This document shows positions 1 through 64,000 of a DNA stretch of 64,000 nt, piece by piece. Each line of letters starts with the position of its first letter. Within the stretch, counting starts at the first letter, position 1. The stretch comes from Ruminococcus flavefaciens. GTDB lineage: Bacteria > Bacteroidota > Bacteroidia > Bacteroidales > P3. The stretch covers positions 19,935 to 83,934 of the forward strand of contig JAMPAI010000008.1 of NCBI GenBank assembly GCA_023667315.1, read 5' to 3'. The notes beneath the pieces are model-generated. The model saw only the letters and a list, made by a program, of their open reading frames with translations, made no database searches and was not told where the DNA came from. The position numbers and the translations under genes are program-made.

Positions 1-987
1 AACCTGCTGAACTATACCGCCGTGGTGCTCACCAGCCGCAACGCGGTCGACAACTATTTCCGTCTGGCCAGGGAATTGCGCGTGCAGGTGCCCATCACGA
101 TGAAGTTTTTCTGCAGTTCCGAGTCGGTGGCTTTCTATATTCAGACCTACATCCAGTACCGCAAACGCAAGATTTTCTACGGCAAGCAGACCACGGCCGA
201 CCTGATGGAGGTCATCACGAAGCATAAAGACGAGAAGTTCCTTTTTCCCTGCTCGCTGGACAGCAATTCGGACGTGCCGGCGGCCTTCGCCAAGGCCAAG
301 CTGCCGCTAAAGAAGGCGCCCATGTACCGCACCGTTCCCGCCAAGGTGGCTTCCGAGATCAAGATCAGCGAGTTCGACATGCTGATCCTCTTTAGCCCGG
401 TGGGCGTGAAGTCGCTGTTCGAGAACTATCCCGGATACCGGCAGAACAAGACCCTGATCGCCACCTTCGGGCTTTCGGTGGCCGAGGCCGCCGACCAGGC
501 CGGGCTTACGGTAAACCTTTCGGCACCCACACCCACGTCGAGTTCCATGACCCAGGCCTTGAACGAGTTCCTGACCGACCTGCACAAACACGGCTGGGAA
601 TTGAGCAAGGTGGAAGACAAATACGGTTATAGGCAACTGCAGGAATCGGCCCAAAAGGCCGCCAAGGCGGTATCGAACGAAAATAGGGCCAAGGCCGCGG
701 CCACGCGCAGCAAGAAAGCCATCGAGCATAAGGTGGCGGCCAACAAGGCGGCGGCGCTGGCGGTGATGGCCGAGAAGAAGGTGAACCGCAAGAGCACGGC
801 TTCAAAAGCCACGGCCTCCAAGAGCACGGCTGCCAAGACTACAGCTTCCAAGAGTACGGCGTCCAAAACCACGGCCAAAACCACGGCCAAAACCACGACG
901 GCCAAAGCCACGGCTGCCAAGGGCACGGTGGCCAAGACGGCGGCAACCAAAAGTTCTTCCGCCAAAACCACGGCCAAGAAAGCATAA
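1..987 (+). CDS. hemD: Uroporphyrinogen-III synthase with a long Lys/Ala/Thr-rich tail (5' end outside window)
   Basis: The frame is open from base 1, so the N-terminus is missing. The first ~200 visible residues look like the second half of a HemD fold: an N-terminal TSRNAV segment, a central FSPVGVKSLF stretch and a TPTSSSM segment near the end, as in Bacteroidota HemD proteins that cyclise hydroxymethylbilane for haem and sirohaem. From about base 655 the protein becomes a ~110-residue tail of Ala, Lys, Thr and Ser repeats resembling histone H1/Hc2 tails. The order hemD-rnpA-yidD is common in Bacteroidales and supports the call. The tail is unusual. Enzyme identity is moderately sure because half the protein is unseen. 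Confidence 0.72.
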   Translation, partial: NLLNYTAVVLTSRNAVDNYFRLARELRVQVPITMKFFCSSESVAFYIQTYIQYRKRKIFYGKQTTADLMEVITKHKDEKFLFPCSLDSNSDVPAAFAKAKLPLKKAPMYRTVPAKVASEIKISEFDMLILFSPVGVKSLFENYPGYRQNKTLIATFGLSVAEAADQAGLTVNLSAPTPTSSSMTQALNEFLTDLHKHGWELSKVEDKYGYRQLQESAQKAAKAVSNENRAKAAATRSKKAIEHKVAANKAAALAVMAEKKVNRKSTASKATASKSTAAKTTASKSTASKTTAKTTAKTTTAKATAAKGTVAKTAATKSSSAKTTAKKA

Positions 988-997
988 AACATAGGGA

Positions 998-1441
998 ATG
1001 CCCACACTTTGCAAGCAAGAGCGTCTTTTCGAGAAAAAGCTCTTGTCGATGTTGTTTGACAAGGGAAAACGCTTTACTTGCGCGGGGATTTCCGATACCG
1101 GCGCTCCGGCGGGGAAGAGCCTGCTTAGGGTCTGTTACCTGCTTCTGCCCCAACCGCAAGTGTGGGGCGAAGGTTTGGAATCTTATCCTCCTTATTCCTG
1201 CAAATTATTGGTGAACGCGCCCAAGAGCCGCTTCAAGCACGCGGTGGACCGCAACCGCATCAAGCGCCTGCTGCGCGAGGCGTTCCGTTTCCATAAGGCT
1301 TCGTTTCTGCAAGTTGTTCCCGAAGGCCAAGTGCTGTTGCTCTCCCTGCAGTTTACCCAGGGCGAGGTTACCCTGCCCGTGATGCTGCAGTTGGCCGAAA
1401 AGGCCGTGCAGACGCTTCAAACCCGCCTGAACCATGCGTAG
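998..1441 (+). CDS. rnpA: Ribonuclease P protein component
   Basis: This is the basic protein subunit that helps the RNase P RNA cleave 5' leaders from pre-tRNAs. The 147-residue product carries the family signature region [20 protein letters not shown] (about residues 75-95), whose basic residues contact RNA, and an N-terminal [10 protein letters not shown] segment typical of the family. The ATG at 998 lies ten bases after the hemD stop behind a purine-rich ATAGGGA. The 3' end overlaps yidD by 8 bases, indicating coupled translation. Confidence 0.93.
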
Positions 1442-1676
1442 GCTGCTGCAAGGTTTTCTGGATTTTCTGGAATGGATCATGCGGCTCTTGGTGCGCTTCT
1501 ATCAGGTCTGCATCTCGCCGCTTTTCCCGCCTTCCTGCCGGTTCACGCCCACCTGTTCCGAATACGCCTTGCAGGCCCTGAAGAAATACGGTCCGTTCAA
1601 GGGCGGCTGGCTGACCCTGAAACGCCTTTCCCGTTGCCATCCCTGGGGCGGCAGCGGCTACGACCCGGTGCCTTAA
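1434..1676 (+). CDS. yidD: Membrane protein insertion efficiency factor YidD
   Basis: A short (80 aa) protein with the YidD signature: an amphipathic N-terminus, then [29 protein letters not shown] and [17 protein letters not shown], including the conserved cysteines. YidD sits at the inner membrane and assists YidC-dependent insertion. It starts inside the end of rnpA (8-base overlap), as in many bacteria. It ends in DPVP without the usual longer basic tail. Confidence 0.93.
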
Positions 1677-1687
1677 CTTTGCATGCC

Positions 1688-2560
1688 ATGATTTCGGTGC
1701 TCATTCCCAATTATAACTACGACTGTCTGCAACTGGTGCGCGATCTGCACGCACAGTTGATGCAAAGCGGCGTGCCGTTCGAGATTATCGTGATGGAAGA
1801 CGGTTCCACGCAGCATTTGGAAAACAACCGCCGGATGACGGAACTGGCAAACGTGCGCTACGAGGAGCGTAAAGAGAACGTGGGGCGGTTCAAGATACGG
1901 GCCTTGCTGCCTTCGCTGGCGCGGTATCCGTACCTGTTGTGCATGGATTGCGATGCCCGCGTGTCGCGTTCCGATTATATCCGTAGATATCTCGATTTTG
2001 CCTTACGCGGCCAAGAAGCGGCGGTGTGCGGCGGCATAGAGTCTCCCCAAGTGTTGCCGGAGGCCGATTGCAGCCTGAGGTTCTTTTATGAGCGAGAGCG
2101 CGGAAACAACGGCCGGAACAAGACGGCCTTCACCACGTTCAACTATATGATTCCCGCTTCCGTATTGCAAAAGACAAGCCTGGACGACGGCTGGGATTTC
2201 AAGTATGGCCACGAAGACACGGTGCTCGGCATCAAGATAAAGCGTCTGGGTGTTCCCGTTGTGTTTATCGACAACCCCTTGGTCCACATGGGGCTGGACA
2301 CCAACCGGCAGTTTTTGCAGAAATCGCTGGATGCCGTCCGTTCGCTGTTGCAACTGTACAAGAGCGGCAAATATCCCGAACTGCCGTCCGAAAGCCGCCT
2401 GCTGGCCTGTTACCTGAAAGTGGGGAAATACGGCATGGGCGGCATCCTCCGTTTCTTCTTCCGCCTTTCAAGACCGCTTCTCCTCAGGAATCTGAACGGC
2501 CGGCATCCCAACATGAAGCTTTTCGACCTTTACCGCCTGGGCGAGATGCTTTCGGTGTAG
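1688..2560 (+). CDS. Family 2 glycosyltransferase
   Basis: A 290-residue GT-A glycosyltransferase. The N-terminus MISVLIPNYNY is the classic nucleotide-sugar-binding strand, VMEDGS follows at about residue 36, and CMDCDARV (about residues 86-93) supplies the DxD metal/UDP-sugar motif. The frame is open much further upstream, but ATG 1688 is chosen because the family fold begins exactly there and the upstream part overlaps yidD in another frame. It follows yidD by 11 bases and probably shares its transcript. The sugar donor and acceptor cannot be inferred. In many Bacteroidales this slot holds tyrS. Confidence 0.85.
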   Translation: MISVLIPNYNYDCLQLVRDLHAQLMQSGVPFEIIVMEDGSTQHLENNRRMTELANVRYEERKENVGRFKIRALLPSLARYPYLLCMDCDARVSRSDYIRRYLDFALRGQEAAVCGGIESPQVLPEADCSLRFFYERERGNNGRNKTAFTTFNYMIPASVLQKTSLDDGWDFKYGHEDTVLGIKIKRLGVPVVFIDNPLVHMGLDTNRQFLQKSLDAVRSLLQLYKSGKYPELPSESRLLACYLKVGKYGMGGILRFFFRLSRPLLLRNLNGRHPNMKLFDLYRLGEMLSV

Positions 2561-2620
2561 ATCAAGGCCGTTTTCGGCCCCGTTTGTTAAAAACTCGTGA
2601 AGAAAATTTTGAACAAATGG

Positions 2621-2651
2621 TTGTTTAAAAGTAAAACTTGCTTTATCTTTG
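2621..2651 (+). promoter_or_regulatory. Promoter of rplM-rpsI
   Basis: TTG at 2621-2623 and TATCTTTG at 2644-2651 are 20 bases apart, matching the Bacteroidota -33 TTTG / -7 TAnnTTTG pattern. It leaves a leader of roughly 45 bases before rplM, where ribosomal-protein feedback sites often lie. Confidence 0.75.
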
Positions 2652-2703
2652 CGCTCCCTTTGCGCCTTGTGTGCGATTGGATTATGATGAAAATTGTTTG
2701 AAA

Positions 2704-3159
2704 ATGAACACCTTGACTTACAGAACCATTTCGGCCAACAGGGCTACGGCCAACAAGAAATGGGTTTTGGTTGATGCCGAAAACCAGACGCTCGGTCGTC
2801 TTGCCTCTGAAATCGCCTCTTTGTTGCGCGGCAAGTATAAGACCAACTTCACTCCCCATGCCGATTGCGGGGATAACGTTGTTGTAATCAACGCCGACAA
2901 AGTGCGTTTTACCGGCAAGAAGCTCAACGAGAAGGTTTACACCCGCCACACCGGTTATCCCGGCGGCCAGCGTTTCGCCACCCCGGCGCAGATGCTCAAA
3001 CGTAAGCCCAATTTCGTTATCGAACACGCCGTAAAGGGAATGTTGCCCAAGACCATCCTGGGCAGCCAGCTGTTCCGCAACCTGCACGTTTACGCCGGTG
3101 CCGAACATCCCCACCAAGCCCAGAATCCTACTGTGATTAACGTTAAAGACCTCAAGTAA
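2704..3159 (+). CDS. rplM: 50S ribosomal protein L13
   Basis: The 151-residue product is a full-length L13, an early-assembling 23S rRNA-binding protein. Family stretches visible are [18 protein letters not shown] near the N-terminus, RHTGYPGG mid-protein and AVKGMLPK toward the end. The frame extends upstream into the promoter, so the ATG at 2704, preceded by AAA-rich sequence, is the sensible start. rpsI follows after 5 bases, the usual L13-S9 operon. Confidence 0.97.
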
Positions 3160-3164
3160 TAGCC

Positions 3165-3551
3165 ATGGAAGTTACCAATAAGACAGGTAGAAGAAAGACC
3201 GCTGTTGCCCGTGTATACCTTACCGCCGGCAACGGAAACATTGTGGTAAACGGAAAAGATTACAAAGCCTATTTCCCCACCACCATTTTGCAATACGTGG
3301 TGAACCAGGCTTTTGAGGTAACCGGAACCCTCAACCAGTTCGACGTCAAGGCCAACCTGGACGGCGGCGGCGTAAGGGGTCAGGCCGAAGCGCTCCGTCT
3401 GGGTATTGCCCGCGCTCTGTGCGAAATCGATCCCGAACACAGACCCGCCCTCAAGGCCAAGGGTCTTATGACTCGCGACCCGCGTATGGTTGAAAGAAAG
3501 AAACCGGGTCAGCCCAAAGCACGTAAACGCTTCCAGTTCAGCAAGCGTTAG
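3165..3551 (+). CDS. rpsI: 30S ribosomal protein S9
   Basis: The 128-residue protein has the S9 hallmarks: [13 protein letters not shown] near the start, [19 protein letters not shown] in the middle, and the C-terminal [17 protein letters not shown], whose final Lys-Arg reaches the P-site tRNA anticodon stem in the ribosome. It lies 5 bases after rplM and is translated from the same transcript. Confidence 0.97.
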
Positions 3552-3564
3552 TATATGCAGGCAT

Positions 3565-3607
3565 CGGAGAGGGTTGTACGCGACTCTCTCCGCTTGCTTT
3601 TGCGTTT
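3565..3607 (+). terminator. Probable terminator after rpsI
   Basis: CGGAGAG (3565-3571) pairs with CTCTCCG (3586-3592) and is followed by an interrupted T-rich stretch. The T tract is imperfect, so read-through into rpsB is possible. Confidence 0.45.
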
Positions 3608-3699
3608 TAGGGTCTTGGTTCCCGTTTAGCATCCAAACCTTTCGGATCCGTCAGGCTACCGGAGGGTTGATTTAGAGAAAGTAAACAAAACACAATAAA

Positions 3700-4596
3700 A
3701 TGTCTAAAGTATCCTTTGAGCAATTGCTCGATGCAGGTGTGCACTTCGGCCACCTCAGAAGAAAGTGGAATCCCAAAATGGCTCCCTATATCTTTGCCGA
3801 AAAGAACGGGATCCACATCATCGACCTCCAGAAAACAGAAGCCAAGTTAGACGAAGCCTGCGCCGCGATCAAGCAGATTGCCAAGTCGGGCCGCAAGATT
3901 CTGTTCGTGGCCACCAAGAAGCAGGCGCGCGCCATCGTTTCCGAACAGGTACAGCGCGTAAACATGCCTTACGTTACCGAACGCTGGCCGGGCGGTATGC
4001 TCACCAACTTCGCCACCATCCGCAAGGCGGTCAAGAAAATGGCCAACATCGAACGCCTGATGAACGACAAGCAGTTCGAAGCCATCTCCAAACGCGAACG
4101 TCTGCAGATCCGCCGCGAAAAGGAAAAGCTCGAAAAGAACCTCGGCTCCATCGCCGACCTGAGCCGTCTTCCCTCGGCCATCTTCGTGGTTGACATCAAC
4201 AAGGAACACATTGCCGTGGCTGAAGCCCGCCGCCTGAACATTCCCGTTTTCGCGATGGTCGACACCAACGTGAACCCCGACCTGGTGGATTTCATCATTC
4301 CCGCCAACGACGACGCCTCCAAATCCATCTCCATTATCGTTGAACAGATGGTGAACGCCATCGAGGAAGGCCTTACCGAACGCAAGCTCGACAAAGACCA
4401 GCAGAAAGACGATGAGGAAGCCGCCGACGGCGAAGAAAGACTTTCTGTGGAAGGCATGGATGAAGACGAAAACGAAGGCGGAAGCGAAAAGAAACGCAAG
4501 CGCGCCGGTGCCGCCGAAGGTGGCGAAGGCCAGCGTGAACGCCGCCCGCGCAAGACCACGCCGGTAGGCGGAGCCAAGAAGGTTTCCAAGAAATAA
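3700..4596 (+). CDS. rpsB: 30S ribosomal protein S2 with a long charged tail
   Basis: An S2 protein of 298 residues. The conserved N-terminus (LLDAGVHFGH, RKWNPKMAPYIF), the central ERWPGGMLTNF and the AMVDTNVNPDLVDFIIPANDD segment are all present, ending the usual fold near residue 230. About 70 further residues are highly charged: an acidic stretch around DDEEAADGEE, then a basic end with KKRKR and RERRPRK. Tails of this sort occur in other Bacteroidota S2 proteins, but this one is long. It is followed by a strong terminator and then tsf. Confidence 0.96.
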   Translation: MSKVSFEQLLDAGVHFGHLRRKWNPKMAPYIFAEKNGIHIIDLQKTEAKLDEACAAIKQIAKSGRKILFVATKKQARAIVSEQVQRVNMPYVTERWPGGMLTNFATIRKAVKKMANIERLMNDKQFEAISKRERLQIRREKEKLEKNLGSIADLSRLPSAIFVVDINKEHIAVAEARRLNIPVFAMVDTNVNPDLVDFIIPANDDASKSISIIVEQMVNAIEEGLTERKLDKDQQKDDEEAADGEERLSVEGMDEDENEGGSEKKRKRAGAAEGGEGQRERRPRKTTPVGGAKKVSKK

Positions 4597-4614
4597 TCAG
4601 GAAACGACATACAA

Positions 4615-4649
4615 GGCTCGCCGAAAGCAATTCGGGCGAGCCTTTTTTT
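4615..4649 (+). terminator. Rho-independent terminator between rpsB and tsf
   Basis: GGCTCGCC (4615-4622) pairs with GGCGAGCC (4635-4642), followed immediately by seven T's. Confidence 0.85.
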
Positions 4650-4676
4650 ATTCAATAACCTAAAACATCAAGAGAA

Positions 4677-5672
4677 ATGGGAAATATAACTGCCTCCGAA
4701 GTAAATAAACTCCGTCAGATGACCGGCGCCGGCATGATGGACTGCAAGAAAGCCCTTACCGAATGCGACGGCGATTTCGACAAGGCCGTTGAGTTCTTGC
4801 GTAAGAAAGGCCAGAAAGTGGCCGCCAACCGTGCCGACAAGGAAGCCAAGGAAGGTATGGTCTGGGCGCAGGTGAACGCCGACAAGACGTTCGGCTGCAT
4901 CGTAAGCCTCAGCTGCGAGACCGACTTCGTGGCCAAGAACGACGAATTTACGGGTTTGGTGCGCAAGATGGCCGAACTGGCCCTGGCCAAGAAGGTAAAG
5001 ACCGCCGATGAAGTGAAGGCCCTCGACGTGGATGGCCGCACCGTGGCCGACCACATCACCGACCTGGTGGGCAAGATCGGCGAAAAGATGGAGATTCCCG
5101 GCTACGAGTTCATCGAAGCGGGCATGGTCTGCGCCTACAACCACAACGGCAACAAGCTGGCCACGCTGGTAGGTTTCGACAAGGCTTCGGCCAAGGAAGA
5201 AGTGGGACACAACGTAGCCATGCAGGTGGCCGCCATGAACCCCGTGGCCCTCGACAAGGATTCCGTACCGGCCGCCACCATCGAGACCGAAAAGTCGGTG
5301 GCTCGCGAAAAGACCAAGCAGGAACAGATTCAGAAGGCGGTTGACAACGCGCTCTCCAAAGCCGGCATCAACCCCGCCCACGTGGATTCCGAAGAACACA
5401 TCGAGTCCAACACCTCCAAGGGTTGGCTCACGCCCGAACAGGCGCAGCAGGCGCGCGAGATCATCGCCACCGTATCGGCCGAAAAGGCCGGCAACATTCC
5501 CGAAGCTATGTTGGAAAACATCGTGAAGGGACGTATCGAGAAGTTCTACAAGGAAAACACCCTGATGCACCAGGAATACATCATGGACAGCAAGCTGAGC
5601 GTGGGCGACTACGTTAAGCAAAGCGGAGACGCCGCCGTGGTGGCTTTCCGTCGCCTCCAGATGGGTGCCTAA
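4677..5672 (+). CDS. tsf: Elongation factor Ts
   Basis: EF-Ts recycles EF-Tu by catalysing GDP release. The 331-residue protein begins with the ubiquitin-associated-like domain VNKLRQMTGAGMMDCKKALTE and carries the TDFVAKNDEF motif (about residues 82-91) that contacts EF-Tu, then two dimerisation subdomains and a C-terminal module ending SVGDYVKQSGDAAVVAFRRL. It is longer than E. coli EF-Ts (283 aa), with additional residues in the second subdomain, as is usual in Bacteroidota. It is separated from rpsB by a terminator, so it may have its own promoter. Confidence 0.96.
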   Translation: MGNITASEVNKLRQMTGAGMMDCKKALTECDGDFDKAVEFLRKKGQKVAANRADKEAKEGMVWAQVNADKTFGCIVSLSCETDFVAKNDEFTGLVRKMAELALAKKVKTADEVKALDVDGRTVADHITDLVGKIGEKMEIPGYEFIEAGMVCAYNHNGNKLATLVGFDKASAKEEVGHNVAMQVAAMNPVALDKDSVPAATIETEKSVAREKTKQEQIQKAVDNALSKAGINPAHVDSEEHIESNTSKGWLTPEQAQQAREIIATVSAEKAGNIPEAMLENIVKGRIEKFYKENTLMHQEYIMDSKLSVGDYVKQSGDAAVVAFRRLQMGA

Positions 5673-5692
5673 TCCTTATACAAGCCGATGAC

Positions 5693-5728
5693 GGGGCTGT
5701 CGCTTTTTGAGGCAGCCCCCTTTTTTTT
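5693..5728 (+). terminator. Rho-independent terminator after tsf
   Basis: GGGGCTG (5693-5699) pairs with CAGCCCC (5713-5719), followed by a run of T's to 5728. Confidence 0.8.
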
Positions 5729-5749
5729 GAATACTGAAAAAACAACATC

Positions 5750-6508
5750 ATGACAACCGAACAGACTTTGTCTTCCAAGAAAAACTCCTGGTTCAGCAAG
5801 CAGGAACTCATCGCCTATCTGCTCGTAATCGGCGGAAGTATCCTCTTTGCCATCGGCGACGTAATGTTCGCCAATCCCTACAAGCTGGCGCCCGGCGGCA
5901 CCTATGGCCTTTCGAATGTGCTGAACACCGTTTTCCCGTGGAAAATCAGCTATTACGCCGCCTGTATGGACATTCCCCTGCTGTTGATAGGAACGTGGAT
6001 CCTCGGTCCCCGTTTCGGTGTCAAGACCATTGTTTCCACTTTCGTCATCTTGGGGGCGGTCTGGGTTATCGAAAACACCTGGGGTTATGCGCCGCTTATC
6101 CACAACGGTATCCTGAGCGCCGATTTCGACATGGCCTCCGTGCCCGACTACATGCAGAACATGCTGGTGCAGCTGGGCGACAAGGGCATTACCTTCGTTC
6201 CCGATTATTTCCTGAACACCCTGGTGGCGGGGCTTATCTACGGGGTCGCCATCGGCATGATATTCAGGTCGGGCGCCACTTCCGGCGGCAGCGACATCAT
6301 TTCGATGATCATCAACAAATACACGCGTATTCCGTTGGGAACGCTGGTCATTATCGTCGATACCCTCATCACCCTTTCCACCTTGGTGGCCTTCGGCGAA
6401 CTACGCCTGCCCATCTACTCCATCATGCTGATCGTTATCGAAGGCAAGATCATCAACTGGATGATGGCCCTCGATTTCAAGAAAAAGAAAAAAGAGGTGG
6501 CCGCGTAG
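5750..6508 (+). CDS. YitT/DUF161-family membrane protein
   Basis: A 252-residue inner-membrane protein with about five to six hydrophobic segments. It carries the DUF161 pattern: LAPGGTYGLSNVLN after the first segment, then a second half with YGVAIGMIFRSGATSGGSDI. The usual C-terminal cytoplasmic DUF2179 domain of YitT proteins is absent; the protein stops shortly after LDFKKKKKEV. The function of the family is not established. It is flanked by terminators on both sides and is probably a single-gene unit. Confidence 0.8.
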   Translation: MTTEQTLSSKKNSWFSKQELIAYLLVIGGSILFAIGDVMFANPYKLAPGGTYGLSNVLNTVFPWKISYYAACMDIPLLLIGTWILGPRFGVKTIVSTFVILGAVWVIENTWGYAPLIHNGILSADFDMASVPDYMQNMLVQLGDKGITFVPDYFLNTLVAGLIYGVAIGMIFRSGATSGGSDIISMIINKYTRIPLGTLVIIVDTLITLSTLVAFGELRLPIYSIMLIVIEGKIINWMMALDFKKKKKEVAA

Positions 6509-6529
6509 GGCGTTTCACACGTTTTAATG

Positions 6530-6569
6530 AAAGCGGGGTCGTGCAGGCGGCTCCGCTTTTCTATTTTTT
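6530..6569 (+). terminator. Terminator after the YitT-family gene
   Basis: AAAGCGGGGTC (6530-6540) pairs, with wobbles, with GGCTCCGCTTT (6549-6559) and is followed by a T-rich tract. TAACTTTA at 6571-6578 just downstream could be the -7 box of pyrH, but no good -33 box is visible. Confidence 0.65.
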
Positions 6570-6602
6570 GTAACTTTACAAGTTTTGAGAAAAGAGGAAA
6601 CC

Positions 6603-7313
6603 ATGAAATACAAGCGCGTTTTGTTGAAACTCAGCGGAGAATCGCTGATGGGTTCCCAGGCTTACGGCATCGACCCGCAACGTCTGGCCGAGTATGCCGC
6701 CCAGATTGCCGCCGTGGTGAAGGAAGGCTGTCAGGTGGGTATCGTGATCGGCGGGGGCAATATCTTCCGCGGATTGCAGGGAGCGGCCAAGGGAATGGAC
6801 CGCATACAGGGCGATTACATGGGCATGATGGCCACTGTAATCAACTCGATGGCCTTGCAGTCGGCCTTGGAGAAAGAGGGCGTGAAAGCCGTCCTGCTCT
6901 CGGGGCTCGCCATCGATCCGGTGTGCGGGAAGATGAGCAGCCGCCGTGCCATCGACTATCTGGAACGCGGCTATACGGTGATTATGGCCGCCGGTACGGG
7001 CAACCCCTTCTTTACCACCGATTCGGGTGCCGCGCTGCGGGCGGTCGAGATTCGCGCCGATGTATTGCTCAAGGGCACGCGGGTGGACGGCGTCTATACC
7101 GCCGACCCCGAAAAGGACAGGACGGCCGAAAAATACAAGACGCTCACCTTCGCCGAGGCCTACCAGAAGAAGCTTAAGATCATGGACCTCACGGCCTTTA
7201 CGCTTTGCGAGGAAAACAACGTTCCCATCTATGTGTTCGACATGGACACCGTGGGCAACCTCGCCAAGGTGGTGAAGGGCGAGGAGATAGGCACCCTGGT
7301 TCACCGCCAGTAA
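6603..7313 (+). CDS. pyrH: Uridylate kinase (UMP kinase)
   Basis: PyrH phosphorylates UMP to UDP. The 236-residue product is a standard amino-acid-kinase-fold enzyme: YKRVLLKLSGESLMG at the N-terminus, VIGGGNIFRG (phosphate-binding loop) around residue 45, TGNPFFTTDSGAALRA mid-protein and GVYTADPEKD toward the C-terminal nucleotide site. The ATG at 6603 is preferred to the in-frame codon 18 bases upstream because AGAAAAGAGGAAACC lies directly before it and family members start MKYKRVLLKLSGE. frr follows 27 bases later. Confidence 0.96.
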   Translation: MKYKRVLLKLSGESLMGSQAYGIDPQRLAEYAAQIAAVVKEGCQVGIVIGGGNIFRGLQGAAKGMDRIQGDYMGMMATVINSMALQSALEKEGVKAVLLSGLAIDPVCGKMSSRRAIDYLERGYTVIMAAGTGNPFFTTDSGAALRAVEIRADVLLKGTRVDGVYTADPEKDRTAEKYKTLTFAEAYQKKLKIMDLTAFTLCEENNVPIYVFDMDTVGNLAKVVKGEEIGTLVHRQ

Positions 7314-7340
7314 TCAGCAAATAATAAAACACCATACATC

Positions 7341-7907
7341 ATGACCGAAGAAGTAAAGGCTTGCATGGACAAGCAGAAGACCCAAATAGAAGCCGCTCTG
7401 GCGCATTTGGAAAAAGAATTGTCGCGTATCCGCGCCGGTAAGGCCAGCCCCCAGATGCTGGACGGCGTAAAGGTGGAATACTACGGCAACATGACCCCGC
7501 TCTCGCAGGTGGCCGCCATCAACACCCCCGACGCCCGCCAGATCGTGGTTCAGCCCTGGGAAAAGAACATGCTTCCCGTTATCGAGAAGGCCATCATGGC
7601 CGCCAACCTCGGCTCTACGCCTCAGAACAACGGCGAGGTGGTGCGCATCGCCATTCCGCCCCTGAGCGAGGAACGCCGCAAGGACATGATGAAGAAATGC
7701 CGCGCCGAAGGCGAGAACGCCAAGGTGGTGATCCGCAACACCCGCCGCGACGCCAACGAAGAAATCAAGAAGCTTTCCAAAGACAAGGTCCTGCCCGAGG
7801 ATGCCGCCAAGCAGGCCGAAAAGGATATCCAGGACCAGACCGACAAGTTTGTGGCAAAGGTTGATGCGATTCTTTCCGAGAAGGAAAAGGATATCATGAC
7901 CGTTTAA
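7341..7907 (+). CDS. frr: Ribosome recycling factor
   Basis: RRF splits post-termination ribosomes together with EF-G. The 188-residue product has the family's helical-bundle signatures: LSRIRAGKASPQMLDGVKVEYYG in the first helix-hinge region, INTPDARQIVVQPW in the small domain, and the C-terminal helices EERRKDMMKKCRAEGENAKV and IRNTRRDANEEIKKLSKDK. The stop codon overlaps the first bases of the palindrome at 7906. Confidence 0.96.
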   Translation: MTEEVKACMDKQKTQIEAALAHLEKELSRIRAGKASPQMLDGVKVEYYGNMTPLSQVAAINTPDARQIVVQPWEKNMLPVIEKAIMAANLGSTPQNNGEVVRIAIPPLSEERRKDMMKKCRAEGENAKVVIRNTRRDANEEIKKLSKDKVLPEDAAKQAEKDIQDQTDKFVAKVDAILSEKEKDIMTV

Positions 7908-8029
7908 AAACGATTCCGGCGGCGAGCTGCTGCGTTAGAAGCCTTGGGCTCGCTTGGTCACGTACTTCAGTACGCTCCCGCGCGTTCCCAAGGCTTCCGC
8001 CTTGCATCTCATCCGCCGGAATCGTTTTT
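7906..8029 (+). repeat. Nested palindromic element, copy A
   Basis: A 124-base element built as a hairpin within a hairpin. The outer arms AAAAACGATTCCGGCGG (7906-7922) and CCGCCGGAATCGTTTTT (8013-8029) are perfect complements. GAAGCCTTGG and CCAAGGCTTC form a second stem, and CGTACT-TC-AGTACG forms the centre. The 42 bases at 7947-7988 are identical (reverse-complemented) to 40105-40146 in copy B. The element starts inside the frr stop codon. Confidence 0.85.
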
Positions 8030-8054
8030 ACGGGAGGCCGTCTGATTTGTTTTT

Positions 8055-8096
8055 AGACAAAAAAAGGGAGTTCATATGAACTCCCTTTTTTTGTCT
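8055..8096. terminator. Bidirectional terminator between frr side and histone-like gene
   Basis: A perfect 42-base palindrome with seven A's on the left of GGGAGTTCAT and seven T's on the right of ATGAACTCCC. It can terminate transcripts from either strand and serves the minus-strand Hc1-type gene just to the right. Confidence 0.9.
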
Positions 8097-8109
8097 ATGA
8101 AAGTAAAGA

Positions 8110-8286
8110 TTAGTTCTTGCTTTCTTCAATCGAAGCCTTGCGGAATTCCTTGAACAGTTTGGTCAGTTCCAAGGAAGCCTTACGGGCGCGGGCACCGGCG
8201 GCTTTGTTGCCCTTTTCGGCGTAAGCGTCGGCGTTGGTTTTGAAAGCTTCGAGTTGTTCGTTGATTTGGCTCATCAATTTGTTCAT
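8110..8286 (-). CDS. Histone H1-like Hc1-family protein
   Basis: A 58-residue, largely helical, lysine-rich protein (MNKLMSQINEQLEAFKTNAD, then AYAEKGNKAAGARARKAS, then LTKLFKEFRKAS), matching the short Hc1-type proteins common in Bacteroidota and named after chlamydial histone H1. A nucleoid role is presumed from the family. ATG 8286 is chosen over the TTG two codons upstream. It has its own promoter and terminator and so forms a single-gene unit. Confidence 0.8.
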   Translation of the reverse strand: MNKLMSQINEQLEAFKTNADAYAEKGNKAAGARARKASLELTKLFKEFRKASIEESKN

Positions 8287-8366
8287 TGTCAAGCAGGATT
8301 TTAAGGGTTAGTAATTTTGGTGTTTCGTGTCTGTTTACAAGGCTTCCGCCCCGTTTTTCACGCTCG

Positions 8367-8395
8367 CAAATATAGCAAAATTACCGATTATCAAA
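8367..8395 (-). promoter_or_regulatory. Promoter of the Hc1-like gene
   Basis: On the minus strand, TTTG (8395-8392) and TATATTTG (8374-8367) are 17 bases apart, fitting the Bacteroidota consensus. The leader would be about 75 bases. Confidence 0.65.
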
Positions 8396-8526
8396 ATATG
8401 GCTCTGTAAGGCTTTACAAGGGTGTTGATATGTTTTTGACGCATTGCAAGGCTTTTTGTTCGGCTTTCATTATCTTCGCTTCCTTGTCGGAAAAATTTCC
8501 GATAGGAGCACAGGAGAACTATAAGC

Positions 8527-9552
8527 GTGAACCCAAAGCCTTTCATATCAGTTGTCTGCCCGGTCTATAACGAGGAGCGGTTTATCGATGGGTTGGTTCA
8601 ATCCATTATAAACCAAGATTATCCTAAAGACCGTATGGAGGTTCTGATTGTGGATGGAAGAAGTTGCGACAAAACGAAAGAACGGGTGGAGTCCTATATT
8701 TGGGAATATCCGTTTATTTCGTTGTACGATAATCCGTTGTGTTATGTTCCCCATGCGTTGAACATCGGTATCGAAAATGCAAGGGGAGAAGTCGTTATCC
8801 GGCTGGATGCCCATTGTGTATATCCTTCGGATTATTTCAGCGTGCTGGTTCAGCGTCTGTTCGAACTGGATGCCGACAATGTGGGGGGCGTTTGGAGAAC
8901 GGTGCCGGCCGACGGTTCGGATAAGGCTTTGGCCGTGGCTGTGGCTTCTTCCAACAGTTTCGGGGTCGGCAATTCTTTTCATAAAACGGGTATTGCATCG
9001 GTACGTCAGGTGGATACGGTGCCTTTCGGATGTTTCAAGCGGGATTTGTTCGATAGGATCGGTTTTTTCGATGAGGAACTGATACGCAACCAGGACGACG
9101 AGTTCAACGCGCGCATCATTCAGGCGGGCGGCAGGATCTTCTTGCTGCCGGAACTGGAAATTACCTATACCGCGCGCGGCAGCCTGTCGAAGATAGCCAA
9201 GACCTATTTTCAGTACGGATTGTTTAAGCCATTGGTAAATAAAAAGATAAAGCATCCGGCAACCCTGCGCCAATTCGTACCGGTGCTTTTTGCCGCCGGT
9301 TTGATTTTCGGTTTGCCGCTGTCGGTGTTCCTGCCGTTTGCCGCCAAGGTGTATGCCGCCTGTTTTTCGCTGTATGTCCTTGTCAGTCTGCTGGTAAGCC
9401 TCAGGCAAGCTGTGAGGCATAGGAATCCGGTGCTGTTTTTCCTGCTTCCGCTCGTGTTCTTCTTGATGCATTTTTGCTACGGCTGCGGCTATTGGAAAGG
9501 GCTTTGGAAGATAGCCACGGGCGGGAAGTTCAGCGTGGGAGAGAGCCGTTAG
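8527..9552 (+). CDS. Family 2 glycosyltransferase with C-terminal membrane segments
   Basis: A 341-residue glycosyltransferase resembling the ExoA type. It has ISVVCPVYNEERFI at the N-terminus, LIVDGRSCDKT, a DAHCVYP metal-binding region near residue 98, and NQDDEFNARI around residue 194 in the acceptor site. Three hydrophobic segments between about 245 and 325 anchor it in the inner membrane. The start is GTG 8527 with AGGAGAAC upstream; no ATG lies closer to the fold start. It precedes an aminotransferase and a sugar transferase and likely builds a surface glycan with them. Confidence 0.85.
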   Translation: MNPKPFISVVCPVYNEERFIDGLVQSIINQDYPKDRMEVLIVDGRSCDKTKERVESYIWEYPFISLYDNPLCYVPHALNIGIENARGEVVIRLDAHCVYPSDYFSVLVQRLFELDADNVGGVWRTVPADGSDKALAVAVASSNSFGVGNSFHKTGIASVRQVDTVPFGCFKRDLFDRIGFFDEELIRNQDDEFNARIIQAGGRIFLLPELEITYTARGSLSKIAKTYFQYGLFKPLVNKKIKHPATLRQFVPVLFAAGLIFGLPLSVFLPFAAKVYAACFSLYVLVSLLVSLRQAVRHRNPVLFFLLPLVFFLMHFCYGCGYWKGLWKIATGGKFSVGESR

Positions 9553-9582
9553 GCGCTTTCCGTAACCTTAAAGACCAACAAG

Positions 9583-10806
9583 ATGAAGATACCATTTTCG
9601 CCGCCCTATATCGATGAATCGGTGCTTGCCGAGGTGGTGGACTGCCTGCGTTCGGGCTGGATCACCACCGGTCCCAAGACGCGGGCGCTGGAAGAAGAGA
9701 TCCGCAAGCTCAGCAATGCCGGGGAGGTGCTCTGCGTCAACTCCTGGACTTCGGGTGCCATATTGATGCTGCGCTGGCTGGGCGTGAAGCCCGGCGACGA
9801 GGTGATCGTGCCTGCCTACACCTACAGCGCCACGGCCCTGGCGGTGTTGCATGCGGGAGCCACGCCGGTCATGGTGGACTCGGGCGAAGACTTCAATATC
9901 TCGGTGGATGCCGTGCGCAAGGCGATCACCCCGCGCACCAAGGCCGTCATTCCGGTGGACATAGCCGGTTTCCCCTGCGACTACGACGCCATCAACGCCC
10001 TGGTGGCCGAACCGGACATCAAGGCGATGTTTTCGGCCTCTTCGCCGGTGCAGGAAAAACTGGGGCGCATCCTGGTGATGAACGACGCGGCCCACTCTTT
10101 GGGCGCCTGCTACGGCGAGGGCAAGCGCACCGGCTGCGAAACCGACGTGGCCATATTCTCGCTCCACGCGGTAAAGAACGTTACCACGGCCGAGGGCGGG
10201 GCGATCTGCCTGAACCTGCCCGAACCTTTCGACAACGCGCTTCTTTACAAGGAACTGCGCATGATGGCGCTCAACTGCCAGACCAAGGATGCCTTTGCCA
10301 AATCCAAGGCCGGGGGCTGGCGCTACGACATTACCGGCCTGGGCATGAAGGTGAACATGGCCGACGTGAACGCCGCCATCGGCCTGGCGCAGATACGCCA
10401 GTACGACATTCTGCTGAGACAGCGCAAGAACGTGTTTACCGCCTACAACAACGCCTTTTCGGCTTGCGGTTGGGCAATCTGCCCGCCCTCGGTGCAGAAC
10501 GGAAAGGAAAGTTCCTACCATCTCTACGCGCTCCGCATCAAGGACTTTACCGAGGCGCAGCGCGACCGCATGATCGAGAAGATAACCGAAAGGGAAGTGG
10601 CGGTAAACGTGCACTTCATCCCCATGCCCATGCTCTCGTTCTTCAAGGGTCTGGGCTACAGGATAGAGGACTACCCGCAGGCCTACCGCAACTACAGTGC
10701 CGAAATCTCGCTGCCCATCTATCCGCAGCTGGATCAGGAGGAGATAGAGTTTGTCATCGAAACCGTTAAGGAGGCCTATCAGGCCGTGATGCAGGAAGAA
10801 GGATGA
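9583..10806 (+). CDS. DegT/DnrJ/EryC1/StrS-family PLP aminotransferase
   Basis: A 407-residue sugar aminotransferase of the ArnB/PglE/PseC type that aminates UDP-keto-sugars. It begins with IPFSPPYIDES and SGWITTGPKT, carries the PAYTYSATALAVLHAGATPV segment, and has the PLP-lysine in SLHAVKNVTTAEGG. It contains an insertion of about 25 residues (EPDIKAMFSASSPVQEK region) before the NDAAHSLGA strand. Its 3' end overlaps the next gene by 4 bases (ATGA), so the two are translationally coupled. Confidence 0.9.
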   Translation: MKIPFSPPYIDESVLAEVVDCLRSGWITTGPKTRALEEEIRKLSNAGEVLCVNSWTSGAILMLRWLGVKPGDEVIVPAYTYSATALAVLHAGATPVMVDSGEDFNISVDAVRKAITPRTKAVIPVDIAGFPCDYDAINALVAEPDIKAMFSASSPVQEKLGRILVMNDAAHSLGACYGEGKRTGCETDVAIFSLHAVKNVTTAEGGAICLNLPEPFDNALLYKELRMMALNCQTKDAFAKSKAGGWRYDITGLGMKVNMADVNAAIGLAQIRQYDILLRQRKNVFTAYNNAFSACGWAICPPSVQNGKESSYHLYALRIKDFTEAQRDRMIEKITEREVAVNVHFIPMPMLSFFKGLGYRIEDYPQAYRNYSAEISLPIYPQLDQEEIEFVIETVKEAYQAVMQEEG

Positions 10807-11390
10807 TACGTCTGTTCGACATAGTGTTTTCCCTTTCGGGCATTCTCGTGCTCTCGCCCCTGCTGCTCGTTGTGTATGCGGCGGTCTGTATGGAGAGCCG
10901 GGGCGGTGGCCTTTACCGCCAGCGGCGGGTGGGAAAGGACGGCCGGGAGTTCACGCTCTATAAGTTCCGTTCCATGCGCGTGGGCGCCGATAAGGAAGGC
11001 CTGCTCACGGTGGGCGGCGAAGACCCGCGCGTCACCAGGGTGGGCGCCTTTCTGCGCAAGTACAAGTTAGACGAGCTGCCGCAGCTGTTCAACGTGCTCA
11101 GGGGCGACATGAGCCTTGTGGGCCCCCGCCCGGAAGTGGCGCGCTACGTGGCGTTATACACGCCCGAACAGCGCAGGGTGCTGTGTGTGCGCCCCGGCAT
11201 CACCGACTACGCCTCCATCGAATACATCGACGAAAACACGATTCTCGGGCAGGCCGAAGATCCCGACAGCGTGTATGTCGGGCAGATCATGCCGGACAAG
11301 ATACGGCATAACATGAAATACATCGAAAACCGTTCCGTCAGGGAATACTTCAAGGTTATCCTGCTCACGGTCTCCCATATCATACGCTAA
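10803..11390 (+). CDS. Undecaprenyl-phosphate sugar phosphotransferase (bacterial sugar transferase)
   Basis: The 195-residue protein belongs to the small WcaJ/PglC-type phosphoglycosyltransferases that load the first sugar onto the lipid carrier. It shows one N-terminal membrane helix (residues ~5-28), [44 protein letters not shown] and [13 protein letters not shown]. With the DegT aminotransferase upstream it resembles a two-gene unit for making and transferring an amino sugar, as in di-N-acetylbacillosamine pathways; that link is inferred. Confidence 0.92.
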
Positions 11391-11401
11391 AAACATACGC
11401 C

Positions 11402-14400
11402 ATGCCTTATTTCACCCACCTCCACCTGCATACGCTCTACTCCGTTCTCGACGGTGCCTGCAAGATTTCCGACCTGATGAACAAAGCCAAGGAGTTCGGC
11501 ATGGACGCCATGGCCATTACCGACCACGGCAACATGTACGGCGTGATGGAGTTCGTGAACAAGGCCCGTGCCGCGGGCATCAAGCCCATTGTGGGCTGCG
11601 AGGTGTATGTGGCGCCCGGAAGCCGTTTCGAGAAAAGGGGAAAGGACGAGGACAGGACCAACTACCACTTGATCCTGCTGGCCAAGAACCCCACCGGCTA
11701 CCACAATCTGGTAAAGCTCTGTTCCCTGTCGCAGCGCAAGGAGGCCTTCTACTACAAGCCGCGTATCGACCACGACCTGCTCAGGCAGTACCACGAGGGC
11801 CTTGTCTGCTGTTCGGCCTGTCTGGCGGGCGAGGTGCCGCAGGCCATCCTTTCCGGCCAGGAAGAGCAGCTTAAGGAACACATCGCGTTCTTCAAGGGTC
11901 TGTTCGGCGAAGACTACTATTTCGAGATGCAGCGGCACGGGCACGAGGAACAGATGATCGTGAACGCCCGTCTGGAACAGCTGGCTTCCGAATACAACAT
12001 CAAGTGCATCGCCACCAACGACGTGCATTTCGTGAACGCCGACGACTACGAGGCGCACCGCATCCTCATCTGCCTCAACACGGGCAAGAAGCTGCACGAA
12101 GACACCAAGATGCTCTATACGGGCCAGGAATACTTCAAGAGCGCCGACGAGATGGCCGAACTGTTTCCCGACCATCCCGAATACCTCGAGAACACGCGCG
12201 AAATCGTGGAGAAGATAGAGAACTTCGAACTGGAACACGCGCCGCTGATGCCGCACTTCCCCCTGCCGGAGCCCTTTACGGAAGACATGGAGTATCTGCG
12301 CCACCTTACCTACGAGGGGGCGAAGAAACGTTACGGGGAAAACTTCCGCGAGAACGAAGTACTGCGGGAGCGTCTCGATTTCGAGCTGGACACCATCGCG
12401 GGGATGGGCTTTCCGGGGTATTTCCTCATCGTGTGGGACTTTATCCGCGCCGCCCGCGAAATGGGCGTGCTGGTGGGGCCCGGACGTGGTTCGGCGGCCG
12501 GTTCCATGCTTGCCTATTGTCTGGGTATCACCAATATAGACCCCGTCAAATACGACCTGCTGTTCGAACGATTCCTCAACCCGGAGCGTATCTCCCTGCC
12601 CGATATCGACGTGGACTTCGATGACGCGGGGCGCGGCCGGGTCATCGACTACGTAAAGGAGAAGTACGGTTCGGAACGGGTCTCGCAGATCATCACCTAC
12701 GGCACCATGGCGGCCAAGTCGGCCATCAAGGACGTGGCGCGTGTGCTGGACCTGCCGCTGCCCGAATCGAACCGCCTGGCCAAACTGGTGCCCGACAATC
12801 CGGGCATGACCCTGCCCAAGGCCTTCAAGGAAGTGCCCGACCTGCAGAAGGAAATGGACGGCAACCCCGACCCCCTGGTGCGCGACACGCTCCGTTACGC
12901 CATCAAGCTGGAGGGCTGCATCCGCAGCGTGGGCGTGCATGCCTGCGGCATGATCATCGCCCCCGAAGACATCATCGAGTACGTGCCCACCGGCGTGGCC
13001 AAAGACTCCGAGATGCCCGTGACCCAATACGAAGGCACCTATGTGGAGTCGGTGGGCCTGATCAAGATGGACTTCCTGGGGCTCAAGACCCTCACCATCA
13101 TTAAGGGCGCGCTCGACAACATCAAGCTGCGCCACGGCATCGACATCGATATCGAGAGCATTCCGCTCGACGACAAGGCCACCTACGAGCTTTTCGGCAA
13201 CGGCGAGACCAACGGCATCTTCCAGTTTGAATCGCCGGGCATGCAGAAGTACCTCAAGGAACTGAAGCCCACCCGCCTGGAAGACATCATCGCCATGAAC
13301 GCCCTCTACCGTCCGGGTCCCATGGAATACATTCCCCAGTTTATCCGCCGCAAGGAGGGCAAGGAGGCCATCGACTACGACCTTCCCGAAATGGAGGAAT
13401 ACCTGCACGACACCTACGGCATCACCGTCTATCAGGAACAGGTGATGCTGCTTTCCCAGAAGCTGGCCGGCTTTTCGAAGGGCGATGCCGACAAGCTCCG
13501 CAAGGCCATGGGCAAGAAGAAGAAAGACGTGCTGGACCAGATGAAGACCAAGTTCATGGACGGTTGCGGCGGCCACCAGCTGAATCCGGAGGTCTGCGAG
13601 AAGGTGTGGAAAGACTGGGAGGCCTTCGCTTCCTACGCCTTCAACAAGTCGCACGCCACCTGCTATGCCTGGATCGCCTACCAGACGGCCTACCTAAAGG
13701 CGCACTATCCGGCCGAATACATGGCCTCCGTGCTCACCAGCAACCTGAGCGCCATCGACAAGATCTCGTTCTTCATGGACGAGTGCAAGCGCATGGGCAT
13801 ACAGCTGCTGTCGCCCGACGTGAACGAGAGCATGGGCTTCTTTACCGTGAACAAGGACGGGGCGATACGTTTCGGCCTGAGCGGCATCAAGAACGTGGGC
13901 ACCAACGTGGTGGAGGAACTCATCAAGGAAAGGAACGAGAACGGGCCGTACAAGGACGTGCTGGATTTCGTTACCCGCGTGAACCTGCGCAGCATGAACC
14001 GCCGCTGTATGGAAGCCCTGGTGATGGCCGGCGCGTTCGACAGTTTCGGGCTTACCCGCTCGGTGTTCTTCTTCCAGCGTCCGGGCGAGAACCAGACCTT
14101 TACCGAAAAGCTGCTGCAATACGGGGCGAGCGTTCAGCGCAACCAAAGCTCCACGCAGACCGACTTGTTCGGCAACAGCATGGAGGAGGTGGCCTCCACG
14201 ATCGACATCCCCAACGTGGAGCCTTGGTCGCAGATCGAGCAGCTGAGCAACGAAAAGGAGGTGGTGGGCATCTATCTGAGCGGCTTTCCCCTGGATCCCT
14301 ACAGGCTGGAACTCAAGACGTTCTCGAACATCAACATTTCCGGCATCAAGAGCAAGCCCATCGGAGACTTCCGGGGCAAGATACTGCATTTCGGGGGCAT

Positions 14401-14920
14401 TGTCACCGCTTCCTCGCTGAACCTGAAGACCAAGACCGGCAAGGACTACGGGCGCTTTACGCTGGCCGACTACGACGACTCGATGGAGTTCATGCTCTTC
14501 GGCAACGATTACATCAACTTCAAGAACTTTGTGGACGTGGTGGGCCGCCTGGTGTTCATCACCGCCGACGTGCGCCAGCGCTGGGCCAAGGAAAAGGACG
14601 CCGCGCCCGAATACGAGCTGCGGATCCAGGCCATGGAACTGCTGGACGAGATGCTGGACAAGAAGGCGAAGAAGCTCCGCCTTACCCTGCGTTCGGGCGA
14701 TGTAACGCCGGAGTTCACCGAAAAGGTGCAGCGGGTGTGCAAGAACAACGCCCTGAACAAGAAGTTGGCGCAGAGCGGCGGCGCTGTGGTCGATTTTCAT
14801 GTGGTTGACAGCATCAATACGCTGTCTGTCAGTATGATATTGCCGGCCAAGGTAAAGCCCTCCGATTTCCTGGCCGACCTCAAGAAAGAGAACCTGGAAC
14901 CAGAAATCACCATCGGTTAA
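11402..14920 (+). CDS. dnaE: DNA polymerase III subunit alpha
   Basis: The replicative polymerase, 1172 residues. It starts with the PHP domain (THLHLHTLYSVLDGACK, then AITDHGNMYG), followed by the palm with LVGPGRGSAAGS and the catalytic acidic cluster PDIDVDFDD (P400, with D401 and D403 at the same numbers as in E. coli). Then come fingers (ALYRPGPMEYIP), a helix-hairpin-helix region, and an OB-fold domain near residues 985-1075. The C-terminus is shorter than in E. coli. It starts 11 bases after the sugar transferase. Confidence 0.97.
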   Translation: MPYFTHLHLHTLYSVLDGACKISDLMNKAKEFGMDAMAITDHGNMYGVMEFVNKARAAGIKPIVGCEVYVAPGSRFEKRGKDEDRTNYHLILLAKNPTGYHNLVKLCSLSQRKEAFYYKPRIDHDLLRQYHEGLVCCSACLAGEVPQAILSGQEEQLKEHIAFFKGLFGEDYYFEMQRHGHEEQMIVNARLEQLASEYNIKCIATNDVHFVNADDYEAHRILICLNTGKKLHEDTKMLYTGQEYFKSADEMAELFPDHPEYLENTREIVEKIENFELEHAPLMPHFPLPEPFTEDMEYLRHLTYEGAKKRYGENFRENEVLRERLDFELDTIAGMGFPGYFLIVWDFIRAAREMGVLVGPGRGSAAGSMLAYCLGITNIDPVKYDLLFERFLNPERISLPDIDVDFDDAGRGRVIDYVKEKYGSERVSQIITYGTMAAKSAIKDVARVLDLPLPESNRLAKLVPDNPGMTLPKAFKEVPDLQKEMDGNPDPLVRDTLRYAIKLEGCIRSVGVHACGMIIAPEDIIEYVPTGVAKDSEMPVTQYEGTYVESVGLIKMDFLGLKTLTIIKGALDNIKLRHGIDIDIESIPLDDKATYELFGNGETNGIFQFESPGMQKYLKELKPTRLEDIIAMNALYRPGPMEYIPQFIRRKEGKEAIDYDLPEMEEYLHDTYGITVYQEQVMLLSQKLAGFSKGDADKLRKAMGKKKKDVLDQMKTKFMDGCGGHQLNPEVCEKVWKDWEAFASYAFNKSHATCYAWIAYQTAYLKAHYPAEYMASVLTSNLSAIDKISFFMDECKRMGIQLLSPDVNESMGFFTVNKDGAIRFGLSGIKNVGTNVVEELIKERNENGPYKDVLDFVTRVNLRSMNRRCMEALVMAGAFDSFGLTRSVFFFQRPGENQTFTEKLLQYGASVQRNQSSTQTDLFGNSMEEVASTIDIPNVEPWSQIEQLSNEKEVVGIYLSGFPLDPYRLELKTFSNINISGIKSKPIGDFRGKILHFGGIVTASSLNLKTKTGKDYGRFTLADYDDSMEFMLFGNDYINFKNFVDVVGRLVFITADVRQRWAKEKDAAPEYELRIQAMELLDEMLDKKAKKLRLTLRSGDVTPEFTEKVQRVCKNNALNKKLAQSGGAVVDFHVVDSINTLSVSMILPAKVKPSDFLADLKKENLEPEITIG

Positions 14921-14932
14921 AAAAGAGGACCA

Positions 14933-16384
14933 ATGAATCGATTGTGTTTTTGGAGAAATGTTACGCCGATAACATTCCTTACCTACCTTTATATCGCTTT
15001 GCCGATATTTATCTTTCTTGTCGGTTGGACAAGAACGGTTTGGGCGGTGCCTTTCGGCATAGTTACGGGCCTTTCTTTCGTGCTGTGCCTTCGCCATGCG
15101 GAGCCATATCGCCTGCCTTTCGACAGAAAGAAACTTTTTCTGTTGTTTATTCTCATTGCCGTTATCGTTGTTCTCTGCGGTATAGGGGGCTATATCTGGC
15201 AGCATGGCGACCATTATTTCCGCAATGCGATCTTTAAGGCTTTGGTCGAAAACAAATGGCCGGTTGTAAAGCCTGTGGAGACGGAACTTGGGCTTCGGTT
15301 CCGTATCTTGGATTATTATCTCGGATTTTGGTTGCCGGCCGCCGTTTTCGGAAAGGTGTTCGGCCTTGAGGCGGGTTTCTTCTTTCAGTTTTTGTGGGCA
15401 TCGCTGGGCCTTTTTCTCATTTGGTACCATTTGTGCCGCTTCATAGGGAAATACAGCCTGTGGATTCTGGTCGCCTTTGTATTTTTCGGCGGCCTGGACC
15501 TGCTGGGTTATTTTATTTTGGATTGCGGACGTTACCGTCTGTTTTTCGAAATGGACTTGGAAGTGTGGTCCTTTTCCAGAGGCGAGTGGTTGGCATACGT
15601 TTCTTTTTTCAACCATATGCGGGGAGCCTTCAACCAGATTTTTTACGCGGCGCCCATCTTTTTGGTGCTGTTGCAGGAAAAAACAAACAGGAACCTTGTC
15701 TTTTTATGGGGGTGCGCCCTGCTTTGCTGCACGATTCCGTTCGTCGGCATGATACCGTTTCTGATTTACCGGATCTGGCGTAACGGAAAGAGGTATGGCG
15801 ATTTGATTTCCTTTCAGAATGTAGCGGGCGGTGCGGTGGTAGGACTGGTTTCGTTTAGCTACATCATAGGAAATCCGAGTGGCGGCGCATTGGGTTGGTT
15901 TCACTTCGGTTTCCTGCAAAGTGTACTTATTTTTCTGCTTTTTGTCTTGCTGGAGGCCGGGGTTTTCCTGGCTTTGGTTTATCGGCGGAACAAGGGCGTC
16001 TTGTTTTGGATTACCGCGGCCGTATTGGTTTTATTGCCTTTTACCGCCATGAACAACGGGCAGATGCCCGATTTCTGCATGCGGGCTTCCATTCCTGCCT
16101 TTCTTGTATTGTTCGCCATGTATGTAAAGGCTTGGGTCGGCGCCAAAGAGCAAAGAAGAAAAGGGGAGTTATGGATTTTGTCTGTGGTTTTCGTCTTGTC
16201 AACGGCTGCTCCCGCCTGCAATCTTTATCAGATAATGCAGGGAACCTGTAAAAAGCATGGATGTGAGCGCAGGATAGCGCAGGAAGAAGAGATAATGAGA
16301 CATGGTAATTTCTCGGGCTGGACTGACGAATGTCCTTTCTACCGTCTTTTCGCCAAAAAACAAGAAGTGCAGCCGGAGATATGA
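14933..16384 (+). CDS. Multi-pass membrane protein of unknown function
   Basis: A 483-residue, strongly hydrophobic protein with roughly ten to twelve membrane segments, many Phe/Trp/Tyr residues and a hydrophilic loop near residues 95-120 (GDHYFRNAIFKALVENKWPV). I do not recognise the family. The layout (an early soluble loop between membrane helices, then clustered helices) is reminiscent of polysaccharide polymerases or GT-C transferases, but no signature motif is seen. Codon use is more AT-rich than in dnaE, 12 bases upstream, and trxA downstream, suggesting a later insertion. Confidence 0.7.
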   Translation: MNRLCFWRNVTPITFLTYLYIALPIFIFLVGWTRTVWAVPFGIVTGLSFVLCLRHAEPYRLPFDRKKLFLLFILIAVIVVLCGIGGYIWQHGDHYFRNAIFKALVENKWPVVKPVETELGLRFRILDYYLGFWLPAAVFGKVFGLEAGFFFQFLWASLGLFLIWYHLCRFIGKYSLWILVAFVFFGGLDLLGYFILDCGRYRLFFEMDLEVWSFSRGEWLAYVSFFNHMRGAFNQIFYAAPIFLVLLQEKTNRNLVFLWGCALLCCTIPFVGMIPFLIYRIWRNGKRYGDLISFQNVAGGAVVGLVSFSYIIGNPSGGALGWFHFGFLQSVLIFLLFVLLEAGVFLALVYRRNKGVLFWITAAVLVLLPFTAMNNGQMPDFCMRASIPAFLVLFAMYVKAWVGAKEQRRKGELWILSVVFVLSTAAPACNLYQIMQGTCKKHGCERRIAQEEEIMRHGNFSGWTDECPFYRLFAKKQEVQPEI

Positions 16385-16441
16385 GAAGTTTTGATTTTTT
16401 CGCGTAAATTAGCCGTCGGAAAACTAAAAAGACAAAATACT

Positions 16442-16759
16442 ATGGCAACAACATTCACTGATGCAAATTTCGAAGAGCTGGCGCTGAAGGCCGCCACGCC
16501 CGTTATGGTTGATTTCGGCGCCGCCTGGTGCGGTCCCTGCAACGCCATCGCTCCCGTGGTGGACAAACTGGCGGGCGAATACGAAGGCAAGATCCTTATC
16601 GGCAAGGTCGATGTGGACGCCTGCCCCGAAGTAACCAAGAAGTACAAGGTGCGCAACATCCCCACCATTCTTTTCATCAAGAACGGTGAAGTGGTGGACA
16701 AGCACGTGGGCAGCACCAACGAAGGTGACCTGAAAAAGAAACTCGACGCCATGCTTTAA
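16442..16759 (+). CDS. trxA: Thioredoxin
   Basis: A 105-residue classical thioredoxin with FGAAWCGPCNAIAPVV (active-site WCGPC) near residue 28, the DVDACPEV segment and the cis-proline loop NIPTILF. It reduces disulfides in the cytoplasm. ATG 16442 is the start because the fold begins immediately; the frame is open a little upstream. It is followed by its own terminator, so it is probably monocistronic. Confidence 0.96.
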   Translation: MATTFTDANFEELALKAATPVMVDFGAAWCGPCNAIAPVVDKLAGEYEGKILIGKVDVDACPEVTKKYKVRNIPTILFIKNGEVVDKHVGSTNEGDLKKKLDAML

Positions 16760-16792
16760 TGGTTCAGGATGGTTTTCCGTCCGTTGAACGAG

Positions 16793-16830
16793 GTCGGTTG
16801 GAAACCATGCGTTTTCAACCGACTTTTTTT
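16793..16830 (+). terminator. Terminator after trxA
   Basis: GTCGGTTGGAAAC (16793-16805) pairs, with one wobble, with GTTTTCAACCGAC (16811-16823), followed by seven T's. Confidence 0.8.
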
Positions 16831-16851
16831 ATCCGGTAAAGCCGGCTTGCC

Positions 16852-17793
16852 ATGACAGAAGATTTTTACAGACAGATCACGGAACCTTTCGCCTCGCTGG
16901 AACTCTTGGCCTCGCAGGTGGTGGAGGGCTTCATCACCGGCCTGCACCAAAGCCCCTTCCACGGCTTTTCGGTGGAGTTCGCCGAACACCGCCAGTACAA
17001 TCAGGGCGAATCGGTGCGTCACGTGGACTGGAAGCTCTACGGGCGCACCGACCGGCTGTACGTCAAGAAATACCAGGAGGAGACCAACCTGCGTTGCCAC
17101 ATCCTGGTGGACACCTCTTCCTCGATGTATTTCCCGACCCCCGGCGCCAACGAAAAGACGCTGCACAAGCTGGGGTTCTCGCTCTGCGCGGCGGCGGTGC
17201 TCGCCACGATGCTGGCAAGGCAGCGCGACGCGGTGGGCCTGCATTTCTTCTCGTCGGAAGAAGACGTAAAGACGGAGGTGAAGTCGAGCCAGACCCACCT
17301 CAAGTACCTGCTTTCCGAACTGGAGGGTCGGTTGCGCCGCTCGCTTGACCGCCCGGAATTCCATATCGGCTCGGATATGGCCGAAACCCTGCATCTGGCG
17401 GCCGAACGAATCCACAAACGCTCGCTGGTGGTGGTCTTTTCGGACATGTTCGAGGCCGAGGCCGACCCGGAGGCACTGTTCGGTGCGTTGCAGCACCTCA
17501 AGTACCGCGACAACGAGGTGTTGCTGTTCCACGTTACCCACCACGGCAAGGAGGCGGCCCTGGAGTTTCCCGAAAAACGCTACTGCATGGTGGATATGGA
17601 GAGCGGCAAGGAAATCCGCCTCAGCCCGGCGCAGTACAGGCAGGCCTATGCCGAAAAGTACGCCGTTTTCCGTCAGGAATTGGTGAACCGCTGCAACCAG
17701 TACCGCATAGACCTGGCCGAAGCCGACGTGGCCGAGGGCTTCGTTCCCGTGCTGCAGGCCTATATGGCAAAAAGACACAAAGTTTTCCGATAG
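16852..17793 (+). CDS. DUF58-domain protein
   Basis: A 313-residue soluble protein. It carries the DUF58 signature GESVRHVDWKLYGRTDRLYV (residues ~52-71), followed by a von Willebrand A-like region with the metal-site motif DTSSSMYF (~87-94) and SLVVVFSDMFE. Such proteins usually sit beside a MoxR-type AAA ATPase and Bat proteins; none is present here, which makes this an orphan copy. The biochemical role of the family is not settled. Confidence 0.88.
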   Translation: MTEDFYRQITEPFASLELLASQVVEGFITGLHQSPFHGFSVEFAEHRQYNQGESVRHVDWKLYGRTDRLYVKKYQEETNLRCHILVDTSSSMYFPTPGANEKTLHKLGFSLCAAAVLATMLARQRDAVGLHFFSSEEDVKTEVKSSQTHLKYLLSELEGRLRRSLDRPEFHIGSDMAETLHLAAERIHKRSLVVVFSDMFEAEADPEALFGALQHLKYRDNEVLLFHVTHHGKEAALEFPEKRYCMVDMESGKEIRLSPAQYRQAYAEKYAVFRQELVNRCNQYRIDLAEADVAEGFVPVLQAYMAKRHKVFR

Positions 17794-17927
17794 TATTTCG
17801 GGAAAAAGTGCTATCTTTACGCAATAGGAATTCACGGAATAGTAACAAAAACCAACACATCGGCAAAGAAAATCTAAGAGGGGGCTGAAAACCGGCTCCA
17901 CCACTAAACCAAAATACGTTTAAAACT

Positions 17928-18243
17928 ATGAAAACGATGAAACAATGTCTATTGGTCATCCTGTTGACAGGACTGACGCTGAATGCCTATTCTCAAATCA
18001 ATGTAAAGACCGATGGAGGGATAAGGATAGGAACCCTGTCGGTAAGTCCCGGCATGTCCCGTTACGGAGTTCGCCAATAAGATGGTTACCAAAAATACAA
18101 CGGTAAGCGGCTATTCGGTATCGGTTCGGGATGTTACGGTAAAGACAGGTGCCAAATTGACCATTGATGCCAAGGGAACGGTAACCTTCGGAACGAACTT
18201 TACGGTGGAAGAGGGGGCGGAATTGGAAGTGAAGAAGCCCTGA
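17928..18243 (+). pseudogene. Frameshifted small secreted protein gene
   Basis: ATG 17928 opens a frame with a clear signal peptide (MKTMKQCLLVILLTGLTLNA, then YSQ) that stops at 18078-18080 after 50 residues. A second frame, shifted by one base, overlaps it and continues from about 18045 to 18243, encoding EFANKMVTKNTTVSGYSVSV and a beta-rich end with VKTGAKLTIDAKGTVTFGTN. That end looks like the right-handed beta repeat found in secreted Bacteroidota proteins. One indel would join them into a protein of about 105 residues. It could also be a sequencing error. Confidence 0.55.
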
Positions 18244-18250
18244 ATGTAAA

Positions 18251-19693
18251 ATGCCAAAAACAAAAACCATGAAAACGAAGAAATATAGCGGCATTATCCT
18301 GCTGGTTTCATGTGTGTTGTTTGCGATAGGGACTGCTTGGAGCCAGAAGAGGGAATTAATCGAAAGAAGAAAAAAACCATTGGATAAATCAGTAGGTGAA
18401 GTACGTTGTCGGCTTTATAGTCCCAAGTTGCGTCTATACGGAGACACACTCTATGTACCGACCACAACGGGTCTGTACCGGAAGTGCCTGAGTGACACGA
18501 ACAGCGTGATGTCTCGGGTGGGGTTCGAAGGGCTTTCGGTGGTGGATATCGTCAAGCAGGGAGAATGCATTATGGCGCTGCTGTATGGCAATCCGCAGGC
18601 CGGCGCCCGCTGTCTTTTTTTGTCGGAAGACGGCGGCCGTACCTGTCGGGACATCACCTACCCGTTACAGGAGACAATCCGCAGGGCAGAGATAGAGTTT
18701 GGTCTGCCTACTGAAAACACCTTTCGCCTGTTGGTGAATCCTCTAAATGCGAATACTATATGGCTTATATTTTCTGACCTTTATCCAGCATTTTATCGAA
18801 CGTACGACTTCGGGCGGACATGGAATTTTGTTTGGCCGGAGATAAAGGGCTATCATCCAGTGTTAGCCTATCATCCGTTGGATACGACTATGGTTTTTAC
18901 GGCAGGAAGCCAGCCATCTGTTTGTGTTTATGCATCGATGGTGAATTATCTGATAGGAACGGATGAAAATTGGCATAGCTCTTATCGCGGTAGTGGGTCA
19001 TATGGAATATACGATCTGGCTTTTCATCCAGAGAATCCCGATATAATGATGCTTTCGGATGTGACGCATGGGCTGTTTAAATCGGCAGACCAGGGGCAAA
19101 CGTGGATACAGATAAAGGGAACCGAGGAATACGGCATCACCAAAATTGTATTCGACGAAAGGAATCCCGAGATGATATACGGGCTGAGCCAGGTGTTGTG
19201 GTATTGGGATTTGGGTCCGGAGTATGTGGTGACGATGTACCGATCCGACAACGGGGGAGAGACCTGGAATGAAATTTATCGTTGGATTATGGATATAGAC
19301 GAAATGGGACCGGTAATCGATGTGGTGCAATATAAGGGCAATCTGATCTTTTATTCGCTGTGGGGAGAGGTGTCGTCCTTTAACCTGGAGAAACTGGCGT
19401 TTGATTGGATGATACCGATAGAATGGGGTCCGTTGACCACGCCCGTGGAACGAAGCGCGGAGGCGTTCAACCTGACGCTCTACCCGAACCCGGTGCGGGA
19501 TGTATTGCATTTTAAAACGGAAGAAAAATTGATCTGGGTGGTGATAACGGATATGTCGGGCCGTGTGGTGAAGACCAAGGCGTTGTCGGGTAACGAGCGG
19601 GAAATCTCGGTGTCAGACCTGCGGGCAGGAATGTACGTGGTATGTTTCTACACAAACAACGGCAGCGTGCGGAAAAAGGTCTGTGTTTTATAA
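18251..19693 (+). CDS. Secreted Asp-box (BNR-like) protein with T9SS sorting domain
   Basis: A 480-residue exported protein. The signal peptide ends near AWSQ (residue 32). The body has Asp-box motifs typical of sialidase-like beta-propellers: SEDGGRTC, YDFGRTWNF, SADQGQTWI and SDNGGETWNE. The last ~75 residues form a type A T9SS domain (LYPNPVRDVLHF, ITDMSGRVV, DLRAGMYVVCF), which directs transport across the outer membrane. A second in-frame ATG at 18269 gives a neater signal peptide and may be the true start. No catalytic sialidase residues are recognised. Confidence 0.85.
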   Translation: MPKTKTMKTKKYSGIILLVSCVLFAIGTAWSQKRELIERRKKPLDKSVGEVRCRLYSPKLRLYGDTLYVPTTTGLYRKCLSDTNSVMSRVGFEGLSVVDIVKQGECIMALLYGNPQAGARCLFLSEDGGRTCRDITYPLQETIRRAEIEFGLPTENTFRLLVNPLNANTIWLIFSDLYPAFYRTYDFGRTWNFVWPEIKGYHPVLAYHPLDTTMVFTAGSQPSVCVYASMVNYLIGTDENWHSSYRGSGSYGIYDLAFHPENPDIMMLSDVTHGLFKSADQGQTWIQIKGTEEYGITKIVFDERNPEMIYGLSQVLWYWDLGPEYVVTMYRSDNGGETWNEIYRWIMDIDEMGPVIDVVQYKGNLIFYSLWGEVSSFNLEKLAFDWMIPIEWGPLTTPVERSAEAFNLTLYPNPVRDVLHFKTEEKLIWVVITDMSGRVVKTKALSGNEREISVSDLRAGMYVVCFYTNNGSVRKKVCVL

Positions 19694-19715
19694 ACGGATC
19701 GGCGTGGAAGGGATA

Positions 19716-19747
19716 TTGTCATTTGTCAAAATAAATGAGTATCTTCG
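19716..19747 (+). promoter_or_regulatory. Promoter of the TPR lipoprotein gene
   Basis: TTG (19716-19718) and TATCTTCG (19740-19747) are spaced by 21 bases, close to the Bacteroidota consensus. The leader is about 55 bases. Confidence 0.65.
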
Positions 19748-19810
19748 CCACGCCGATTGGTCGGCTCAATCCGTTCAGATTGAGAAGTTGAGTTAAAAAA
19801 CACAAAAGCA

Positions 19811-21628
19811 ATGAAGAGAATACAATTCCTCAGTATTTCGTTGGTTCTCGGTCTGGGTGTTCTGTTTTCATCCTGCGAGAGCCTCAAGAAGATGGCCAAG
19901 AACCATCCCACCGTTAAGTACGAAGTAAAGCCCAGTCCGCTCGAAATGCACGGCGACAAGGTGAAGGTTGAAATCAACGGAACCATTCCCGGCAAGTATT
20001 TCTGGAACAAGGCTATGGTTGTCTTCCAGCCCTCCATCGTTTACGAAGGCGGCCAGACGGATTTGAAACCCTTTACATTGCGCGGTGTCAAGACCCAGGG
20101 TCAGGGCACGGTGATCAACAACAAGACCGGTGGCAAGTTCTCCTACAGCGACGAAGTGGCCTATGTTCCCCAAATGGAACAGAGCCGTCTGGTGGTGAAC
20201 CCCGTGGGTTTCCCCGAAAAGAGCGCCGCGGGACAGAACGTGGCTGATGCCGCCGCCGCGATGCAGTTGGCCAAGAGGCTTCAGCTGGGCGACCGTCAGA
20301 TGGCGGAAGGCATGATGATCACCTCCACCCGCATCGACAGGGAAGGCGCCAAGCCGGCCATCGCTCCCGACAAATACGAAAAGGAAACCGTTATCCCCCA
20401 TCTGGCCCACATCTACTACCTGGTGGATACCTACAACCTGAACTGGAACTTCGTCCTAAACAAGAAGGCCGAAGCCAAGGCCGCCATCAAGGCTCTGGAC
20501 AGCCTGTTCAACACCGGTATGGCCATGAAGTCGGTTGAAATCAAGGCCTGGGCTTCTCCCGAAGGCGAAGAAAGCCGCAACCAGAACCTTTCCGACAACC
20601 GTGCCAAGACCGCGGTCAAGTACTTCAACACCGCCTACGACAACGCCATCAAGAAACTGGCCCGCAAGCAGAAGGTGAAACCCGCCTCCATCAAGCAGGA
20701 CATCCAGCCTTCGGTTCAGTCGATGGGCGAAGACTGGGATAAGTTCATCGCCGACCTGCGTTCTTCCGACATCGCCGAAAGGAACACCATCATCAACGTT
20801 ATTTCCTCGCACAAGGACCGCAGCGCCCGCGAACAGGAAATCCGCAACATGACCGTTATCTACAAGCAGATCGAAGACAACATCCTGCCTCCCCTGCGCC
20901 GTGCCGAACTGCAGGTTAACTTCCTCGAACCCAAGAAGACCGACGAGGAAATCGCCCAGCTCTCGCTTACCGAACCCTCGGCCCTGAAGGTGGAAGAACT
21001 GCTCTATGCGGCCACCCTTACCGAAGACAAGGACAACCAGCTTAAGATTTACCTTTCGGCCACCGAAGTATATCCCGAAGAATACCGTGGATTCAACAAC
21101 GCCGCCGCCCTGTATATCGAAAGACACCAGTACGCCGAAGCCCAGAGCCTGCTTGAAACCGCGCTCGGCCTGCAGCCCAACGACGGTGCGGTGCTCAACA
21201 ACATGGGCGCCGTGGCCATGGCCAAAGGCGATATGGACAATGCCCGCTCCAACTTCGAAAACGCCCTCAAGACGGGCAATGCCGAAGCCGGATTCAACAT
21301 GGGCATGCTCGATATTAAAGACGGCAACTACGCCAAGGGCGTAAGCGCCATGGGCGGAGAAAAATGCGTTTACAACCTGGCGCTCGCCCAGTTGATGAAC
21401 GGTCAGCTCGACGAAGCCAAGGCCACCCTGAACTGCATGGAAACGGTTACTCCCGACGCCCAGTACCTGTTGGCCGTAATCGCCGCCCGTCAGAACAACA
21501 AGGCCGATTTGACGAACGCGCTCCGTCAGGCTGTTGCCGGCAAGTCTTCGTTGAAGGCCCAGGCTCAGAAAGACGTTGAATTCATCAACTTCCGCGACGA
21601 TGCCGAATTCCAGAGCATCATCCGCTAA
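19811..21628 (+). CDS. TPR-repeat lipoprotein
   Basis: A 605-residue envelope protein. The lipobox is LFSSC with Cys22 as lipidation site. The first half is beta-rich with no family I recognise. Residues ~240-275 (VEIKAWASPEGEESRNQNLS, then DNRAKTAVKYF) resemble the OmpA-like peptidoglycan-binding motif. From about residue 395 to the end, tetratricopeptide repeats are visible (YIERHQYAEAQSLLETALGL, GAVAMAKGDMDNARSNFENA). It is codon-optimised like the ribosomal genes nearby, suggesting high expression. Related proteins are known in Porphyromonas as surface antigens, but I cannot name this one with certainty. Confidence 0.8.
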   Translation: MKRIQFLSISLVLGLGVLFSSCESLKKMAKNHPTVKYEVKPSPLEMHGDKVKVEINGTIPGKYFWNKAMVVFQPSIVYEGGQTDLKPFTLRGVKTQGQGTVINNKTGGKFSYSDEVAYVPQMEQSRLVVNPVGFPEKSAAGQNVADAAAAMQLAKRLQLGDRQMAEGMMITSTRIDREGAKPAIAPDKYEKETVIPHLAHIYYLVDTYNLNWNFVLNKKAEAKAAIKALDSLFNTGMAMKSVEIKAWASPEGEESRNQNLSDNRAKTAVKYFNTAYDNAIKKLARKQKVKPASIKQDIQPSVQSMGEDWDKFIADLRSSDIAERNTIINVISSHKDRSAREQEIRNMTVIYKQIEDNILPPLRRAELQVNFLEPKKTDEEIAQLSLTEPSALKVEELLYAATLTEDKDNQLKIYLSATEVYPEEYRGFNNAAALYIERHQYAEAQSLLETALGLQPNDGAVLNNMGAVAMAKGDMDNARSNFENALKTGNAEAGFNMGMLDIKDGNYAKGVSAMGGEKCVYNLALAQLMNGQLDEAKATLNCMETVTPDAQYLLAVIAARQNNKADLTNALRQAVAGKSSLKAQAQKDVEFINFRDDAEFQSIIR

Positions 21629-21651
21629 GTAAAGCGAAAACAACACGAAAG

Positions 21652-21679
21652 GGGCGGGCTTCGGTCCGCCCTTTTTTAT
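21652..21679. terminator. Terminator after the TPR lipoprotein gene
   Basis: GGGCGG and CCGCCC flank the loop GCTTCGGT and are followed by TTTTTTATTTT. It lies between convergent genes. Confidence 0.85.
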
Positions 21680-21680
21680 T

Positions 21681-22436
21681 TTAACCGTAGATGCGGAGGG
21701 TCGTTTTGGGCGGTTCTATCACCAGGTTCTCGTCGGTGAAGCTGAAGTAGCGGTTGCCCGACACGATGATGTGGTCGAACAGGTAGAGGTCGAGCAGCTT
21801 GGCGCCGTCCTTTATCTTCTCGGTAATGGAGATGTCTTCCGGACTGGGGCGCAGGTTGCCCGAAGGATGGTTGTGTGCCAGGATAAGCCCGCTGGCCTGC
21901 TCGTCGATGGCGAACTTGAACACCTTGCGCGCGTCCACCACGGTGGCGGCCAGCCCGCCCTCGCTGATCAGCACCTTCCGCAACAGCCGCCCTGATTGCG
22001 CCAGAAGCAGGGCGTAGAACTTCTCGTAGGGAGAGGCGGCGAAATCGCCGCAGAGAAGCCGGAAGGCCGCCGCACTGGTGCATACCTTGGTTTCCGTTCC
22101 GCAAGAGAGCGCCAGACTCCTTCTCCCCAGCTCGATACCCGCCAGTATGCCCACCGCCTTGGCCTGCCCGATACCGGTAAACTTGCGCGCCAGTTCCTTG
22201 GCCGAGCGGCTGCTCAGTTCGTGCAGACTGCCGTTGAAGTGTCTGAGCATTTTCCGGGCTATGTCCAGGGCCGAATAACTCTCGGTGCCGCTGCCGATAA
22301 GGATGGCCAGCAGTTCCTCGTCTTTCATGCCGGCGGCCTCCCCGGAAAGGAATTTCTCGCGCGGACGGTCTTTCAACTCCCATTTATGGATGGGCAGGAA
22401 GTGTTTCTTCTCCAAAATAAACTCGAAGGGTGTCAT
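21681..22436 (-). CDS. radC: RadC-family JAB-domain protein
   Basis: A 251-residue protein with a helix-hairpin-helix-like N-terminal half (MKDEELLAILIGSGTESYSA, LARKFTGIGQAKAVGI) and a C-terminal JAB/MPN metalloprotease-like domain. The metal motif is AHNHPSGNLRPSPED, complete with two His and one Asp. The function of RadC remains unclear; its former link to DNA repair was withdrawn. It is downstream of the rsgA group, separated by 133 bases. Confidence 0.9.
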   Translation of the reverse strand: MTPFEFILEKKHFLPIHKWELKDRPREKFLSGEAAGMKDEELLAILIGSGTESYSALDIARKMLRHFNGSLHELSSRSAKELARKFTGIGQAKAVGILAGIELGRRSLALSCGTETKVCTSAAAFRLLCGDFAASPYEKFYALLLAQSGRLLRKVLISEGGLAATVVDARKVFKFAIDEQASGLILAHNHPSGNLRPSPEDISITEKIKDGAKLLDLYLFDHIIVSGNRYFSFTDENLVIEPPKTTLRIYG

Positions 22437-22569
22437 AAAGGTGCTTTACCTTAATAACCCCGAATTCCGGTTTTATCGAAGAAAATATTCTTAAAAAAAA
22501 CTTAAAGCGGATGCAATGCGCTGGAAATCTTTTTATTGAAAACAGTAAAAATGAGGTGTCTTTCCGCGC

Positions 22570-23649
22570 TCAAAGCCGCTTGGTGAGCTCGCGCACCAGT
22601 TTGGTGTTCTTGAAGAATTCCTTGGCGATGATGCGCAGCACCGTGTAGAAGGGAATGGCCAGGATCATGCCCCAGATACCGGTGAGGGTGCCCGCGATCA
22701 GGATCACGAAGAAGATCTCAAGCGGATGCGCCTTCACGCTGTTGGAGTAGATCGTTACCTGCAGCACGAAGTTGTCGATGAGGTTGGCGGCGGTGAACAC
22801 TCCGATCACCTTGAGCAGCACCCACAGCAGCTCGGTCGAGAGCCCGAAATGCAGGTGGTTCACGATGGCGAACAGGCAGGTGAGGGTCGCCCCGATAACG
22901 GGACCCAAGTAAGGAATTACGTTGAACAGCCCGCCCAGGCAGCCGTAGAGCAACGCGTTCTCGATGCCGCAGAGCCACAGGCCGAGCGAGAGCAGGACCA
23001 TCATGCAGATTACCTCGAGCGAAAGCCCCACGAAATAGCGGCTCAGCAGGTTTTCCACTGATTTCATGACCCGTTCCATGCGTGCCGTCTGCCGGTCAGG
23101 CACAAAGAGGAAGATCATTTTCTTGAACATCTGTTCGTCGCGCAAGAAGAAGAACGAGAGGAAGATAATGCAGAACAGGCCGATGGCCAGCGAAGAGATC
23201 TTGCTGGCCAGCGAGCCCAGCAGGCTCTGCAGGTCGAGGTGTTTCCAGACGGCGTTCAGTCCGGAGGAGAAATAGGCCGAGATGTCCTCGCCCGTAACGG
23301 CCACGCCCTTGCGGTTAAGCCATTCGATGAACTCGCCGCCCATAACGGTCGTCTGGGCGGAGAGGGCGTTGTAGTCGAGGCTTGCGATCTGCTGCGCCTG
23401 CCGTACGAAAAGCGGGAACACCAGCCACACCGCCAGGCTCACGATGCCGATAATCACCGCCAGCACGATGCCGCTGCTCAGGGCCGCCGGCAGCCTTACC
23501 TTTTCGTGCAGCAACTTAACCAGGGGCCTGCCCAACATGGAGATCAAGAAGGCCGCCAGCGTGTAGATGACCAGGTTCGACAGCCAATGGAATACCGCCA
23601 CGAGCAGCAGGATGCCCAGCACGATGCCGATTATTTTTTTCTTGTCCAT
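22570..23649 (-). CDS. AI-2E-family transporter (PerM/YdiK type)
   Basis: A 359-residue polytopic membrane protein with about eight helices and the family's motifs: LGRPLVKLLHEKVRLP after the first pair, GGLFNVIPYLGPVIGA near residue 235, and NLIDNFVLQVTIYSNSVKAHPLEIFFVILIAG split across the last third. Family members export varied small molecules; the substrate cannot be read from sequence. It follows rsgA by 4 bases and is the last tight member of the minus-strand operon from nadB. Confidence 0.88.
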   Translation of the reverse strand: MDKKKIIGIVLGILLLVAVFHWLSNLVIYTLAAFLISMLGRPLVKLLHEKVRLPAALSSGIVLAVIIGIVSLAVWLVFPLFVRQAQQIASLDYNALSAQTTVMGGEFIEWLNRKGVAVTGEDISAYFSSGLNAVWKHLDLQSLLGSLASKISSLAIGLFCIIFLSFFFLRDEQMFKKMIFLFVPDRQTARMERVMKSVENLLSRYFVGLSLEVICMMVLLSLGLWLCGIENALLYGCLGGLFNVIPYLGPVIGATLTCLFAIVNHLHFGLSTELLWVLLKVIGVFTAANLIDNFVLQVTIYSNSVKAHPLEIFFVILIAGTLTGIWGMILAIPFYTVLRIIAKEFFKNTKLVRELTKRL

Positions 23650-23653
23650 GTCG

Positions 23654-24589
23654 TTATTTCTTGTCGTTTTTGTTTCCCAGAAGGCTCGGTTCGGGCACCT
23701 CGTCGCCGTGCAGTATGTTGAGGTAGCTGGCGTAGCGTACCGGGGAGATTTTTCCCTCTTCCACCGCCTGCTTCACGGCGCAGCCCGGTTCGTGTTCGTG
23801 GGTGCAGTTGTTGAAGCGGCAGTCTCCCGACACCCGCTGCATTTCGGGGAAGTAGCGTGAAAGTTCGTCGGTGGTGAACCTCACCATGCCGAATTCCTTG
23901 ATGCCGGGCGTGTCCACGATGTAGCCGCCGAACGAGAGCGGGTACATGCGGGCGTAGGTGGTGGTGTGCTTGCCCTTGAGGTGGGTTTCGGAAATCTCGC
24001 CGATGCGTATGTCAAGGCTCGGCTCCAGGTGCCGGATAAGCGCCGACTTGCCCACGCCCGAATTGCCCGAAAAGAGGCAGATGCGGTCTTTCATGCGCGC
24101 CTTCAGTTCCTCCATGCCTTCTCCTGTGAGTGCGCTGGTGGCCATCACTTCGTAGCCGGCCTCGGTGTAGATCTGCCGGTAGGTTTCGTATTCCTCCTCG
24201 TTTTGAGGCGTGAAGAGGTCGCGTTTGTTGAACACGAGGCACACCGGCACGTGGTAGGCCTGCCCGGTTACCAGAAAGCGGTCGATGAATCCCTGGGGCG
24301 TACGCGGCTGATTCAGCCCGATCACCAGAAAGGCCAAATCTATGTTGGCGGCGATGATGTGGGTCTGCTTGGAAAGGTTCACCGACTTGCGGATAATGCA
24401 GTTGCGGCGTTCCTCCACGCGCGTGATCCACTCGCCCTCGAATTCCACCATGTCGCCCACCGCCACCGGGTTGGTGGTCTTTACGCCCCTGATGCGGAAG
24501 TTGCCCTTCACCTTGCAGTTGTGCAGCTGCAAGGCGCTGTCCTGCACCGCGTATTCCTTGCCCGTACTTGCGATTACCCTTCCCAGCAT
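23654..24589 (-). CDS. rsgA: Ribosome small-subunit biogenesis GTPase RsgA
   Basis: A circularly permuted GTPase of 311 residues that checks 30S maturation. An N-terminal OB fold (VAVGDMVEFEG) precedes the G-domain with motifs in permuted order: G4 FNKRDLF, then G1 GNSGVGKSALI, then G3 DTPGIKEF. The C-terminal zinc knuckle is CRFNNCTHEHEPGCAV. It sits 4 bases from both neighbours, indicating a polycistronic transcript. Confidence 0.95.
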   Translation of the reverse strand: MLGRVIASTGKEYAVQDSALQLHNCKVKGNFRIRGVKTTNPVAVGDMVEFEGEWITRVEERRNCIIRKSVNLSKQTHIIAANIDLAFLVIGLNQPRTPQGFIDRFLVTGQAYHVPVCLVFNKRDLFTPQNEEEYETYRQIYTEAGYEVMATSALTGEGMEELKARMKDRICLFSGNSGVGKSALIRHLEPSLDIRIGEISETHLKGKHTTTYARMYPLSFGGYIVDTPGIKEFGMVRFTTDELSRYFPEMQRVSGDCRFNNCTHEHEPGCAVKQAVEEGKISPVRYASYLNILHGDEVPEPSLLGNKNDKK

Positions 24590-24593
24590 CGGC

Positions 24594-26420
24594 TTACTGA
24601 TTTGCGGTGTTCTGCATCTGGCAGAGCTTGTGGTAAAGCCCCTGTTGCGCGTAGAGCTGTTCGTGCGTGCCGCGTTCCACTATGCGGCCTTCCTCAATCA
24701 CGATGATTTCGTCGGCCTGGCGGATGCTCGAGAGCCTGTGGGCCACCGAGATGATGGTCTGGCGGTTCTTCTTTCCCTCCTGGCGGATGGCCTCCATGAT
24801 GCGGTTCTCGGCCTCGGTGTCGAGCGCGGAGGTGGCCTCGTCGAACAGCAGGATGGGCGCTTTCTTGAGCAGGGCGCGCGCGATGCTGATGCGCTGCCGC
24901 TGGCCGCCCGAGAGCTTGGTGCCGCTGTCGCCGATAAGGCTCTGGTAGCCGTTTTCGCTCTGCATGATGAAACCGTGCGCGTCGGCCATCTTCGCGGCGT
25001 GTTCCACCTCTTCTTTGGACGCCTTGGGATTTCCGACCAGTATGTTGTTGTAGAGCGTGTCGTTAAACAGCACCGTGTCTTGCGAAACGAGGGAGGAAAG
25101 CTCGCGCAGGTCGTCAATGCGGCAGTCGGCGAGGTCGTTGCCGTCTATCGTTATCCTGCCCGAAACGGGGTCGTAGAAACGCGGGATAAGGTTGATGACG
25201 GTCGATTTCCCGCCGCCCGAGGGCCCCACCAGCGCCACGAACTTCCCCTTTTCGATGCGCAGGTCGATGTGCTTGAGGGTCTGTTTCTCGCCATAGGTAA
25301 AGCAGACGTCCTGCAAGGCTATCTCGTGTTCGAACGTCTTGAGCTCCGTGGCGTTCTCTTTCTGCACGATAACCTCCTCGGCCTCGAACACCTCCTGGAT
25401 ACGGGCCAAGGAACCCTTGCCCGACTGCCAGACAAAGTAAGCCGTGGTGATGTTCTTCGACGAAGGCAGGATCTGGATCATCGCCAGCAGGTAGGTGATG
25501 AACGCCTCCGGCCTAAGGCTGTGCTGCGACAGGATAAGGTAACCTCCTACAACTAGAATCACCACGATGGCGATGGTTCCCAACACCTCACTGACGGGCG
25601 AGCTGAGGTTGGTGCGGTGCAACACATTGCTGTTGAGTCTGTAAAAAGAATCGTTGTCTTTGCGGAACTTATTCACGGCATAAGGGGTGGTGTTGTAGCT
25701 TCGGATGGTCTTCATACCGTCCAAACTCTCGGACACCTGCGCCGCGATATGCCCCTTTAAATCTTGCAATTGGCGGGATTTGCGCTTTAACGAACGCGAT
25801 ATGAAGCTGGTGACCACCCCGATGACGGGCAGGATCACCAGCACGAACAGGCTCAGGGGAACGCTGATAAAGAACAGGGCCGCCACCAGGAAGATAAAAG
25901 TTATGATGTCCACCAGCACTTCCTGAATCTGGTTCAGCATCTGGTTATCGACTTCTTGGGTGTTGTCGGTGATGCGCGAGATCAGGTCGCCTTTCTGTTG
26001 CTGCGAATAGTAGGAAAGGGGCAGGGTCATGTACTTTTTGAACATGTCGTTGCGCATCTGCGCCACCATGCGGTTGCGGATGGGTGAGAAGAGGTACAGT
26101 CCCATATAGGCGCACAGGTTCTTGAGGAAATAGGCTCCGGTAAGGCAGCCAGCCAGGATCAATAGGGTAATGGGTTTTCCGAAACGGGCGATGGAGAGGT
26201 TCACCCAGTTTTCCAGCACCTCGATGCCGGCGTTAGCCAGGCCTTCCGTGGCCTGCGCGCCTGCGCCTGCATTGCCCGTGTCGAAAAGGATGTACAGCAA
26301 GGGCGCCACCGACACGATGAGCACGATGGTGAACAGCGCCGAGAGTGTCCGCAGGAACACGTTGAACAGCAACCGCCCGATATGGGGCTTCATATACTTG
26401 AACAGGAGGCTGTTTTTCAT
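24594..26420 (-). CDS. ABC exporter, fused membrane and ATPase domains (MsbA-like)
   Basis: A 608-residue half-transporter. Residues 1-330 hold six membrane helices of the type 1 exporter fold. The ATPase follows, with Walker A GPSGGGKST, signature LSGGQRQR, Walker B ILLFDEATSALD and the switch His in SVAHRLSS. The start is ATG 26420, overlapping the end of purB by 4 bases; the open frame further upstream is antisense noise inside purB. Lipid or drug export is plausible from the family; the substrate is unknown. Confidence 0.92.
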   Translation of the reverse strand: MKNSLLFKYMKPHIGRLLFNVFLRTLSALFTIVLIVSVAPLLYILFDTGNAGAGAQATEGLANAGIEVLENWVNLSIARFGKPITLLILAGCLTGAYFLKNLCAYMGLYLFSPIRNRMVAQMRNDMFKKYMTLPLSYYSQQQKGDLISRITDNTQEVDNQMLNQIQEVLVDIITFIFLVAALFFISVPLSLFVLVILPVIGVVTSFISRSLKRKSRQLQDLKGHIAAQVSESLDGMKTIRSYNTTPYAVNKFRKDNDSFYRLNSNVLHRTNLSSPVSEVLGTIAIVVILVVGGYLILSQHSLRPEAFITYLLAMIQILPSSKNITTAYFVWQSGKGSLARIQEVFEAEEVIVQKENATELKTFEHEIALQDVCFTYGEKQTLKHIDLRIEKGKFVALVGPSGGGKSTVINLIPRFYDPVSGRITIDGNDLADCRIDDLRELSSLVSQDTVLFNDTLYNNILVGNPKASKEEVEHAAKMADAHGFIMQSENGYQSLIGDSGTKLSGGQRQRISIARALLKKAPILLFDEATSALDTEAENRIMEAIRQEGKKNRQTIISVAHRLSSIRQADEIIVIEEGRIVERGTHEQLYAQQGLYHKLCQMQNTANQ

Positions 26421-27847
26421 TCGGCCGCGCTTTGCGTGGAGGATTCTATGCCGCATTGGGCCAGGCGTTCCCGGATGCGCTGCGGTTCGAGGCCGTAAAC
26501 GCCCGTATAGGTCTTGGGGTCGAGTTGCATCAGGCGGTTCTTGGTGTCGGGATCCACGTTCAAGTTCTGCACAAAATCGATAATGGCCTGCCGGTCTATC
26601 TTGCTGCCGGTGCGGGTAAGCGCCTTGAGGGCTTCGTAGGGATGGTCGAACCCGATGGAACGCAGCACGGTCTGTATGGCCTCGGCCAGCACGGCCACGT
26701 TGTCGTCCAGGTCCTGGTCGATGCGCGGGCGGTTCAAGAGCAGTTTGCCGATGCCTTTGCCGAGCGACTTGAAGGCGATGAGCGTGTGCGCCAGTGGCAC
26801 ACCGATATTGCGGCATACGGTGGAGTCGGTAAGGTCGCGCTGCAGGCGCGAGACGGGCAGTTTGGAAGCCAGGTGCGCGAAGAGGGCGTTGGCGATGCCG
26901 AAGTTGCCTTCCGCGTTCTCGAAGTCGATGGGGTTCACCTTGTGCGGCATGGCCGACGAACCCACTTCGCCCGCCTTGATGCGCTGCTTGAAGTAGTCCA
27001 TCGAGATGTACGTCCATACGTCGCGGCTAAAGTCGATGAGGATGGTGTTGATGCGCGCCAGGGCGTCGAAAATGGCGGCGGCGTTGTCGTAGTGTTCTAT
27101 CTGCGTGGTGGTCTGGTAACGGTTCAGGCCCAGGCTCTCGCTTACGAAACGGTTGGCGAAGGCCACCCAGTCGATATGGGGCAGGGCCACGTAATGGGCG
27201 TTGAGGTTGCCCGTGGCGCCGCCGAACTTGGCGCTGTGGGGCGTCTGCTGCAAGAGCTGCAATTGCCCGTAGAGGCGTTCCACGAACACCAGCATTTCCT
27301 TGCCCAACACGGTGGGGGAGGCCGGTTGGCCGTGGGTGCGCGCCAGCATGCCCACTTCCGCCCAGTCGAAGGCTTTCTGCCCGATGAGCCGCATGATTTC
27401 GCGCAGGGCGGGCAGCATCACGTTTTCCAGGCCTTCCTTGAGCATCAGGGGCTGGGCGGTGTTGTTGATGTCTTGCGAGGTAAGCCCGAAGTGAACGAAC
27501 TCTTCGTACTTCTGCAGTCCCCAGGCCTCGAACTTCGACTTTATAAAGTATTCCACGGCCTTTACGTCGTGGTTGGTAACCTTTTCGGTCTGCTTTATCT
27601 GCAAGGCGTCTTCGTCCGAGAAGTTGAGGTAGAGGCCGCGCATGTCCTGGAACCTGTCTTTCGGAAAGTCTTTCAGGGCGGGGATATCCAGGCCGCAGAG
27701 GGCGATGAAGTATTCCACCTCCACGCGCACCCGGTAGCGCATGAACGCCCATTCGGAGAAGTATTCCCGGAGGGCGGAGGTCTTGTCGGCGTAGCGCCCG
27801 TCGATGGGCGAGGTGGCGTGCAGTGCGGAAAAGGCAGTGTTGTCCAT
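26417..27847 (-). CDS. purB: Adenylosuccinate lyase
   Basis: PurB acts twice in purine synthesis, splitting SAICAR and adenylosuccinate to release fumarate. The 476-residue product has the N-terminal SPIDGRYADKTSALREYFSE, the general acid region HFGLTSQDINNTA, and the fumarase/aspartase superfamily signature SSAMPHKVNPIDFENAEGN. It is the longer, E. coli-like class of PurB. It overlaps nadB by one base and the ABC exporter by four. Confidence 0.96.
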   Translation of the reverse strand: MDNTAFSALHATSPIDGRYADKTSALREYFSEWAFMRYRVRVEVEYFIALCGLDIPALKDFPKDRFQDMRGLYLNFSDEDALQIKQTEKVTNHDVKAVEYFIKSKFEAWGLQKYEEFVHFGLTSQDINNTAQPLMLKEGLENVMLPALREIMRLIGQKAFDWAEVGMLARTHGQPASPTVLGKEMLVFVERLYGQLQLLQQTPHSAKFGGATGNLNAHYVALPHIDWVAFANRFVSESLGLNRYQTTTQIEHYDNAAAIFDALARINTILIDFSRDVWTYISMDYFKQRIKAGEVGSSAMPHKVNPIDFENAEGNFGIANALFAHLASKLPVSRLQRDLTDSTVCRNIGVPLAHTLIAFKSLGKGIGKLLLNRPRIDQDLDDNVAVLAEAIQTVLRSIGFDHPYEALKALTRTGSKIDRQAIIDFVQNLNVDPDTKNRLMQLDPKTYTGVYGLEPQRIRERLAQCGIESSTQSAAE

Positions 27848-29409
27848 TATTTCTTGATATTGTCGAGATTGTAGTAAAGCCCGCAGTTTTCCTTGCGCTC
27901 CATCGACATCTTGATGATGAGGTAGCCGATGTTGATGAGGTTGCGCAGTTCGGCCAGTTTTACCGAATGCACGGACTTATGATACAGTTCTTCGGTTTCG
28001 CGGTAGATGATGTTGAGCCGGTCCCAGGCGCGTTTAAGGCGCAGATTGGAGCGTACGATGCCCACGTAGTTCGACATGATGGCCTGAACCTCCTTGAGGC
28101 TCTGGGTGATGAGGATCATTTCTTCGTTGAGCACCATGCCTTCGCCGTTCCAGTCGGGAACTTCTTCGCAGAACGAGATGCCCGGAAGATGGGCCACGGC
28201 GTGTTGGGCGGCGCGGTGCGAGAACACGAGGGCTTCAAGCAACGAATTGGATGCCAGTCGGTTGGCTCCGTGCAGTCCCGTGCAGGAACATTCGCCGGAG
28301 GCGTAGAGGTTCTTGATGCTCGTGCAGCCGTCGTGGTCCACCACGATGCCGCCGCAGCTGTAGTGCGCCACGGGAACTACCGGCAGCATGTCTTTGGTGA
28401 TGTCGATGCCGATGGAGAGGCACTTGGCGTAGATGGTGGGGAAATGGTGGAATATCTCGGTCTTGGGGATGGGGCGGCAGTCGAGGAATACATGGTCGTC
28501 GCCCGTAATCTTCATCTCGCTGTCGATGGCGCGCGCCACCACGTCGCGGGGCGCCAGTTCGAGGCGCTTGTCGTAGCGTTCCATGAAGTAGTCGCCGCGG
28601 ATGGAGCAGAGCTTGGCGCCGGCCCCGCGCACGGCTTCCGAAATCAGGAAGCAGGGTCTTTCCGAGGGATTGTAGAGCCCGGTGGGGTGGAACTGGATGA
28701 ACTCCATGTTCTTTACCTTGCCTTTGGCGCGATACACCATGGCCACGCCGTCGCCGGTGGCCACCACGGGATTGGTGGTGGTGTTGTACACGTTGCCGTT
28801 GCCGCCGGTGGCAAGCATCGTGGTCTTGGCCAGGATGGTGTCTATTTTGTCGGTGTGGGGGTTGAGCACGTAGGCGCCGAAACACTCGATGTTTTCGGTA
28901 CGCCGCGTCACTTCCTGCCCCAGGTGGTGCTGGGTGATGATGTCAATGGCGAAGTAGTTCTCCAGCAGCTCGATGGCGGGGTGCTCCTTAACCGCCTTGA
29001 GCAGCGCCCGTTCTATTTCGGCGCCGGTCTGGTCCTTGTGGTGCAGGATACGGTTGGCCGAGTGGCCGCCTTCGCGCCCCAACTCGAACTCGCCGGTCTG
29101 CCTGCGGTCGAATTCGGCGCCCCAGGAGATAAGTTCGTCGATGCGGGCGTTCGACTCGCCGATGGTGAGCCGTACCACCTCCTCGTCGCAGAGGCCGTCG
29201 CCGGCAATGAGGGTGTCCTTGATGTGTTCTTCGTGCGAATCGAGCGCGTCCATCACGGTGGCGATGCCGCCCTGGGCGTAGTTGGTGGAGGTTTCGTCGG
29301 CTTTTGCCTTGGTGATGATGCATACGGTGCCTTTCGAGGCCACCTTCAACGCATAACTCAATCCGGCTATGCCTGTTCCGATAATCAGAAAATCAACGTG
29401 TTTTTTCAT
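27847..29409 (-). CDS. nadB: L-aspartate oxidase
   Basis: NadB oxidises aspartate to iminoaspartate, the first step of NAD synthesis. The 520-residue flavoprotein shows the dinucleotide-binding start DFLIIGTGIAGLSYALK, the substrate loop TNYAQGGIATV, the flavin segment GREGGHSANRILHHKDQTG and VVPVAHYSCGGIVVDHDG. The C-terminal helical domain ends with LINIGYLIIKMSMERKENCG. nadA and nadC are not in the window. It is the first gene of the minus-strand operon and diverges from phoH. Confidence 0.95.
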   Translation of the reverse strand: MKKHVDFLIIGTGIAGLSYALKVASKGTVCIITKAKADETSTNYAQGGIATVMDALDSHEEHIKDTLIAGDGLCDEEVVRLTIGESNARIDELISWGAEFDRRQTGEFELGREGGHSANRILHHKDQTGAEIERALLKAVKEHPAIELLENYFAIDIITQHHLGQEVTRRTENIECFGAYVLNPHTDKIDTILAKTTMLATGGNGNVYNTTTNPVVATGDGVAMVYRAKGKVKNMEFIQFHPTGLYNPSERPCFLISEAVRGAGAKLCSIRGDYFMERYDKRLELAPRDVVARAIDSEMKITGDDHVFLDCRPIPKTEIFHHFPTIYAKCLSIGIDITKDMLPVVPVAHYSCGGIVVDHDGCTSIKNLYASGECSCTGLHGANRLASNSLLEALVFSHRAAQHAVAHLPGISFCEEVPDWNGEGMVLNEEMILITQSLKEVQAIMSNYVGIVRSNLRLKRAWDRLNIIYRETEELYHKSVHSVKLAELRNLINIGYLIIKMSMERKENCGLYYNLDNIKK

Positions 29410-29529
29410 CTCTCACATGATGTTTTTCGTCGCTTCAAGCGGCTTTGGCATAAGACGCGAATTTACGCAAAATCCCGTTATGATTATTTGTATTTTTGCA
29501 CACCCAAGACAGAGGAGGTAAAACACACG

Positions 29530-30519
29530 ATGAGCGAACTCTATATCGAAACTTCACCCCACCATCCGATCGACGTGTTCGGACTGGAAGAGGAGAAACT
29601 GAACCGCATACGCCGCTTTTTCCCGCAGCTCAACATCATCCTGCGGGGCGACCTGATCAAGGCGGTGGGCGATACGGAACACTTGGCGGATTTCGAGGAA
29701 AAGATGAAGCTGGTGCTTTTCCATTTCGAGCGTTTCAACCGCCTCAACGAAGCCGACATCGACGCCATTCTGGGCGATTCCAAGCCCGAAAACAACGCCC
29801 GTACCGAAAATCCCGACCTAGAAAAGGCGTCCACGCCGCTTATCCTGATGGGCGTGAACGGCAAGCCGGTGCGCGCCCTTACCGCCAACCAGCAGAAACT
29901 GGTGGATGCCGTGAACAAGACCGACATGGTGTTCGCCATCGGCCCCGCCGGATCGGGCAAGACCTACACGGCGGTGGCGCTGGCCGTAAAGGCCTTGAAA
30001 GAGAAAGAGGTAAAGCGCATCATACTGACCCGTCCCGCCGTGGAGGCGGGCGAGAACCTGGGCTTCCTGCCCGGCGACATGAAGGAGAAGCTGGATCCCT
30101 ATATGCAGCCGCTTTACGATGCCTTGCGCGACATGATTCCCTACCGCAAGCTGCTTACGCTGTTGGAAGAATCCACCATCGAGATCGCGCCCCTGGCCTT
30201 TATGCGCGGCCGTACCTTGGATCACGCCTTCGTTATCCTGGACGAGGCCCAGAACGCCACCGAAAGCCAGATGAAGATGTTCCTGACCCGTATGGGCAAG
30301 AACGCCAAGTTCGTGATCACCGGCGACATCACCCAGGCCGACCTTCCCCGACACCAGCGTTCGGGCCTTGTACAGGCTCGCCAGCTGCTGCATTCGGTTC
30401 CCGGCATCGCCTTTGTGGAACTTACCGGCAAGGATGTGGTGCGGCACCGTCTGGTGGCGCGCATTATTGAGGCCTACGCCAAACATCAGGAAGAAACTCC
30501 GGACACCAACGCCCGATAG
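29530..30519 (+). CDS. phoH: PhoH-family ATPase
   Basis: A 329-residue protein. An N-terminal KH-like region (INIILRGDLIKAVGDTEHL) precedes the PhoH ATPase domain: Walker A GPAGSGKTYTA (about 138-148), RPAVEAGENLGFLPGD, Walker B VILDEAQN and FVITGDITQADLP. PhoH proteins are linked to RNA metabolism, often beside ybeY. The frame is open far upstream across the antisense of nadB; ATG 29530 is chosen because the family begins there. TATTTTTG at 29491-29498 could be a -7 box. Confidence 0.93.
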   Translation: MSELYIETSPHHPIDVFGLEEEKLNRIRRFFPQLNIILRGDLIKAVGDTEHLADFEEKMKLVLFHFERFNRLNEADIDAILGDSKPENNARTENPDLEKASTPLILMGVNGKPVRALTANQQKLVDAVNKTDMVFAIGPAGSGKTYTAVALAVKALKEKEVKRIILTRPAVEAGENLGFLPGDMKEKLDPYMQPLYDALRDMIPYRKLLTLLEESTIEIAPLAFMRGRTLDHAFVILDEAQNATESQMKMFLTRMGKNAKFVITGDITQADLPRHQRSGLVQARQLLHSVPGIAFVELTGKDVVRHRLVARIIEAYAKHQEETPDTNAR

Positions 30520-30525
30520 CCCGCC

Positions 30526-32553
30526 ATGCAGAAATCAGCCTTGTTTCAACGCTCTTTCCTGTTTCTGTCGCTTCTGCTGTCGTTCCGCCCCGGCCTGCGG
30601 GCGCAAGACGACGAGGTGCGCAAGAACGCCTTCAGTCAGCGTATCGAAGCCATCAAGACCTCGCCCTTGGAAGCCCTGCCGGCCTCCGACTGCCGCCTGG
30701 CCGACCTCGAATCGGAAATATTCCTTTCCTACGCCCGCCAGAACAGCGGCATCCCCTCCGACCTTCGCCACCTGCTGGAAGAAAAGCGCCGCCAGATCGA
30801 CTTCATGCGTTCCCGCATCGACAGCCTCTACTACATACAGGCGCTTCAGGCCATAAACCAAAGCGTTCCCGACTGGAAAGAGGCCGGAAGGAACATCGAG
30901 AAATCCCTGCTGCACAACCGTTTTTTCATCAAGGCGATCGCCTTTAAGATTACCTGCCTCTCGCTCGACAAAACGAATGCGGAAGCCCTGCTGCAATACG
31001 TGAACCGGGTGATGCAGGAATGTTCCTATCCGCCCAAGATAAGGCAGATGGCGCAGACCGTCTATGGGCGCACCCTAAAGGAAATCGAGGAACTCATTTC
31101 CCGCAAGCTCTACCGCGACGCCTTGGATATGTGCCGGCTCCTGGAAACCTATTACCTGCCCGAATTTCCCGTGCGCTATATGCGCTACAAGGAAAAACTG
31201 CTGCAGAACAAGGCGCACCAGGGGGTCTACCGTTCGTTCTGCGAGGTGGCCGAGAAAGCGTTCTCGCAAAAGCAGTACCAGTTCGCCCAGCAGTACGCGC
31301 TGCAGGCCCACGATTATTTCAACGCCAACGAAAAGCATATGGACGGGCTGAACCGCGTGCTTGAGCTGCTCGACCGCATCGCGCTCGAATACAACCGTAT
31401 CGCTTCTCTTTCGGACACCGAGGAAAGGGCGTTCTATTCCGCCCTGGTCGATACGATCGTGAACCGCACGGGTCTGGTCATCAGCCCGCGCATCGAGTAC
31501 CGGCCCGAAGACGACCTGGCGCTCGAACTGGAACTGCTGAACCGCAGCCTGCATCCCGACACGCTTGTGCAGGGCAGGGAACTGGTGGCGGCCGACAGCA
31601 GGCCGCTTCCGCAACGTACGCCGCTTCAACCTGCCGCACCGGGCAATATCGCGCAAACACGCCTGAGCCCGCAACAGGCCCGCAGGCAGTTCGAAACAGC
31701 CTGCGAACAGGCGCGCTACCTCAACACCAAGCGCAAGTTCCCGGAGGCCTACGCCTGGTTCGAAGAGGCCGTGCAGCTTAAAGACCAATACAGACTGCGG
31801 GCGGAGGCCGATTTCGGGCAGGAATGCCTGCACACGCTCTATCAGGCCATCGACCAATTGCTGAACCGCGCCGTGTTCCAGCTGTGGAACAACAACGAGG
31901 CGCGCGCCGACAGCCTCTATGCGCAGTCTTCCGCGCTGTTCGGGCGTTACCGGGACCAGAATCCTGAAGAAGTGGCCGCCCTTACGCCCCTGCAGCAACT
32001 TTTGGATAACTATCAGCAGAAAAGGAACGACATACGCTGCCGACAGTGGAGCGAACGCTTGAACCGTATCCGCACCGCCTTTTTCCGGGAGGCTTCTTTC
32101 GGCAACCACGCCTCGGCAGAGGAACAATTGCAGGAAATGCACCGCTTACTGGCGCAAAAACAGGGTGATTTCGCCGACTGCAGCGAGAATACCGAACAGA
32201 TAGACGGAGTCCGGAAGGTGTTCGCCGACTGGAGCGATTACCGTAGGTTTATGCACGAAGCCTTTGCCGACCACAGGAACGGCGATACGGTGGCCTTCAT
32301 CGCCAAATACCTGTCGGCATCGGCCATGTTCGACACTATGGGGCTGAACGCCTACGTGCCGGCGGAACCCTCGCTGTTCAGCCTGCTTTCGGCCTGCGGC
32401 GACCTGCAGAGCCTGCTTGTGTGGGACGAATACTGCCTGCGCGGGAAGGAATGGAAACAGGCGCGCTTTTTAACCGACTACCTGCTGCAGCAGGACTACC
32501 GCCGCAAATACGTGGAAAAAATTTCCAGACAGCTTAAGAAAGTTCATGAATAG
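30526..32553 (+). CDS. Secreted helical-repeat protein of unknown function
   Basis: A 675-residue protein with a signal peptide ending near GLRAQ (residue ~26). The rest is almost wholly alpha-helical and charged, with degenerate TPR-like pairs (FCEVAEKAFSQKQYQFAQQY, FETACEQARYLNTKRKFPEA). A proline-rich linker near residue 365 divides two helical halves. No family is recognised. It begins 6 bases after phoH and overlaps the M23 peptidase gene by 8 bases, so it may be an accessory to cell-wall turnover; that is inference. Confidence 0.75.
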   Translation: MQKSALFQRSFLFLSLLLSFRPGLRAQDDEVRKNAFSQRIEAIKTSPLEALPASDCRLADLESEIFLSYARQNSGIPSDLRHLLEEKRRQIDFMRSRIDSLYYIQALQAINQSVPDWKEAGRNIEKSLLHNRFFIKAIAFKITCLSLDKTNAEALLQYVNRVMQECSYPPKIRQMAQTVYGRTLKEIEELISRKLYRDALDMCRLLETYYLPEFPVRYMRYKEKLLQNKAHQGVYRSFCEVAEKAFSQKQYQFAQQYALQAHDYFNANEKHMDGLNRVLELLDRIALEYNRIASLSDTEERAFYSALVDTIVNRTGLVISPRIEYRPEDDLALELELLNRSLHPDTLVQGRELVAADSRPLPQRTPLQPAAPGNIAQTRLSPQQARRQFETACEQARYLNTKRKFPEAYAWFEEAVQLKDQYRLRAEADFGQECLHTLYQAIDQLLNRAVFQLWNNNEARADSLYAQSSALFGRYRDQNPEEVAALTPLQQLLDNYQQKRNDIRCRQWSERLNRIRTAFFREASFGNHASAEEQLQEMHRLLAQKQGDFADCSENTEQIDGVRKVFADWSDYRRFMHEAFADHRNGDTVAFIAKYLSASAMFDTMGLNAYVPAEPSLFSLLSACGDLQSLLVWDEYCLRGKEWKQARFLTDYLLQQDYRRKYVEKISRQLKKVHE

Positions 32554-33814
32554 GAAAACCGCCTTTATAAGACCTTTTTGGATTCTTGCCCTGGCCTTTC
32601 TCGGGCTGATGCTGCAATCTACGGCATGGGGTGCGCCTTCGGCCAAGAAAAAGAAGGCGGACACTTCGCTGTTCAGCTATCCGCTGCGCACCGCGCCCGA
32701 ACTCTCGGGTTCGTTCGCCGAACTGCGCAACAACCACTTTCACGGCGGCATGGACCTGCGCACCGAACAGCGCGAGGGCCTGCGGGTGTATAGCGCCGCG
32801 CCCGGCCATATCGTGCGGGCAGGGGTTTCCAAGGTGTCTTACGGAAAGGTGCTTTACGTGCAACACGACAACGGTATGGTTACCGTCTATGCCCATCTTT
32901 CGAAGTTCTGCGCGCCGGTGCAGAAATTGGTCAGGAAACAGCAGAAACAGAGCGGCCGCTACGAAACCAACCTGACGGGGCTTCAGGTTCCCACCAAGAA
33001 GAACAGACCCATCGCCCGTTCGGGCAACACGGGCTCTTCGGGCGGCCCCCACCTGCATTTCGAGATACTGCAAGACACCCTCCGCCTCAACCCCGCGCTT
33101 TACGGCATCCATATCCCCGATTCGGTACCGCCCGCCCTGCTGTATCTGGCGTTTTACTCGTACCGGGATTCGGCGCGGCAGGCCGACACCCTCGTGCTGC
33201 CCGACACCGATTCGCTGATGCGGGAATCGTTCATGGACGCCCCGGCTTCGGACTACGCGATGCAGAAGGCCATCGAGCACGAATACGACTCCCTGCTGTC
33301 GCTTTCGGGAGCTTCCGACACGCTCTGCGCCGACCGTCCCTCGCTGTTCCGTCTGCAAAAAAACATCGGGGGCGAGGCGTTCACGGCGCATTACTTCCGT
33401 GCCGACAGCCTGCCCGACACGCTCTACCTGCACCAGAAGGCGGCCTTCGGGGTCTGCGTGCTGGACTCCATACAACAGATGCCCTTCCACTACGGGCTTT
33501 TCAAGCTGCTGTTCGCCATCCGGGAAACAGGCCGTGAAACCGCCGACACCCTGGCCTACTATTGCCTGGACGCCCTTTCGCTGCGTGCCTGTGCGGAACT
33601 GAACCGGCATATCGACCTGCCGTTCTACGGAATCACCCGAAAACGCCTCGAAAAATCCTACCTCGACGACGGCCAATGGGCCACGCCCTACCGCGTAATC
33701 AACAACCGGGGCGTTTTCGTACCGCAGAAGGGGCGTTCCTACACGCTCATCATCCATATGGAAGACGTATCGGGCAACCGTACCGCGCTGCAGCTTCCCC
33801 TTGTTTGTAAGTAA
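32546..33814 (+). CDS. M23-family (LytM-type) metallopeptidase
   Basis: A 422-residue exported protein. A signal peptide ends near TAWGA (residue 30). The peptidase core has NNHFHGGMDL (zinc ligands His66 and Asp70), VYAHLSK (His117) and GGPHLHFEI (His169, His171), the complete LytM zinc and catalytic set, so it should cut peptidoglycan cross-links. About 240 residues beyond the core form an uncharacterised beta-rich domain. It overlaps the preceding gene by 8 bases. Confidence 0.92.
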   Translation: MNRKTAFIRPFWILALAFLGLMLQSTAWGAPSAKKKKADTSLFSYPLRTAPELSGSFAELRNNHFHGGMDLRTEQREGLRVYSAAPGHIVRAGVSKVSYGKVLYVQHDNGMVTVYAHLSKFCAPVQKLVRKQQKQSGRYETNLTGLQVPTKKNRPIARSGNTGSSGGPHLHFEILQDTLRLNPALYGIHIPDSVPPALLYLAFYSYRDSARQADTLVLPDTDSLMRESFMDAPASDYAMQKAIEHEYDSLLSLSGASDTLCADRPSLFRLQKNIGGEAFTAHYFRADSLPDTLYLHQKAAFGVCVLDSIQQMPFHYGLFKLLFAIRETGRETADTLAYYCLDALSLRACAELNRHIDLPFYGITRKRLEKSYLDDGQWATPYRVINNRGVFVPQKGRSYTLIIHMEDVSGNRTALQLPLVCK

Positions 33815-33860
33815 GCCGCTATTTCTTGCGCCCGCCGTCGGAAAAACCGCCGTTTTTGGT

Positions 33861-33868
33861 TATCTTCG
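33861..33868 (+). promoter_or_regulatory. Possible -7 box of guaA
   Basis: TATCTTCG matches the TAnnTTTG pattern except for one base and lies 20 bases before the guaA ATG. No convincing -33 box is visible, so this is tentative. Confidence 0.4.
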
Positions 33869-33888
33869 CGTGTTAAACACGCCTCGAT

Positions 33889-35418
33889 ATGCAAGAAAGC
33901 ATCCTCATTCTGGATTTCGGCTCGCAATACACGCAGCTGATTGCGCGAAAAGTGCGCGAGAACAACATCTATTGCGAGATTCATCCCTACAACCACATTC
34001 CGCAACTGTCCGAAAACATCAAGGGGGTCATCCTTTCGGGAAGCCCGTATTCGGTAAACGACCCCGACGCGCCCAAGCCCGATTTGAGCCAGATCCGCGG
34101 CAAGTTCCCGCTTCTGGCGGTATGTTACGGGGCGCAGCTGCTGGTTAATCTGGAAGGCGGAAAGGTGGCCTCGGCCAACAGCCGCGAATACGGACGCGCC
34201 AACCTCTCGTATATCGACACGGAATGCCCGTTGTTCAAGGACGTTCCGCTCAACAGCCAGGTATGGATGTCGCACGGCGACACGATCCTGGAATATCCCG
34301 CCAGGTTCCGCATCACCTGCAGCACGCCCGATGTAAAGGCCTGCGGCTACAGCATCGAGGGCGAGAACACCTACGCCCTGCAGTTCCATCCCGAAGTGTA
34401 CCACTCCACCGACGGCTTCACCATCCTGCACAATTTCCTTACCGGTATCTGCGGCTGCCGAGCCGACTGGACGCCCGACAATTTCGTGAAGTCGTGCGTG
34501 GAAGACCTGCGCAAGGCCGTGGGCAACGAAGAAGTGATCCTGGGGCTTTCGGGCGGCGTGGACTCGAGCGTGGCGGCGGTGTTGCTGCACAAGGCCATCG
34601 GCAAGCAGCTGCACTGCATATTCGTGGACAACGGCCTGTTGCGCAAGGGCGAATTCGACGACGTGCTGGATTCGTTCAAGGGCATGGACATCGAGGTTAC
34701 GGGCGTGGATGCCTCCCAACTTTTCTACGATGCCCTCAAGGGCGTTACCGAACCCGAGGCCAAACGCAAGGCCATCGGCAAGACCTTTATCGATGTGTTC
34801 GAGGCCGAGGCCCGCAAGTTCAGGAGCGCGCGTTTCCTGGCGCAGGGCACGATTTATCCCGACGTCATCGAGTCGGCGCCCGTAAAGGGACCCTCGCAAA
34901 CGATAAAGTCGCACCACAACGTGGGCGGCCTGCCCGAAAAGATGAACCTGAAGGTGGTGGAGCCCCTGCGCGCCCTTTTTAAGGACGAAGTGCGGCGGGT
35001 GGGGAAGAGCGTGGGCCTGCCCGACCATCTGCTCAACCGCCATCCCTTTCCCGGGCCCGGCCTGGGCATCCGCATTTTGGGCGAGGTCAATGCGCAGAAA
35101 GTGTCTATATTGCAGGAAGTGGACGCCATCTACATCAACGCCCTGCGACAGGAAAACCTCTACGACAAGGTTTGGCAGGCGGGCGCCGTGCTGCTGCCCA
35201 TCTATTCGGTGGGCGTGATGGGCGATGAGCGCACCTACGAGCAGGTGGTGGCCTTGCGCGCGGTAAATTCCACCGACGGCATGACCGCCGACTGGAGCCG
35301 CCTTCCGTTCGACTTCCTGGGCAGGGTGAGCAACGAGATCATCAACAAGGTGCGCGGCGTGAACCGTGTGGTGTATGACATCAGTTCCAAGCCGCCCTCC
35401 ACAATCGAGTGGGAGTAG
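33889..35418 (+). CDS. guaA: GMP synthase (glutamine-hydrolysing)
   Basis: GuaA aminates XMP to GMP. The 509-residue enzyme has the class I amidotransferase domain first: the [11 protein letters not shown] start, the nucleophile in [11 protein letters not shown] (Cys82), and FHPEVYHS for the His-Glu pair. The ATP pyrophosphatase loop [16 protein letters not shown] follows, then the dimerisation domain ending in KPPSTIEWE. All catalytic residues are present. The AT-rich restriction-modification genes begin 38 bases after its stop. Confidence 0.97.
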
Positions 35419-35455
35419 GTTAAAAATAGAGGAAACTTCTTATATGTGTTGACCG

Positions 35456-36325
35456 ATGGCAAAAAAAAATCAATCGAATAGACTGACCAAACAACAAAAA
35501 AGTTCGAAAGGCGTTGTCGGTATATTTGGAGAAGAAGCCAAATTGCATGACTTAACAGTAAGTCAACTTTCGCAATTGGTTATATCCAATCTTGAAACCA
35601 AATACCCCTGTCTGGAGTTTCGGCACAGAGACCGTATCCGAAAGGAAGAAATAAATCGTGCGTTACAAAAAATCGATCCTGAACTTGGGCAAACTTTATT
35701 TGTTGCAGATTCAAGCATTATACCTGACGGCGGTATAATAGAAGTGAAAGATGACAATGGAAATTGGCGTATCGTTTTGGTATCCGAAGCCAAACATCAA
35801 GGCAAGGATATTGAGAATATACGCAGAGGAAAACTTGTAGGAAAGAATAACGATCAAGATTTAATGGCAGCAGGTAATGCTATTGAACGTTCCCATAAAA
35901 ACATTTCTGAAATCGCTAATCTGATGTTGGGAGAATCCCATTTCCCATATGTTCTTTTTCTAGAGGGTTCAAATTTTCTCACTGAAACTCTTACAATAAA
36001 ACGTCCAGACGGAAGATCCGTCATCTTGGAATATAACTCAGGAATGTTAAATAGGTTAGATCGTCTTACCTCTGCCAATTATGGAATGCCCATCAACACG
36101 AATCTATGCAGAAACAGATTTGTTCAGCATCATGATAAAACCATTATGCTGCAAGCAGCCTCCATTTTTACTCAGGGGGATGGCTCTCGATGGCAACGGA
36201 AAAAGATGATTGAAATCATGATGGATATCGCAAATACATCACTCCGGATTTTAGGCAGTGAGTTATTTAAACAATTATCTAACCTAACGGCTTCAACTAA
36301 TTCCGATGGCACGAAAGGCAAATAA
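35456..36325 (+). CDS. Type II restriction endonuclease, EcoRI isolog (GAATTC)
   Basis: The 289-residue protein aligns with EcoRI endonuclease (277 aa) nearly end to end without gaps in the core; from memory of the EcoRI sequence about two thirds of residues match. Catalytic Asp91, Glu111 and Lys113 fall at the same numbers (PDGGIIEVKDD, VSEAKHQGK). The recognition helix MAAGNAIERSHKNISEIAN (from residue 137) is identical, including Asn141 and Arg145, so GAATTC specificity is expected. Differences are mostly in the N-terminal 60 residues and an extended C-terminus. The gene is visibly AT-rich against its GC-rich neighbours, a sign of transfer. It overlaps the methyltransferase by 20 bases. 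Confidence 0.95.
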   Translation: MAKKNQSNRLTKQQKSSKGVVGIFGEEAKLHDLTVSQLSQLVISNLETKYPCLEFRHRDRIRKEEINRALQKIDPELGQTLFVADSSIIPDGGIIEVKDDNGNWRIVLVSEAKHQGKDIENIRRGKLVGKNNDQDLMAAGNAIERSHKNISEIANLMLGESHFPYVLFLEGSNFLTETLTIKRPDGRSVILEYNSGMLNRLDRLTSANYGMPINTNLCRNRFVQHHDKTIMLQAASIFTQGDGSRWQRKKMIEIMMDIANTSLRILGSELFKQLSNLTASTNSDGTKGK

Positions 36326-37409
36326 TTCTCTTTTGCATAAAGCTAAAGGGTTAAAAAGCGATGAGTTTTATACTCAGTATTGTGATATTGAGCGGGAATT
36401 GCAATATTACGAATCACAGTTCTATGGAAAAACAGTATATTGTAACTGTGACGAACCAAGTAAAAGCAATTTTTTTAAATACTTTATTGATAATTTCTAT
36501 AAACTCAGGCTCAAAAAGGTCATTGCTTCTTGTTATGTGAAGACAAACGATGATTTGTTTTCAACGCAACACGAGCATGGAATGTATTCAGTATACACAG
36601 GAGAACCTTACATCAATGACCTTTCTAACTTTCCAATAAGATATTTTGACGGCAATGGAGATTTTCGAAGTAGAGAAAGCATACGACTTCTTTCAGAAGC
36701 GGATATAGTCGTAACCAATCCTCCTTTTTCCTTATTCAGGGAATTTGTGTCTCAATTAATCAAGTTCAACAAGAAATTTTTAGTTATTGGAAACATAAAC
36801 GCCATTACGTATAGCGAAATTTTCAAACTGATACAAGAGAACCGTATTTGGCTCGGACAGAATTTGGGACGAGGCATTTCAGGTTTTATCGTCCCCGATA
36901 ACTACCCTCTTTATGGTACTGAAAATCATATAGATGAAGATGGGAAAAGAATCATCGCATCCAATAATTGCCTATGGCTCACCAATTTAGAAACTCCGTT
37001 ACGTGAAGAAGAAATAAAACTGACAAAAAAATATTACGAACACGAAGACTTGTATCCCTCGTTTGATAATTATCCTGGGATAAATGTCAACAAGACACAA
37101 GATATTCCAATGGATTATTATGGAGTAATGGGCGTTCCTATTACCTTTCTCCACAAATACAACCCACATCAATTTGAAATTGTTAGATTTAGGAAGGGAA
37201 TAGACGGGAAAGACCTATCGGTTAACGGAAAATGTCCATACTTTCGTATCCTAATCCGGAATATCAGTTTATCAAAAAATGAACTCGGTTCAAGTTCTAC
37301 TATTATGGATATAAGTTCTATGTCAAGGGATTTGAATCAGGAAGCCTCACATAATAAGAATAATCCTTCGTTTATTAACGAGAATTCACAATTCTCGTTA
37401 TTCGAATAA
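36306..37409 (+). CDS. Adenine-N6 DNA methyltransferase, M.EcoRI isolog
   Basis: The 367-residue protein matches M.EcoRI (about 325 aa) through its whole length, for instance KSDEFYTQYCDIE near the start, DIVVTNPPFSLFRE with catalytic NPPF at 138-141, GRGISGFIVP and GVMGVPITFLHK. It should methylate the inner adenine of GAATTC and protect the host. About 40 residues extend past the M.EcoRI end (rich in Ser and Asn, ending SQFSLFE). Gene order R then M with overlap is as in EcoRI; no controller protein is seen. Confidence 0.95.
   Translation: MARKANNSLLHKAKGLKSDEFYTQYCDIERELQYYESQFYGKTVYCNCDEPSKSNFFKYFIDNFYKLRLKKVIASCYVKTNDDLFSTQHEHGMYSVYTGEPYINDLSNFPIRYFDGNGDFRSRESIRLLSEADIVVTNPPFSLFREFVSQLIKFNKKFLVIGNINAITYSEIFKLIQENRIWLGQNLGRGISGFIVPDNYPLYGTENHIDEDGKRIIASNNCLWLTNLETPLREEEIKLTKKYYEHEDLYPSFDNYPGINVNKTQDIPMDYYGVMGVPITFLHKYNPHQFEIVRFRKGIDGKDLSVNGKCPYFRILIRNISLSKNELGSSSTIMDISSMSRDLNQEASHNKNNPSFINENSQFSLFE
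37376..37400 (+). terminator. Hairpin at the end of the EcoRI-type methyltransferase gene
   Basis: TAACGAGAATT (37376-37386) and AATTCTCGTTA (37390-37400) are perfect 11-base arms with loop CAC, inside the last codons of the methyltransferase gene. The loop edge contains GAATTC (37382-37387). An A/T-rich stretch follows, so it may act as a weak terminator. Confidence 0.5.
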
Positions 37410-37452
37410 AATTTTGTAACTTGGCCTAGTGGCCGTTTTAAGTCCCAAGAAT

Positions 37453-39240
37453 ATGAAGATTAAAAGTTTCCTTTTCAGAATATGCTTTTTTGCACTCCTG
37501 CTGTGTATCGGCGCGAAGCTTGGCGCGCAGGAGTCCGCGACCCCGTTCCAGGCTTCGCCCGTGGTTCCCGCCAAGGTGTCCGACACCATTCTGGGCAAGG
37601 CATATCGGGTGCACACCGTGCAGAAAGGCCACACGCTGTATTCCATCTGCAGGGCCTATCAGGTCCCGGCCGATTCCATACTGAAGGACTCTCCGGCCAA
37701 TCAGGTGGATATCGACGAGTTCATCTACATTCCGCTCCGCCTGCTGCCGGGCGAGAGGGCACAGGAGTTCAGCCGTTTTTCGGGCAAACGTCCGTGGGCG
37801 GTGGTGTTCCTGCAGAAAGACGAGGTGGCGCAGACGGTAACGTCCGACAGACAGGAGACGGCCCCTGTGGAAACGGGCAGCGAAGTGTCTGAAAGCGCCG
37901 AACCCGAAAACCTCAGGCCGGGCGGGGCCGTTCAGGAAAGGACGGAATTGGAGGAAGATTCCGTGGAAGTGGAAAAGGGAAGGGGCAAGAAACGCCGTGA
38001 GCGCAGGGAAGAACGCATGGCCGAGGCTGATACCGCCGTGGTGACCGACAGCCTGGATGTCTTTCTTTCCGACAGCGTTTTCGTGACCCCGCACCCGCAG
38101 GCCAAGGAATACAAGGATTCCTTGCGCGTTTCCCTGCTGTTGCCCCTTTACAGCAACACGCCCCAAGACAAGAAGGCCTATATTTACCTGCCGTTTTTCG
38201 AAGGCGCCACGGTGGCCTGGCAGGAACACCTCGACCCCGCCTTCTTCAATCCTCCCGTATCCGACACCGTAGGCGCAGACTCGTTGGCCATGGCCGTGCC
38301 GGAGATTCCTGCCGACACCACGCCCAAGCCCCATATTAGCCTGCGGGTCTATGACCTTACCCAGTCGGCCGACGCGCTCGACTCAATCGTAAACGACGCC
38401 TATTTCCAGGCCTCCGACGCGGTGGTGGCCACGGCCTTCGTGGACCAGTTCGTGCGGCTCGACAGCCTTTCCAAGGCATGGCAGATGCCTGTGATCCATC
38501 CCATTTCCGAACGCGACTCGATGGGTTTCGCCAATTCTTATTTCGTGCAATTGGCGGCCAGCTACGGCACGCAAATCCGGCATATCGCCGGGTTCATCAA
38601 GGAACACCACGCCAAATCGAGGGTGCTGGTGATCACCGACTCGGCCGAGTCGGAGGTACGCAAGGCCGGACAGTTGCAGGCACTGCTGCCCGAATGCGAG
38701 CATCTTTACTTCAACGCGGCCACGGTCGAACGGCTGGAAAGCTTCAGCGAAGACAACACGAAAGTGGTTATCGTGCCGTTCTACCGCAAGGAGATAACGG
38801 CGGTAAAGACGGTGCTTCCCTTGCGTCAGGCCAAGGGCAACATCACCATTATCGCGCCCAACGTGTGGCTGGACTACGCCTCGGTGGACCTGGACTACTA
38901 CATACAGAACAACCTTACCGTCTATCACACCTTCTGCAGCACCGTGCAGAACACCGATCTGCTGGAGTTCTCGCGCAAATACTACTTCCTGTACCGCGCC
39001 CTGCCCAATCCCCTGGCCTATCAGGGCTATAAGACCCTGCTCTGGCTGCTGGACAACCTGAATGCCCGCAACGCGGACTTCATGCGCTATTTAGATGCCG
39101 GAAACGAAGACGAAGAAACGCATCGGGAAGGAGAAGACGAGGAAATCTACATCCTGAAGGAACGCGAAATGGGCGGTTTCGAAAACCGGGATGTGCATTT
39201 CGTAAAGATTTCCGACAACAAGCTGGAACATTTCAAGTAA
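37453..39240 (+). CDS. Exported LysM / periplasmic-binding-protein-like fusion
   Basis: A 595-residue protein. The signal peptide ends at about LGAQ (residue 26). One LysM domain at ~52-95 (HTVQKGHTLYSICRAYQVPA) binds peptidoglycan. A charged linker (VEKGRGKKRRERREERMAEA) leads to a domain from ~220 onward that resembles type I periplasmic-binding folds (VSLLLPLYSN, SRVLVITDSAESEVRKAGQL, YHTFCSTVQNTDLLEFSRKY). Such LysM-linked proteins are common in Bacteroidales and no ligand is known. ATG 37453 gives a proper signal peptide and is preferred to the earlier in-frame start. Confidence 0.82.
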   Translation: MKIKSFLFRICFFALLLCIGAKLGAQESATPFQASPVVPAKVSDTILGKAYRVHTVQKGHTLYSICRAYQVPADSILKDSPANQVDIDEFIYIPLRLLPGERAQEFSRFSGKRPWAVVFLQKDEVAQTVTSDRQETAPVETGSEVSESAEPENLRPGGAVQERTELEEDSVEVEKGRGKKRRERREERMAEADTAVVTDSLDVFLSDSVFVTPHPQAKEYKDSLRVSLLLPLYSNTPQDKKAYIYLPFFEGATVAWQEHLDPAFFNPPVSDTVGADSLAMAVPEIPADTTPKPHISLRVYDLTQSADALDSIVNDAYFQASDAVVATAFVDQFVRLDSLSKAWQMPVIHPISERDSMGFANSYFVQLAASYGTQIRHIAGFIKEHHAKSRVLVITDSAESEVRKAGQLQALLPECEHLYFNAATVERLESFSEDNTKVVIVPFYRKEITAVKTVLPLRQAKGNITIIAPNVWLDYASVDLDYYIQNNLTVYHTFCSTVQNTDLLEFSRKYYFLYRALPNPLAYQGYKTLLWLLDNLNARNADFMRYLDAGNEDEETHREGEDEEIYILKEREMGGFENRDVHFVKISDNKLEHFK

Positions 39241-39264
39241 ACATCAACCCTATACATTTAACCT

Positions 39265-39984
39265 ATGAAAACACTCAGAATCCTCGCACTTGCCGTCTTG
39301 ACGGCGGTATTCTCGACGGGCTTGCGCGCCCAACAGGCCGTGTTGCCCTTTACGGGAACCGTGCAGTACAGCATCGCGTACGAAAGCCCGATCATTCCTC
39401 AGGAACAACTGGCGCAGCAGCCGCAGATCGCCTCGCTCCGCATGGCCACCGACAAGGCCGTTTTCTCGATGGCCGAACAGAAGGCCCTGGCCGATGCGAC
39501 CACAAAAGAGGTTCATTCGCTGATAAACCTTTCGTCCATGGGTCTGGGCAAATACCATATGGTGGAAACCGAAGCCGAACTGCAGCAGCAGATGCAGGAA
39601 ATGCAGAACGTAAAGGTGGAGGAAACCGAAGAAACCAAAACCATTTTCGGCTATACCGCAAAACTCACCAAAGCTGCCTATAAAGAAGGCAACACCTCGG
39701 TGGAAATGGAAATCTGGACGGTGGAAAATTTCTGTGACCCCTTCCTTTCGAGAGCCACGCAGGGAGAGGTGCCCGGTTTAAAGGGATTCCCCTTGGAATA
39801 CAAGGTAAAGACGCCAGATATGACGGTAAACTTTACCGTCCGCAAGCTCACGAACGAGGAAGTGAACCCGAAATACTTCAGCATACCGTCTTCCTACAAG
39901 GTCTCCACCAAGGAACAGATGCAGAAAGACATCCAGGAATTCATGCAGAGCATGCAGAACATGCAGGGCGGCATGGGGATGTAG
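39265..39984 (+). CDS. Exported protein of unknown function (GLPGLI/DUF4412-like)
   Basis: A 239-residue protein with a signal peptide ending near GLRAQ. The visible pattern is a beta-rich lipocalin-like or LolA-like repeat (GTVQYSIAYES at the start, TIFGYTAKLTKAAY, GLKGFPLEYKVK), similar to GLPGLI and DUF4412 proteins of Bacteroidota. The C-terminus is Met/Gln-rich (MQSMQNMQGGMGM), which could bind metal. The assignment is loose. Confidence 0.65.
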   Translation: MKTLRILALAVLTAVFSTGLRAQQAVLPFTGTVQYSIAYESPIIPQEQLAQQPQIASLRMATDKAVFSMAEQKALADATTKEVHSLINLSSMGLGKYHMVETEAELQQQMQEMQNVKVEETEETKTIFGYTAKLTKAAYKEGNTSVEMEIWTVENFCDPFLSRATQGEVPGLKGFPLEYKVKTPDMTVNFTVRKLTNEEVNPKYFSIPSSYKVSTKEQMQKDIQEFMQSMQNMQGGMGM

Positions 39985-40009
39985 AAATAGATTGAACGCT
40001 AAACAAAAA

Positions 40010-40039
40010 GGCTCCGGACGAAAGTCCGGAGCCTTTTTT
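40010..40039 (+). terminator. Strong terminator after the GLPGLI-like gene
   Basis: GGCTCCGGAC (40010-40019), loop GAAA, GTCCGGAGCC (40024-40033) and six T's. Confidence 0.92.
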
Positions 40040-40063
40040 ATGTGCCTCTAAATCCGAGACCAT

Positions 40064-40188
40064 AAAAAGTGTTTTGAATGGCGAGATGCAAGGCGGAAGC
40101 CCTTGGAACGCGCGGGAGCGTACTGAAGTACGTGACCAAGCGAGCCAAGGGCTTCCAACGAAGCAGATTGCCGTTCAAAACGCTTTTT
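40064..40188 (-). repeat. Nested palindromic element, copy B
   Basis: A 125-base second copy in reverse orientation. Its outer arms are AAAAAGTGTTTTGAATGGC (40064-40082) and GCCGTTCAAAACGCTTTTT (40170-40188), which pair with two G-U wobbles on the plus strand. The inner stem is GGAAGCCCTTGG with CCAAGGGCTTCC, and the centre is CGTACT-GA-AGTACG. Its outer stem differs completely from copy A while the core is the same. The right end overlaps the ilvE stop codon, so like copy A it abuts the 3' end of a gene in the same relative orientation. Confidence 0.85.
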
Positions 40189-41206
40189 AGTCAACAATCA
40201 CGTTCCAGCCGTGCTTGTCTTCCATCTCGCCTTCCTGGATCGCACGGAGCGCCTTGTACAGCTTGGTGGAGACAGGACCGGCTTCCTGACCGTTGCCTAC
40301 CGCGAATTCGTGGCCGGTGGCGCGGTCAACGATCTTGCTGATGGGCGAGATAACGGCGGCCGTTCCGCAGGCACCGATTTCGTCGAAGGTGGAGAGTTCT
40401 TCTTCGGCAACCGGACGGCGTTCCACTTCCAGACCCATATCCTTGGCAATCTGCTGCAAGCTCATGTTGGTGATGGAGCGCAGGATCGAGTTGGAGTCGG
40501 GCGTGATGTACTTGTTGCCCTTGATGGCGAAGAAGTTGGCCGGACCCGCTTCATCGATGTATTTGTGTTCCTTGGCATCCAGGAACAATACGGTGGAGAA
40601 GCCTTCATCGTGGGCACGTTCGCTGGCGCGCAAGGAAGCGGCGTAGTTACCGCCCACCTTGAACAGACCCGTTCCGAGGGGAGCCACACGGTCGTAGTCC
40701 TTTACAATCTGCATGGGCACGGGCTTGAAACCGGCCTTGAAGTACGGGCCTACCGGACCGCCGAACACTACGAAAGTGTATTCCTTGGCAGGCTTCACGC
40801 CCACTTCGGCACCCGAACCGATAAGGAGGGGACGCAGGTAGAAAGAAGCGCCCATTCCGTAAGGGGGAATGTATTTCTCGTTGAGTTTAACCACTTTCTT
40901 ACAGGCTTCGATAAACAGGTCGGTGGGAACCGGCTGCATCAGGATACCGTTGGCCGAGAGGAGAAGACGCTTGGCGTTTTCGTCCGGACGGAACATACGG
41001 ATCTTGCCGTCTTTACCGCGGAAAGCCTTCAGGCCTTCGAACGCTTCCTGACCGTAGTGCAGACAGGTGGCGGCCATGTGGAGGTTCAGCATTTCATCCT
41101 GGTGAACTTCCAGTTCGCTCCATTTGCCGTCTTTGTAGTAAGCCCTTACATTGTAGTCGGTCTTGTAATAACCGAAGGGCAGGTTTTTCCAATCGATTTC
41201 GCTCAT
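40187..41206 (-). CDS. ilvE: Branched-chain amino-acid aminotransferase
   Basis: A 339-residue fold-type IV PLP enzyme that makes Leu, Ile and Val from their keto acids. Visible are CLHYGQEAFEGLKAFRGKDG near the N-terminus, the PLP-lysine in LFKVGGNYAASL, KYIDEAGPANFFAI, and the phosphate-binding GACGTAAVISPI. CGAAGATA at 41274-41281 reads TATCTTCG on the coding strand and may be its -7 box. Confidence 0.95.
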   Translation of the reverse strand: MSEIDWKNLPFGYYKTDYNVRAYYKDGKWSELEVHQDEMLNLHMAATCLHYGQEAFEGLKAFRGKDGKIRMFRPDENAKRLLLSANGILMQPVPTDLFIEACKKVVKLNEKYIPPYGMGASFYLRPLLIGSGAEVGVKPAKEYTFVVFGGPVGPYFKAGFKPVPMQIVKDYDRVAPLGTGLFKVGGNYAASLRASERAHDEGFSTVLFLDAKEHKYIDEAGPANFFAIKGNKYITPDSNSILRSITNMSLQQIAKDMGLEVERRPVAEEELSTFDEIGACGTAAVISPISKIVDRATGHEFAVGNGQEAGPVSTKLYKALRAIQEGEMEDKHGWNVIVD

Positions 41207-41302
41207 GGTTGTATGTTTTTGAATTTTGTTTGCAATCAGCGTTCCAAGTCGGAAGAACCGCCTTAGAAACGCGCGAAGATACGAATATTTTGCCGTTGGC
41301 GG

Positions 41303-42013
41303 TTAATCTCTACGGTTCAGGTAGATCATTATATAGTACAACAGTGTCGCCAAACTCGACAAGGCCGCGATAACGTAGGTATAGGCCGCCGAACGCAAGG
41401 CGCTGCACGCCATCGGATAGGTCTCGGCATTGGTGATCTGCGCCGTGTCCAGCCAGGCCACCGCGCGGCGGCTGGCGTCGATTTCCACCGGCAGCGTGAT
41501 GAACGCGAACAAGGTGGTGAGGGCGAACAGGCAGATGCCGAACAGCAGTAGCGAGGGCGTGGTTTCCACCAACAGTACGCCTGCCAGCAACACCCACATC
41601 ACGATGCGGTCGCTGTAGCTTACAACAGGCACCAAGGCCGAACGCATCCTGAGCCAGCTGTAGGCGGTGGCGTGCTGCACCGCGTGCCCGCATTCGTGGG
41701 CCGCCACGGCCGCGGCGGCGATGCTGTCGCCGTAAAACACGTCGCGGCTCAGGTTCACGGTCTGTTTGTCGGGATTGTAGTGGTCGCTCAACATGCCCGG
41801 CACGCACTGCACGGTAACGTCGGTAATGCCGTGGTCGCGCAGCATCTTCTCGGCAACGTCCTTACCCGTCATGCCGCCGGGAAGCGGCACCTTGGAATAT
41901 TTCCTGAACTTGTTCTTCAGGTTCGACTGCACGAACAAGCCCAAGACCATCAAACCGATAAAAATCAACCAGGCAAAAGACAGCCCGGAAGTTGTCTGAA
42001 CATACAAAAACAT
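41303..42013 (-). CDS. Neutral zinc metallopeptidase, YugP family
   Basis: A 236-residue membrane protein with an N-terminal helix, the zinc motif AAHECGHAVQHA (HExxH variant HECGH), and three to four further hydrophobic segments. Typical of the DUF/PF04298 peptidases whose substrates are unknown. It follows cysS by 15 bases and is probably in its operon. Confidence 0.9.
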   Translation of the reverse strand: MFLYVQTTSGLSFAWLIFIGLMVLGLFVQSNLKNKFRKYSKVPLPGGMTGKDVAEKMLRDHGITDVTVQCVPGMLSDHYNPDKQTVNLSRDVFYGDSIAAAAVAAHECGHAVQHATAYSWLRMRSALVPVVSYSDRIVMWVLLAGVLLVETTPSLLLFGICLFALTTLFAFITLPVEIDASRRAVAWLDTAQITNAETYPMACSALRSAAYTYVIAALSSLATLLYYIMIYLNRRD

Positions 42014-42028
42014 CTTTCTTTACATTTT

Positions 42029-43528
42029 TCAAAAAATTGTCCAGGTAGCGCCATCCTTGCCGTCCATCACCGCGATGCCGAGATTCTTCAGTTCGTCACG
42101 GATCAGGTCGGATGTGGCGAAATCCTTCTGTGCCTTGGCCTTGGCGCGTATGTCGAGCAAAATGCCCATCAGACCGTCCAGCTTCTGCGCCGACTTGTCG
42201 CCGCTTTCGGCCACGCTCAGGCCCAGCACCTCTTCCACGAAATCGTGATACAAATTCCTTGCCGTCTCAATGTCTTCGGCGGTAAAGGCTGTCTTATTGT
42301 CAGAGGCGGAGTTCACCATCTTCACCAAGTCGAACAGGTGAGCGATCAGGATGGGCGTGTTGAAGTCGTCGTCCATCGCGGCCTGGCACTTGGCGCGCAG
42401 ATCCTGCAAGGCTTCCCGCACCTGCGAGCTGGCGGCGGGCTTGATGCGTTCCAACACCGGACGCACCTGCATGAGCCGCTGCAATCCCTTTTCGGCCGAA
42501 ACCAGGGCTTCGTTGCTGAAGTCGAGGGTGCTGCGGTAGTGCGCCTGCAGGATAAAGAAACGTATCGTCATCGGGTCGTAGGCCTGCGTAAGGGCTTCAT
42601 GCCTGCCGGTAAAGAACTCTTCGAGCGTGATGAAGTTGCCCAGCGACTTGCCCATCTTCTTGCCGTTGATGGTAATCATGTTGTTGTGCATCCAGTAACG
42701 GCAGGGTTCGCAGCCGAAAGCCGCGTTCGACTGGGCGGCTTCGGCCTCGTGGTGCGGAAACATCAGGTCCATGCCGCCCCCGTGTATGTCGAAGGGCTGC
42801 CTCAGGTATTTGCGCGACATGGCGGTACATTCGGTGTGCCAGCCGGGGAAACCCTCGCTCCAGGGCGAAGGCCAGCGCATGATGTGTTCGGGCTGCGCCT
42901 TCTTCCAGAGCGCGAAATCGGCCGGGTCGTGCTTTTCGTCCTGAGATGCCAGGTTGTCGCGCGTGGTGGCCAGCAGGTCTTCCAGCACACGACCCGAAAT
43001 CTTGCCGTAGGCGTGTTGCTGCCCGTACTTGCGCACGTCGAAATACACCGAACCGTTTTCCACGTAGGCGAATCCGGCATCCAATATCTTCTTGATGAGT
43101 TCTATCTGCTCGATGATATGTCCCGAAGCTAACGGCTCGATGCTGGGGCGCAGAACGCCCATCATGTCCATGAAGGTATGGTAGCGGTTGGTGTAATATT
43201 GCGCCACTTCCATCGGTTCAAGCTGCTCCAGGCGGGCTTTCTTGGCAATCTTGTCCTCACCCTCGTCGGCATCGTGCTCCAGATGCCCCACGTCGGTGAT
43301 GTTGCGCACATAGCGCACCTTGTAGCCGAGGTATTTGAGATAGCGGAAAACGATATCGAAGGTAACCGCCGAACGGGCGTGCCCCAGATGCGGGTCGCCA
43401 TAGACGGTGGGGCCGCAGACATACATGCCCACCTGGGGCGAGTGCAGGGGCTGGAAGGCTTCTTTCTTGCGCGAGAGCGTGTTGGTCACGCACAAATCGT
43501 TTTTACGGATGTTGGTTTCCTTTTCCAT
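42029..43528 (-). CDS. cysS: Cysteinyl-tRNA synthetase
   Basis: A class I synthetase of 499 residues. Visible are [20 protein letters not shown] (HIGH-type motif with a zinc cysteine), WHTECTAMS and the HHEAEAAQS zinc site, and KKMGKSLGN as the KMSKS loop. The C-terminal helical anticodon-binding domain ends [17 protein letters not shown]. It follows the FtsX-type permease by 6 bases. Confidence 0.96.
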
Positions 43529-43534
43529 GTCTGA

Positions 43535-44767
43535 TTATTCTTTTTCCGCCGGCTTTCCGGCAAAAACATTCACTTGCTGCAGGGGGAGCGCCGAGGCGAG
43601 CATGCCTACCGCCAATCCCACCCCCAAAACTAATAACAAATCGCCGGCCTGCCAATACACCGGATAGGCGTCGGTAATGTAGTTGCCCGAACCGCCGCCC
43701 AACTTGACCCAGCCGAATTCCTGCTGTCCGAACGCCAGCAGGCTGCCGAACAGCAGGCCCGAGAGCGTTCCCCATACGCACACCAGCAGTCCGTTGCAAA
43801 AAAACAGGCTCTTTAGCCTGCGCCTGCCCATGCCCATGCTCGACAGGATGGCGATGTCGCGGCGTTTCTCGTACATCAGCAGCATCTGGTCGGCCACCAT
43901 GGTGAAGGTTGCGATCAGCATCACGAAGGCGAACACGGCGATCACGATCAGTTTTTCGGCCTTCATGCTCTTGAACATGGCCTGCTGCTGTTCCACGCGG
44001 TCCTTTACCGTAAACCCGCCGCCCAACTTGGCCTGCAGGGCCTTCTTTACGTTCTTTGTCTTGAAGCCCGGAGCCACCTTCAGCTCGATGGCCGAGAGCG
44101 CGTCCCCGCTCTTGAACATCTGCCGGGCGAACCCGATATGGCAGAACACATAGCGGTTGTCGTATTCGGGAATGGAACTGAAAAGCCCCGAGGGATAAAG
44201 GGGAAAGGAGTTCACGGCCTGCTGCATCGCGAACGGGCTGTCGAGCAGGCTGCCGTCCACCGCATACAGGCGGCAGGCTTCGGCCTGGGAGGGAGGAAAC
44301 TGCAACTGGTCATACACCCCGCCGCCCATCACGCCGAAGGCCGCGTAATCGTTGTAATCCAGATCGTAGTCGCCCGAATAGATCTGCGCCGCGAGCCCTG
44401 AAACATGGTCGAAGGCGGAATCCACGCCCTTCAACTGCACCATTACGGTCTGTTCGCCGTAGGTAAGCAGCGCCTGGTCTTCCAGCACGCCCGAAACCGC
44501 CAGCACGCCGCGTTCGGCCGCAATCCGCGCCAACAGTCCGTTCTCCTCGAAATACTTGCCCTTTACGGCTTCTATCTTCAGGTCGGCGTCCATGCTTCCG
44601 AAACGATCGGCCACAAAACGGTTCATGCCGTTCATTACCGAGAGAATCAGCATCATGGCCGCCGTGCTCACCGCGATACCCAGCACCGCCACCCGTCCGA
44701 TAACGGTAACGAGCGGCGATTTCTTGGCCGAAAAATAACGTCTTGCTATAAAAACCGGCAGGTTCAC
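43535..44767 (-). CDS. ABC transporter permease, FtsX/LolCE-like
   Basis: A 410-residue inner-membrane protein with one N-terminal helix (GRVAVLGIAVSTAAMMLILS), a ~220-residue periplasmic domain and three C-terminal helices with the FtsX pattern (MLMYEKRRDIAILSSMGMGR). This matches the LolC/LolE-type topology, suggesting lipoprotein release, although no LolD ATPase gene is adjacent. It lies 15 bases after rbfA. Confidence 0.88.
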   Translation of the reverse strand: MNLPVFIARRYFSAKKSPLVTVIGRVAVLGIAVSTAAMMLILSVMNGMNRFVADRFGSMDADLKIEAVKGKYFEENGLLARIAAERGVLAVSGVLEDQALLTYGEQTVMVQLKGVDSAFDHVSGLAAQIYSGDYDLDYNDYAAFGVMGGGVYDQLQFPPSQAEACRLYAVDGSLLDSPFAMQQAVNSFPLYPSGLFSSIPEYDNRYVFCHIGFARQMFKSGDALSAIELKVAPGFKTKNVKKALQAKLGGGFTVKDRVEQQQAMFKSMKAEKLIVIAVFAFVMLIATFTMVADQMLLMYEKRRDIAILSSMGMGRRRLKSLFFCNGLLVCVWGTLSGLLFGSLLAFGQQEFGWVKLGGGSGNYITDAYPVYWQAGDLLLVLGVGLAVGMLASALPLQQVNVFAGKPAEKE

Positions 44768-44782
44768 GGCGGTGCTTCCAGT

Positions 44783-45121
44783 TTATTGGGCCAGCAGGGC
44801 TTCGATGCGTTCCACCCTGTCTAACGAGTCGTCGATAAAGAATTCCAGGCGAGGAACGATGCGCAGCTGTTTGCCCACCTTCTGCCCCAAAAGACCCCTG
44901 ATTTCGGCGGTCTTGCCCTTTATCTTCTTGAGTGTGCCGGCCTTGTCGTGGTCGGGGAAAAGGCTCAGGTTCACGCGCGCCACGCTTAAATCGGGCGTCA
45001 TGCGCACGAAGGTTACCGTCATCATGATGCCCGGAAAATAAGGCTGCATGTCGAGCCTGAATATCTCGCCCAGCTCTTTCTGCAAGAGCCGGTTCACTTT
45101 CTGTTGCCTGTTCGTGTCCAT
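44783..45121 (-). CDS. rbfA: Ribosome-binding factor A
   Basis: A 112-residue KH-fold assembly factor of the 30S subunit. It shows the family N-terminus RQQKVNRLLQKELGEIF, VTFVRMTPDLSVARVNLSLF and RIVPRLEFFIDDSLD. The start is taken as ATG 45121 because upstream in-frame codons overlap a good -7 promoter box. Confidence 0.92.
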   Translation of the reverse strand: MDTNRQQKVNRLLQKELGEIFRLDMQPYFPGIMMTVTFVRMTPDLSVARVNLSLFPDHDKAGTLKKIKGKTAEIRGLLGQKVGKQLRIVPRLEFFIDDSLDRVERIEALLAQ

Positions 45122-45127
45122 AGGGTA

Positions 45128-45160
45128 CAAAGATACGGATAAGTCGAGAGCAAAAAGCAA
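45128..45160 (-). promoter_or_regulatory. Promoter of rbfA-ftsX-like-cysS operon
   Basis: On the minus strand TTG (45160-45158) and TATCTTTG (45135-45128) lie 22 bases apart. The -7 box ends only a few bases before the rbfA ATG, so the leader is very short. Confidence 0.6.
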
Positions 45161-45221
45161 GCTTGCTTGTTTTTTGCCGAGACGGGAGTATCTTCAACGA
45201 AGTTAAAGATACGGATAAGTC
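45129..45221. repeat. 17-base direct repeat in the rbfA/SIMPL divergent region
   Basis: AAAGATACGGATAAGTC occurs at 45129-45145 and again at 45205-45221. Each copy includes a minus-strand TATCTTT box. TATCTTTA at 45223-45230 on the plus strand could be the -7 box of the SIMPL gene. Confidence 0.6.
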
Positions 45222-45261
45222 TTATCTTTATGCCCGTTTTAACCCATAAATCATTTGACCT

Positions 45262-45963
45262 ATGAAAACCATAAGGTTTTTATCCGCAATCGCGACCCTT
45301 TTTATTCTCGGAACCTTAAGCGTGAACGCTCAGGGCAAGCCGGTCATCGAGGTAAGCGGCTCGGCGAGCATCAGCATCGTGCCCGACCGTATTTCGATAG
45401 AAATCGGCATGGAGGAGTATTACAAGAAACAGGCGAACGGCGACAGCGTGGTGGTGAAGATTCCGGAAATCGAACAGCAGGTCCGCGCCATTCTCAGGGA
45501 ATTCAAGGTGGCGGATTCCATGGTAACCCTTTCCGACATAGGTAATTACAGCTATCGCTCCGGAGGCGGGAATTTCCTGATGGCAAAACGGATAAGCGTT
45601 GTGTTGACCGGTTTCGGACAATTGGAAGCCATTTCCGAAAACATGGGCATGGAAGGCATCACCAGCTTTCAGATTTCATCCCTGGACAACAGCGATATGG
45701 AGGAATACAACCGTCAGGGATTGAAGGCCGCCCTGGACGCGGCCCGCGCCAAGGCCGAGTTCATTGCCGGCAACGAAAAACTGAAGATCCTGATGCCCTG
45801 GGAGATTGTGGAGAACGGCCCCACCTATTACGATGCCCCGCGCATGAAGGCCGCCAACGTGATGATGAGCGCCGACGGATATTCGGGCGGCATGGAATCG
45901 ATGCGCCGTATCGTGCGCCGCTACAGCGTGCGCGTAAAGTATCTGGTGGGGAAGGGGAAATAG
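45262..45963 (+). CDS. SIMPL-domain (DUF541) periplasmic protein
   Basis: A 233-residue exported protein. The signal peptide ends at VNAQ (residue 24). The SIMPL/DUF541 pattern is clear: IEVSGSASISIVPDRISIEI, a central VVLTGFGQLEAISE, and AALDAARAKAEFIAGNEKLK. Members are envelope proteins linked to stress tolerance, with no agreed function. It is divergent from rbfA. Confidence 0.85.
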   Translation: MKTIRFLSAIATLFILGTLSVNAQGKPVIEVSGSASISIVPDRISIEIGMEEYYKKQANGDSVVVKIPEIEQQVRAILREFKVADSMVTLSDIGNYSYRSGGGNFLMAKRISVVLTGFGQLEAISENMGMEGITSFQISSLDNSDMEEYNRQGLKAALDAARAKAEFIAGNEKLKILMPWEIVENGPTYYDAPRMKAANVMMSADGYSGGMESMRRIVRRYSVRVKYLVGKGK

Positions 45964-45970
45964 CAGGGAA

Positions 45971-46010
45971 AAACACCCGGCCGCCCACAAGGCAAACCGG
46001 GTGTTTGACA
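45971..46010. terminator. Terminator between SIMPL gene and the zinc-ribbon gene
   Basis: AAACACCCGG (45971-45980) pairs with CCGGGTGTTT (45997-46006). A short A run on the left suits the minus-strand operon and a short T run suits the plus-strand gene. Confidence 0.65.
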
Positions 46011-46011
46011 G

Positions 46012-47100
46012 TTAGCCCAAACGGGCGGCTTCAACTTTCCGTTTTTCTCGGGAAGCCGACAGCCTGTTCTTGATCTGTGTTTCCATTACTTTGTTTACCA
46101 CCCATTTGGCAATAAACCATAAGGCAAACAGAATCAGCGCAATGCCAAAGTCTGAAGCCAGCCAGCCCACCACAATGGCCAACGGCCATAACCATTTCAC
46201 TATTTTCTTGATGCGTCTTTTCTTTTTTACGAACGCTATTTCCTGAGCATCTTCCGGTGCCGACATGGAGCAGTTCTCACCAAGTCCATCCATCAGGAAA
46301 TAATACTGACGGTTGTCGTAAGTATAATACACGAACCAGAACGGAGCCAGCACATAGCGTCCGTTATGGTTCAGCTCGTAACTGTTGCTGGCACGGAAGT
46401 CCACGATTTCCCGTCCTTGAAGTTGTTGCAGTGCATTCTGTTCCGCCAGACGGTTAACCAGGCTGTCCCCATACTTGTTCCAGGTACAGTCGGTGTCCGT
46501 GTTCAATGCAAGCGTCATTGGGCTTTCTCCAGAGTCAAGGCCAAGCAATGCCGGGTCATATTCTATGGACGACATTACGTTATATGGGAATTGCGAACAG
46601 AAATGGCGTAACTCTTCCGGTATATCGTTTCCATCGTAGGCGAGGCACAGAAAGGAAAAATTGCCCTGAGAATTTCCGCTATGAGGAACAAATCTCTTTA
46701 CCTTTTTGTTTTTTAAGGACTTTCCATCCAAAGAGGCTTGTACTTCGGTGGTCATATAGGCCATTTGGCACGACCATGAAGATTGAAATCTGCCCTCATA
46801 GAGGTACATGGGAAGATACGCCTTGATTACGTTTCCTGGATTGATGCTTTGGAAGATATCCGTAGGCACATAATCTCGGGCAATCAGATTGTCAATAAGC
46901 GCGTGCTCAAAATCCTTTTCGTTGGTCTTGAAGACGATGAGCCGTTCCGGAATAGGTGTCTTTTTAGCCGTGATAAGCGGATTGAACGCTTTGTTATGAC
47001 AAAAAGGACATTCCACTTCGGCGGCAAAAGGACTAAATGAGCTTATTACCTGTTTGCAGCTCGGGCAAACCACTTGCTGTAATTCCAATGTTTCAGCCAT
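46012..47100 (-). CDS. Zinc-ribbon membrane protein, YdjG-like
   Basis: A 362-residue protein. Two CxxC pairs at residues 12-15 (CPSC) and 31-34 (CPFC) form a TFIIB-type zinc ribbon. A soluble middle region follows, then a basic KKKRRIKKIVKW stretch and one or two C-terminal membrane helices (LAIVVGWLASDFGIALILFA). The design and gene order resemble B. subtilis YdjG, which with YdjH and YdjI acts in envelope stress. It is the last gene of a three-gene minus-strand operon and is more AT-rich than the surrounding core genes. Confidence 0.7.
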   Translation of the reverse strand: MAETLELQQVVCPSCKQVISSFSPFAAEVECPFCHNKAFNPLITAKKTPIPERLIVFKTNEKDFEHALIDNLIARDYVPTDIFQSINPGNVIKAYLPMYLYEGRFQSSWSCQMAYMTTEVQASLDGKSLKNKKVKRFVPHSGNSQGNFSFLCLAYDGNDIPEELRHFCSQFPYNVMSSIEYDPALLGLDSGESPMTLALNTDTDCTWNKYGDSLVNRLAEQNALQQLQGREIVDFRASNSYELNHNGRYVLAPFWFVYYTYDNRQYYFLMDGLGENCSMSAPEDAQEIAFVKKKRRIKKIVKWLWPLAIVVGWLASDFGIALILFALWFIAKWVVNKVMETQIKNRLSASREKRKVEAARLG

Positions 47101-47128
47101 AATGTGAGATATTAGTATTTGTAATCGA

Positions 47129-47809
47129 TTATTTTCGGAGCAGCATCACCAGACCGTTTCTCTTCTGTATCAGGCGGAGTATGGCATCGGCTTGTTCCGG
47201 CAGAGAGGATGTATCCTGGCTTTCCGCAACCTTGCAAAGCATATCGACGGCCATAGCCAATTCCCGCTCTATATCGTTGGTTTCCGGAAAACATTCAATG
47301 GAACAGTTGGATAAGGCTTCATAGCACCGTTGCACCCGTTTTTTCATTCCGGCATCTTCAATCTGTCGCATACAGGATTTGATTTGCTGTGCCATCATTT
47401 GAAACTTAATCGATTCCTGCCGCTGTTTCTGCATGGATCTGTCCGTTGATTCATTAGCCAAGACCCCCATCAGTTGAAGTACAAGGAATAGCACGAAAAG
47501 AGACGCCTGAACCGCAATCGGAATAACCGGATTGGCGAAATCGACGGCAATGCACAGGCAGCCCAATCCCAATTGAACAAAAAAGTAAACGAGCGCCCTT
47601 AGATACAAACCGGCAATCAATACCGTCAGCCCTTTTTTTCTCGTGTATAACAGCGGCGTGGACAACAAGGAAAGATAGGCCACATGGATAAACGCATATC
47701 CGGACCATGCGGAAAACGAATGCTCCGTGCCGCCTAATCCGAAGAAGAGCGCATTAAACAAAATTAAAAAGGCAAGACAGATGACAAATTTCAAACTTGT
47801 ACTTTTCAT
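47129..47809 (-). CDS. Four-helix membrane protein with coiled C-terminus, YdjH-like
   Basis: A 226-residue protein with four hydrophobic helices in the first ~120 residues and a charged helical tail (MQKQRQESIKFQMMAQQIKS onward) likely cytoplasmic. No catalytic motif is visible. Its place between an SPFH gene and a zinc-ribbon gene matches YdjH of the YdjGHI module; sequence-level support alone is weak. Confidence 0.6.
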   Translation of the reverse strand: MKSTSLKFVICLAFLILFNALFFGLGGTEHSFSAWSGYAFIHVAYLSLLSTPLLYTRKKGLTVLIAGLYLRALVYFFVQLGLGCLCIAVDFANPVIPIAVQASLFVLFLVLQLMGVLANESTDRSMQKQRQESIKFQMMAQQIKSCMRQIEDAGMKKRVQRCYEALSNCSIECFPETNDIERELAMAVDMLCKVAESQDTSSLPEQADAILRLIQKRNGLVMLLRK

Positions 47810-47835
47810 ATCGATTGGAGGATTAATGAAACCGC

Positions 47836-48897
47836 CTACAGGCGTTGCATGATTTCCGCGACCTTACTGTCGTATTGCTGCTGACTTATCAAGCCGGCGG
47901 TCAGCATCTGCTTCATCTTCGTAAGTACTTCCATCGGGTCTGATGGCGGTGCGACAATAGGCTGCGCGATTGAGGAAGACATACCGGAAAAGGCGTTTCC
48001 GGCCGCCATTCCCATTCCAAGTCCGGCACCGATTCCGGCCATGCCTCCTCCGCCTTGGTTCTCCGCAATGTCTTTAAGTATTTCCTGTTGTACGGCCTTG
48101 TCGTAACTTCCCGTATGCGCGGTGGCGATAAGGCGGTCCAGATATTTCTTGCGCTCTTCCGTCTCGTCAATCGTAAGGTTATAGAACGAAAAATTTATCA
48201 ATTCAAATCCATACTCTGTAAAAAGCTCCCTAAATGCTGGAGTCAGGGCTGTTGAAAAATCTTTGAGTTGACTGGAAATGGCATTTATAGAGAGTTTCAA
48301 AGAACGTTCTTCCAACGCCTTGCCAACCATGTTGCTGATTTCCTGCGACATTTGGGCCCGAAAAAGCAGGCTTAAATCATGGACCGTATAGGTGCTTTTA
48401 TCACCCACCAACCGCATGAACGTCTGTTTGCAGGCATCATCATCCTCATTGATATTGAAACGGATACGAAATTCTCCGGCTCCTCGGATTAGGGTAGGTA
48501 CTCCTATTTTTCCTCCTCCGAGAAAGAAATCTTGAACTTCGATGGCGCTGGATGTGCCCCATGCCACATTCTGTTCGGACGTGCTTACATGATAGACCTG
48601 ACAGGTAAAAGTGCTTTGCTCGCCTGTGAGTATATTCCGGATGCGGCTCAATACGGGATAGTTCTCACTTTTTATCTCGTGTCTTCCCGAAGGCAGCGTT
48701 CCGTAGAATTCGCCATTCTTGACAAAGATAACCTGTTCGTTAGGTGCCACGGTAATCACGGAATTCGTATTAAAGTCTTTTATGGAATCCAGATAGATAA
48801 GCGTATCGGTATCTTGTTCGCGTTGAATGGATTCCATGATGTTCTTTTGGGTACTGAATGCCCCCGGAACATCGTTGTTTTTATGAAAAAGTCCCAT
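47836..48897 (-). CDS. SPFH-domain protein with C-terminal SHOCT motif, YdjI-like
   Basis: A 353-residue protein. The SPFH/band-7 region spans residues ~25-245 (ITVAPNEQVIFVKNGEFYGT, FRIRFNINEDDDACKQTFMR, LINFSFYNLTIDETEERKKY). A Gly/Met-rich linker (GGGGMAGIGAGLGMGMAAGN) leads to a SHOCT-type end, MEVLTKMKQMLTAGLISQQQ. Such proteins were annotated as virion core-like. ATG 48897 is chosen because the longer TTG start at 48933 lies inside a perfect -7 promoter box. First gene of the operon. Confidence 0.85.
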   Translation of the reverse strand: MGLFHKNNDVPGAFSTQKNIMESIQREQDTDTLIYLDSIKDFNTNSVITVAPNEQVIFVKNGEFYGTLPSGRHEIKSENYPVLSRIRNILTGEQSTFTCQVYHVSTSEQNVAWGTSSAIEVQDFFLGGGKIGVPTLIRGAGEFRIRFNINEDDDACKQTFMRLVGDKSTYTVHDLSLLFRAQMSQEISNMVGKALEERSLKLSINAISSQLKDFSTALTPAFRELFTEYGFELINFSFYNLTIDETEERKKYLDRLIATAHTGSYDKAVQQEILKDIAENQGGGGMAGIGAGLGMGMAAGNAFSGMSSSIAQPIVAPPSDPMEVLTKMKQMLTAGLISQQQYDSKVAEIMQRL

Positions 48898-48930
48898 TTC
48901 GGAAAATTTTACCTGTGTTTCAATTCCCTG

Positions 48931-48959
48931 CAAAGATACTGATTATATTAAAATACAAA
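48931..48959 (-). promoter_or_regulatory. Promoter of the SPFH operon
   Basis: On the minus strand TTTG (48959-48956), 17 bases, then TATCTTTG (48938-48931): both boxes match the consensus. It fixes the SPFH gene start downstream of 48925. Confidence 0.78.
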
Positions 48960-49040
48960 AACAACGACAAATAAAAAAGCGTATGCCCGTACCGACTGTT
49001 TTGGTATGGTGGATAGTAATTTTTTCTATATTTTTTTGTC

Positions 49041-49048
49041 TATCTTTA
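49041..49048 (+). promoter_or_regulatory. Possible -7 box of folK-dNK
   Basis: TATCTTTA ends five bases before the ATG at 49054. If used, the transcript would start at or next to the start codon and be nearly leaderless. No clear -33 box is visible. Confidence 0.4.
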
Positions 49049-49053
49049 CACCT

Positions 49054-50244
49054 ATGGACGGAAAGCAAACGGCATATCTGCTATTGGGCGGAAACTTAGG
49101 CGATTGCGTGGAAACATTCTGTGCGGCGCGGCGCGAAATCAACAAGCACGCGGGGCAGATCGTGCAGGCCTCGCCCCTGTTCACCTCGCCCGCCTGGGGG
49201 TTCGAATCCGAGAACCTTTTCTACAACCAGGCCCTGGCCGTGCAGACGCACCTCGATCCCTACGCGCTCCTGCGCACCCTGCTGGGTATCGAGAAAGACC
49301 TGGGCCGCGTGCGTCCCCCCGAAACGGGAGGCGGGAAACAATATGCCTCGCGCGTCATCGACATCGACATACTCTTCTACGGAAACGCCGTGATCAGCGA
49401 CTCCGTGCTCAACGTGCCCCATCCGCTCCTGCCGCAGCGGGCCTTCGCCCTGGTGCCCCTGGCAAGCATCGCACCCGAGCTGTTGCATCCCCAACTCCAT
49501 AAGACCGTGCGGCAGCTGCTCGACCAATGCCCCGACACGGTGGGCGAGGTGCGGATGTACGAACATCCGTCGGCTTCGGCGCAGAACCCCGCCGAGAACG
49601 GAAGTCGGGCCGTTTTTCCCGAAGGCATCCGCTTTATCGCCATCGAAGGCAACATCGGGGCGGGCAAGACCACGCTCTCGCGCCTTATCTCGAAACAGTT
49701 CGGCGCCAAATGGGTAACGGAAAGCTTCGAGGAAAACATCTTCCTGCCCAAGTTCTACCGCAACAAGGAACGCTACGCCTTTCCGCTCGAGCTCACTTTT
49801 CTGGCCGAGCGATACCGCCAGGCCAAGGAAGACTTCGTGCAGGAACTCTTCAGCCCCTTCATCGTAAGCGATTTCTCGATCAGCAAGAGCCTCATCTTTG
49901 CCCAGAACACCCTTCAGGACGACGAATACAGCCTTTTCTCGCGCCTCTACAAGATAATTCTCACCACCTTGCCGCAGCCCGACCTGTACGTGTACCTGCA
50001 CAGCGACGTGAGCCGGCTCATGAAGAACATCCGCCGCCGGGGCCGCGAGTACGAGAGCAACATGGATCCAGCCTACCTGCAGTTGATAGAGCAGGGCTAC
50101 ATGGACTACATGCGCACGCTTCCGGCCAGGAAAAGCCTGGTGATCGAGACCACGGAAATGGATTTCGTGAACAACGAGGCCGACTACCGCGAGATCGTGG
50201 ACCGCATTGCCGAGGCCGCCCGCAAGGCGGTTGGGAACGGCTGA
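49054..50244 (+). CDS. folK: Bifunctional HPPK (FolK) / deoxynucleoside kinase fusion
   Basis: A 396-residue two-domain protein. Residues ~6-165 are 6-hydroxymethyl-7,8-dihydropterin pyrophosphokinase: YLLLGGNLGD, FYNQALAVQT and the catalytic loop SRVIDIDILFYG and PHPLLPQRAFAL. After a short linker, residues ~192-396 are a deoxynucleoside kinase: P-loop EGNIGAGKTT (198-207), DFSISKSLIF and the lid region RRRGREYESN. This fusion recurs in Bacteroidota and joins folate and nucleotide salvage. ATG 49054 is preferred to the earlier frame start because the HPPK fold starts there. Confidence 0.92.
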   Translation: MDGKQTAYLLLGGNLGDCVETFCAARREINKHAGQIVQASPLFTSPAWGFESENLFYNQALAVQTHLDPYALLRTLLGIEKDLGRVRPPETGGGKQYASRVIDIDILFYGNAVISDSVLNVPHPLLPQRAFALVPLASIAPELLHPQLHKTVRQLLDQCPDTVGEVRMYEHPSASAQNPAENGSRAVFPEGIRFIAIEGNIGAGKTTLSRLISKQFGAKWVTESFEENIFLPKFYRNKERYAFPLELTFLAERYRQAKEDFVQELFSPFIVSDFSISKSLIFAQNTLQDDEYSLFSRLYKIILTTLPQPDLYVYLHSDVSRLMKNIRRRGREYESNMDPAYLQLIEQGYMDYMRTLPARKSLVIETTEMDFVNNEADYREIVDRIAEAARKAVGNG

Positions 50245-50260
50245 AAATTCACTATATTTG
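50231..50260 (+). promoter_or_regulatory. Promoter of sppA
   Basis: TTG (50231-50233) inside the end of folK-dNK, 19 bases, then TATATTTG (50253-50260). The leader to the sppA ATG is about 38 bases. Confidence 0.75.
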
Positions 50261-50303
50261 CAGTGTAATAATATTAATACAAAATCAATCAAATCAAAAA
50301 ATC

Positions 50304-52082
50304 ATGAAATCGTTTTTCAAATACCTTTTGGCGAGCGTGGTGGGCATGCTTATCGTGTGCCTGGTCATGTTCTTTGTCTTTGTAGGCTCGCTCGGCGCCA
50401 TGTTCGCCGGTAGTTCCAAGCCTGCCGTGGTGGTCAAGGACAACAGCGTGCTGGAACTCTGCCTCGACAAGACCGTTTCCGACAAGAGCCACAGCGAAAG
50501 CAGCAACATGGGCATGTTCTCGATGCCCGGCCTGTCGAAGACCATGGGCATGAACGAGATGCTGCGCGCCCTTGCCGCGGCCAAGGACGATGCCCGCATC
50601 AAGGGGCTTTACCTCAAGTACGACGGCGGTTCGGTAGTCTGGGCCAACGCCACCGAATTGCGCGCCGCCCTGCAGGAATTCAAGGATGCCGGCAAGTTCA
50701 TCTACGCCTATGCCGACGGCTATTCGCAGAGCGCTTACTACCTGGCTTCGGTGGCCGACTCGGTGTTCATGCAGCCGCAGGGTTCGGTGGCATGGCAGGG
50801 TATGGGTGCCCAGCTCATGTTCTTCGCCGATTTCTTTAAGAAGGCGGGTATCGAGATGCAGATTGTCCGCCACGGGCAGTTCAAGAGCGCGGTGGAACCT
50901 TATTTCCGCAACGATATGAGCGCCGCCAACCGCCTGCAGTACAGTGTTTTGTTCAACTCCATGTGGGATAAGGTGTGTGCGGACGTGGCTTCGTCGCGTA
51001 ACCTGAGTGTGGTTCGCCTCAACGAGATTGCCGACAGGCTCGACGGCTTCACCGCCAACGGTTCGTTGAAGTCGGGGCTGGTGGATGCCTTGGTTCCCGT
51101 GAGCATGGTGGAAGAAAACCTGCTTTCGCTGCGCTCTGGCCTTGCCGACAGCGTGAAGGTGGAACGGATCGCCCTGGCCGACTACGCCAAGACGATTAAG
51201 TCCGTCAAGGCCCAGGACAAGATTGCCGTTATCTATGCCGAAGGCGAGATCGTGGGCGGCGAAGGCTCTGCCGACAACATCGGCACCGACTTGGCCGAAC
51301 AGATCAAGAAGGCTGTGAAAGACAAGAACGTAAAGGCGCTTGTGCTGCGTGTGAACTCGCCCGGCGGCAGCGTGCTTACCTCCGACATCATCTACCAGGA
51401 ACTGATGAAGGTGCGCGAGAAGATGCCGGTGGTGGCCTCGTACGGCAACTATGCGGCCAGCGGCGGCTACTACATCTCCTGCATGGCGCATAAGATCTAC
51501 GCGCAGCCCACCACGCTTACCGGAAGCATCGGCGTGTTCGGCGTGATTCCCAACCTGAAGGGGGTTACCGACAAGATAGGCATCCATATCGACGAGGTGG
51601 GCACCAACCGGAACGCCTCGGCCTTGCGGAGCGTTTTCCGCCCCATGAACTCGTACGAGGCGGCGGTGATGCAGCAGAACATCGAGGAAGTGTATGCTGG
51701 CTTTATCGGCAAGGTGGCGCAGGGCCGCGGCATGACCACGGCACAGGTGGATTCCATCGGCCAGGGCCGTGTATGGAGCGGTGCCAATGCCATCGGCATC
51801 GGTCTGGTGGATGAACTGGGCGGTTTGCAGGATGCCATCTCGGGGGCGGCGGAACTGGCGCAGCTGGGCGATTACTCCCTGGTGGAATACCCCAAGGAAA
51901 AGAGCCTGAGCGAACAGATCTTCGAACTCTTGGGCGATATGGAGGCCCGCTCGGCCAAGGCGTATGTCAACAGGCATTTCGGAAAGGCCGGCATGGATGC
52001 CTACGCCTACATCTCCGCACTGCTCGACATGAACGAACCGCAGGTGCTGGCGCGCATGCCCGAAGTGTTGGTCTTTGAATAA
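50304..52082 (+). CDS. sppA: Signal peptide peptidase SppA, 67-kDa type
   Basis: A 592-residue membrane-anchored serine protease with duplicated ClpP-like domains. One N-terminal helix (residues 8-30) is followed by the first domain with the general-base Lys194 in QFKSAVEPYF and the second with the nucleophile Ser386 in YAASGGYYISC. LRVNSPGGSVLTSD and TLTGSIGVFG are the oxyanion and helper regions. It degrades cleaved signal peptides in the membrane. ATG 50304 is taken because the frame upstream is antisense-free noise inside folK-dNK. Confidence 0.95.
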   Translation: MKSFFKYLLASVVGMLIVCLVMFFVFVGSLGAMFAGSSKPAVVVKDNSVLELCLDKTVSDKSHSESSNMGMFSMPGLSKTMGMNEMLRALAAAKDDARIKGLYLKYDGGSVVWANATELRAALQEFKDAGKFIYAYADGYSQSAYYLASVADSVFMQPQGSVAWQGMGAQLMFFADFFKKAGIEMQIVRHGQFKSAVEPYFRNDMSAANRLQYSVLFNSMWDKVCADVASSRNLSVVRLNEIADRLDGFTANGSLKSGLVDALVPVSMVEENLLSLRSGLADSVKVERIALADYAKTIKSVKAQDKIAVIYAEGEIVGGEGSADNIGTDLAEQIKKAVKDKNVKALVLRVNSPGGSVLTSDIIYQELMKVREKMPVVASYGNYAASGGYYISCMAHKIYAQPTTLTGSIGVFGVIPNLKGVTDKIGIHIDEVGTNRNASALRSVFRPMNSYEAAVMQQNIEEVYAGFIGKVAQGRGMTTAQVDSIGQGRVWSGANAIGIGLVDELGGLQDAISGAAELAQLGDYSLVEYPKEKSLSEQIFELLGDMEARSAKAYVNRHFGKAGMDAYAYISALLDMNEPQVLARMPEVLVFE

Positions 52083-52088
52083 GGAACG

Positions 52089-52469
52089 ATGAAAGGTTTG
52101 GTTTTTGAAGGAAACGTGATTCAGGGCGACCGTCTGGGGCGCACCATCGGTTTCCCTACGGCCAACTTGAAGATAAAGGATCAGGCGGTGGTGCCGGCGG
52201 GTGTTTTCGCCTGCCGCGCCACCTTGCCCGACGGTACGGTCTGCCGGGGCATGATGAATGTGGGCGTGCGTCCCACCGTGAACCTGGGCAGGGAACTGCG
52301 CGTGGAGGTTCACCTGCTCGACTTTGTCGGAGACATCTACGGGCAGGACTTGCGCGTGGAGATCGTTGAGTTCATACGGGGTGAGCGGAAGTTCGACTCT
52401 CTGGAAACCCTTAAAGCACAGTTGGAACAAGACAGGCTTTCGGTGCGGAAGCTGTTTGAATCCAGATAG
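52089..52469 (+). CDS. Stand-alone riboflavin kinase
   Basis: The 126-residue protein is only the C-terminal domain of RibF. GNVIQGDRLGRTIGFPTANL is the flavokinase ATP/Mg loop and MMNVGVRPTVN and HLLDFVGDIYG the flavin-binding region. It lacks the N-terminal FMN adenylyltransferase domain of ordinary bacterial RibF, so it should make FMN but not FAD. A separate full-length ribF probably exists elsewhere. It starts 6 bases after sppA and likely shares its transcript. Confidence 0.88.
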   Translation: MKGLVFEGNVIQGDRLGRTIGFPTANLKIKDQAVVPAGVFACRATLPDGTVCRGMMNVGVRPTVNLGRELRVEVHLLDFVGDIYGQDLRVEIVEFIRGERKFDSLETLKAQLEQDRLSVRKLFESR

Positions 52470-52480
52470 AAAGACGGCCT

Positions 52481-53059
52481 ATGATTGCCATTCAGAACAC
52501 CTTGATTTCGGACGAGGTCTTTACCGAACACTTCTGCTGCAACCTGAACAAATGCAAGGGTTGCTGCTGCATAGAGGGGGATGCCGGGGCGCCGCTCGAG
52601 AAAGACGAGCACAGGCTCTTGGAAAGATACTATCCGGCCTACCGCGAGTATATGTGCGAGAAAGCGCGGGAGATCGTGGAAACGAAGGGCTTTTCGGAGG
52701 TCTATCCGCCCGACGGCAGCCTGGTGACGCCCATCATAAACGGCCGCGACTGCGTGTACCTTACCTACGGGGAGGGCGGCATCGCGTACTGCGCGGTGGA
52801 GAAGGCTTTCCGCGAGGGGAGGATTCCTTTCCGCAAGCCCATATCGTGCTATCTGTTCCCGATACGGGTGCAGCACTATCCTGAATACGATGCGGTGAAC
52901 TACTTTCACTGGAGCATCTGCCGCGACGCGGAGGTGGCCGGCCGCCGCAAGAAGATTCCCGTGTTCCGCTTCCTCAAGGACCCGCTCACCGAATATTACG
53001 GCGAGGAATGGTACCAAGAGGCCGAGGCCGTCTATAAAGGGGTCTTCGAAGGGAAGTAA
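52481..53059 (+). CDS. DUF3109-family cysteine-rich protein
   Basis: A 192-residue protein with the DUF3109 layout: CCNLNKCKGCCCIEGDAGAP near residue 20, then YCAVEKAF, PISCYLFPIRV and SICRDAE. The eight or so conserved cysteines suggest a metal or iron-sulfur cluster, similar to YkgJ-type clusters. No function is known. It follows the riboflavin kinase by 11 bases. Confidence 0.88.
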   Translation: MIAIQNTLISDEVFTEHFCCNLNKCKGCCCIEGDAGAPLEKDEHRLLERYYPAYREYMCEKAREIVETKGFSEVYPPDGSLVTPIINGRDCVYLTYGEGGIAYCAVEKAFREGRIPFRKPISCYLFPIRVQHYPEYDAVNYFHWSICRDAEVAGRRKKIPVFRFLKDPLTEYYGEEWYQEAEAVYKGVFEGK

Positions 53060-53118
53060 TACAATCCTCTTTTATCTATTAGATTGATTATCATGTTATT
53101 ATACGTTAGATATGCTTA

Positions 53119-53204
53119 ATAATCTTGAAAACGTGCAAAAATGATGTTTTGATAATCTTGAAAAGGTGTAAAACGGCCTTCCAATAATCTTGAAAAGGTG
53201 TAAA
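53119..53204 (+). repeat. Three direct repeats upstream of the cytosine methyltransferase gene
   Basis: The 21-base unit ATAATCTTGAAAAGGTGTAAA occurs at 53119-53139 (with two changes), 53152-53172 and 53184-53204. Spacing is 33 and 32 bases, close to three helical turns. The last copy runs into a -7 promoter box. They look like operator sites or iterons for a DNA-binding protein. Confidence 0.8.
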
Positions 53205-53208
53205 TTTG
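53201..53208 (+). promoter_or_regulatory. -7 box of the cytosine methyltransferase operon
   Basis: TAAATTTG is a match to TAnnTTTG and overlaps the last four bases of the third direct repeat. A -33 box is not obvious. The implied leader is about 107 bases. Confidence 0.5.
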
Positions 53209-53321
53209 CGTTGTTAATCCTAAAAGGGATGATTTTAGAGGAAAGGGAAATTTATAATCCGACAGATTTTCTCAATGAGTTTTTTCTGTTGGTGGTGTTT
53301 TCTTGAGAGACTAAATCGAGT

Positions 53322-54497
53322 ATGAACAGAGTATTGACACATATAGATTGTTTTGCAGGACCTGGTGGAATTTGCACGGGGTTAGCCGCTGCGGGTTTCG
53401 AAACGAAGGTGGCTATAGAGCATATCAAGAGTTGTTGCGATACTTATTCCACAAATCACCCGACAGTCAAAGTGATACATTCAGATATAAGGAAGGTGAA
53501 AGCCAAAGACATTCTACCTTTCATTCCAAAGGAAGGTGTGGATTTGGTTACTTCTGGTATGCCGTGTGAAACCTTTTCAACGGCGGGAAACACTTCACGC
53601 TCATTCTATGATGATAGACAGTTTCTTTTTAGGGAGGGAATCAGGATAGCTAAAATTTCCAAAGCCAAGATGATTCTCTTTGAGAATGTTCCAGCCATAA
53701 CTTCAAAAACCATAAGCCGGGAAGATAAGACACTTATAGTGGATGTTCTTAAAAAGGAATTGGTTGAAGCAGGTTACTCCAATTTTATTGAGGTGGTTCT
53801 TGATGCTACTAAGTTTGGTGTACCCCAAAGGAGAAATAGGTTCTTTATATTGGCCTCTAAAAATTCCGCTTGGAAACTTGAGATTCCTCAGCCTACAACA
53901 GATAGACCAATGACGGTGTTTGAAGCTTTGTGCGACCTGCCCAATGCTGAACCTAATGCCAATAAGGATATTAAAAAGTATACAGGAACGTATTCGGCTT
54001 TTTCATCACTGATGAAGGATTTGGTGTTTTGGAAAAGGGAAGGTTTTAGTTCCGAATTAACCCTTCAAACATCAATGAATCACCGACCCAGTACAATCAA
54101 AAGGTTTTCTTTATTACAGGAGGGTGAAGGGTTGAGGGAACTTTTTGAAAGATATACGGGAAAAGAAAGGGAAGTCCTGCAGAAGGAAAAGGTTCTACCT
54201 AAAAAGATGTTCATTAAAAGGAACGTCAGGTTAAGGCTTGATGAGCCCAGTTCCACCGTTACCAGCCATTGTTTAGACGAATTTGTCCATCCCATTTATA
54301 ACAGAGCCTTGACGGTCAGGGAATGTGCCAGACTTCAATCTTTTCCAGATTCCTACTATTTTGCGGGGCCTTATTTGGTTCCCCATATTGACAGAACTGT
54401 TCAGGATAAGTATGAGCAGATAGGCGATGCCGTACCCCCTCTTTTGGCTTATGCCTGGGGTTGTACAATAACCAAAATTTTTGAAAACTATGACTGA
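53322..54497 (+). CDS. DNA (cytosine-5) methyltransferase
   Basis: A 391-residue C5-methyltransferase with all main motifs: I HIDCFAGPGGICTGL, IV GMPCETFS with the catalytic Cys82, VI FENVPAI, VIII QRRNRFFIL, IX LTVRECARLQSFP and X QIGDAVPP. The target-recognition domain lies between VIII and IX and is short. It should methylate the recognition site of the endonuclease encoded next. The gene is AT-rich against its surroundings, indicating transfer. The 3' end overlaps the endonuclease gene by 8 bases. Confidence 0.95.
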   Translation: MNRVLTHIDCFAGPGGICTGLAAAGFETKVAIEHIKSCCDTYSTNHPTVKVIHSDIRKVKAKDILPFIPKEGVDLVTSGMPCETFSTAGNTSRSFYDDRQFLFREGIRIAKISKAKMILFENVPAITSKTISREDKTLIVDVLKKELVEAGYSNFIEVVLDATKFGVPQRRNRFFILASKNSAWKLEIPQPTTDRPMTVFEALCDLPNAEPNANKDIKKYTGTYSAFSSLMKDLVFWKREGFSSELTLQTSMNHRPSTIKRFSLLQEGEGLRELFERYTGKEREVLQKEKVLPKKMFIKRNVRLRLDEPSSTVTSHCLDEFVHPIYNRALTVRECARLQSFPDSYYFAGPYLVPHIDRTVQDKYEQIGDAVPPLLAYAWGCTITKIFENYD

Positions 54498-55350
54498 CAA
54501 CATATTCCAGTATTGTGAAAAAGCCTATAATGACGCTTATGGTTTTGCTTATCAAGAATTTCTTCATGGAAAAAAACGAAAGCAGAAGATAGAAGAGGTT
54601 GAACGCTACGCCCAGAAGGCGGCTATTAGGGGGGCACTAAAGAATGGCGTGGCTCACTTTCCGTCAAGCGATGTAAGTGATATTTGGAAAAATGTTTACA
54701 AGGTTCATATTTACAGAAAATCCGGTCTGACGGTAGATGAAGATACAGTGGCTAAAGTGATTAGTGCTGAACAGAGTTGGCGGAAATCCAGTGGGCACGC
54801 TTTTGAGGAGTTGGTTAAGGAATTGGCAAATCTATCATTGTCTGGCACCAACGTAGAGGTTGTTTTGCAAAGGGATTTAAGTACGCTTTTAAAGATTGGT
54901 GAAATTGCAAATGAACCTAGAGATATAGCCTGGCTTGAAAAACAGATAGAGGCGGCTATTTTTGACCTTTATGCTATAGTTAAAGTGGAGAATAAAAAGT
55001 TTTGTTTCGGGTGCATACAAAGCAAAACAAGCATAAGGGATAGGGTCACCAGAGATAGGGAACCTTCTATTCATGCCATGCAAAGTTTCTTTTGGAGTGT
55101 ATGTATAGCTTTGGATGGTGATTTTTTGAAACTTCCTAAATTTATAGGCATGGTGAACGGAGGAACAGAGGAGTTTCCTGAAAATGGGTGGCACGGAATG
55201 TATGTTCTTTCAGATATAACCAGCAAAGATAGGCTTTATCGCACGGGTTTTGATTTGGATTTGTTTACTTCTCACGCTGTGGATGCTTCTGAATATTGGC
55301 TTACTCAAAGGCAATGGTTCAATAGGGAATGGAAAGCAAAAAAAGACTAG
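54490..55350 (+). CDS. Type II restriction endonuclease, probably CCGG-family (BsaWI-like)
   Basis: A 286-residue protein with no strong family signature at the N-terminus. SWRKSSGHAFEELVKEL (residues ~97-112) and Asp159, followed by the FGCIQSKTS strand with Lys179, make a PD-(D/E)XK active site. Directly after come IRDR (residues 182-185), resembling the R-x-(D)-R element by which NgoMIV, Bse634I and BsaWI read CCGG. I therefore infer a CCGG-containing target; the precise site is unknown. ATG 54490 overlaps the methyltransferase stop. Confidence 0.7.
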   Translation: MTDNIFQYCEKAYNDAYGFAYQEFLHGKKRKQKIEEVERYAQKAAIRGALKNGVAHFPSSDVSDIWKNVYKVHIYRKSGLTVDEDTVAKVISAEQSWRKSSGHAFEELVKELANLSLSGTNVEVVLQRDLSTLLKIGEIANEPRDIAWLEKQIEAAIFDLYAIVKVENKKFCFGCIQSKTSIRDRVTRDREPSIHAMQSFFWSVCIALDGDFLKLPKFIGMVNGGTEEFPENGWHGMYVLSDITSKDRLYRTGFDLDLFTSHAVDASEYWLTQRQWFNREWKAKKD

Positions 55351-55410
55351 AAAGGGCACGTATGGATGCTGAGAATATTCTTTAAAAGAAAAAGAGAGGT
55401 AAGGTGTATT

Positions 55411-55453
55411 TTTTTAATCAAAACGGCTCTAAATGAGCCGTTTTGATTAAAAA
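55411..55453. terminator. Bidirectional terminator after the second restriction-modification system
   Basis: A 19-base perfect inverted repeat (55411-55429 and 55435-55453) around the loop TAAAT. T5 on one side and A5 on the other let it serve the convergent genes on both sides. Confidence 0.88.
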
Positions 55454-55464
55454 TTTTCAGGCCA

Positions 55465-56289
55465 CTATTTCCCGATCCTGTCATACTCCTCGTCCGAAAC
55501 CGGTTCCAGCCATTCGTTGGAGGTCTTTTCTCCCGGAATCTCGAAGGCGAGGTGTGCGAACCAGCTGTCGGCGGCCGCCCCGTGCCAGTGCTTCACGTTG
55601 GCCGGAATGTGGATCACCGTGCCCGGCAGGATTTCCTGCGCCGGCTTGCCCGCTTCCTGATACCAGCCGCGGCCGGCCACGCCCACCAGCACCTGTCCGC
55701 CGCCCTTGACGGCGCGGTGGATGTGCCAATTGTTGCGGCAGCGTGGTTCGAAGGTTACGTTCGAGAACGCCACCTGATCGGTGGAGATGCGCGCCAGATA
55801 GCTGTTGCCGATAAAATACTTGGCGTAGGCCGTGTTGGGTTCGCCGATGGGAAAGATCATGCTGCGTTGAAAGGCGGCCTTGGCGTCCTCGCCCTTCAGG
55901 TCTTCCGCCCACACCTCCGTGGCCAGACGGAAAGCCGCCCAAGCCTTGGGCCAGCCGGCGTAGAAGGCAATGTGCGTGATGATTTCGGCAATCTCGGTGC
56001 GCGAGATGCCGTACTTCTTGGCCGTCTGCAGGTGGTGCACGAGCGAGGCATCGGTGATGCCCTGGCTGATGAGCGCGGTAACGGTGACGAGGCTGCGGTC
56101 GCGCAGGGAGAGCAGGTCGTTGCGGCTCCACACCTCGCCGAAGAGAACATCGTCGTTAAGGTGCGCGAACTCGGGGGCGAACTCGCCCAATTGCGCGCGT
56201 CCGGCGGTCTGAACAATTTTTTCCTGTGCCATGGCGTTAAGGTTTAAGAATGCGGTTATCGATAGGAGGCAAAAAAGGTATCGTTTCAT
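55465..56289 (-). CDS. Exported carboxymuconolactone decarboxylase-like / cupin fusion
   Basis: A 274-residue protein with an N-terminal signal peptide (ITAFLNLNAMAQ). Residues ~30-130 form an AhpD/CMD-like helical domain (SLVTVTALISQGITDASLVH, ISRTEIAEIITHIAFYAGWP) without the CxxC redox pair. Residues ~160-265 form a cupin with WHIHRAVKGGGQ and HIPANVKHWHG metal ligands. This two-domain protein occurs in many bacteria as a putative carboxymuconolactone decarboxylase, but the export signal is less usual. The start is ATG 56289. Confidence 0.85.
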   Translation of the reverse strand: MKRYLFCLLSITAFLNLNAMAQEKIVQTAGRAQLGEFAPEFAHLNDDVLFGEVWSRNDLLSLRDRSLVTVTALISQGITDASLVHHLQTAKKYGISRTEIAEIITHIAFYAGWPKAWAAFRLATEVWAEDLKGEDAKAAFQRSMIFPIGEPNTAYAKYFIGNSYLARISTDQVAFSNVTFEPRCRNNWHIHRAVKGGGQVLVGVAGRGWYQEAGKPAQEILPGTVIHIPANVKHWHGAAADSWFAHLAFEIPGEKTSNEWLEPVSDEEYDRIGK

Positions 56290-56352
56290 CGCTTTTCGTT
56301 TTTGATTTCGGATGCAAAGGTAACACCCCGCCCCAAGACCGTCCCTAAACGG

Positions 56353-56391
56353 ATTACGGATTGTGTTACCCAAATTACGGATTGTGCTACC
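56353..56391. repeat. Two tandem copies of an 18-base sequence
   Basis: ATTACGGATTGTGTTACC (56353-56370) and ATTACGGATTGTGCTACC (56374-56391) with a 21-base period, in the upstream region of the CMD-cupin gene. The remaining intergenic sequence 56392-56529 shows nothing recognisable. Confidence 0.6.
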
Positions 56392-56529
56392 GGGATTAAG
56401 GATACCTGCACTGTCTGTCCTCTCCCAGCAGTGTTGATTTCACGCTGCAAAAATAGAACGCCCCGGGCAGATGGATTTTGCTCAAAGGCTCAATTTATTT
56501 TGTTCGGAGGCTCAAAAGATGATGATACG

Positions 56530-56550
56530 AAAAACCCCGCGTTTGCGGGG
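56530..56550 (-). terminator. Terminator of lipoprotein gene 1
   Basis: On the minus strand CCCCGC, loop AAAC, GCGGGG, then TTTTT. Confidence 0.85.
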
Positions 56551-56558
56551 TATGTTTA

Positions 56559-56990
56559 TTAATACTGTTTTTGACGAACGGTCCAGCCATTTTGTACAAA
56601 CCACAAACTATCATTTACACTGGCTGTATTCGGTCTAAAATGAAAATCACCACGACCTGAGACTTTATCTGAAAGTTCTACTCTTCGTTGAAGTATTGTT
56701 TTTACTATGTTTATATCTTCTGTTGAGTACCCTGTATAATCATTATCTGATTCTACAACCATATATATATGCTTACATGCGGTATCATCGACATATTTTC
56801 GCACATTTTTGTCGCCAACAGAATCCACATTGTCTTGGTTAAAAAACAATTCTTTTTCATACGGTGCGCGGTATATGGATTTATCCTTCTCTTTTTCGCA
56901 CGCGGGCAACATCAATCCGGCGGTGCCCGCCAATGCCAATGCGAAGAAGGCATGCTTCGCCCAAATCATCAATAAGTTACGTTTTTCCAT
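56559..56990 (-). CDS. Small lipoprotein, paralog 1 of 4
   Basis: A 143-residue lipoprotein. The signal peptide is MEKRNLLMIWAKHAFFALAL with lipobox LPAC (Cys31). The mature part has YRAPYEKELFF, DDTACKHIYMVV and, near the end, NDSLWFVQNGWTV. The end motif (D-S-x-W-x-V-Q-N-G-W) is shared by all four copies in the window. No known family. Closest to paralog 2: the signal-peptide DNA is identical to 58537-58601. It faces the CMD-cupin side and reads away from the truncated DUF1016 gene. Confidence 0.8.
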   Translation of the reverse strand: MEKRNLLMIWAKHAFFALALAGTAGLMLPACEKEKDKSIYRAPYEKELFFNQDNVDSVGDKNVRKYVDDTACKHIYMVVESDNDYTGYSTEDINIVKTILQRRVELSDKVSGRGDFHFRPNTASVNDSLWFVQNGWTVRQKQY

Positions 56991-57092
56991 GGTAAAATCC
57001 TTTCTTTGGTTGAACCCGAATCCCGACCGCCCTGTGCGCCCAAAACCGAGTTCCCCACAAAATTAATACAAAATCTTGATTTTGGGAAACAA
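56991..57092 (-). repeat. Conserved leader of lipoprotein gene 1
   Basis: The core at 57013-57077 recurs upstream of all four lipoprotein genes. On the minus strand it carries TAATTTTG (57065-57058), a plausible -7 box. The core continues into the start of the divergent truncated DUF1016 frame. Confidence 0.75.
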
Positions 57093-58084
57093 CTTCATCA
57101 TCTTGGGAAACATCTAAGCTGGTCTCTTATATCTTCCCGCTTCGGCGGCAATTCACTATCTTTTATACCACATTAAGCAATGATTTGCATAATGAATTAG
57201 GCAACAGGATTGCGACATCGCCTACAACCATCAAGTATTCATGTTATTTTTACAGACTTTATAGTCAATGCTTTGCAATTCGTCCTCAAGTTGGGGACGA
57301 ATTAAGACAAGAGACTTGTCCTCAAGTTGGGGACGAATCTTCAAAACAGAAATATGATGATATTTTCTCTATACCCTGGGGTCATCATAAAATTTTGATA
57401 GATAAGTTTTCCAACAATCCAGAGAAAGCCATATTCTATGTTGGCCAAATAGTAAAAAACGGTTGGAGCCGTGCCATGTTGCTGAACTGTATCAACAGTG
57501 ATATGTTTGAGCGTCAAGGAAAGGCGTTGACTAATTTTAAGCGAACTTTACCCGCTCTAGACAGTGATTTGGCTCAAGAATTGACAAAAGACCCTTACAA
57601 TTTTGCTTTTACCGGCATAACGCAACCCTATAACGAGCGGATTCTTAAAGACGCATTACTCAATAATATAACTCTGTTTCTCACCGAGTTGGGCACCGGG
57701 TTTGCCTACGTTGGCAAGGAATATCGATTACAGGTTGGTGAAACGGAAAATTTCATCGATTTGCTTTTCTATAATCTCAATCTATCCTGTTATGTTGTAA
57801 TTGAGGTGAAAATCGGCAAGTTCTCGTTTTCCGACGTGGGACAGTTAGGGGGGTACGTTGTGGCCTGCAACCATCTGTTGCGTAAGGAAAGTCGCGACAA
57901 TCCGACCATAGGGCTGCTTATATGCAAGGAAAAAGACCGTATTCAGGCGCAATATGCCCTGGAATCGAGCAGTCAGCCTATCGGCATTTCCGAATATGAC
58001 CTCGAAAAATTCTATCCTGAAAAGATAGAGGGTACGATGCCCACCATCGAGGAAATTGAAGCCAGATTGGGAAATCGTAGTTAA
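57093..58084 (+). pseudogene. 5'-truncated DUF1016 (PD-(D/E)XK, YhcG-type) nuclease
   Basis: The frame is open from inside the lipoprotein leader, has no ATG before mid-gene, and could start only at TTG 57185 (299 residues). Homology-like sequence starts at about TLSNDLHNELGNR, so roughly 60-90 N-terminal residues of a full DUF1016 protein are gone. The C-terminal nuclease is intact: FIDLLFYNLNLSCYVVIEVK gives the Asp and ExK residues, then GQLGGYVVACNHLL and PIGISEYDL. A 21-base direct repeat (57282-57302, 57318-57338) duplicates PQVGDE. Possibly inactive, or expressed as a short form. Confidence 0.7.
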
Positions 58085-58103
58085 CACGAAGCCGAGCGGA
58101 GAA

Positions 58104-58130
58104 AAAAAACGCCCCGCGGGAGGCGGGGCG
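58104..58130 (-). terminator. Terminator of lipoprotein gene 2
   Basis: On the minus strand CGCCCCG, loop CCTCCCG, CGGGGCG, then a T run (from A's at 58102-58109). An almost identical hairpin ends paralog 3. Confidence 0.85.
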
Positions 58131-58168
58131 TGAGGGCAAACGGGAGGCGTGTCCGATTTGTCGCCGTC

Positions 58169-58603
58169 CTATCGTTGTCTGATAAGTGTCCAACCATTTT
58201 GCACATACCATGCACTGTCGGCGGGGTATATTGCATCGTTACCTATGTATATCGCGCCGCGGCCGGTAACCTTTTGCGATACATTTAATGCCGGTTCCAA
58301 TATTATTGTGCGATATTTATTTATAAAGTCAGCACCACGTGCAAAATTACAATCTGATTTTGTTGTTAAATAAATCTTTTTGCATGCAGTATCATCTGCA
58401 TATTGTTGCACAATCGGCGTGGCTATGGAATCCGCTTCGCCGGGTTTAAAAAACAATTCCTTCTCATACGGGGCACGATATATTGGTTTCTTTTCCACTG
58501 GTTCCTTTTCACATGATGGTAACATTACGCCGGCGGTGCCCGCCAATGCCAATGCGAAGAAGGCATGCTTCGCCCAAATCATCAATAAGTTACGTTTTTC
58601 CAT
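58169..58603 (-). CDS. Small lipoprotein, paralog 2 of 4
   Basis: A 144-residue lipoprotein: signal peptide as in paralog 1, lipobox LPSC, then CEKEPVEKKPIYRAPYEKEL, DDTACKKIYLTTKSD and the C-terminal DSAWYVQNGWTLI. The start at ATG 58603 gives the same N-terminus as the other copies. The two copies 1 and 2 share IYRAPYEKELFF and DDTAC, whereas 3 and 4 share a different middle. Unknown function. Confidence 0.8.
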   Translation of the reverse strand: MEKRNLLMIWAKHAFFALALAGTAGVMLPSCEKEPVEKKPIYRAPYEKELFFKPGEADSIATPIVQQYADDTACKKIYLTTKSDCNFARGADFINKYRTIILEPALNVSQKVTGRGAIYIGNDAIYPADSAWYVQNGWTLIRQR

Positions 58604-58755
58604 AGTAAAATCCTTTCTTTGGTTGAACCCGAATCCCGACCGCCCCATGCGCCCAAAACCAGGTTATCCACAAAATTAATACAAATCACTCGATTTCAAA
58701 AACTAAAAAGATTGAATTTGGGAAACAACTTCATGCTTCTGCGGCATGGACAAGC
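58604..58755 (-). repeat. Conserved leader of lipoprotein gene 2
   Basis: Core at 58626-58686, with TAATTTTG (58678-58671) and TTTG (58700-58697) spaced by 18 bases on the minus strand. Similarity to leader 3 extends to a TGCGGCATGGACA sequence (58741-58753), farther than leader 1. Confidence 0.75.
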
Positions 58756-58817
58756 CGGAGATGATTGCGAAATCACTGATTTCGTAATTTGGGGATGCGT
58801 TTTTATGTTTTTTTCAC

Positions 58818-58880
58818 TACATTTGCAGTTCCGAAACCGCCATTTCGGAACTCGCTGTTTCGGAACCCGTTGTTTCGGAA
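58818..58880 (+). promoter_or_regulatory. -7 box and TTTCGGAA operator-like array before the DUF234 ATPase
   Basis: TACATTTG (58818-58825) fits the -7 consensus. Downstream, TTTCGGAA occurs at 58843, 58858 and 58873, exactly 15 bases apart, and its complement TTCCGAAA at 58829. The inverted pair 58829-58850 could form a hairpin in the mRNA leader. The array lies between the promoter and the ATG at 58900. Confidence 0.7.
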
Positions 58881-58899
58881 TGATTGACAAAACACACCT

Positions 58900-60219
58900 A
58901 TGGAGTTTTTTGACAGAAAACAGGAAATAAGTTTGTTGCGGGAAATCCGCAAGCAGGCGCAAAAGCAGGCCCAGTTCACCGTCCTTACGGGGCGGCGGCG
59001 TATCGGCAAGACCTCGCTTGTCTGGAAAGCCTACGAAGACATGCCCTTCCTCTATTTCTTCGTGAGCCGGAAGACCGAAAGCGAACTTTGCGAAACCTAT
59101 CAGGCGGAAATCTCCGGGAAGTTAGGGGTACCCACGATGGGGAAAGCCCAAAACTTCGCCGAAGTCTTCGAATTCCTGCTGAAATGGTCCGTTTCCCATC
59201 CGCTTACGCTTTTTATCGATGAGTTCCAGGAGTTTTACCGTGTGAATAAATCCGTGTACGGCGATATGCAGCGCCTTTGGGACCTGTATCACCCCCGGGC
59301 GCATGTCAACCTGATTGTGTGCGGTTCGGTGCATTCCATGATGAGTCGGATCTTTATGGACGGAAAAGAGCCCCTGTATAACCGGCAGACCCGTTTTATG
59401 AGCATACGCCCCTTTACGCCCTCTGTCTTGAAAGAGATTCTTAAAAGCCACAACGGAACCTATACGCCCGAAGACCTGCTGGCTCTCTACTCGTTTACGG
59501 GCGGGGTGGCCAAGTATGTGCAGCTGTTGATGGATGCCGGTGCCACAACCAAGGCTAAGATGATCCGTCAGATTCTCCGTCCCGATTCAGTTTTTACAGG
59601 AGAGGGCAAGGCTATGCTGGTGGAAGAGTTCGGGCGGGAATACGGCATTTATTTCTCGATACTCTCCGCCATCGCGCAAGGCAAGAACAGTCGTGCGGAA
59701 ATAGAAAACGCCGTGGGGCGGGAAACCGGCGGCTACCTGACCCGGCTGGAAACCGAATACGAACTGATAGGGAAGAAACAGCCCTTGTTCGAGAAGAATT
59801 CGAATAAGAACATGCGCTACATGCTGAAAGACAACTTCCTTACGTTTTGGTTCCGCTTCATCTACAAATACGGCTATATGCTGGAGATAGAGGCCTTCGA
59901 TGCCTTGAAGACCTTGGTGAACCGCGACTACGAGACTTTCAGCGGCCTGATGCTGGAAAGGTATTTCAAGCAGGTGCTGGCGGAAAGCGGAAAATACACA
60001 CGCATAGGCGGATGGTGGAACCGCAAGGGAGAGAACGAAATCGACCTGATTGCCGAAAACGAACTGACCTGGGAGGCGTGTTTTTTCGAAATCAAGCGGA
60101 ACGCCGCCCGCTACAACCCCGCTGTATTAGATGAAAAGGTGGCGAATTTCCTGCAGGCCACCGGACAGTTCAAGGGCTACACCGTTTCCCGCAAGGTCCT
60201 TTCCATGAAAGATATGTAG
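58900..60219 (+). CDS. ATP-binding protein with DUF234 C-terminal domain
   Basis: A 439-residue protein of the archaeal-type ATPase family. P-loop LTGRRRIGKTSLV (~28-40), Walker B TLFIDEFQEFY, a sensor region NLIVCGSVHSMM, then a winged-helix part, and a C-terminal DUF234 region with NEIDLIAENE and EACFFEIKRN, resembling a PD-(D/E)XK nuclease. Family members are widespread in gut Bacteroidota as accessory genes; their role is unknown. Surrounded by lipoprotein paralogs 2 and 3. Confidence 0.85.
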   Translation: MEFFDRKQEISLLREIRKQAQKQAQFTVLTGRRRIGKTSLVWKAYEDMPFLYFFVSRKTESELCETYQAEISGKLGVPTMGKAQNFAEVFEFLLKWSVSHPLTLFIDEFQEFYRVNKSVYGDMQRLWDLYHPRAHVNLIVCGSVHSMMSRIFMDGKEPLYNRQTRFMSIRPFTPSVLKEILKSHNGTYTPEDLLALYSFTGGVAKYVQLLMDAGATTKAKMIRQILRPDSVFTGEGKAMLVEEFGREYGIYFSILSAIAQGKNSRAEIENAVGRETGGYLTRLETEYELIGKKQPLFEKNSNKNMRYMLKDNFLTFWFRFIYKYGYMLEIEAFDALKTLVNRDYETFSGLMLERYFKQVLAESGKYTRIGGWWNRKGENEIDLIAENELTWEACFFEIKRNAARYNPAVLDEKVANFLQATGQFKGYTVSRKVLSMKDM

Positions 60220-60234
60220 CCGAAACTTCGCTTC

Positions 60235-60257
60235 CTCCCCAAGGACACGGGGAGTTT
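60235..60257 (+). terminator. Terminator after the DUF234 ATPase
   Basis: CTCCCC (60235-60240) pairs with GGGGAG (60249-60254), followed by four T's. Confidence 0.6.
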
Positions 60258-60290
60258 TGGAGGGTGCCGATGTGTAATCTGGAAAACTAA

Positions 60291-60314
60291 AAACGCCCCG
60301 CGGGAGGCGGGGCG
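60291..60314 (-). terminator. Terminator of lipoprotein gene 3
   Basis: On the minus strand CGCCCCG and CGGGGCG flank CCTCCCG and are followed by TTTTTAG; essentially the same hairpin as at 58110-58130. Confidence 0.85.
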
Positions 60315-60348
60315 TGAGGGAAAAAGAAGGCACCGCCTGGGCGGTGTT

Positions 60349-60789
60349 TTATCTCCGCCTCGGCCTGATTTGCCAGCCGTTTTGCACGAACCATAAACTG
60401 TCCTCGGGCGATGCGGCACAGGCCGCAAATATAAACGTCCCGGCGCCTGTCGCCTTGGTGGTATAGTTCAAACGGTCAGACAAAATTCCGCGTAACATAG
60501 AAATATTTGAAGTATTAAAGCCATCGTAGTTATTGTTTTGGTTTGTTGAATCCAAGAAATAAATTATTGTTGTGATACGTGGGTCATTCGCATATTTCAT
60601 AACATTATCATATTGAATGGAATCCAAATCAATTCTAGCACCAAACGGCAAAACCTTTACCGGGTCAATGGGTTGGGAATACGGGTCTTCAGTCTTTTTT
60701 TCGCAGCCCGCCATCAATCCCGTGCCCGCCAATGCCAGTGCGAAGACGGCACGCTTTACCCAAATCGTCAATAAGTTACGTTTCTCCAT
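60349..60789 (-). CDS. Small lipoprotein, paralog 3 of 4
   Basis: A 146-residue lipoprotein with lipobox MAGC (Cys29), then KKTEDPYSQPIDPVKVLPFG, RITTIIYFLDSTNQNNN and the shared DSLWFVQNGW end. About nine in ten residues equal paralog 4, and 149 bases (60608-60756) are identical to 62130-62278, so the copies are recent duplicates or kept alike by gene conversion. Unknown function. Confidence 0.8.
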   Translation of the reverse strand: MEKRNLLTIWVKRAVFALALAGTGLMAGCEKKTEDPYSQPIDPVKVLPFGARIDLDSIQYDNVMKYANDPRITTIIYFLDSTNQNNNYDGFNTSNISMLRGILSDRLNYTTKATGAGTFIFAACAASPEDSLWFVQNGWQIRPRRR

Positions 60790-60998
60790 AGTAAAATTCT
60801 TTTTTTCCTTTTCAAGGCACCTTTTCTCGCCATGGCCATCTGAAAACAAGTTTTCGATGGCTCATTTGGCTTAACGAAAAGGTTGGTTTTCAACCCGAAT
60901 CCCGACCGCCCCGTGCGCCCAAAAACGAGTTCCTCACAAAATTAATACAAAATCTTAACATTGAGAAAACACCTTCACGTTTTTGCGGCATGGACATG
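60790..60998 (-). repeat. Conserved leader of lipoprotein gene 3
   Basis: Core at 60892-60956, with TAATTTTG at 60944-60937 (minus strand). About 90 bases of unshared sequence are inserted between the core and the start codon compared with copies 1 and 2. The far end shares TGCGGCATGGACA with leader 2. The rest of this 311-base intergenic region holds the HigBA promoter. Confidence 0.75.
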
Positions 60999-61034
60999 GG
61001 ACGAGAACTTCCATGGATTTCCCGAAGCTTAAAA

Positions 61035-61075
61035 ATTATCAAATTTGCTAATCTGATAATTTACCCCTACATTTG
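61035..61075 (+). promoter_or_regulatory. Promoter and palindromic operator of higBA
   Basis: TTTG (61044-61047), 20 bases, then TACATTTG (61068-61075), a full consensus promoter. ATTATCA (61035-61041) and TGATAAT (61054-61060) form an inverted repeat that straddles the -33 box, well placed for repression by HigA. Confidence 0.75.
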
Positions 61076-61100
61076 CTCTGTTGTTAACGATTTGGGGTTT

Positions 61101-61418
61101 ATGATTGTTGTTTTCGAAGAGGAATACCTGCGCCAATTGTACGAAGAGGGCAGATGCAAGGACAAAAAGCACCGCTATCAGCCCGATATCGTGCGTCGCT
61201 ATCAAAAGGCGATACGTTTTTTGATAACGGCCTCTTCCATCGAAGCCTTGTGGCCCATCCGCTCACTCAACTACGAAGTGTTGGCGGGCAACAAGGCCGG
61301 CAGGTCTTCCATTCGTGTCAACGACCGGTATCGGGTGGAATTTACGGTTACCCAAACCACGGAAGAACCTATACTGACCGTTTGCAACATAATGGAATTG
61401 TCGAACCACTATAAATAG
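61101..61418 (+). CDS. higB: HigB-type toxin (RelE/ParE superfamily)
   Basis: A 105-residue protein with the HigB layout: an alpha-helical start (FEEEYLRQLYEEG), QPDIVRRYQKAIRFL, LWPIRSLNYEVLAGNKAGRS and SIRVNDRYRVEFTVTQ as the central beta sheet. Members are ribosome-dependent mRNA interferases. ATG 61101 is preferred to the longer frame because the promoter lies upstream of it and the fold starts there. It precedes its antitoxin by 8 bases, the usual order for hig loci. Confidence 0.9.
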   Translation: MIVVFEEEYLRQLYEEGRCKDKKHRYQPDIVRRYQKAIRFLITASSIEALWPIRSLNYEVLAGNKAGRSSIRVNDRYRVEFTVTQTTEEPILTVCNIMELSNHYK

Positions 61419-61426
61419 GAAAAAAG

Positions 61427-61771
61427 ATGTTCACAATGAAGGGTGTTAAACCGAATATGATAGCGAACAACCTTACTCCCAGCCGGCCTGTCCATCCGGG
61501 AGAGATGATCAAGGATGAACTTGAATACCGAGGCATGTCGCAGAAGGAGCTTGCCGCTCAAATCGGTATTCCGGCCTCCGTTCTCAATGCCGTACTCAAC
61601 GGAAAGAGGGCTGTGAGCACCGAATACGCGCTCTTGTTCGAAGCCGCCTTGGGCATCGAGGCGGATATCTGGTTGAAGTTGCAGTCAGACTACAATAAGC
61701 AGATGGCACAGGCCAATCCCTCGTTCATGAAACGAATCAACAGTATCCGCAAAGTTGCCGCCGTTTTTTAA
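61427..61771 (+). CDS. higA: HigA-type antitoxin (XRE helix-turn-helix)
   Basis: A 114-residue protein with RPVHPGEMIKDELEYRGMSQ, then the helix-turn-helix KELAAQIGIPASVLNAVLNG and a C-terminal dimerisation helix. It should bind HigB and repress the palindrome at 61035-61060. The start could also be the later ATGs within the first 11 codons; the first follows AGGAAAAAAG. Located between lipoprotein paralogs 3 and 4. Confidence 0.9.
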   Translation: MFTMKGVKPNMIANNLTPSRPVHPGEMIKDELEYRGMSQKELAAQIGIPASVLNAVLNGKRAVSTEYALLFEAALGIEADIWLKLQSDYNKQMAQANPSFMKRINSIRKVAAVF

Positions 61772-61811
61772 TCTTTCCATTCTGATAAAAACAACCGGCG
61801 GTCAGTCTTGA

Positions 61812-61837
61812 TAAACCCCTCGAATTCGAAGGGTTTA
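61812..61837. other. Near-palindrome downstream of higA
   Basis: TAAACCC and GGGTTTA flank CTCGAATTCGAA, giving a 26-base near-perfect palindrome that contains a GAATTC site. No T run follows, so terminator function is doubtful. Confidence 0.5.
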
Positions 61838-61876
61838 AAATCGGGATGAATGCTCCGCCCGGGTGGCGTTTTATCT

Positions 61877-62311
61877 CTACCACGTTCTGATTTTCCAGCC
61901 GTTTTGCACGAACCACAGACTGTCCTCGGGCGATGCGGCACCGGGTCTGAATATAAACGTTCCAGCACCCGTTGCCTTGGTCGTATAGTTCAACCGGTCA
62001 GACAAAGTTCCGCGTAATATAGAAATATTTGATGTTGCAAATCCAGTGAAATTATTGTTTTGGTTTGTTGAATCCAAGAAATAAATTATTGTTGTGATGC
62101 GCGGGTCATTCGCATATTTCATAACGTTTTCATATTGAATGGAATCCAAATCAATTCTAGCACCAAACGGCAAAACCTTTACCGGGTCAATGGGTTGGGA
62201 ATACGGGTCTTCAGTCTTTTTTTCGCAGCCCGCCATCAATCCCGTGCCCGCCAATGCCAGTGCGAAGACGGCACGCTTCGCCCAAATCATCAATCCATTA
62301 CGTTTTTTCAT
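61877..62311 (-). CDS. Small lipoprotein, paralog 4 of 4
   Basis: A 144-residue lipoprotein nearly identical to paralog 3 (lipobox MAGC, PIDPVKVLPFGARIDLDSI, DSLWFVQNGWKI). The N-terminus is MKKRNGLMIWAKRAVF and the last residues differ. The short hairpin near 61855-61870 could end its transcript. It is the last copy, next to the AAA_14 ATPase on the same strand. Confidence 0.8.
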   Translation of the reverse strand: MKKRNGLMIWAKRAVFALALAGTGLMAGCEKKTEDPYSQPIDPVKVLPFGARIDLDSIQYENVMKYANDPRITTIIYFLDSTNQNNNFTGFATSNISILRGTLSDRLNYTTKATGAGTFIFRPGAASPEDSLWFVQNGWKIRTW

Positions 62312-62485
62312 TATCGTTGTCTTTGTTGGTTTTCAACCGACCTTTTTCGCACCTCGGCATAGCCCGAACAAGTTCGGTCTCTGCTCTCGGCTGCAGAAAA
62401 ACGTTTGTTTTCAACCCGAATTCCGACCGCCCCGTGCGATAAAAACCGAGTTCTTCATAAAATTAATACAAAATCTTGGTTTTAG
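62312..62485 (-). repeat. Conserved leader of lipoprotein gene 4
   Basis: Core at 62413-62477, with the -7-like box changed to TAATTTTA. About 95 bases of sequence not found in the other copies lie between the core and the gene, including a CGAACAAGTTCG palindrome. Confidence 0.7.
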
Positions 62486-62547
62486 GAAATGTTCTTTGCT
62501 TGTTATAGTCATCTTGTCCTATATGCAGGACGGAATTTATTATTTTA

Positions 62548-62565
62548 TGTCTTATCGACAAGACA
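62548..62565 (-). terminator. Possible terminator after the AAA_14 ATPase
   Basis: On the minus strand TGTCTT and AAGACA flank GTCGAT and are followed by an A/T-rich stretch. The T run is interrupted. Confidence 0.4.
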
Positions 62566-62570
62566 ATGTG

Positions 62571-63911
62571 CTATTCCCTCGCCTGCTCCACCCATTCCAT
62601 CAACCTGTCCAGCCAGGCCGCCAAGGGCGCTGGAGCGCTCAGCAGGCCGCCGTTGTATTGCAGGTTCAGCATCGAGAAACGGATGCGGCAGGCGGGGTTG
62701 TACTTTTGAGTATAGACCGACAGGCTGTTGCCGTTTATGTTGCCCTCGGCCTTCACCTCCACGGGAATGATGTCCGTGTTCCATTGCAACACAAACTCCA
62801 CTTCGGCCGTGGCTTTCGAACTCCAGTAGCGCGGCATCAGCCCGTCGGTGAGCGGCAGAAGAGACTGCAAGACCGCATTCTCGGCCATCGCCCCCTTGAA
62901 TTCGGTATAGTTGGCCACCGGGTCGCTCACAATGGAGGCCGGAACGTTGGCCAGACGCCGCAATAGGCCGCAATCGCAGGCATACACCTTGAACGCGTCC
63001 GGTTCCGTATAGGCCGAAAGCGGCATCCCCGGCTTGGAGATATTGTGGACACGGTGAATCATGCCGGCTTCCTCGAGCCACATCAGCGCGTCTTCGTAAT
63101 CCTTGGAACGCGCCCCGGTCTTGATTACCTTATAGATGAACTTGCGGTTTTCCTTGGCCAACTGCGAGGGCAGCGAATGCCACACCGCATGGATGCGCGG
63201 AATCTCCCCCGCACCGGCATACTTGGAGAAATCCAGCTCGTAGAGGTCCAGGATGTTCTGCAAGGCATGTTCCACGGCCGCCACGCCCTTGTTCTCGAGC
63301 AAGGCCTTCACGGCTTCCGGCATGCCGCCGCACACCTGATACCGCCTGTATTCGGTGCGGAGCTTGTTCAGGATGATTTCCGGAAGGTGCCGTATTTCGG
63401 TCAAGGCGTCCACATAGTCGAACACCGAGGGGTCGGCAATCCTGAGAAACTCCCTGAACGAGACCGGATACATCCGCAAGATGTCCACCTTGCCCACGGG
63501 AACGGCCATCCTGCGCCGTCTCACCGCCACACCCAGCAGCGAACCGGCCGCGATGATGTGGTATTGGGGCGCATCCTCGCAAAAGTATTTCAGGCTGTTG
63601 AAGGCTTCCTCACATTCCTGAATCTCGTCGAAGATAATCAGGGTCTTGCCGGCCACGATAGGCACCTCGCTATATACGGACAACTCTTTGAGCAGTCGTG
63701 CTGGGTCTTTGGTAAGCTGAAACACCGACCGCAGTTCCGGCTGTCGGTCGAAGTCGAACTTCACGCAGTATTCGAAGCACTCCCTGCCGAAGGTCTCCAT
63801 GACCCAGGTCTTCCCGATCTGACGGGCGCCCCGGAGCAGGACGGGCTTCCTGTCCGGCCTGTCTTTCCAACGCTTCAGCGTGTCGATAATGTCTCTCCTG
63901 ATTTCCACCAT
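62571..63911 (-). CDS. ATP-binding protein, AAA_14 with DUF4143
   Basis: A 446-residue protein. The AAA_14 domain has Walker A LLRGARQIGKTWV (~25-37), Walker B TLIIFDEIQEC and the family segment DILRMYPVSFREFLRI. The C-terminal DUF4143 domain spans ~200-446 with EAGMIHRVHNIS, AMAENAVLQSLL and EVEFVLQWN plus PVEVKAE, a PD-(D/E)XK-like core. These proteins are common accessory ATPases in Bacteroidota with no known function. Confidence 0.9.
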   Translation of the reverse strand: MVEIRRDIIDTLKRWKDRPDRKPVLLRGARQIGKTWVMETFGRECFEYCVKFDFDRQPELRSVFQLTKDPARLLKELSVYSEVPIVAGKTLIIFDEIQECEEAFNSLKYFCEDAPQYHIIAAGSLLGVAVRRRRMAVPVGKVDILRMYPVSFREFLRIADPSVFDYVDALTEIRHLPEIILNKLRTEYRRYQVCGGMPEAVKALLENKGVAAVEHALQNILDLYELDFSKYAGAGEIPRIHAVWHSLPSQLAKENRKFIYKVIKTGARSKDYEDALMWLEEAGMIHRVHNISKPGMPLSAYTEPDAFKVYACDCGLLRRLANVPASIVSDPVANYTEFKGAMAENAVLQSLLPLTDGLMPRYWSSKATAEVEFVLQWNTDIIPVEVKAEGNINGNSLSVYTQKYNPACRIRFSMLNLQYNGGLLSAPAPLAAWLDRLMEWVEQARE

Positions 63912-63925
63912 AGCTCATTGCATTC

Positions 63926-63941
63926 AAGCCAATCTTGGCTT
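63926..63941. promoter_or_regulatory. Perfect palindrome before the AAA_14 ATPase
   Basis: AAGCCAATCTTGGCTT is a 16-base palindrome (7-base arms around TC) 15 bases upstream of the start codon, in operator or leader position. No clear promoter boxes are visible out to base 64000. Confidence 0.45.
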
Positions 63942-64000
63942 GGCTCTGCCCGCTAACCTGTCTTTCCCTAAAAAAAGTTGACACTATACGGGGATAAAAC

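What the first reader, a model, noticed from the sequence alone, without database searches (positions are those of the whole stretch)
56559..63911. Array of four paralogous lipoprotein units punctuating toxin, nuclease and ATPase genes
Seen directly: four copies of one lipoprotein gene (56559, 58169, 60349, 61877), all on the minus strand, each with a shared ~65-base leader core and, for copies 2 and 3, the same terminator hairpin. Between them sit single accessory genes: truncated DUF1016 nuclease, DUF234 ATPase, HigBA, AAA_14 ATPase. Inference: the repeated unit (leader + lipoprotein + terminator) provides homology by which cassettes are gained, lost or broken, so this may be an undescribed recombination-built accessory array. 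The lipoproteins have no family I know and may be functional partners or just scaffolding.
Basis: partly seen in the sequence, partly recalled or inferred. Interest (0 to 1): 0.82.

Follow-up and report, generated by a model that had tools for sequence, protein, structure and literature searches.

The report
Lipoprotein repeats bordering swapped defence genes
In a gut-type bacterium, several copies of one unnamed surface lipoprotein gene lie between single genes that look like anti-virus or toxin-antitoxin genes, and comparison with a close relative suggests that recombination between the copies changes which of those genes are present.

Summary
Confirmed: four minus-strand lipoprotein paralogues, shared leader, shared terminator for copies 2 and 3. 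A fifth copy sits at the end of another contig of the same genome; synteny in a close relative (G008 = L032) suggests it closes the array. The family has no convincing match in Pfam, NCBIfam, PHROGs or PDB sequences.

The recombination reading is partly supported. G008's first lipoprotein is a chimera: window copy 2 in the leader (first 15 informative sites), window copy 1 towards the 3' end; the DUF1016 gene and one lipoprotein are absent there. Some paralogue blocks are more alike than orthologues. A second locus, in another genus, shows a cargo swap beside a lipoprotein.

Against a dedicated cassette system: the leader was found only in this array and G008's; about 25 of 39 family loci show no such cargo neighbour; relatives of the DUF4143 gene occur in genomes without the lipoprotein.

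Family-wide, AAA_14 ATPases are enriched beside it: 13 of 78 immediate neighbours versus at most 2 of 223 distal genes.

Best reading: an accessory-gene hotspot in which tandem lipoprotein paralogues, resembling Staphylococcus lpl or Streptococcus tipC, supply recombination homology.

The parts
56559..56990 (-). lipoprotein copy 1 (own hairpin at 56534-56551)
58169..58603 (-). lipoprotein copy 2
60349..60789 (-). lipoprotein copy 3
61877..62311 (-). lipoprotein copy 4; mature N/middle part 93% identical (nt) to copy 3
56989..57077 (-). leader repeat of copy 1
   Evidence: family D3
58602..58690 (-). leader repeat of copy 2; nearly the same sequence upstream of the G008 chimeric copy
60868..60956 (-). 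leader repeat of copy 3; the longer leader is 96% identical over 164 nt to that of copy 5 on contig C22
62389..62477 (-). leader repeat of copy 4
58105..58140 (-). terminator hairpin of copy 2
60289..60324 (-). terminator hairpin of copy 3 (97% to that of copy 2)
58693..58762 (+). right flank of copy 2: resembles the start of the GNAT gene that follows copy 5
   Evidence: 1 of 2000 shuffles as good; copy 3 flank weaker (38 of 2000); copy 1 flank none (1266 of 2000)
57185..58084 (+). N-terminally truncated DUF1016/YhcG PD-(D/E)XK gene (PADLOC PDC-S02 models); absent from this site in G008
58900..60219 (+). ATPase_2-DUF234 gene (PADLOC PDC-S27); present in G008
60990..61418 (+). HigB-like toxin ORF (true start possibly 61101, by eye)
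   Evidence: present in G008
61427..61771 (+). HigA-like HTH_3 antitoxin
   Evidence: present in G008
62571..63911 (-). AAA_14-DUF4143 ATPase (PADLOC PDC-S01); not at this site in G008
62322..62405 (+). 84-bp dispersed repeat inside the leader of copy 4
   Evidence: 10 places in the genome, this one included

Best explanation
This is a hotspot for single accessory genes (defence-candidate ATPases and nuclease, a toxin-antitoxin pair, a restriction-modification pair just upstream) in which a tandem family of exported lipoproteins has duplicated and recombined. The paralogues share a 5' block (leader plus signal-peptide coding) and, for some pairs, 3' blocks around a variable middle. Homologous recombination between copies produces chimeric lipoproteins and, because accessory genes have come to lie between the copies, the same exchange removes a lipoprotein-plus-cargo segment. 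The mirror-image event, a single crossover with incoming DNA carrying a copy and its neighbour, would insert one. Shown: chimerism, paralogue blocks closer than orthologues, presence/absence of cargo. Inferred: that the crossovers cause the cargo change, and the route of gain. The lipoprotein itself is most likely a diversifying surface or periplasmic protein, perhaps immunity- or receptor-shielding-like (inference by analogy with tipC, low confidence), and not a scaffold evolved for recombination.
For: G008 lacks the DUF1016 gene and one lipoprotein between copies 1 and 2, and its remaining lipoprotein matches copy 2 in the leader (99%, versus 79% to copy 1) and copy 1 in the C-terminal coding block and beyond (100% and 100%, versus 50% and 33% to copy 2); change-point 0 of 20000 shuffles, PHI 0 of 2000. 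Paralogues closer than orthologues in several blocks: copies 3/4 mature middle 93% versus 80% and 77% to the G008 copy; copies 3/5 leader 94% versus 64%; copies 1/2 signal region 94% versus 85% and 82% to G008. Resemblance to the GNAT gene start beside copy 2. At this site the R-M pair 53322-55350 is present only in G000; an aldo-keto reductase, a flavodoxin-like lipoprotein gene and an AraC-type gene only in G008; copy 4-DUF4143-copy 5 only in G000 (names of the G008 genes by eye). Cargo swap at a second locus: MATE-[ATPase_2]-lipoprotein-EamA in G061 versus MATE-[HTH-AbiEii]-lipoprotein-EamA in G062 (MATE by eye), flanks 81-88% nt; a related HTH-AbiEii pair (77-82% aa) lies beside a different lipoprotein locus in G061. 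AAA_14 in 13 of 78 immediate neighbours versus at most 2 of 223 distal genes, Fisher P = 7e-7. Precedents for paralogue recombination: PMC9484751 (passages).
Against: Only two genomes hold this locus, each a single MAG of its species; no strain series. Deletion and insertion cannot be told apart. The chimera is not a clean two-part one: after the first 15 copy-2 sites, copy-1 matches are mixed with short copy-2-like runs and sites matching neither. The G000 array is split over two contig ends at a repeat. DUF4143 genes cluster with each other too: of the 19 DUF4143 genes of G000 away from lipoproteins, 5 lie next to, or one small gene away from, another such ATPase (by eye; the simple gene caller missed at least one of the 19), so ordinary hotspot co-residence could explain the enrichment with no role for the lipoprotein. 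About 25 of 39 lipoprotein loci show no such cargo neighbour.
Confidence: 0.62

Rival explanations
1. Plain hotspot co-residence: lipoproteins and cargo independently settle in permissive intergenic sites; recombination among paralogues diversifies the lipoproteins but plays no part in moving cargo.
For: DUF4143 genes are scattered and some cluster with each other; relatives of the window DUF4143 occur in genomes without the lipoprotein; about 25 of 39 loci have no ATPase, AbiEii or RhuM neighbour.
Against: The G008 chimera spans the DUF1016 gap; related HTH-AbiEii pairs sit beside two different lipoprotein loci.
Confidence: 0.3
2. Functional pairs: each lipoprotein is a partner (exported sensor or immunity part) of the accessory gene on its 3' side, above all DUF4143-type ATPases.
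For: Enrichment; by locus outside the G000/G008 array 10 ATPases of this type lie on the 3' side of the lipoprotein and 1 on the 5' side; a DUF4143 protein 76% identical over the 283 aa available lies beside a lipoprotein pair in another family, G054.
Against: Cargo types are unrelated (ATPase, HigBA, AbiEii, RhuM-Fic, DUF1016); orientation varies; many lipoproteins lack cargo; 19 of 22 DUF4143 genes in G000 are away from any lipoprotein of the family; sidedness is weak against an assumed 65% expectation (P = 0.06).
Confidence: 0.12
3. The lipoprotein gene with its flanks is itself a mobile or dispersing repeat (REP-like or circular cassette).
For: In G190 the copies are dispersed between unrelated genes, with a conserved 5' stretch and short palindromic repeats at the 3' end.
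Against: By eye no sharp shared boundaries or target duplications in the alignment, and no recombinase recognised beside it; in the window genome the leader is confined to the array; no match in plasmid, phage or viral collections.
Confidence: 0.12
4. Assembly artefact: repeats have misjoined the cargo genes.
For: MAG, 4.98% contamination estimate; contigs C87 and C22 end at or near repeat units.
Against: DUF234-lipoprotein-HigBA order is repeated in an independent assembly, G008.
Confidence: 0.04

Closest known systems
Staphylococcus aureus lpl tandem lipoprotein cluster of the vSa-alpha island (PMC4470592; start of abstract and passages)
   Same: Tandem lipoprotein paralogues, conserved block plus variable regions, proposed shuffling and duplication, restriction-modification genes close by.
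   Different: In the passages seen, lpl genes form a cluster beside hsdM/hsdS and are not described as interrupted one by one by single genes; different organism; our family has no convincing Pfam match.
esaG and tipC tandem immunity genes (PMC9484751; abstract and passages)
   Same: Recombination between tandem paralogues; tipC has a predicted lipoprotein signal, conserved 5' and 3' ends and a variable centre, much as here.
   Different: Those are immunity genes for known secreted toxins; no toxin partner is known here and foreign genes lie between copies.
HGT hotspots without mobile elements (PMC5635113; part of abstract and passages)
   Same: Rapid turnover of accessory genes between conserved flanks, homologous recombination as a proposed motor.
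   Different: There the homology is in flanking core genes; here it is in repeated accessory lipoprotein genes inside the hotspot.
PADLOC putative defence candidates PDC-S01, S02, S27, S23 (models; PMC12988326, passages, for S01 and S27)
   Same: Cargo genes match these models (S23 for the RhuM-Fic gene of L035).
   Different: [quoted passage not shown] the models that matched here are for single cargo proteins, and the lipoproteins were not scanned against PADLOC.

Membership tests
lpl/esaG/tipC-type recombining tandem paralogues | Several paralogues in one orientation at one locus | tested here: met
   4 of 4 on minus strand
lpl/esaG/tipC-type recombining tandem paralogues | Conserved end block(s), a variable middle, mosaic copies | tested here: met
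   signal region 74-94% across all pairs of 7 copies, middle down to 44%; the 3' block is shared only by some pairs; change-point and PHI tests
lpl/esaG/tipC-type recombining tandem paralogues | Copies adjacent, no foreign genes between | tested here: not met
   cargo in 3 of 3 intervals between the four window copies
lpl/esaG/tipC-type recombining tandem paralogues | Cognate toxin known (esaG, tipC) | not testable with these tools
   no candidate toxin partner identified
HGT hotspot without mobile elements | Conserved flanks, different gene content between genomes | tested here: met
   (two genomes only)
HGT hotspot without mobile elements | No integrase or transposase | tested here: inconclusive
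   none among the 10 proteins of 54481-63911 scanned by Pfam; contig C87 ends with the window
PADLOC PDC-S01/S02/S27 | HMM match | tested here: met
   E 2.7e-161 (62571, S01), 4.5e-119 (57185, S02), 2.5e-47 (58900, S27)
PADLOC PDC-S01/S02/S27 | Anti-phage activity | not testable with these tools
   needs phage assays
Integron cassette array | Integrase and attC sites (recalled) | not tested
   no search for an integrase or attC sites was run
Acquired interbacterial defence (AID) immunity clusters of Bacteroidales | Recombinase-associated orphan immunity genes (recalled) | not tested
   no immunity family appeared in the Pfam or NCBIfam scans of the lipoproteins

The most novel reading that the evidence does not exclude
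The lipoprotein family is a portable homologous landing pad: where a copy sits, its 3' side tends to collect single-gene defence or toxin-antitoxin cargo, and recombination between copies at different loci trades that cargo, so that one small exported protein family organises part of the accessory immune repertoire of these gut-type Bacteroidales.
Probability: 0.22. Interest if true: 0.78.

Novelty: new variant of a known kind. Interest (0 to 1): 0.5.

Why it matters
PDC-type single genes are reported as very common but mostly unvalidated (PMC12988326, passages: PDC-S01 the fourth most common defence across all prokaryotes), and in my view how such solitary genes are gained and lost is largely open. 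A repeated, recombining lipoprotein next to them gives a concrete, testable route and a sequence handle for finding more cargo. It also defines a lipoprotein family without a convincing match in Pfam, NCBIfam, PHROGs or PDB sequences, found in Bacteroidales and in records titled Alphaproteobacteria or proteobacteria.

Tried and rejected
Structure prediction of the lipoprotein was not available, so no fold comparison was made. Sequence search against PDB gave nothing better than E = 0.14; PHROGs three families with one member each of 36, best 0.005; Pfam and NCBIfam only weak, scattered matches, the best E = 0.00047. Copy 1 was not found in plasmids or phages, nor the family in viral contigs by one pattern (44 pattern matches, 0 confirmed), so a phage or plasmid origin is not supported. 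Leader and hairpin as genome-wide dispersed elements: rejected for this genome (clear leader matches only at the five copies; exact hairpin pattern at 2 places). Leader as a known RNA family: no match at or above gathering score in 56000-64000; one sub-threshold RsmY hit at 60241-60350, 25 bits against 57, judged chance. HigB of L035 as a homologue of the window HigB: no. The long weak tail (64 of 190 genomes at E <= 1e-3) I read as mostly signal-peptide matches; at E <= 1e-8 I count 17 of 190. Literature: DUF4143 occurs in 1 paper of the held library by exact search; searches gave nothing that I used, 57 a listing only; others gave the cited papers. I found no paper on this lipoprotein family or array in the listings of 57, 79, 80 and 81, which is not proof of absence.

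Rows dropped before counts (counts): of 92 immediate-neighbour genes 78 were scanned (14 from records titled Alphaproteobacteria or proteobacteria left out); of 294 distal genes 223 were scanned (56 left out for the same reason, 15 long proteins to keep within the residue cap). Loci L037, L053 and L084 were left out as orthologous or duplicate contigs; L166 had no called lipoprotein gene; L052 and L054 were not used. The 39 loci count the two contigs of the G000 array (window, L047) and G008 separately. The gene caller was simple and missed, for example, the HTH/Gp49 pair of L035. The family lists show only the first 25 families, so one distal AAA_14 or DUF4143 hit in each batch cannot be excluded and was assumed in the tests. 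The figure of about 25 of 39 loci without cargo counts as cargo only AAA_14/ATPase_2 genes, AbiEii and RhuM (present in 14 loci); HTH, WYL or methylase-like neighbours (e.g. L083, L087, L159) are not counted.
Full report
Observation. The four copies, their strand, leader repeat and, for copies 2 and 3, the hairpin are as described. The genes between and after them are, by Pfam, a DUF1016 gene lacking about the first half of its N domain, an ATPase_2-DUF234 gene, a HigB/HTH_3 pair and an AAA_14-DUF4143 gene. The genome (G000, 2.93 Mb MAG in 88 contigs) holds seven family members: the four here, one at the end of contig C22 and two on C77. The window ends where contig C87 ends.

The fifth copy. 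In the close relative G008 (locus L032, record JAMPIH010000001.1, titled Bacteroides sp.), the stretch beyond HigBA continues, after about 1.1 kb of its own, into sequence that in G000 lies at the C22 end beside the fifth lipoprotein (91-92% identity). So C87 and C22 probably meet at this array, and the order in G000 would be: cupin - copy 1 - DUF1016 - copy 2 - DUF234 - copy 3 - HigBA - copy 4 - DUF4143 - (gap) - copy 5 - GNAT (cupin and GNAT named by eye). The gap is inference.

Variation at the locus. G008 has, in the same frame of flanking genes: no R-M pair (the methyltransferase and BsaWI-type enzyme genes at 53322-55350 are missing from the site), an aldo-keto reductase and a flavodoxin-like lipoprotein gene instead, one lipoprotein where G000 has copy 1-DUF1016-copy 2, then DUF234 - copy 3 - HigBA, then an AraC-type regulator, and no copy 4, DUF4143 or copy 5 (G008-only genes named by eye). 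The GNAT gene is found in 2 of 13 genus genomes, G000 and G008, the left-flank gene at 52481 in 11 of 13; I fetched the site in eight of the others but did not analyse it.

Recombination. I aligned the five G000 copies and two G008 copies. G008's first copy has 99% identity to copy 2 in the leader (79% to copy 1) but 100% to copy 1 over a 98-nt block near the 3' end of the gene and over 48 aligned bases beyond (50% and 33% to copy 2). Of 188 sites that separate copies 1 and 2, the first 15 all match copy 2; later sites mostly match copy 1, with some short copy-2-like runs and some sites matching neither (138 match copy 1, 34 match copy 2 in all; change-point 0 of 20000 shuffles). A PHI test on 249 informative sites gave 0 of 2000 permutations as low as observed. 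Paralogues are more alike than orthologues in several blocks (3/4 mature middle 93% versus 80% and 77%; 3/5 leader 94% versus 64%; 1/2 signal region 94% versus 85% and 82%), which points to duplication or conversion after the split from G008; in other blocks, such as the 3' part of copies 1 and 3, the G008 copy is as close or closer. The flank beyond the leader of copy 2 resembles the beginning of the GNAT gene that follows copy 5 (1 of 2000 shuffles as good; copy 3 weaker, 38 of 2000; copy 1 none, 1266 of 2000), a possible fossil of an ancestral lipoprotein-GNAT junction that was duplicated before cargo arrived.

The family elsewhere. Among 61 genomes (own included) 9 have a match at E <= 0.01; among 190 family-level genomes 64 match at E <= 1e-3, of which I count 17 at E <= 1e-8, the rest being, as I read them, mainly signal peptide; among 393 genomes of the order 7 match at E <= 1e-7, own genome included. 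The genome-contig scan gave 15 loci, seven of them from records titled Alphaproteobacteria, proteobacteria or Candidatus Enterousia. There the copies are 1-4 in plain tandem and in 7 of 7 are followed by an ORF of 404-538 aa that looks exported and Cys-rich (by eye). In G190, another genus, the tool reports 8 matches dispersed between other genes, mostly housekeeping by eye but with, for example, a WYL-domain gene beside one; two of the matches lie on near-identical contigs, so at least 7 are distinct.

Neighbours. In 39 loci (records titled Alphaproteobacteria or proteobacteria left out) AAA_14 is found in 13 of 78 immediate neighbours, DUF4143 in 9, ATPase_2 in 4, AbiEii in 2 and DUF234 in 2. 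In 223 genes at rank 3-7 of the same loci neither AAA_14 nor DUF4143 reaches two members in either batch, so at most 2 of 223; Fisher P = 7e-7 and 1.3e-4. Twelve of the 13 AAA_14 neighbours are named and come from nine genomes (G000, G028, G054, G061, G105, G120, G230, G526, G534); the thirteenth is probably L032:8383, from G008. These tests treat genes as independent, which loci of one genome are not quite. Outside the G000/G008 array, 10 of 11 such ATPases lie on the 3' side of the lipoprotein (P = 0.012 against even odds, 0.06 against an assumed 65%). In G054 (another family) the DUF4143 protein beside a lipoprotein pair is 76% identical to the window's over the 283 aa available. At a second locus the cargo is exchanged: G061 has an ATPase_2 gene, G062 an HTH-AbiEii pair, between the same MATE-like and EamA genes and beside the same lipoprotein (64% aa); a related HTH-AbiEii pair lies beside a different lipoprotein in G061, and in G030 that site has kept the HTH gene but lacks AbiEii. 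The rival of plain co-residence stays serious: of the 19 DUF4143 genes of G000 away from lipoproteins, 5 sit next to, or one small gene away from, another such ATPase (by eye).

Mechanism. Shown: a chimeric copy, local similarity of paralogues, cargo presence/absence between two genomes, cargo exchange at a second locus. Inferred: that unequal exchange between copies removes the cargo lying between them, and that a single crossover with incoming DNA would add it. Not shown: direction, rate, RecA dependence, any function of the lipoprotein, any defence activity of the cargo.

Comparison with the known. The paralogue behaviour is that of lpl, esaG and tipC clusters (PMC9484751 and PMC4470592, passages); the turnover is that of hotspots without recognisable mobile elements (PMC5635113, passages); the cargo falls in PADLOC candidate families (PMC12988326, passages). 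What differs is a lipoprotein family without a convincing database match and single-gene cargo placed between the paralogues. I therefore call it a new variant of a known kind.

Noticed in passing
L083, L085-L089 (G190), e.g. L088 about 8000-8200: Upstream of 6 of the 7 G190 lipoprotein copies aligned (the seventh is cut by the end of the fetched stretch) lies, by eye, a short ORF ending in a run of about 8-11 G whose length differs between copies, then a strong hairpin with a T-run before the lipoprotein (folded for 2 copies, z -8.1 and -4.7): possibly a phase-variable leader peptide with a terminator.
   Followed up: partly
window 62322-62405; L032 7134-7215, 6273-6307, 6351-6387: An 84-bp dispersed repeat found at 10 places in the genome (this one included); in G008 a related copy lies inside the higB reading frame without breaking the frame and two partial copies lie beyond HigBA.
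   Followed up: partly
window 53322-55350: A type II methyltransferase and a BsaWI-type restriction gene present in G000 and absent from the same site in G008.
   Followed up: partly
L048 (G000 contig C77: 57001-77000): Two diverged lipoproteins of the family, each with an AAA_14-DUF4143 gene on the 3' side, and an HTH-HipA_C pair and a HATPase_c_4 gene close by.
   Followed up: yes
L038, L039, L041-L043, L045, L046: Lipoproteins of the family, mostly in tandem, in records titled Alphaproteobacteria, proteobacteria or Candidatus Enterousia, in recurring gene contexts that suggest they truly belong there; a possible cross-phylum distribution. Taxonomy taken from record titles only.
   Followed up: partly
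L091 versus L053: At the same site G061 has HTH-AbiEii beside a broken lipoprotein gene, whereas G030 keeps the HTH gene but lacks AbiEii.
   Followed up: yes
G000, loci L170-L185: 22 DUF4143 matches in a 2.9-Mb genome; of the 19 away from lipoproteins many stand alone between other genes and a few lie in pairs (by eye).
   Followed up: partly
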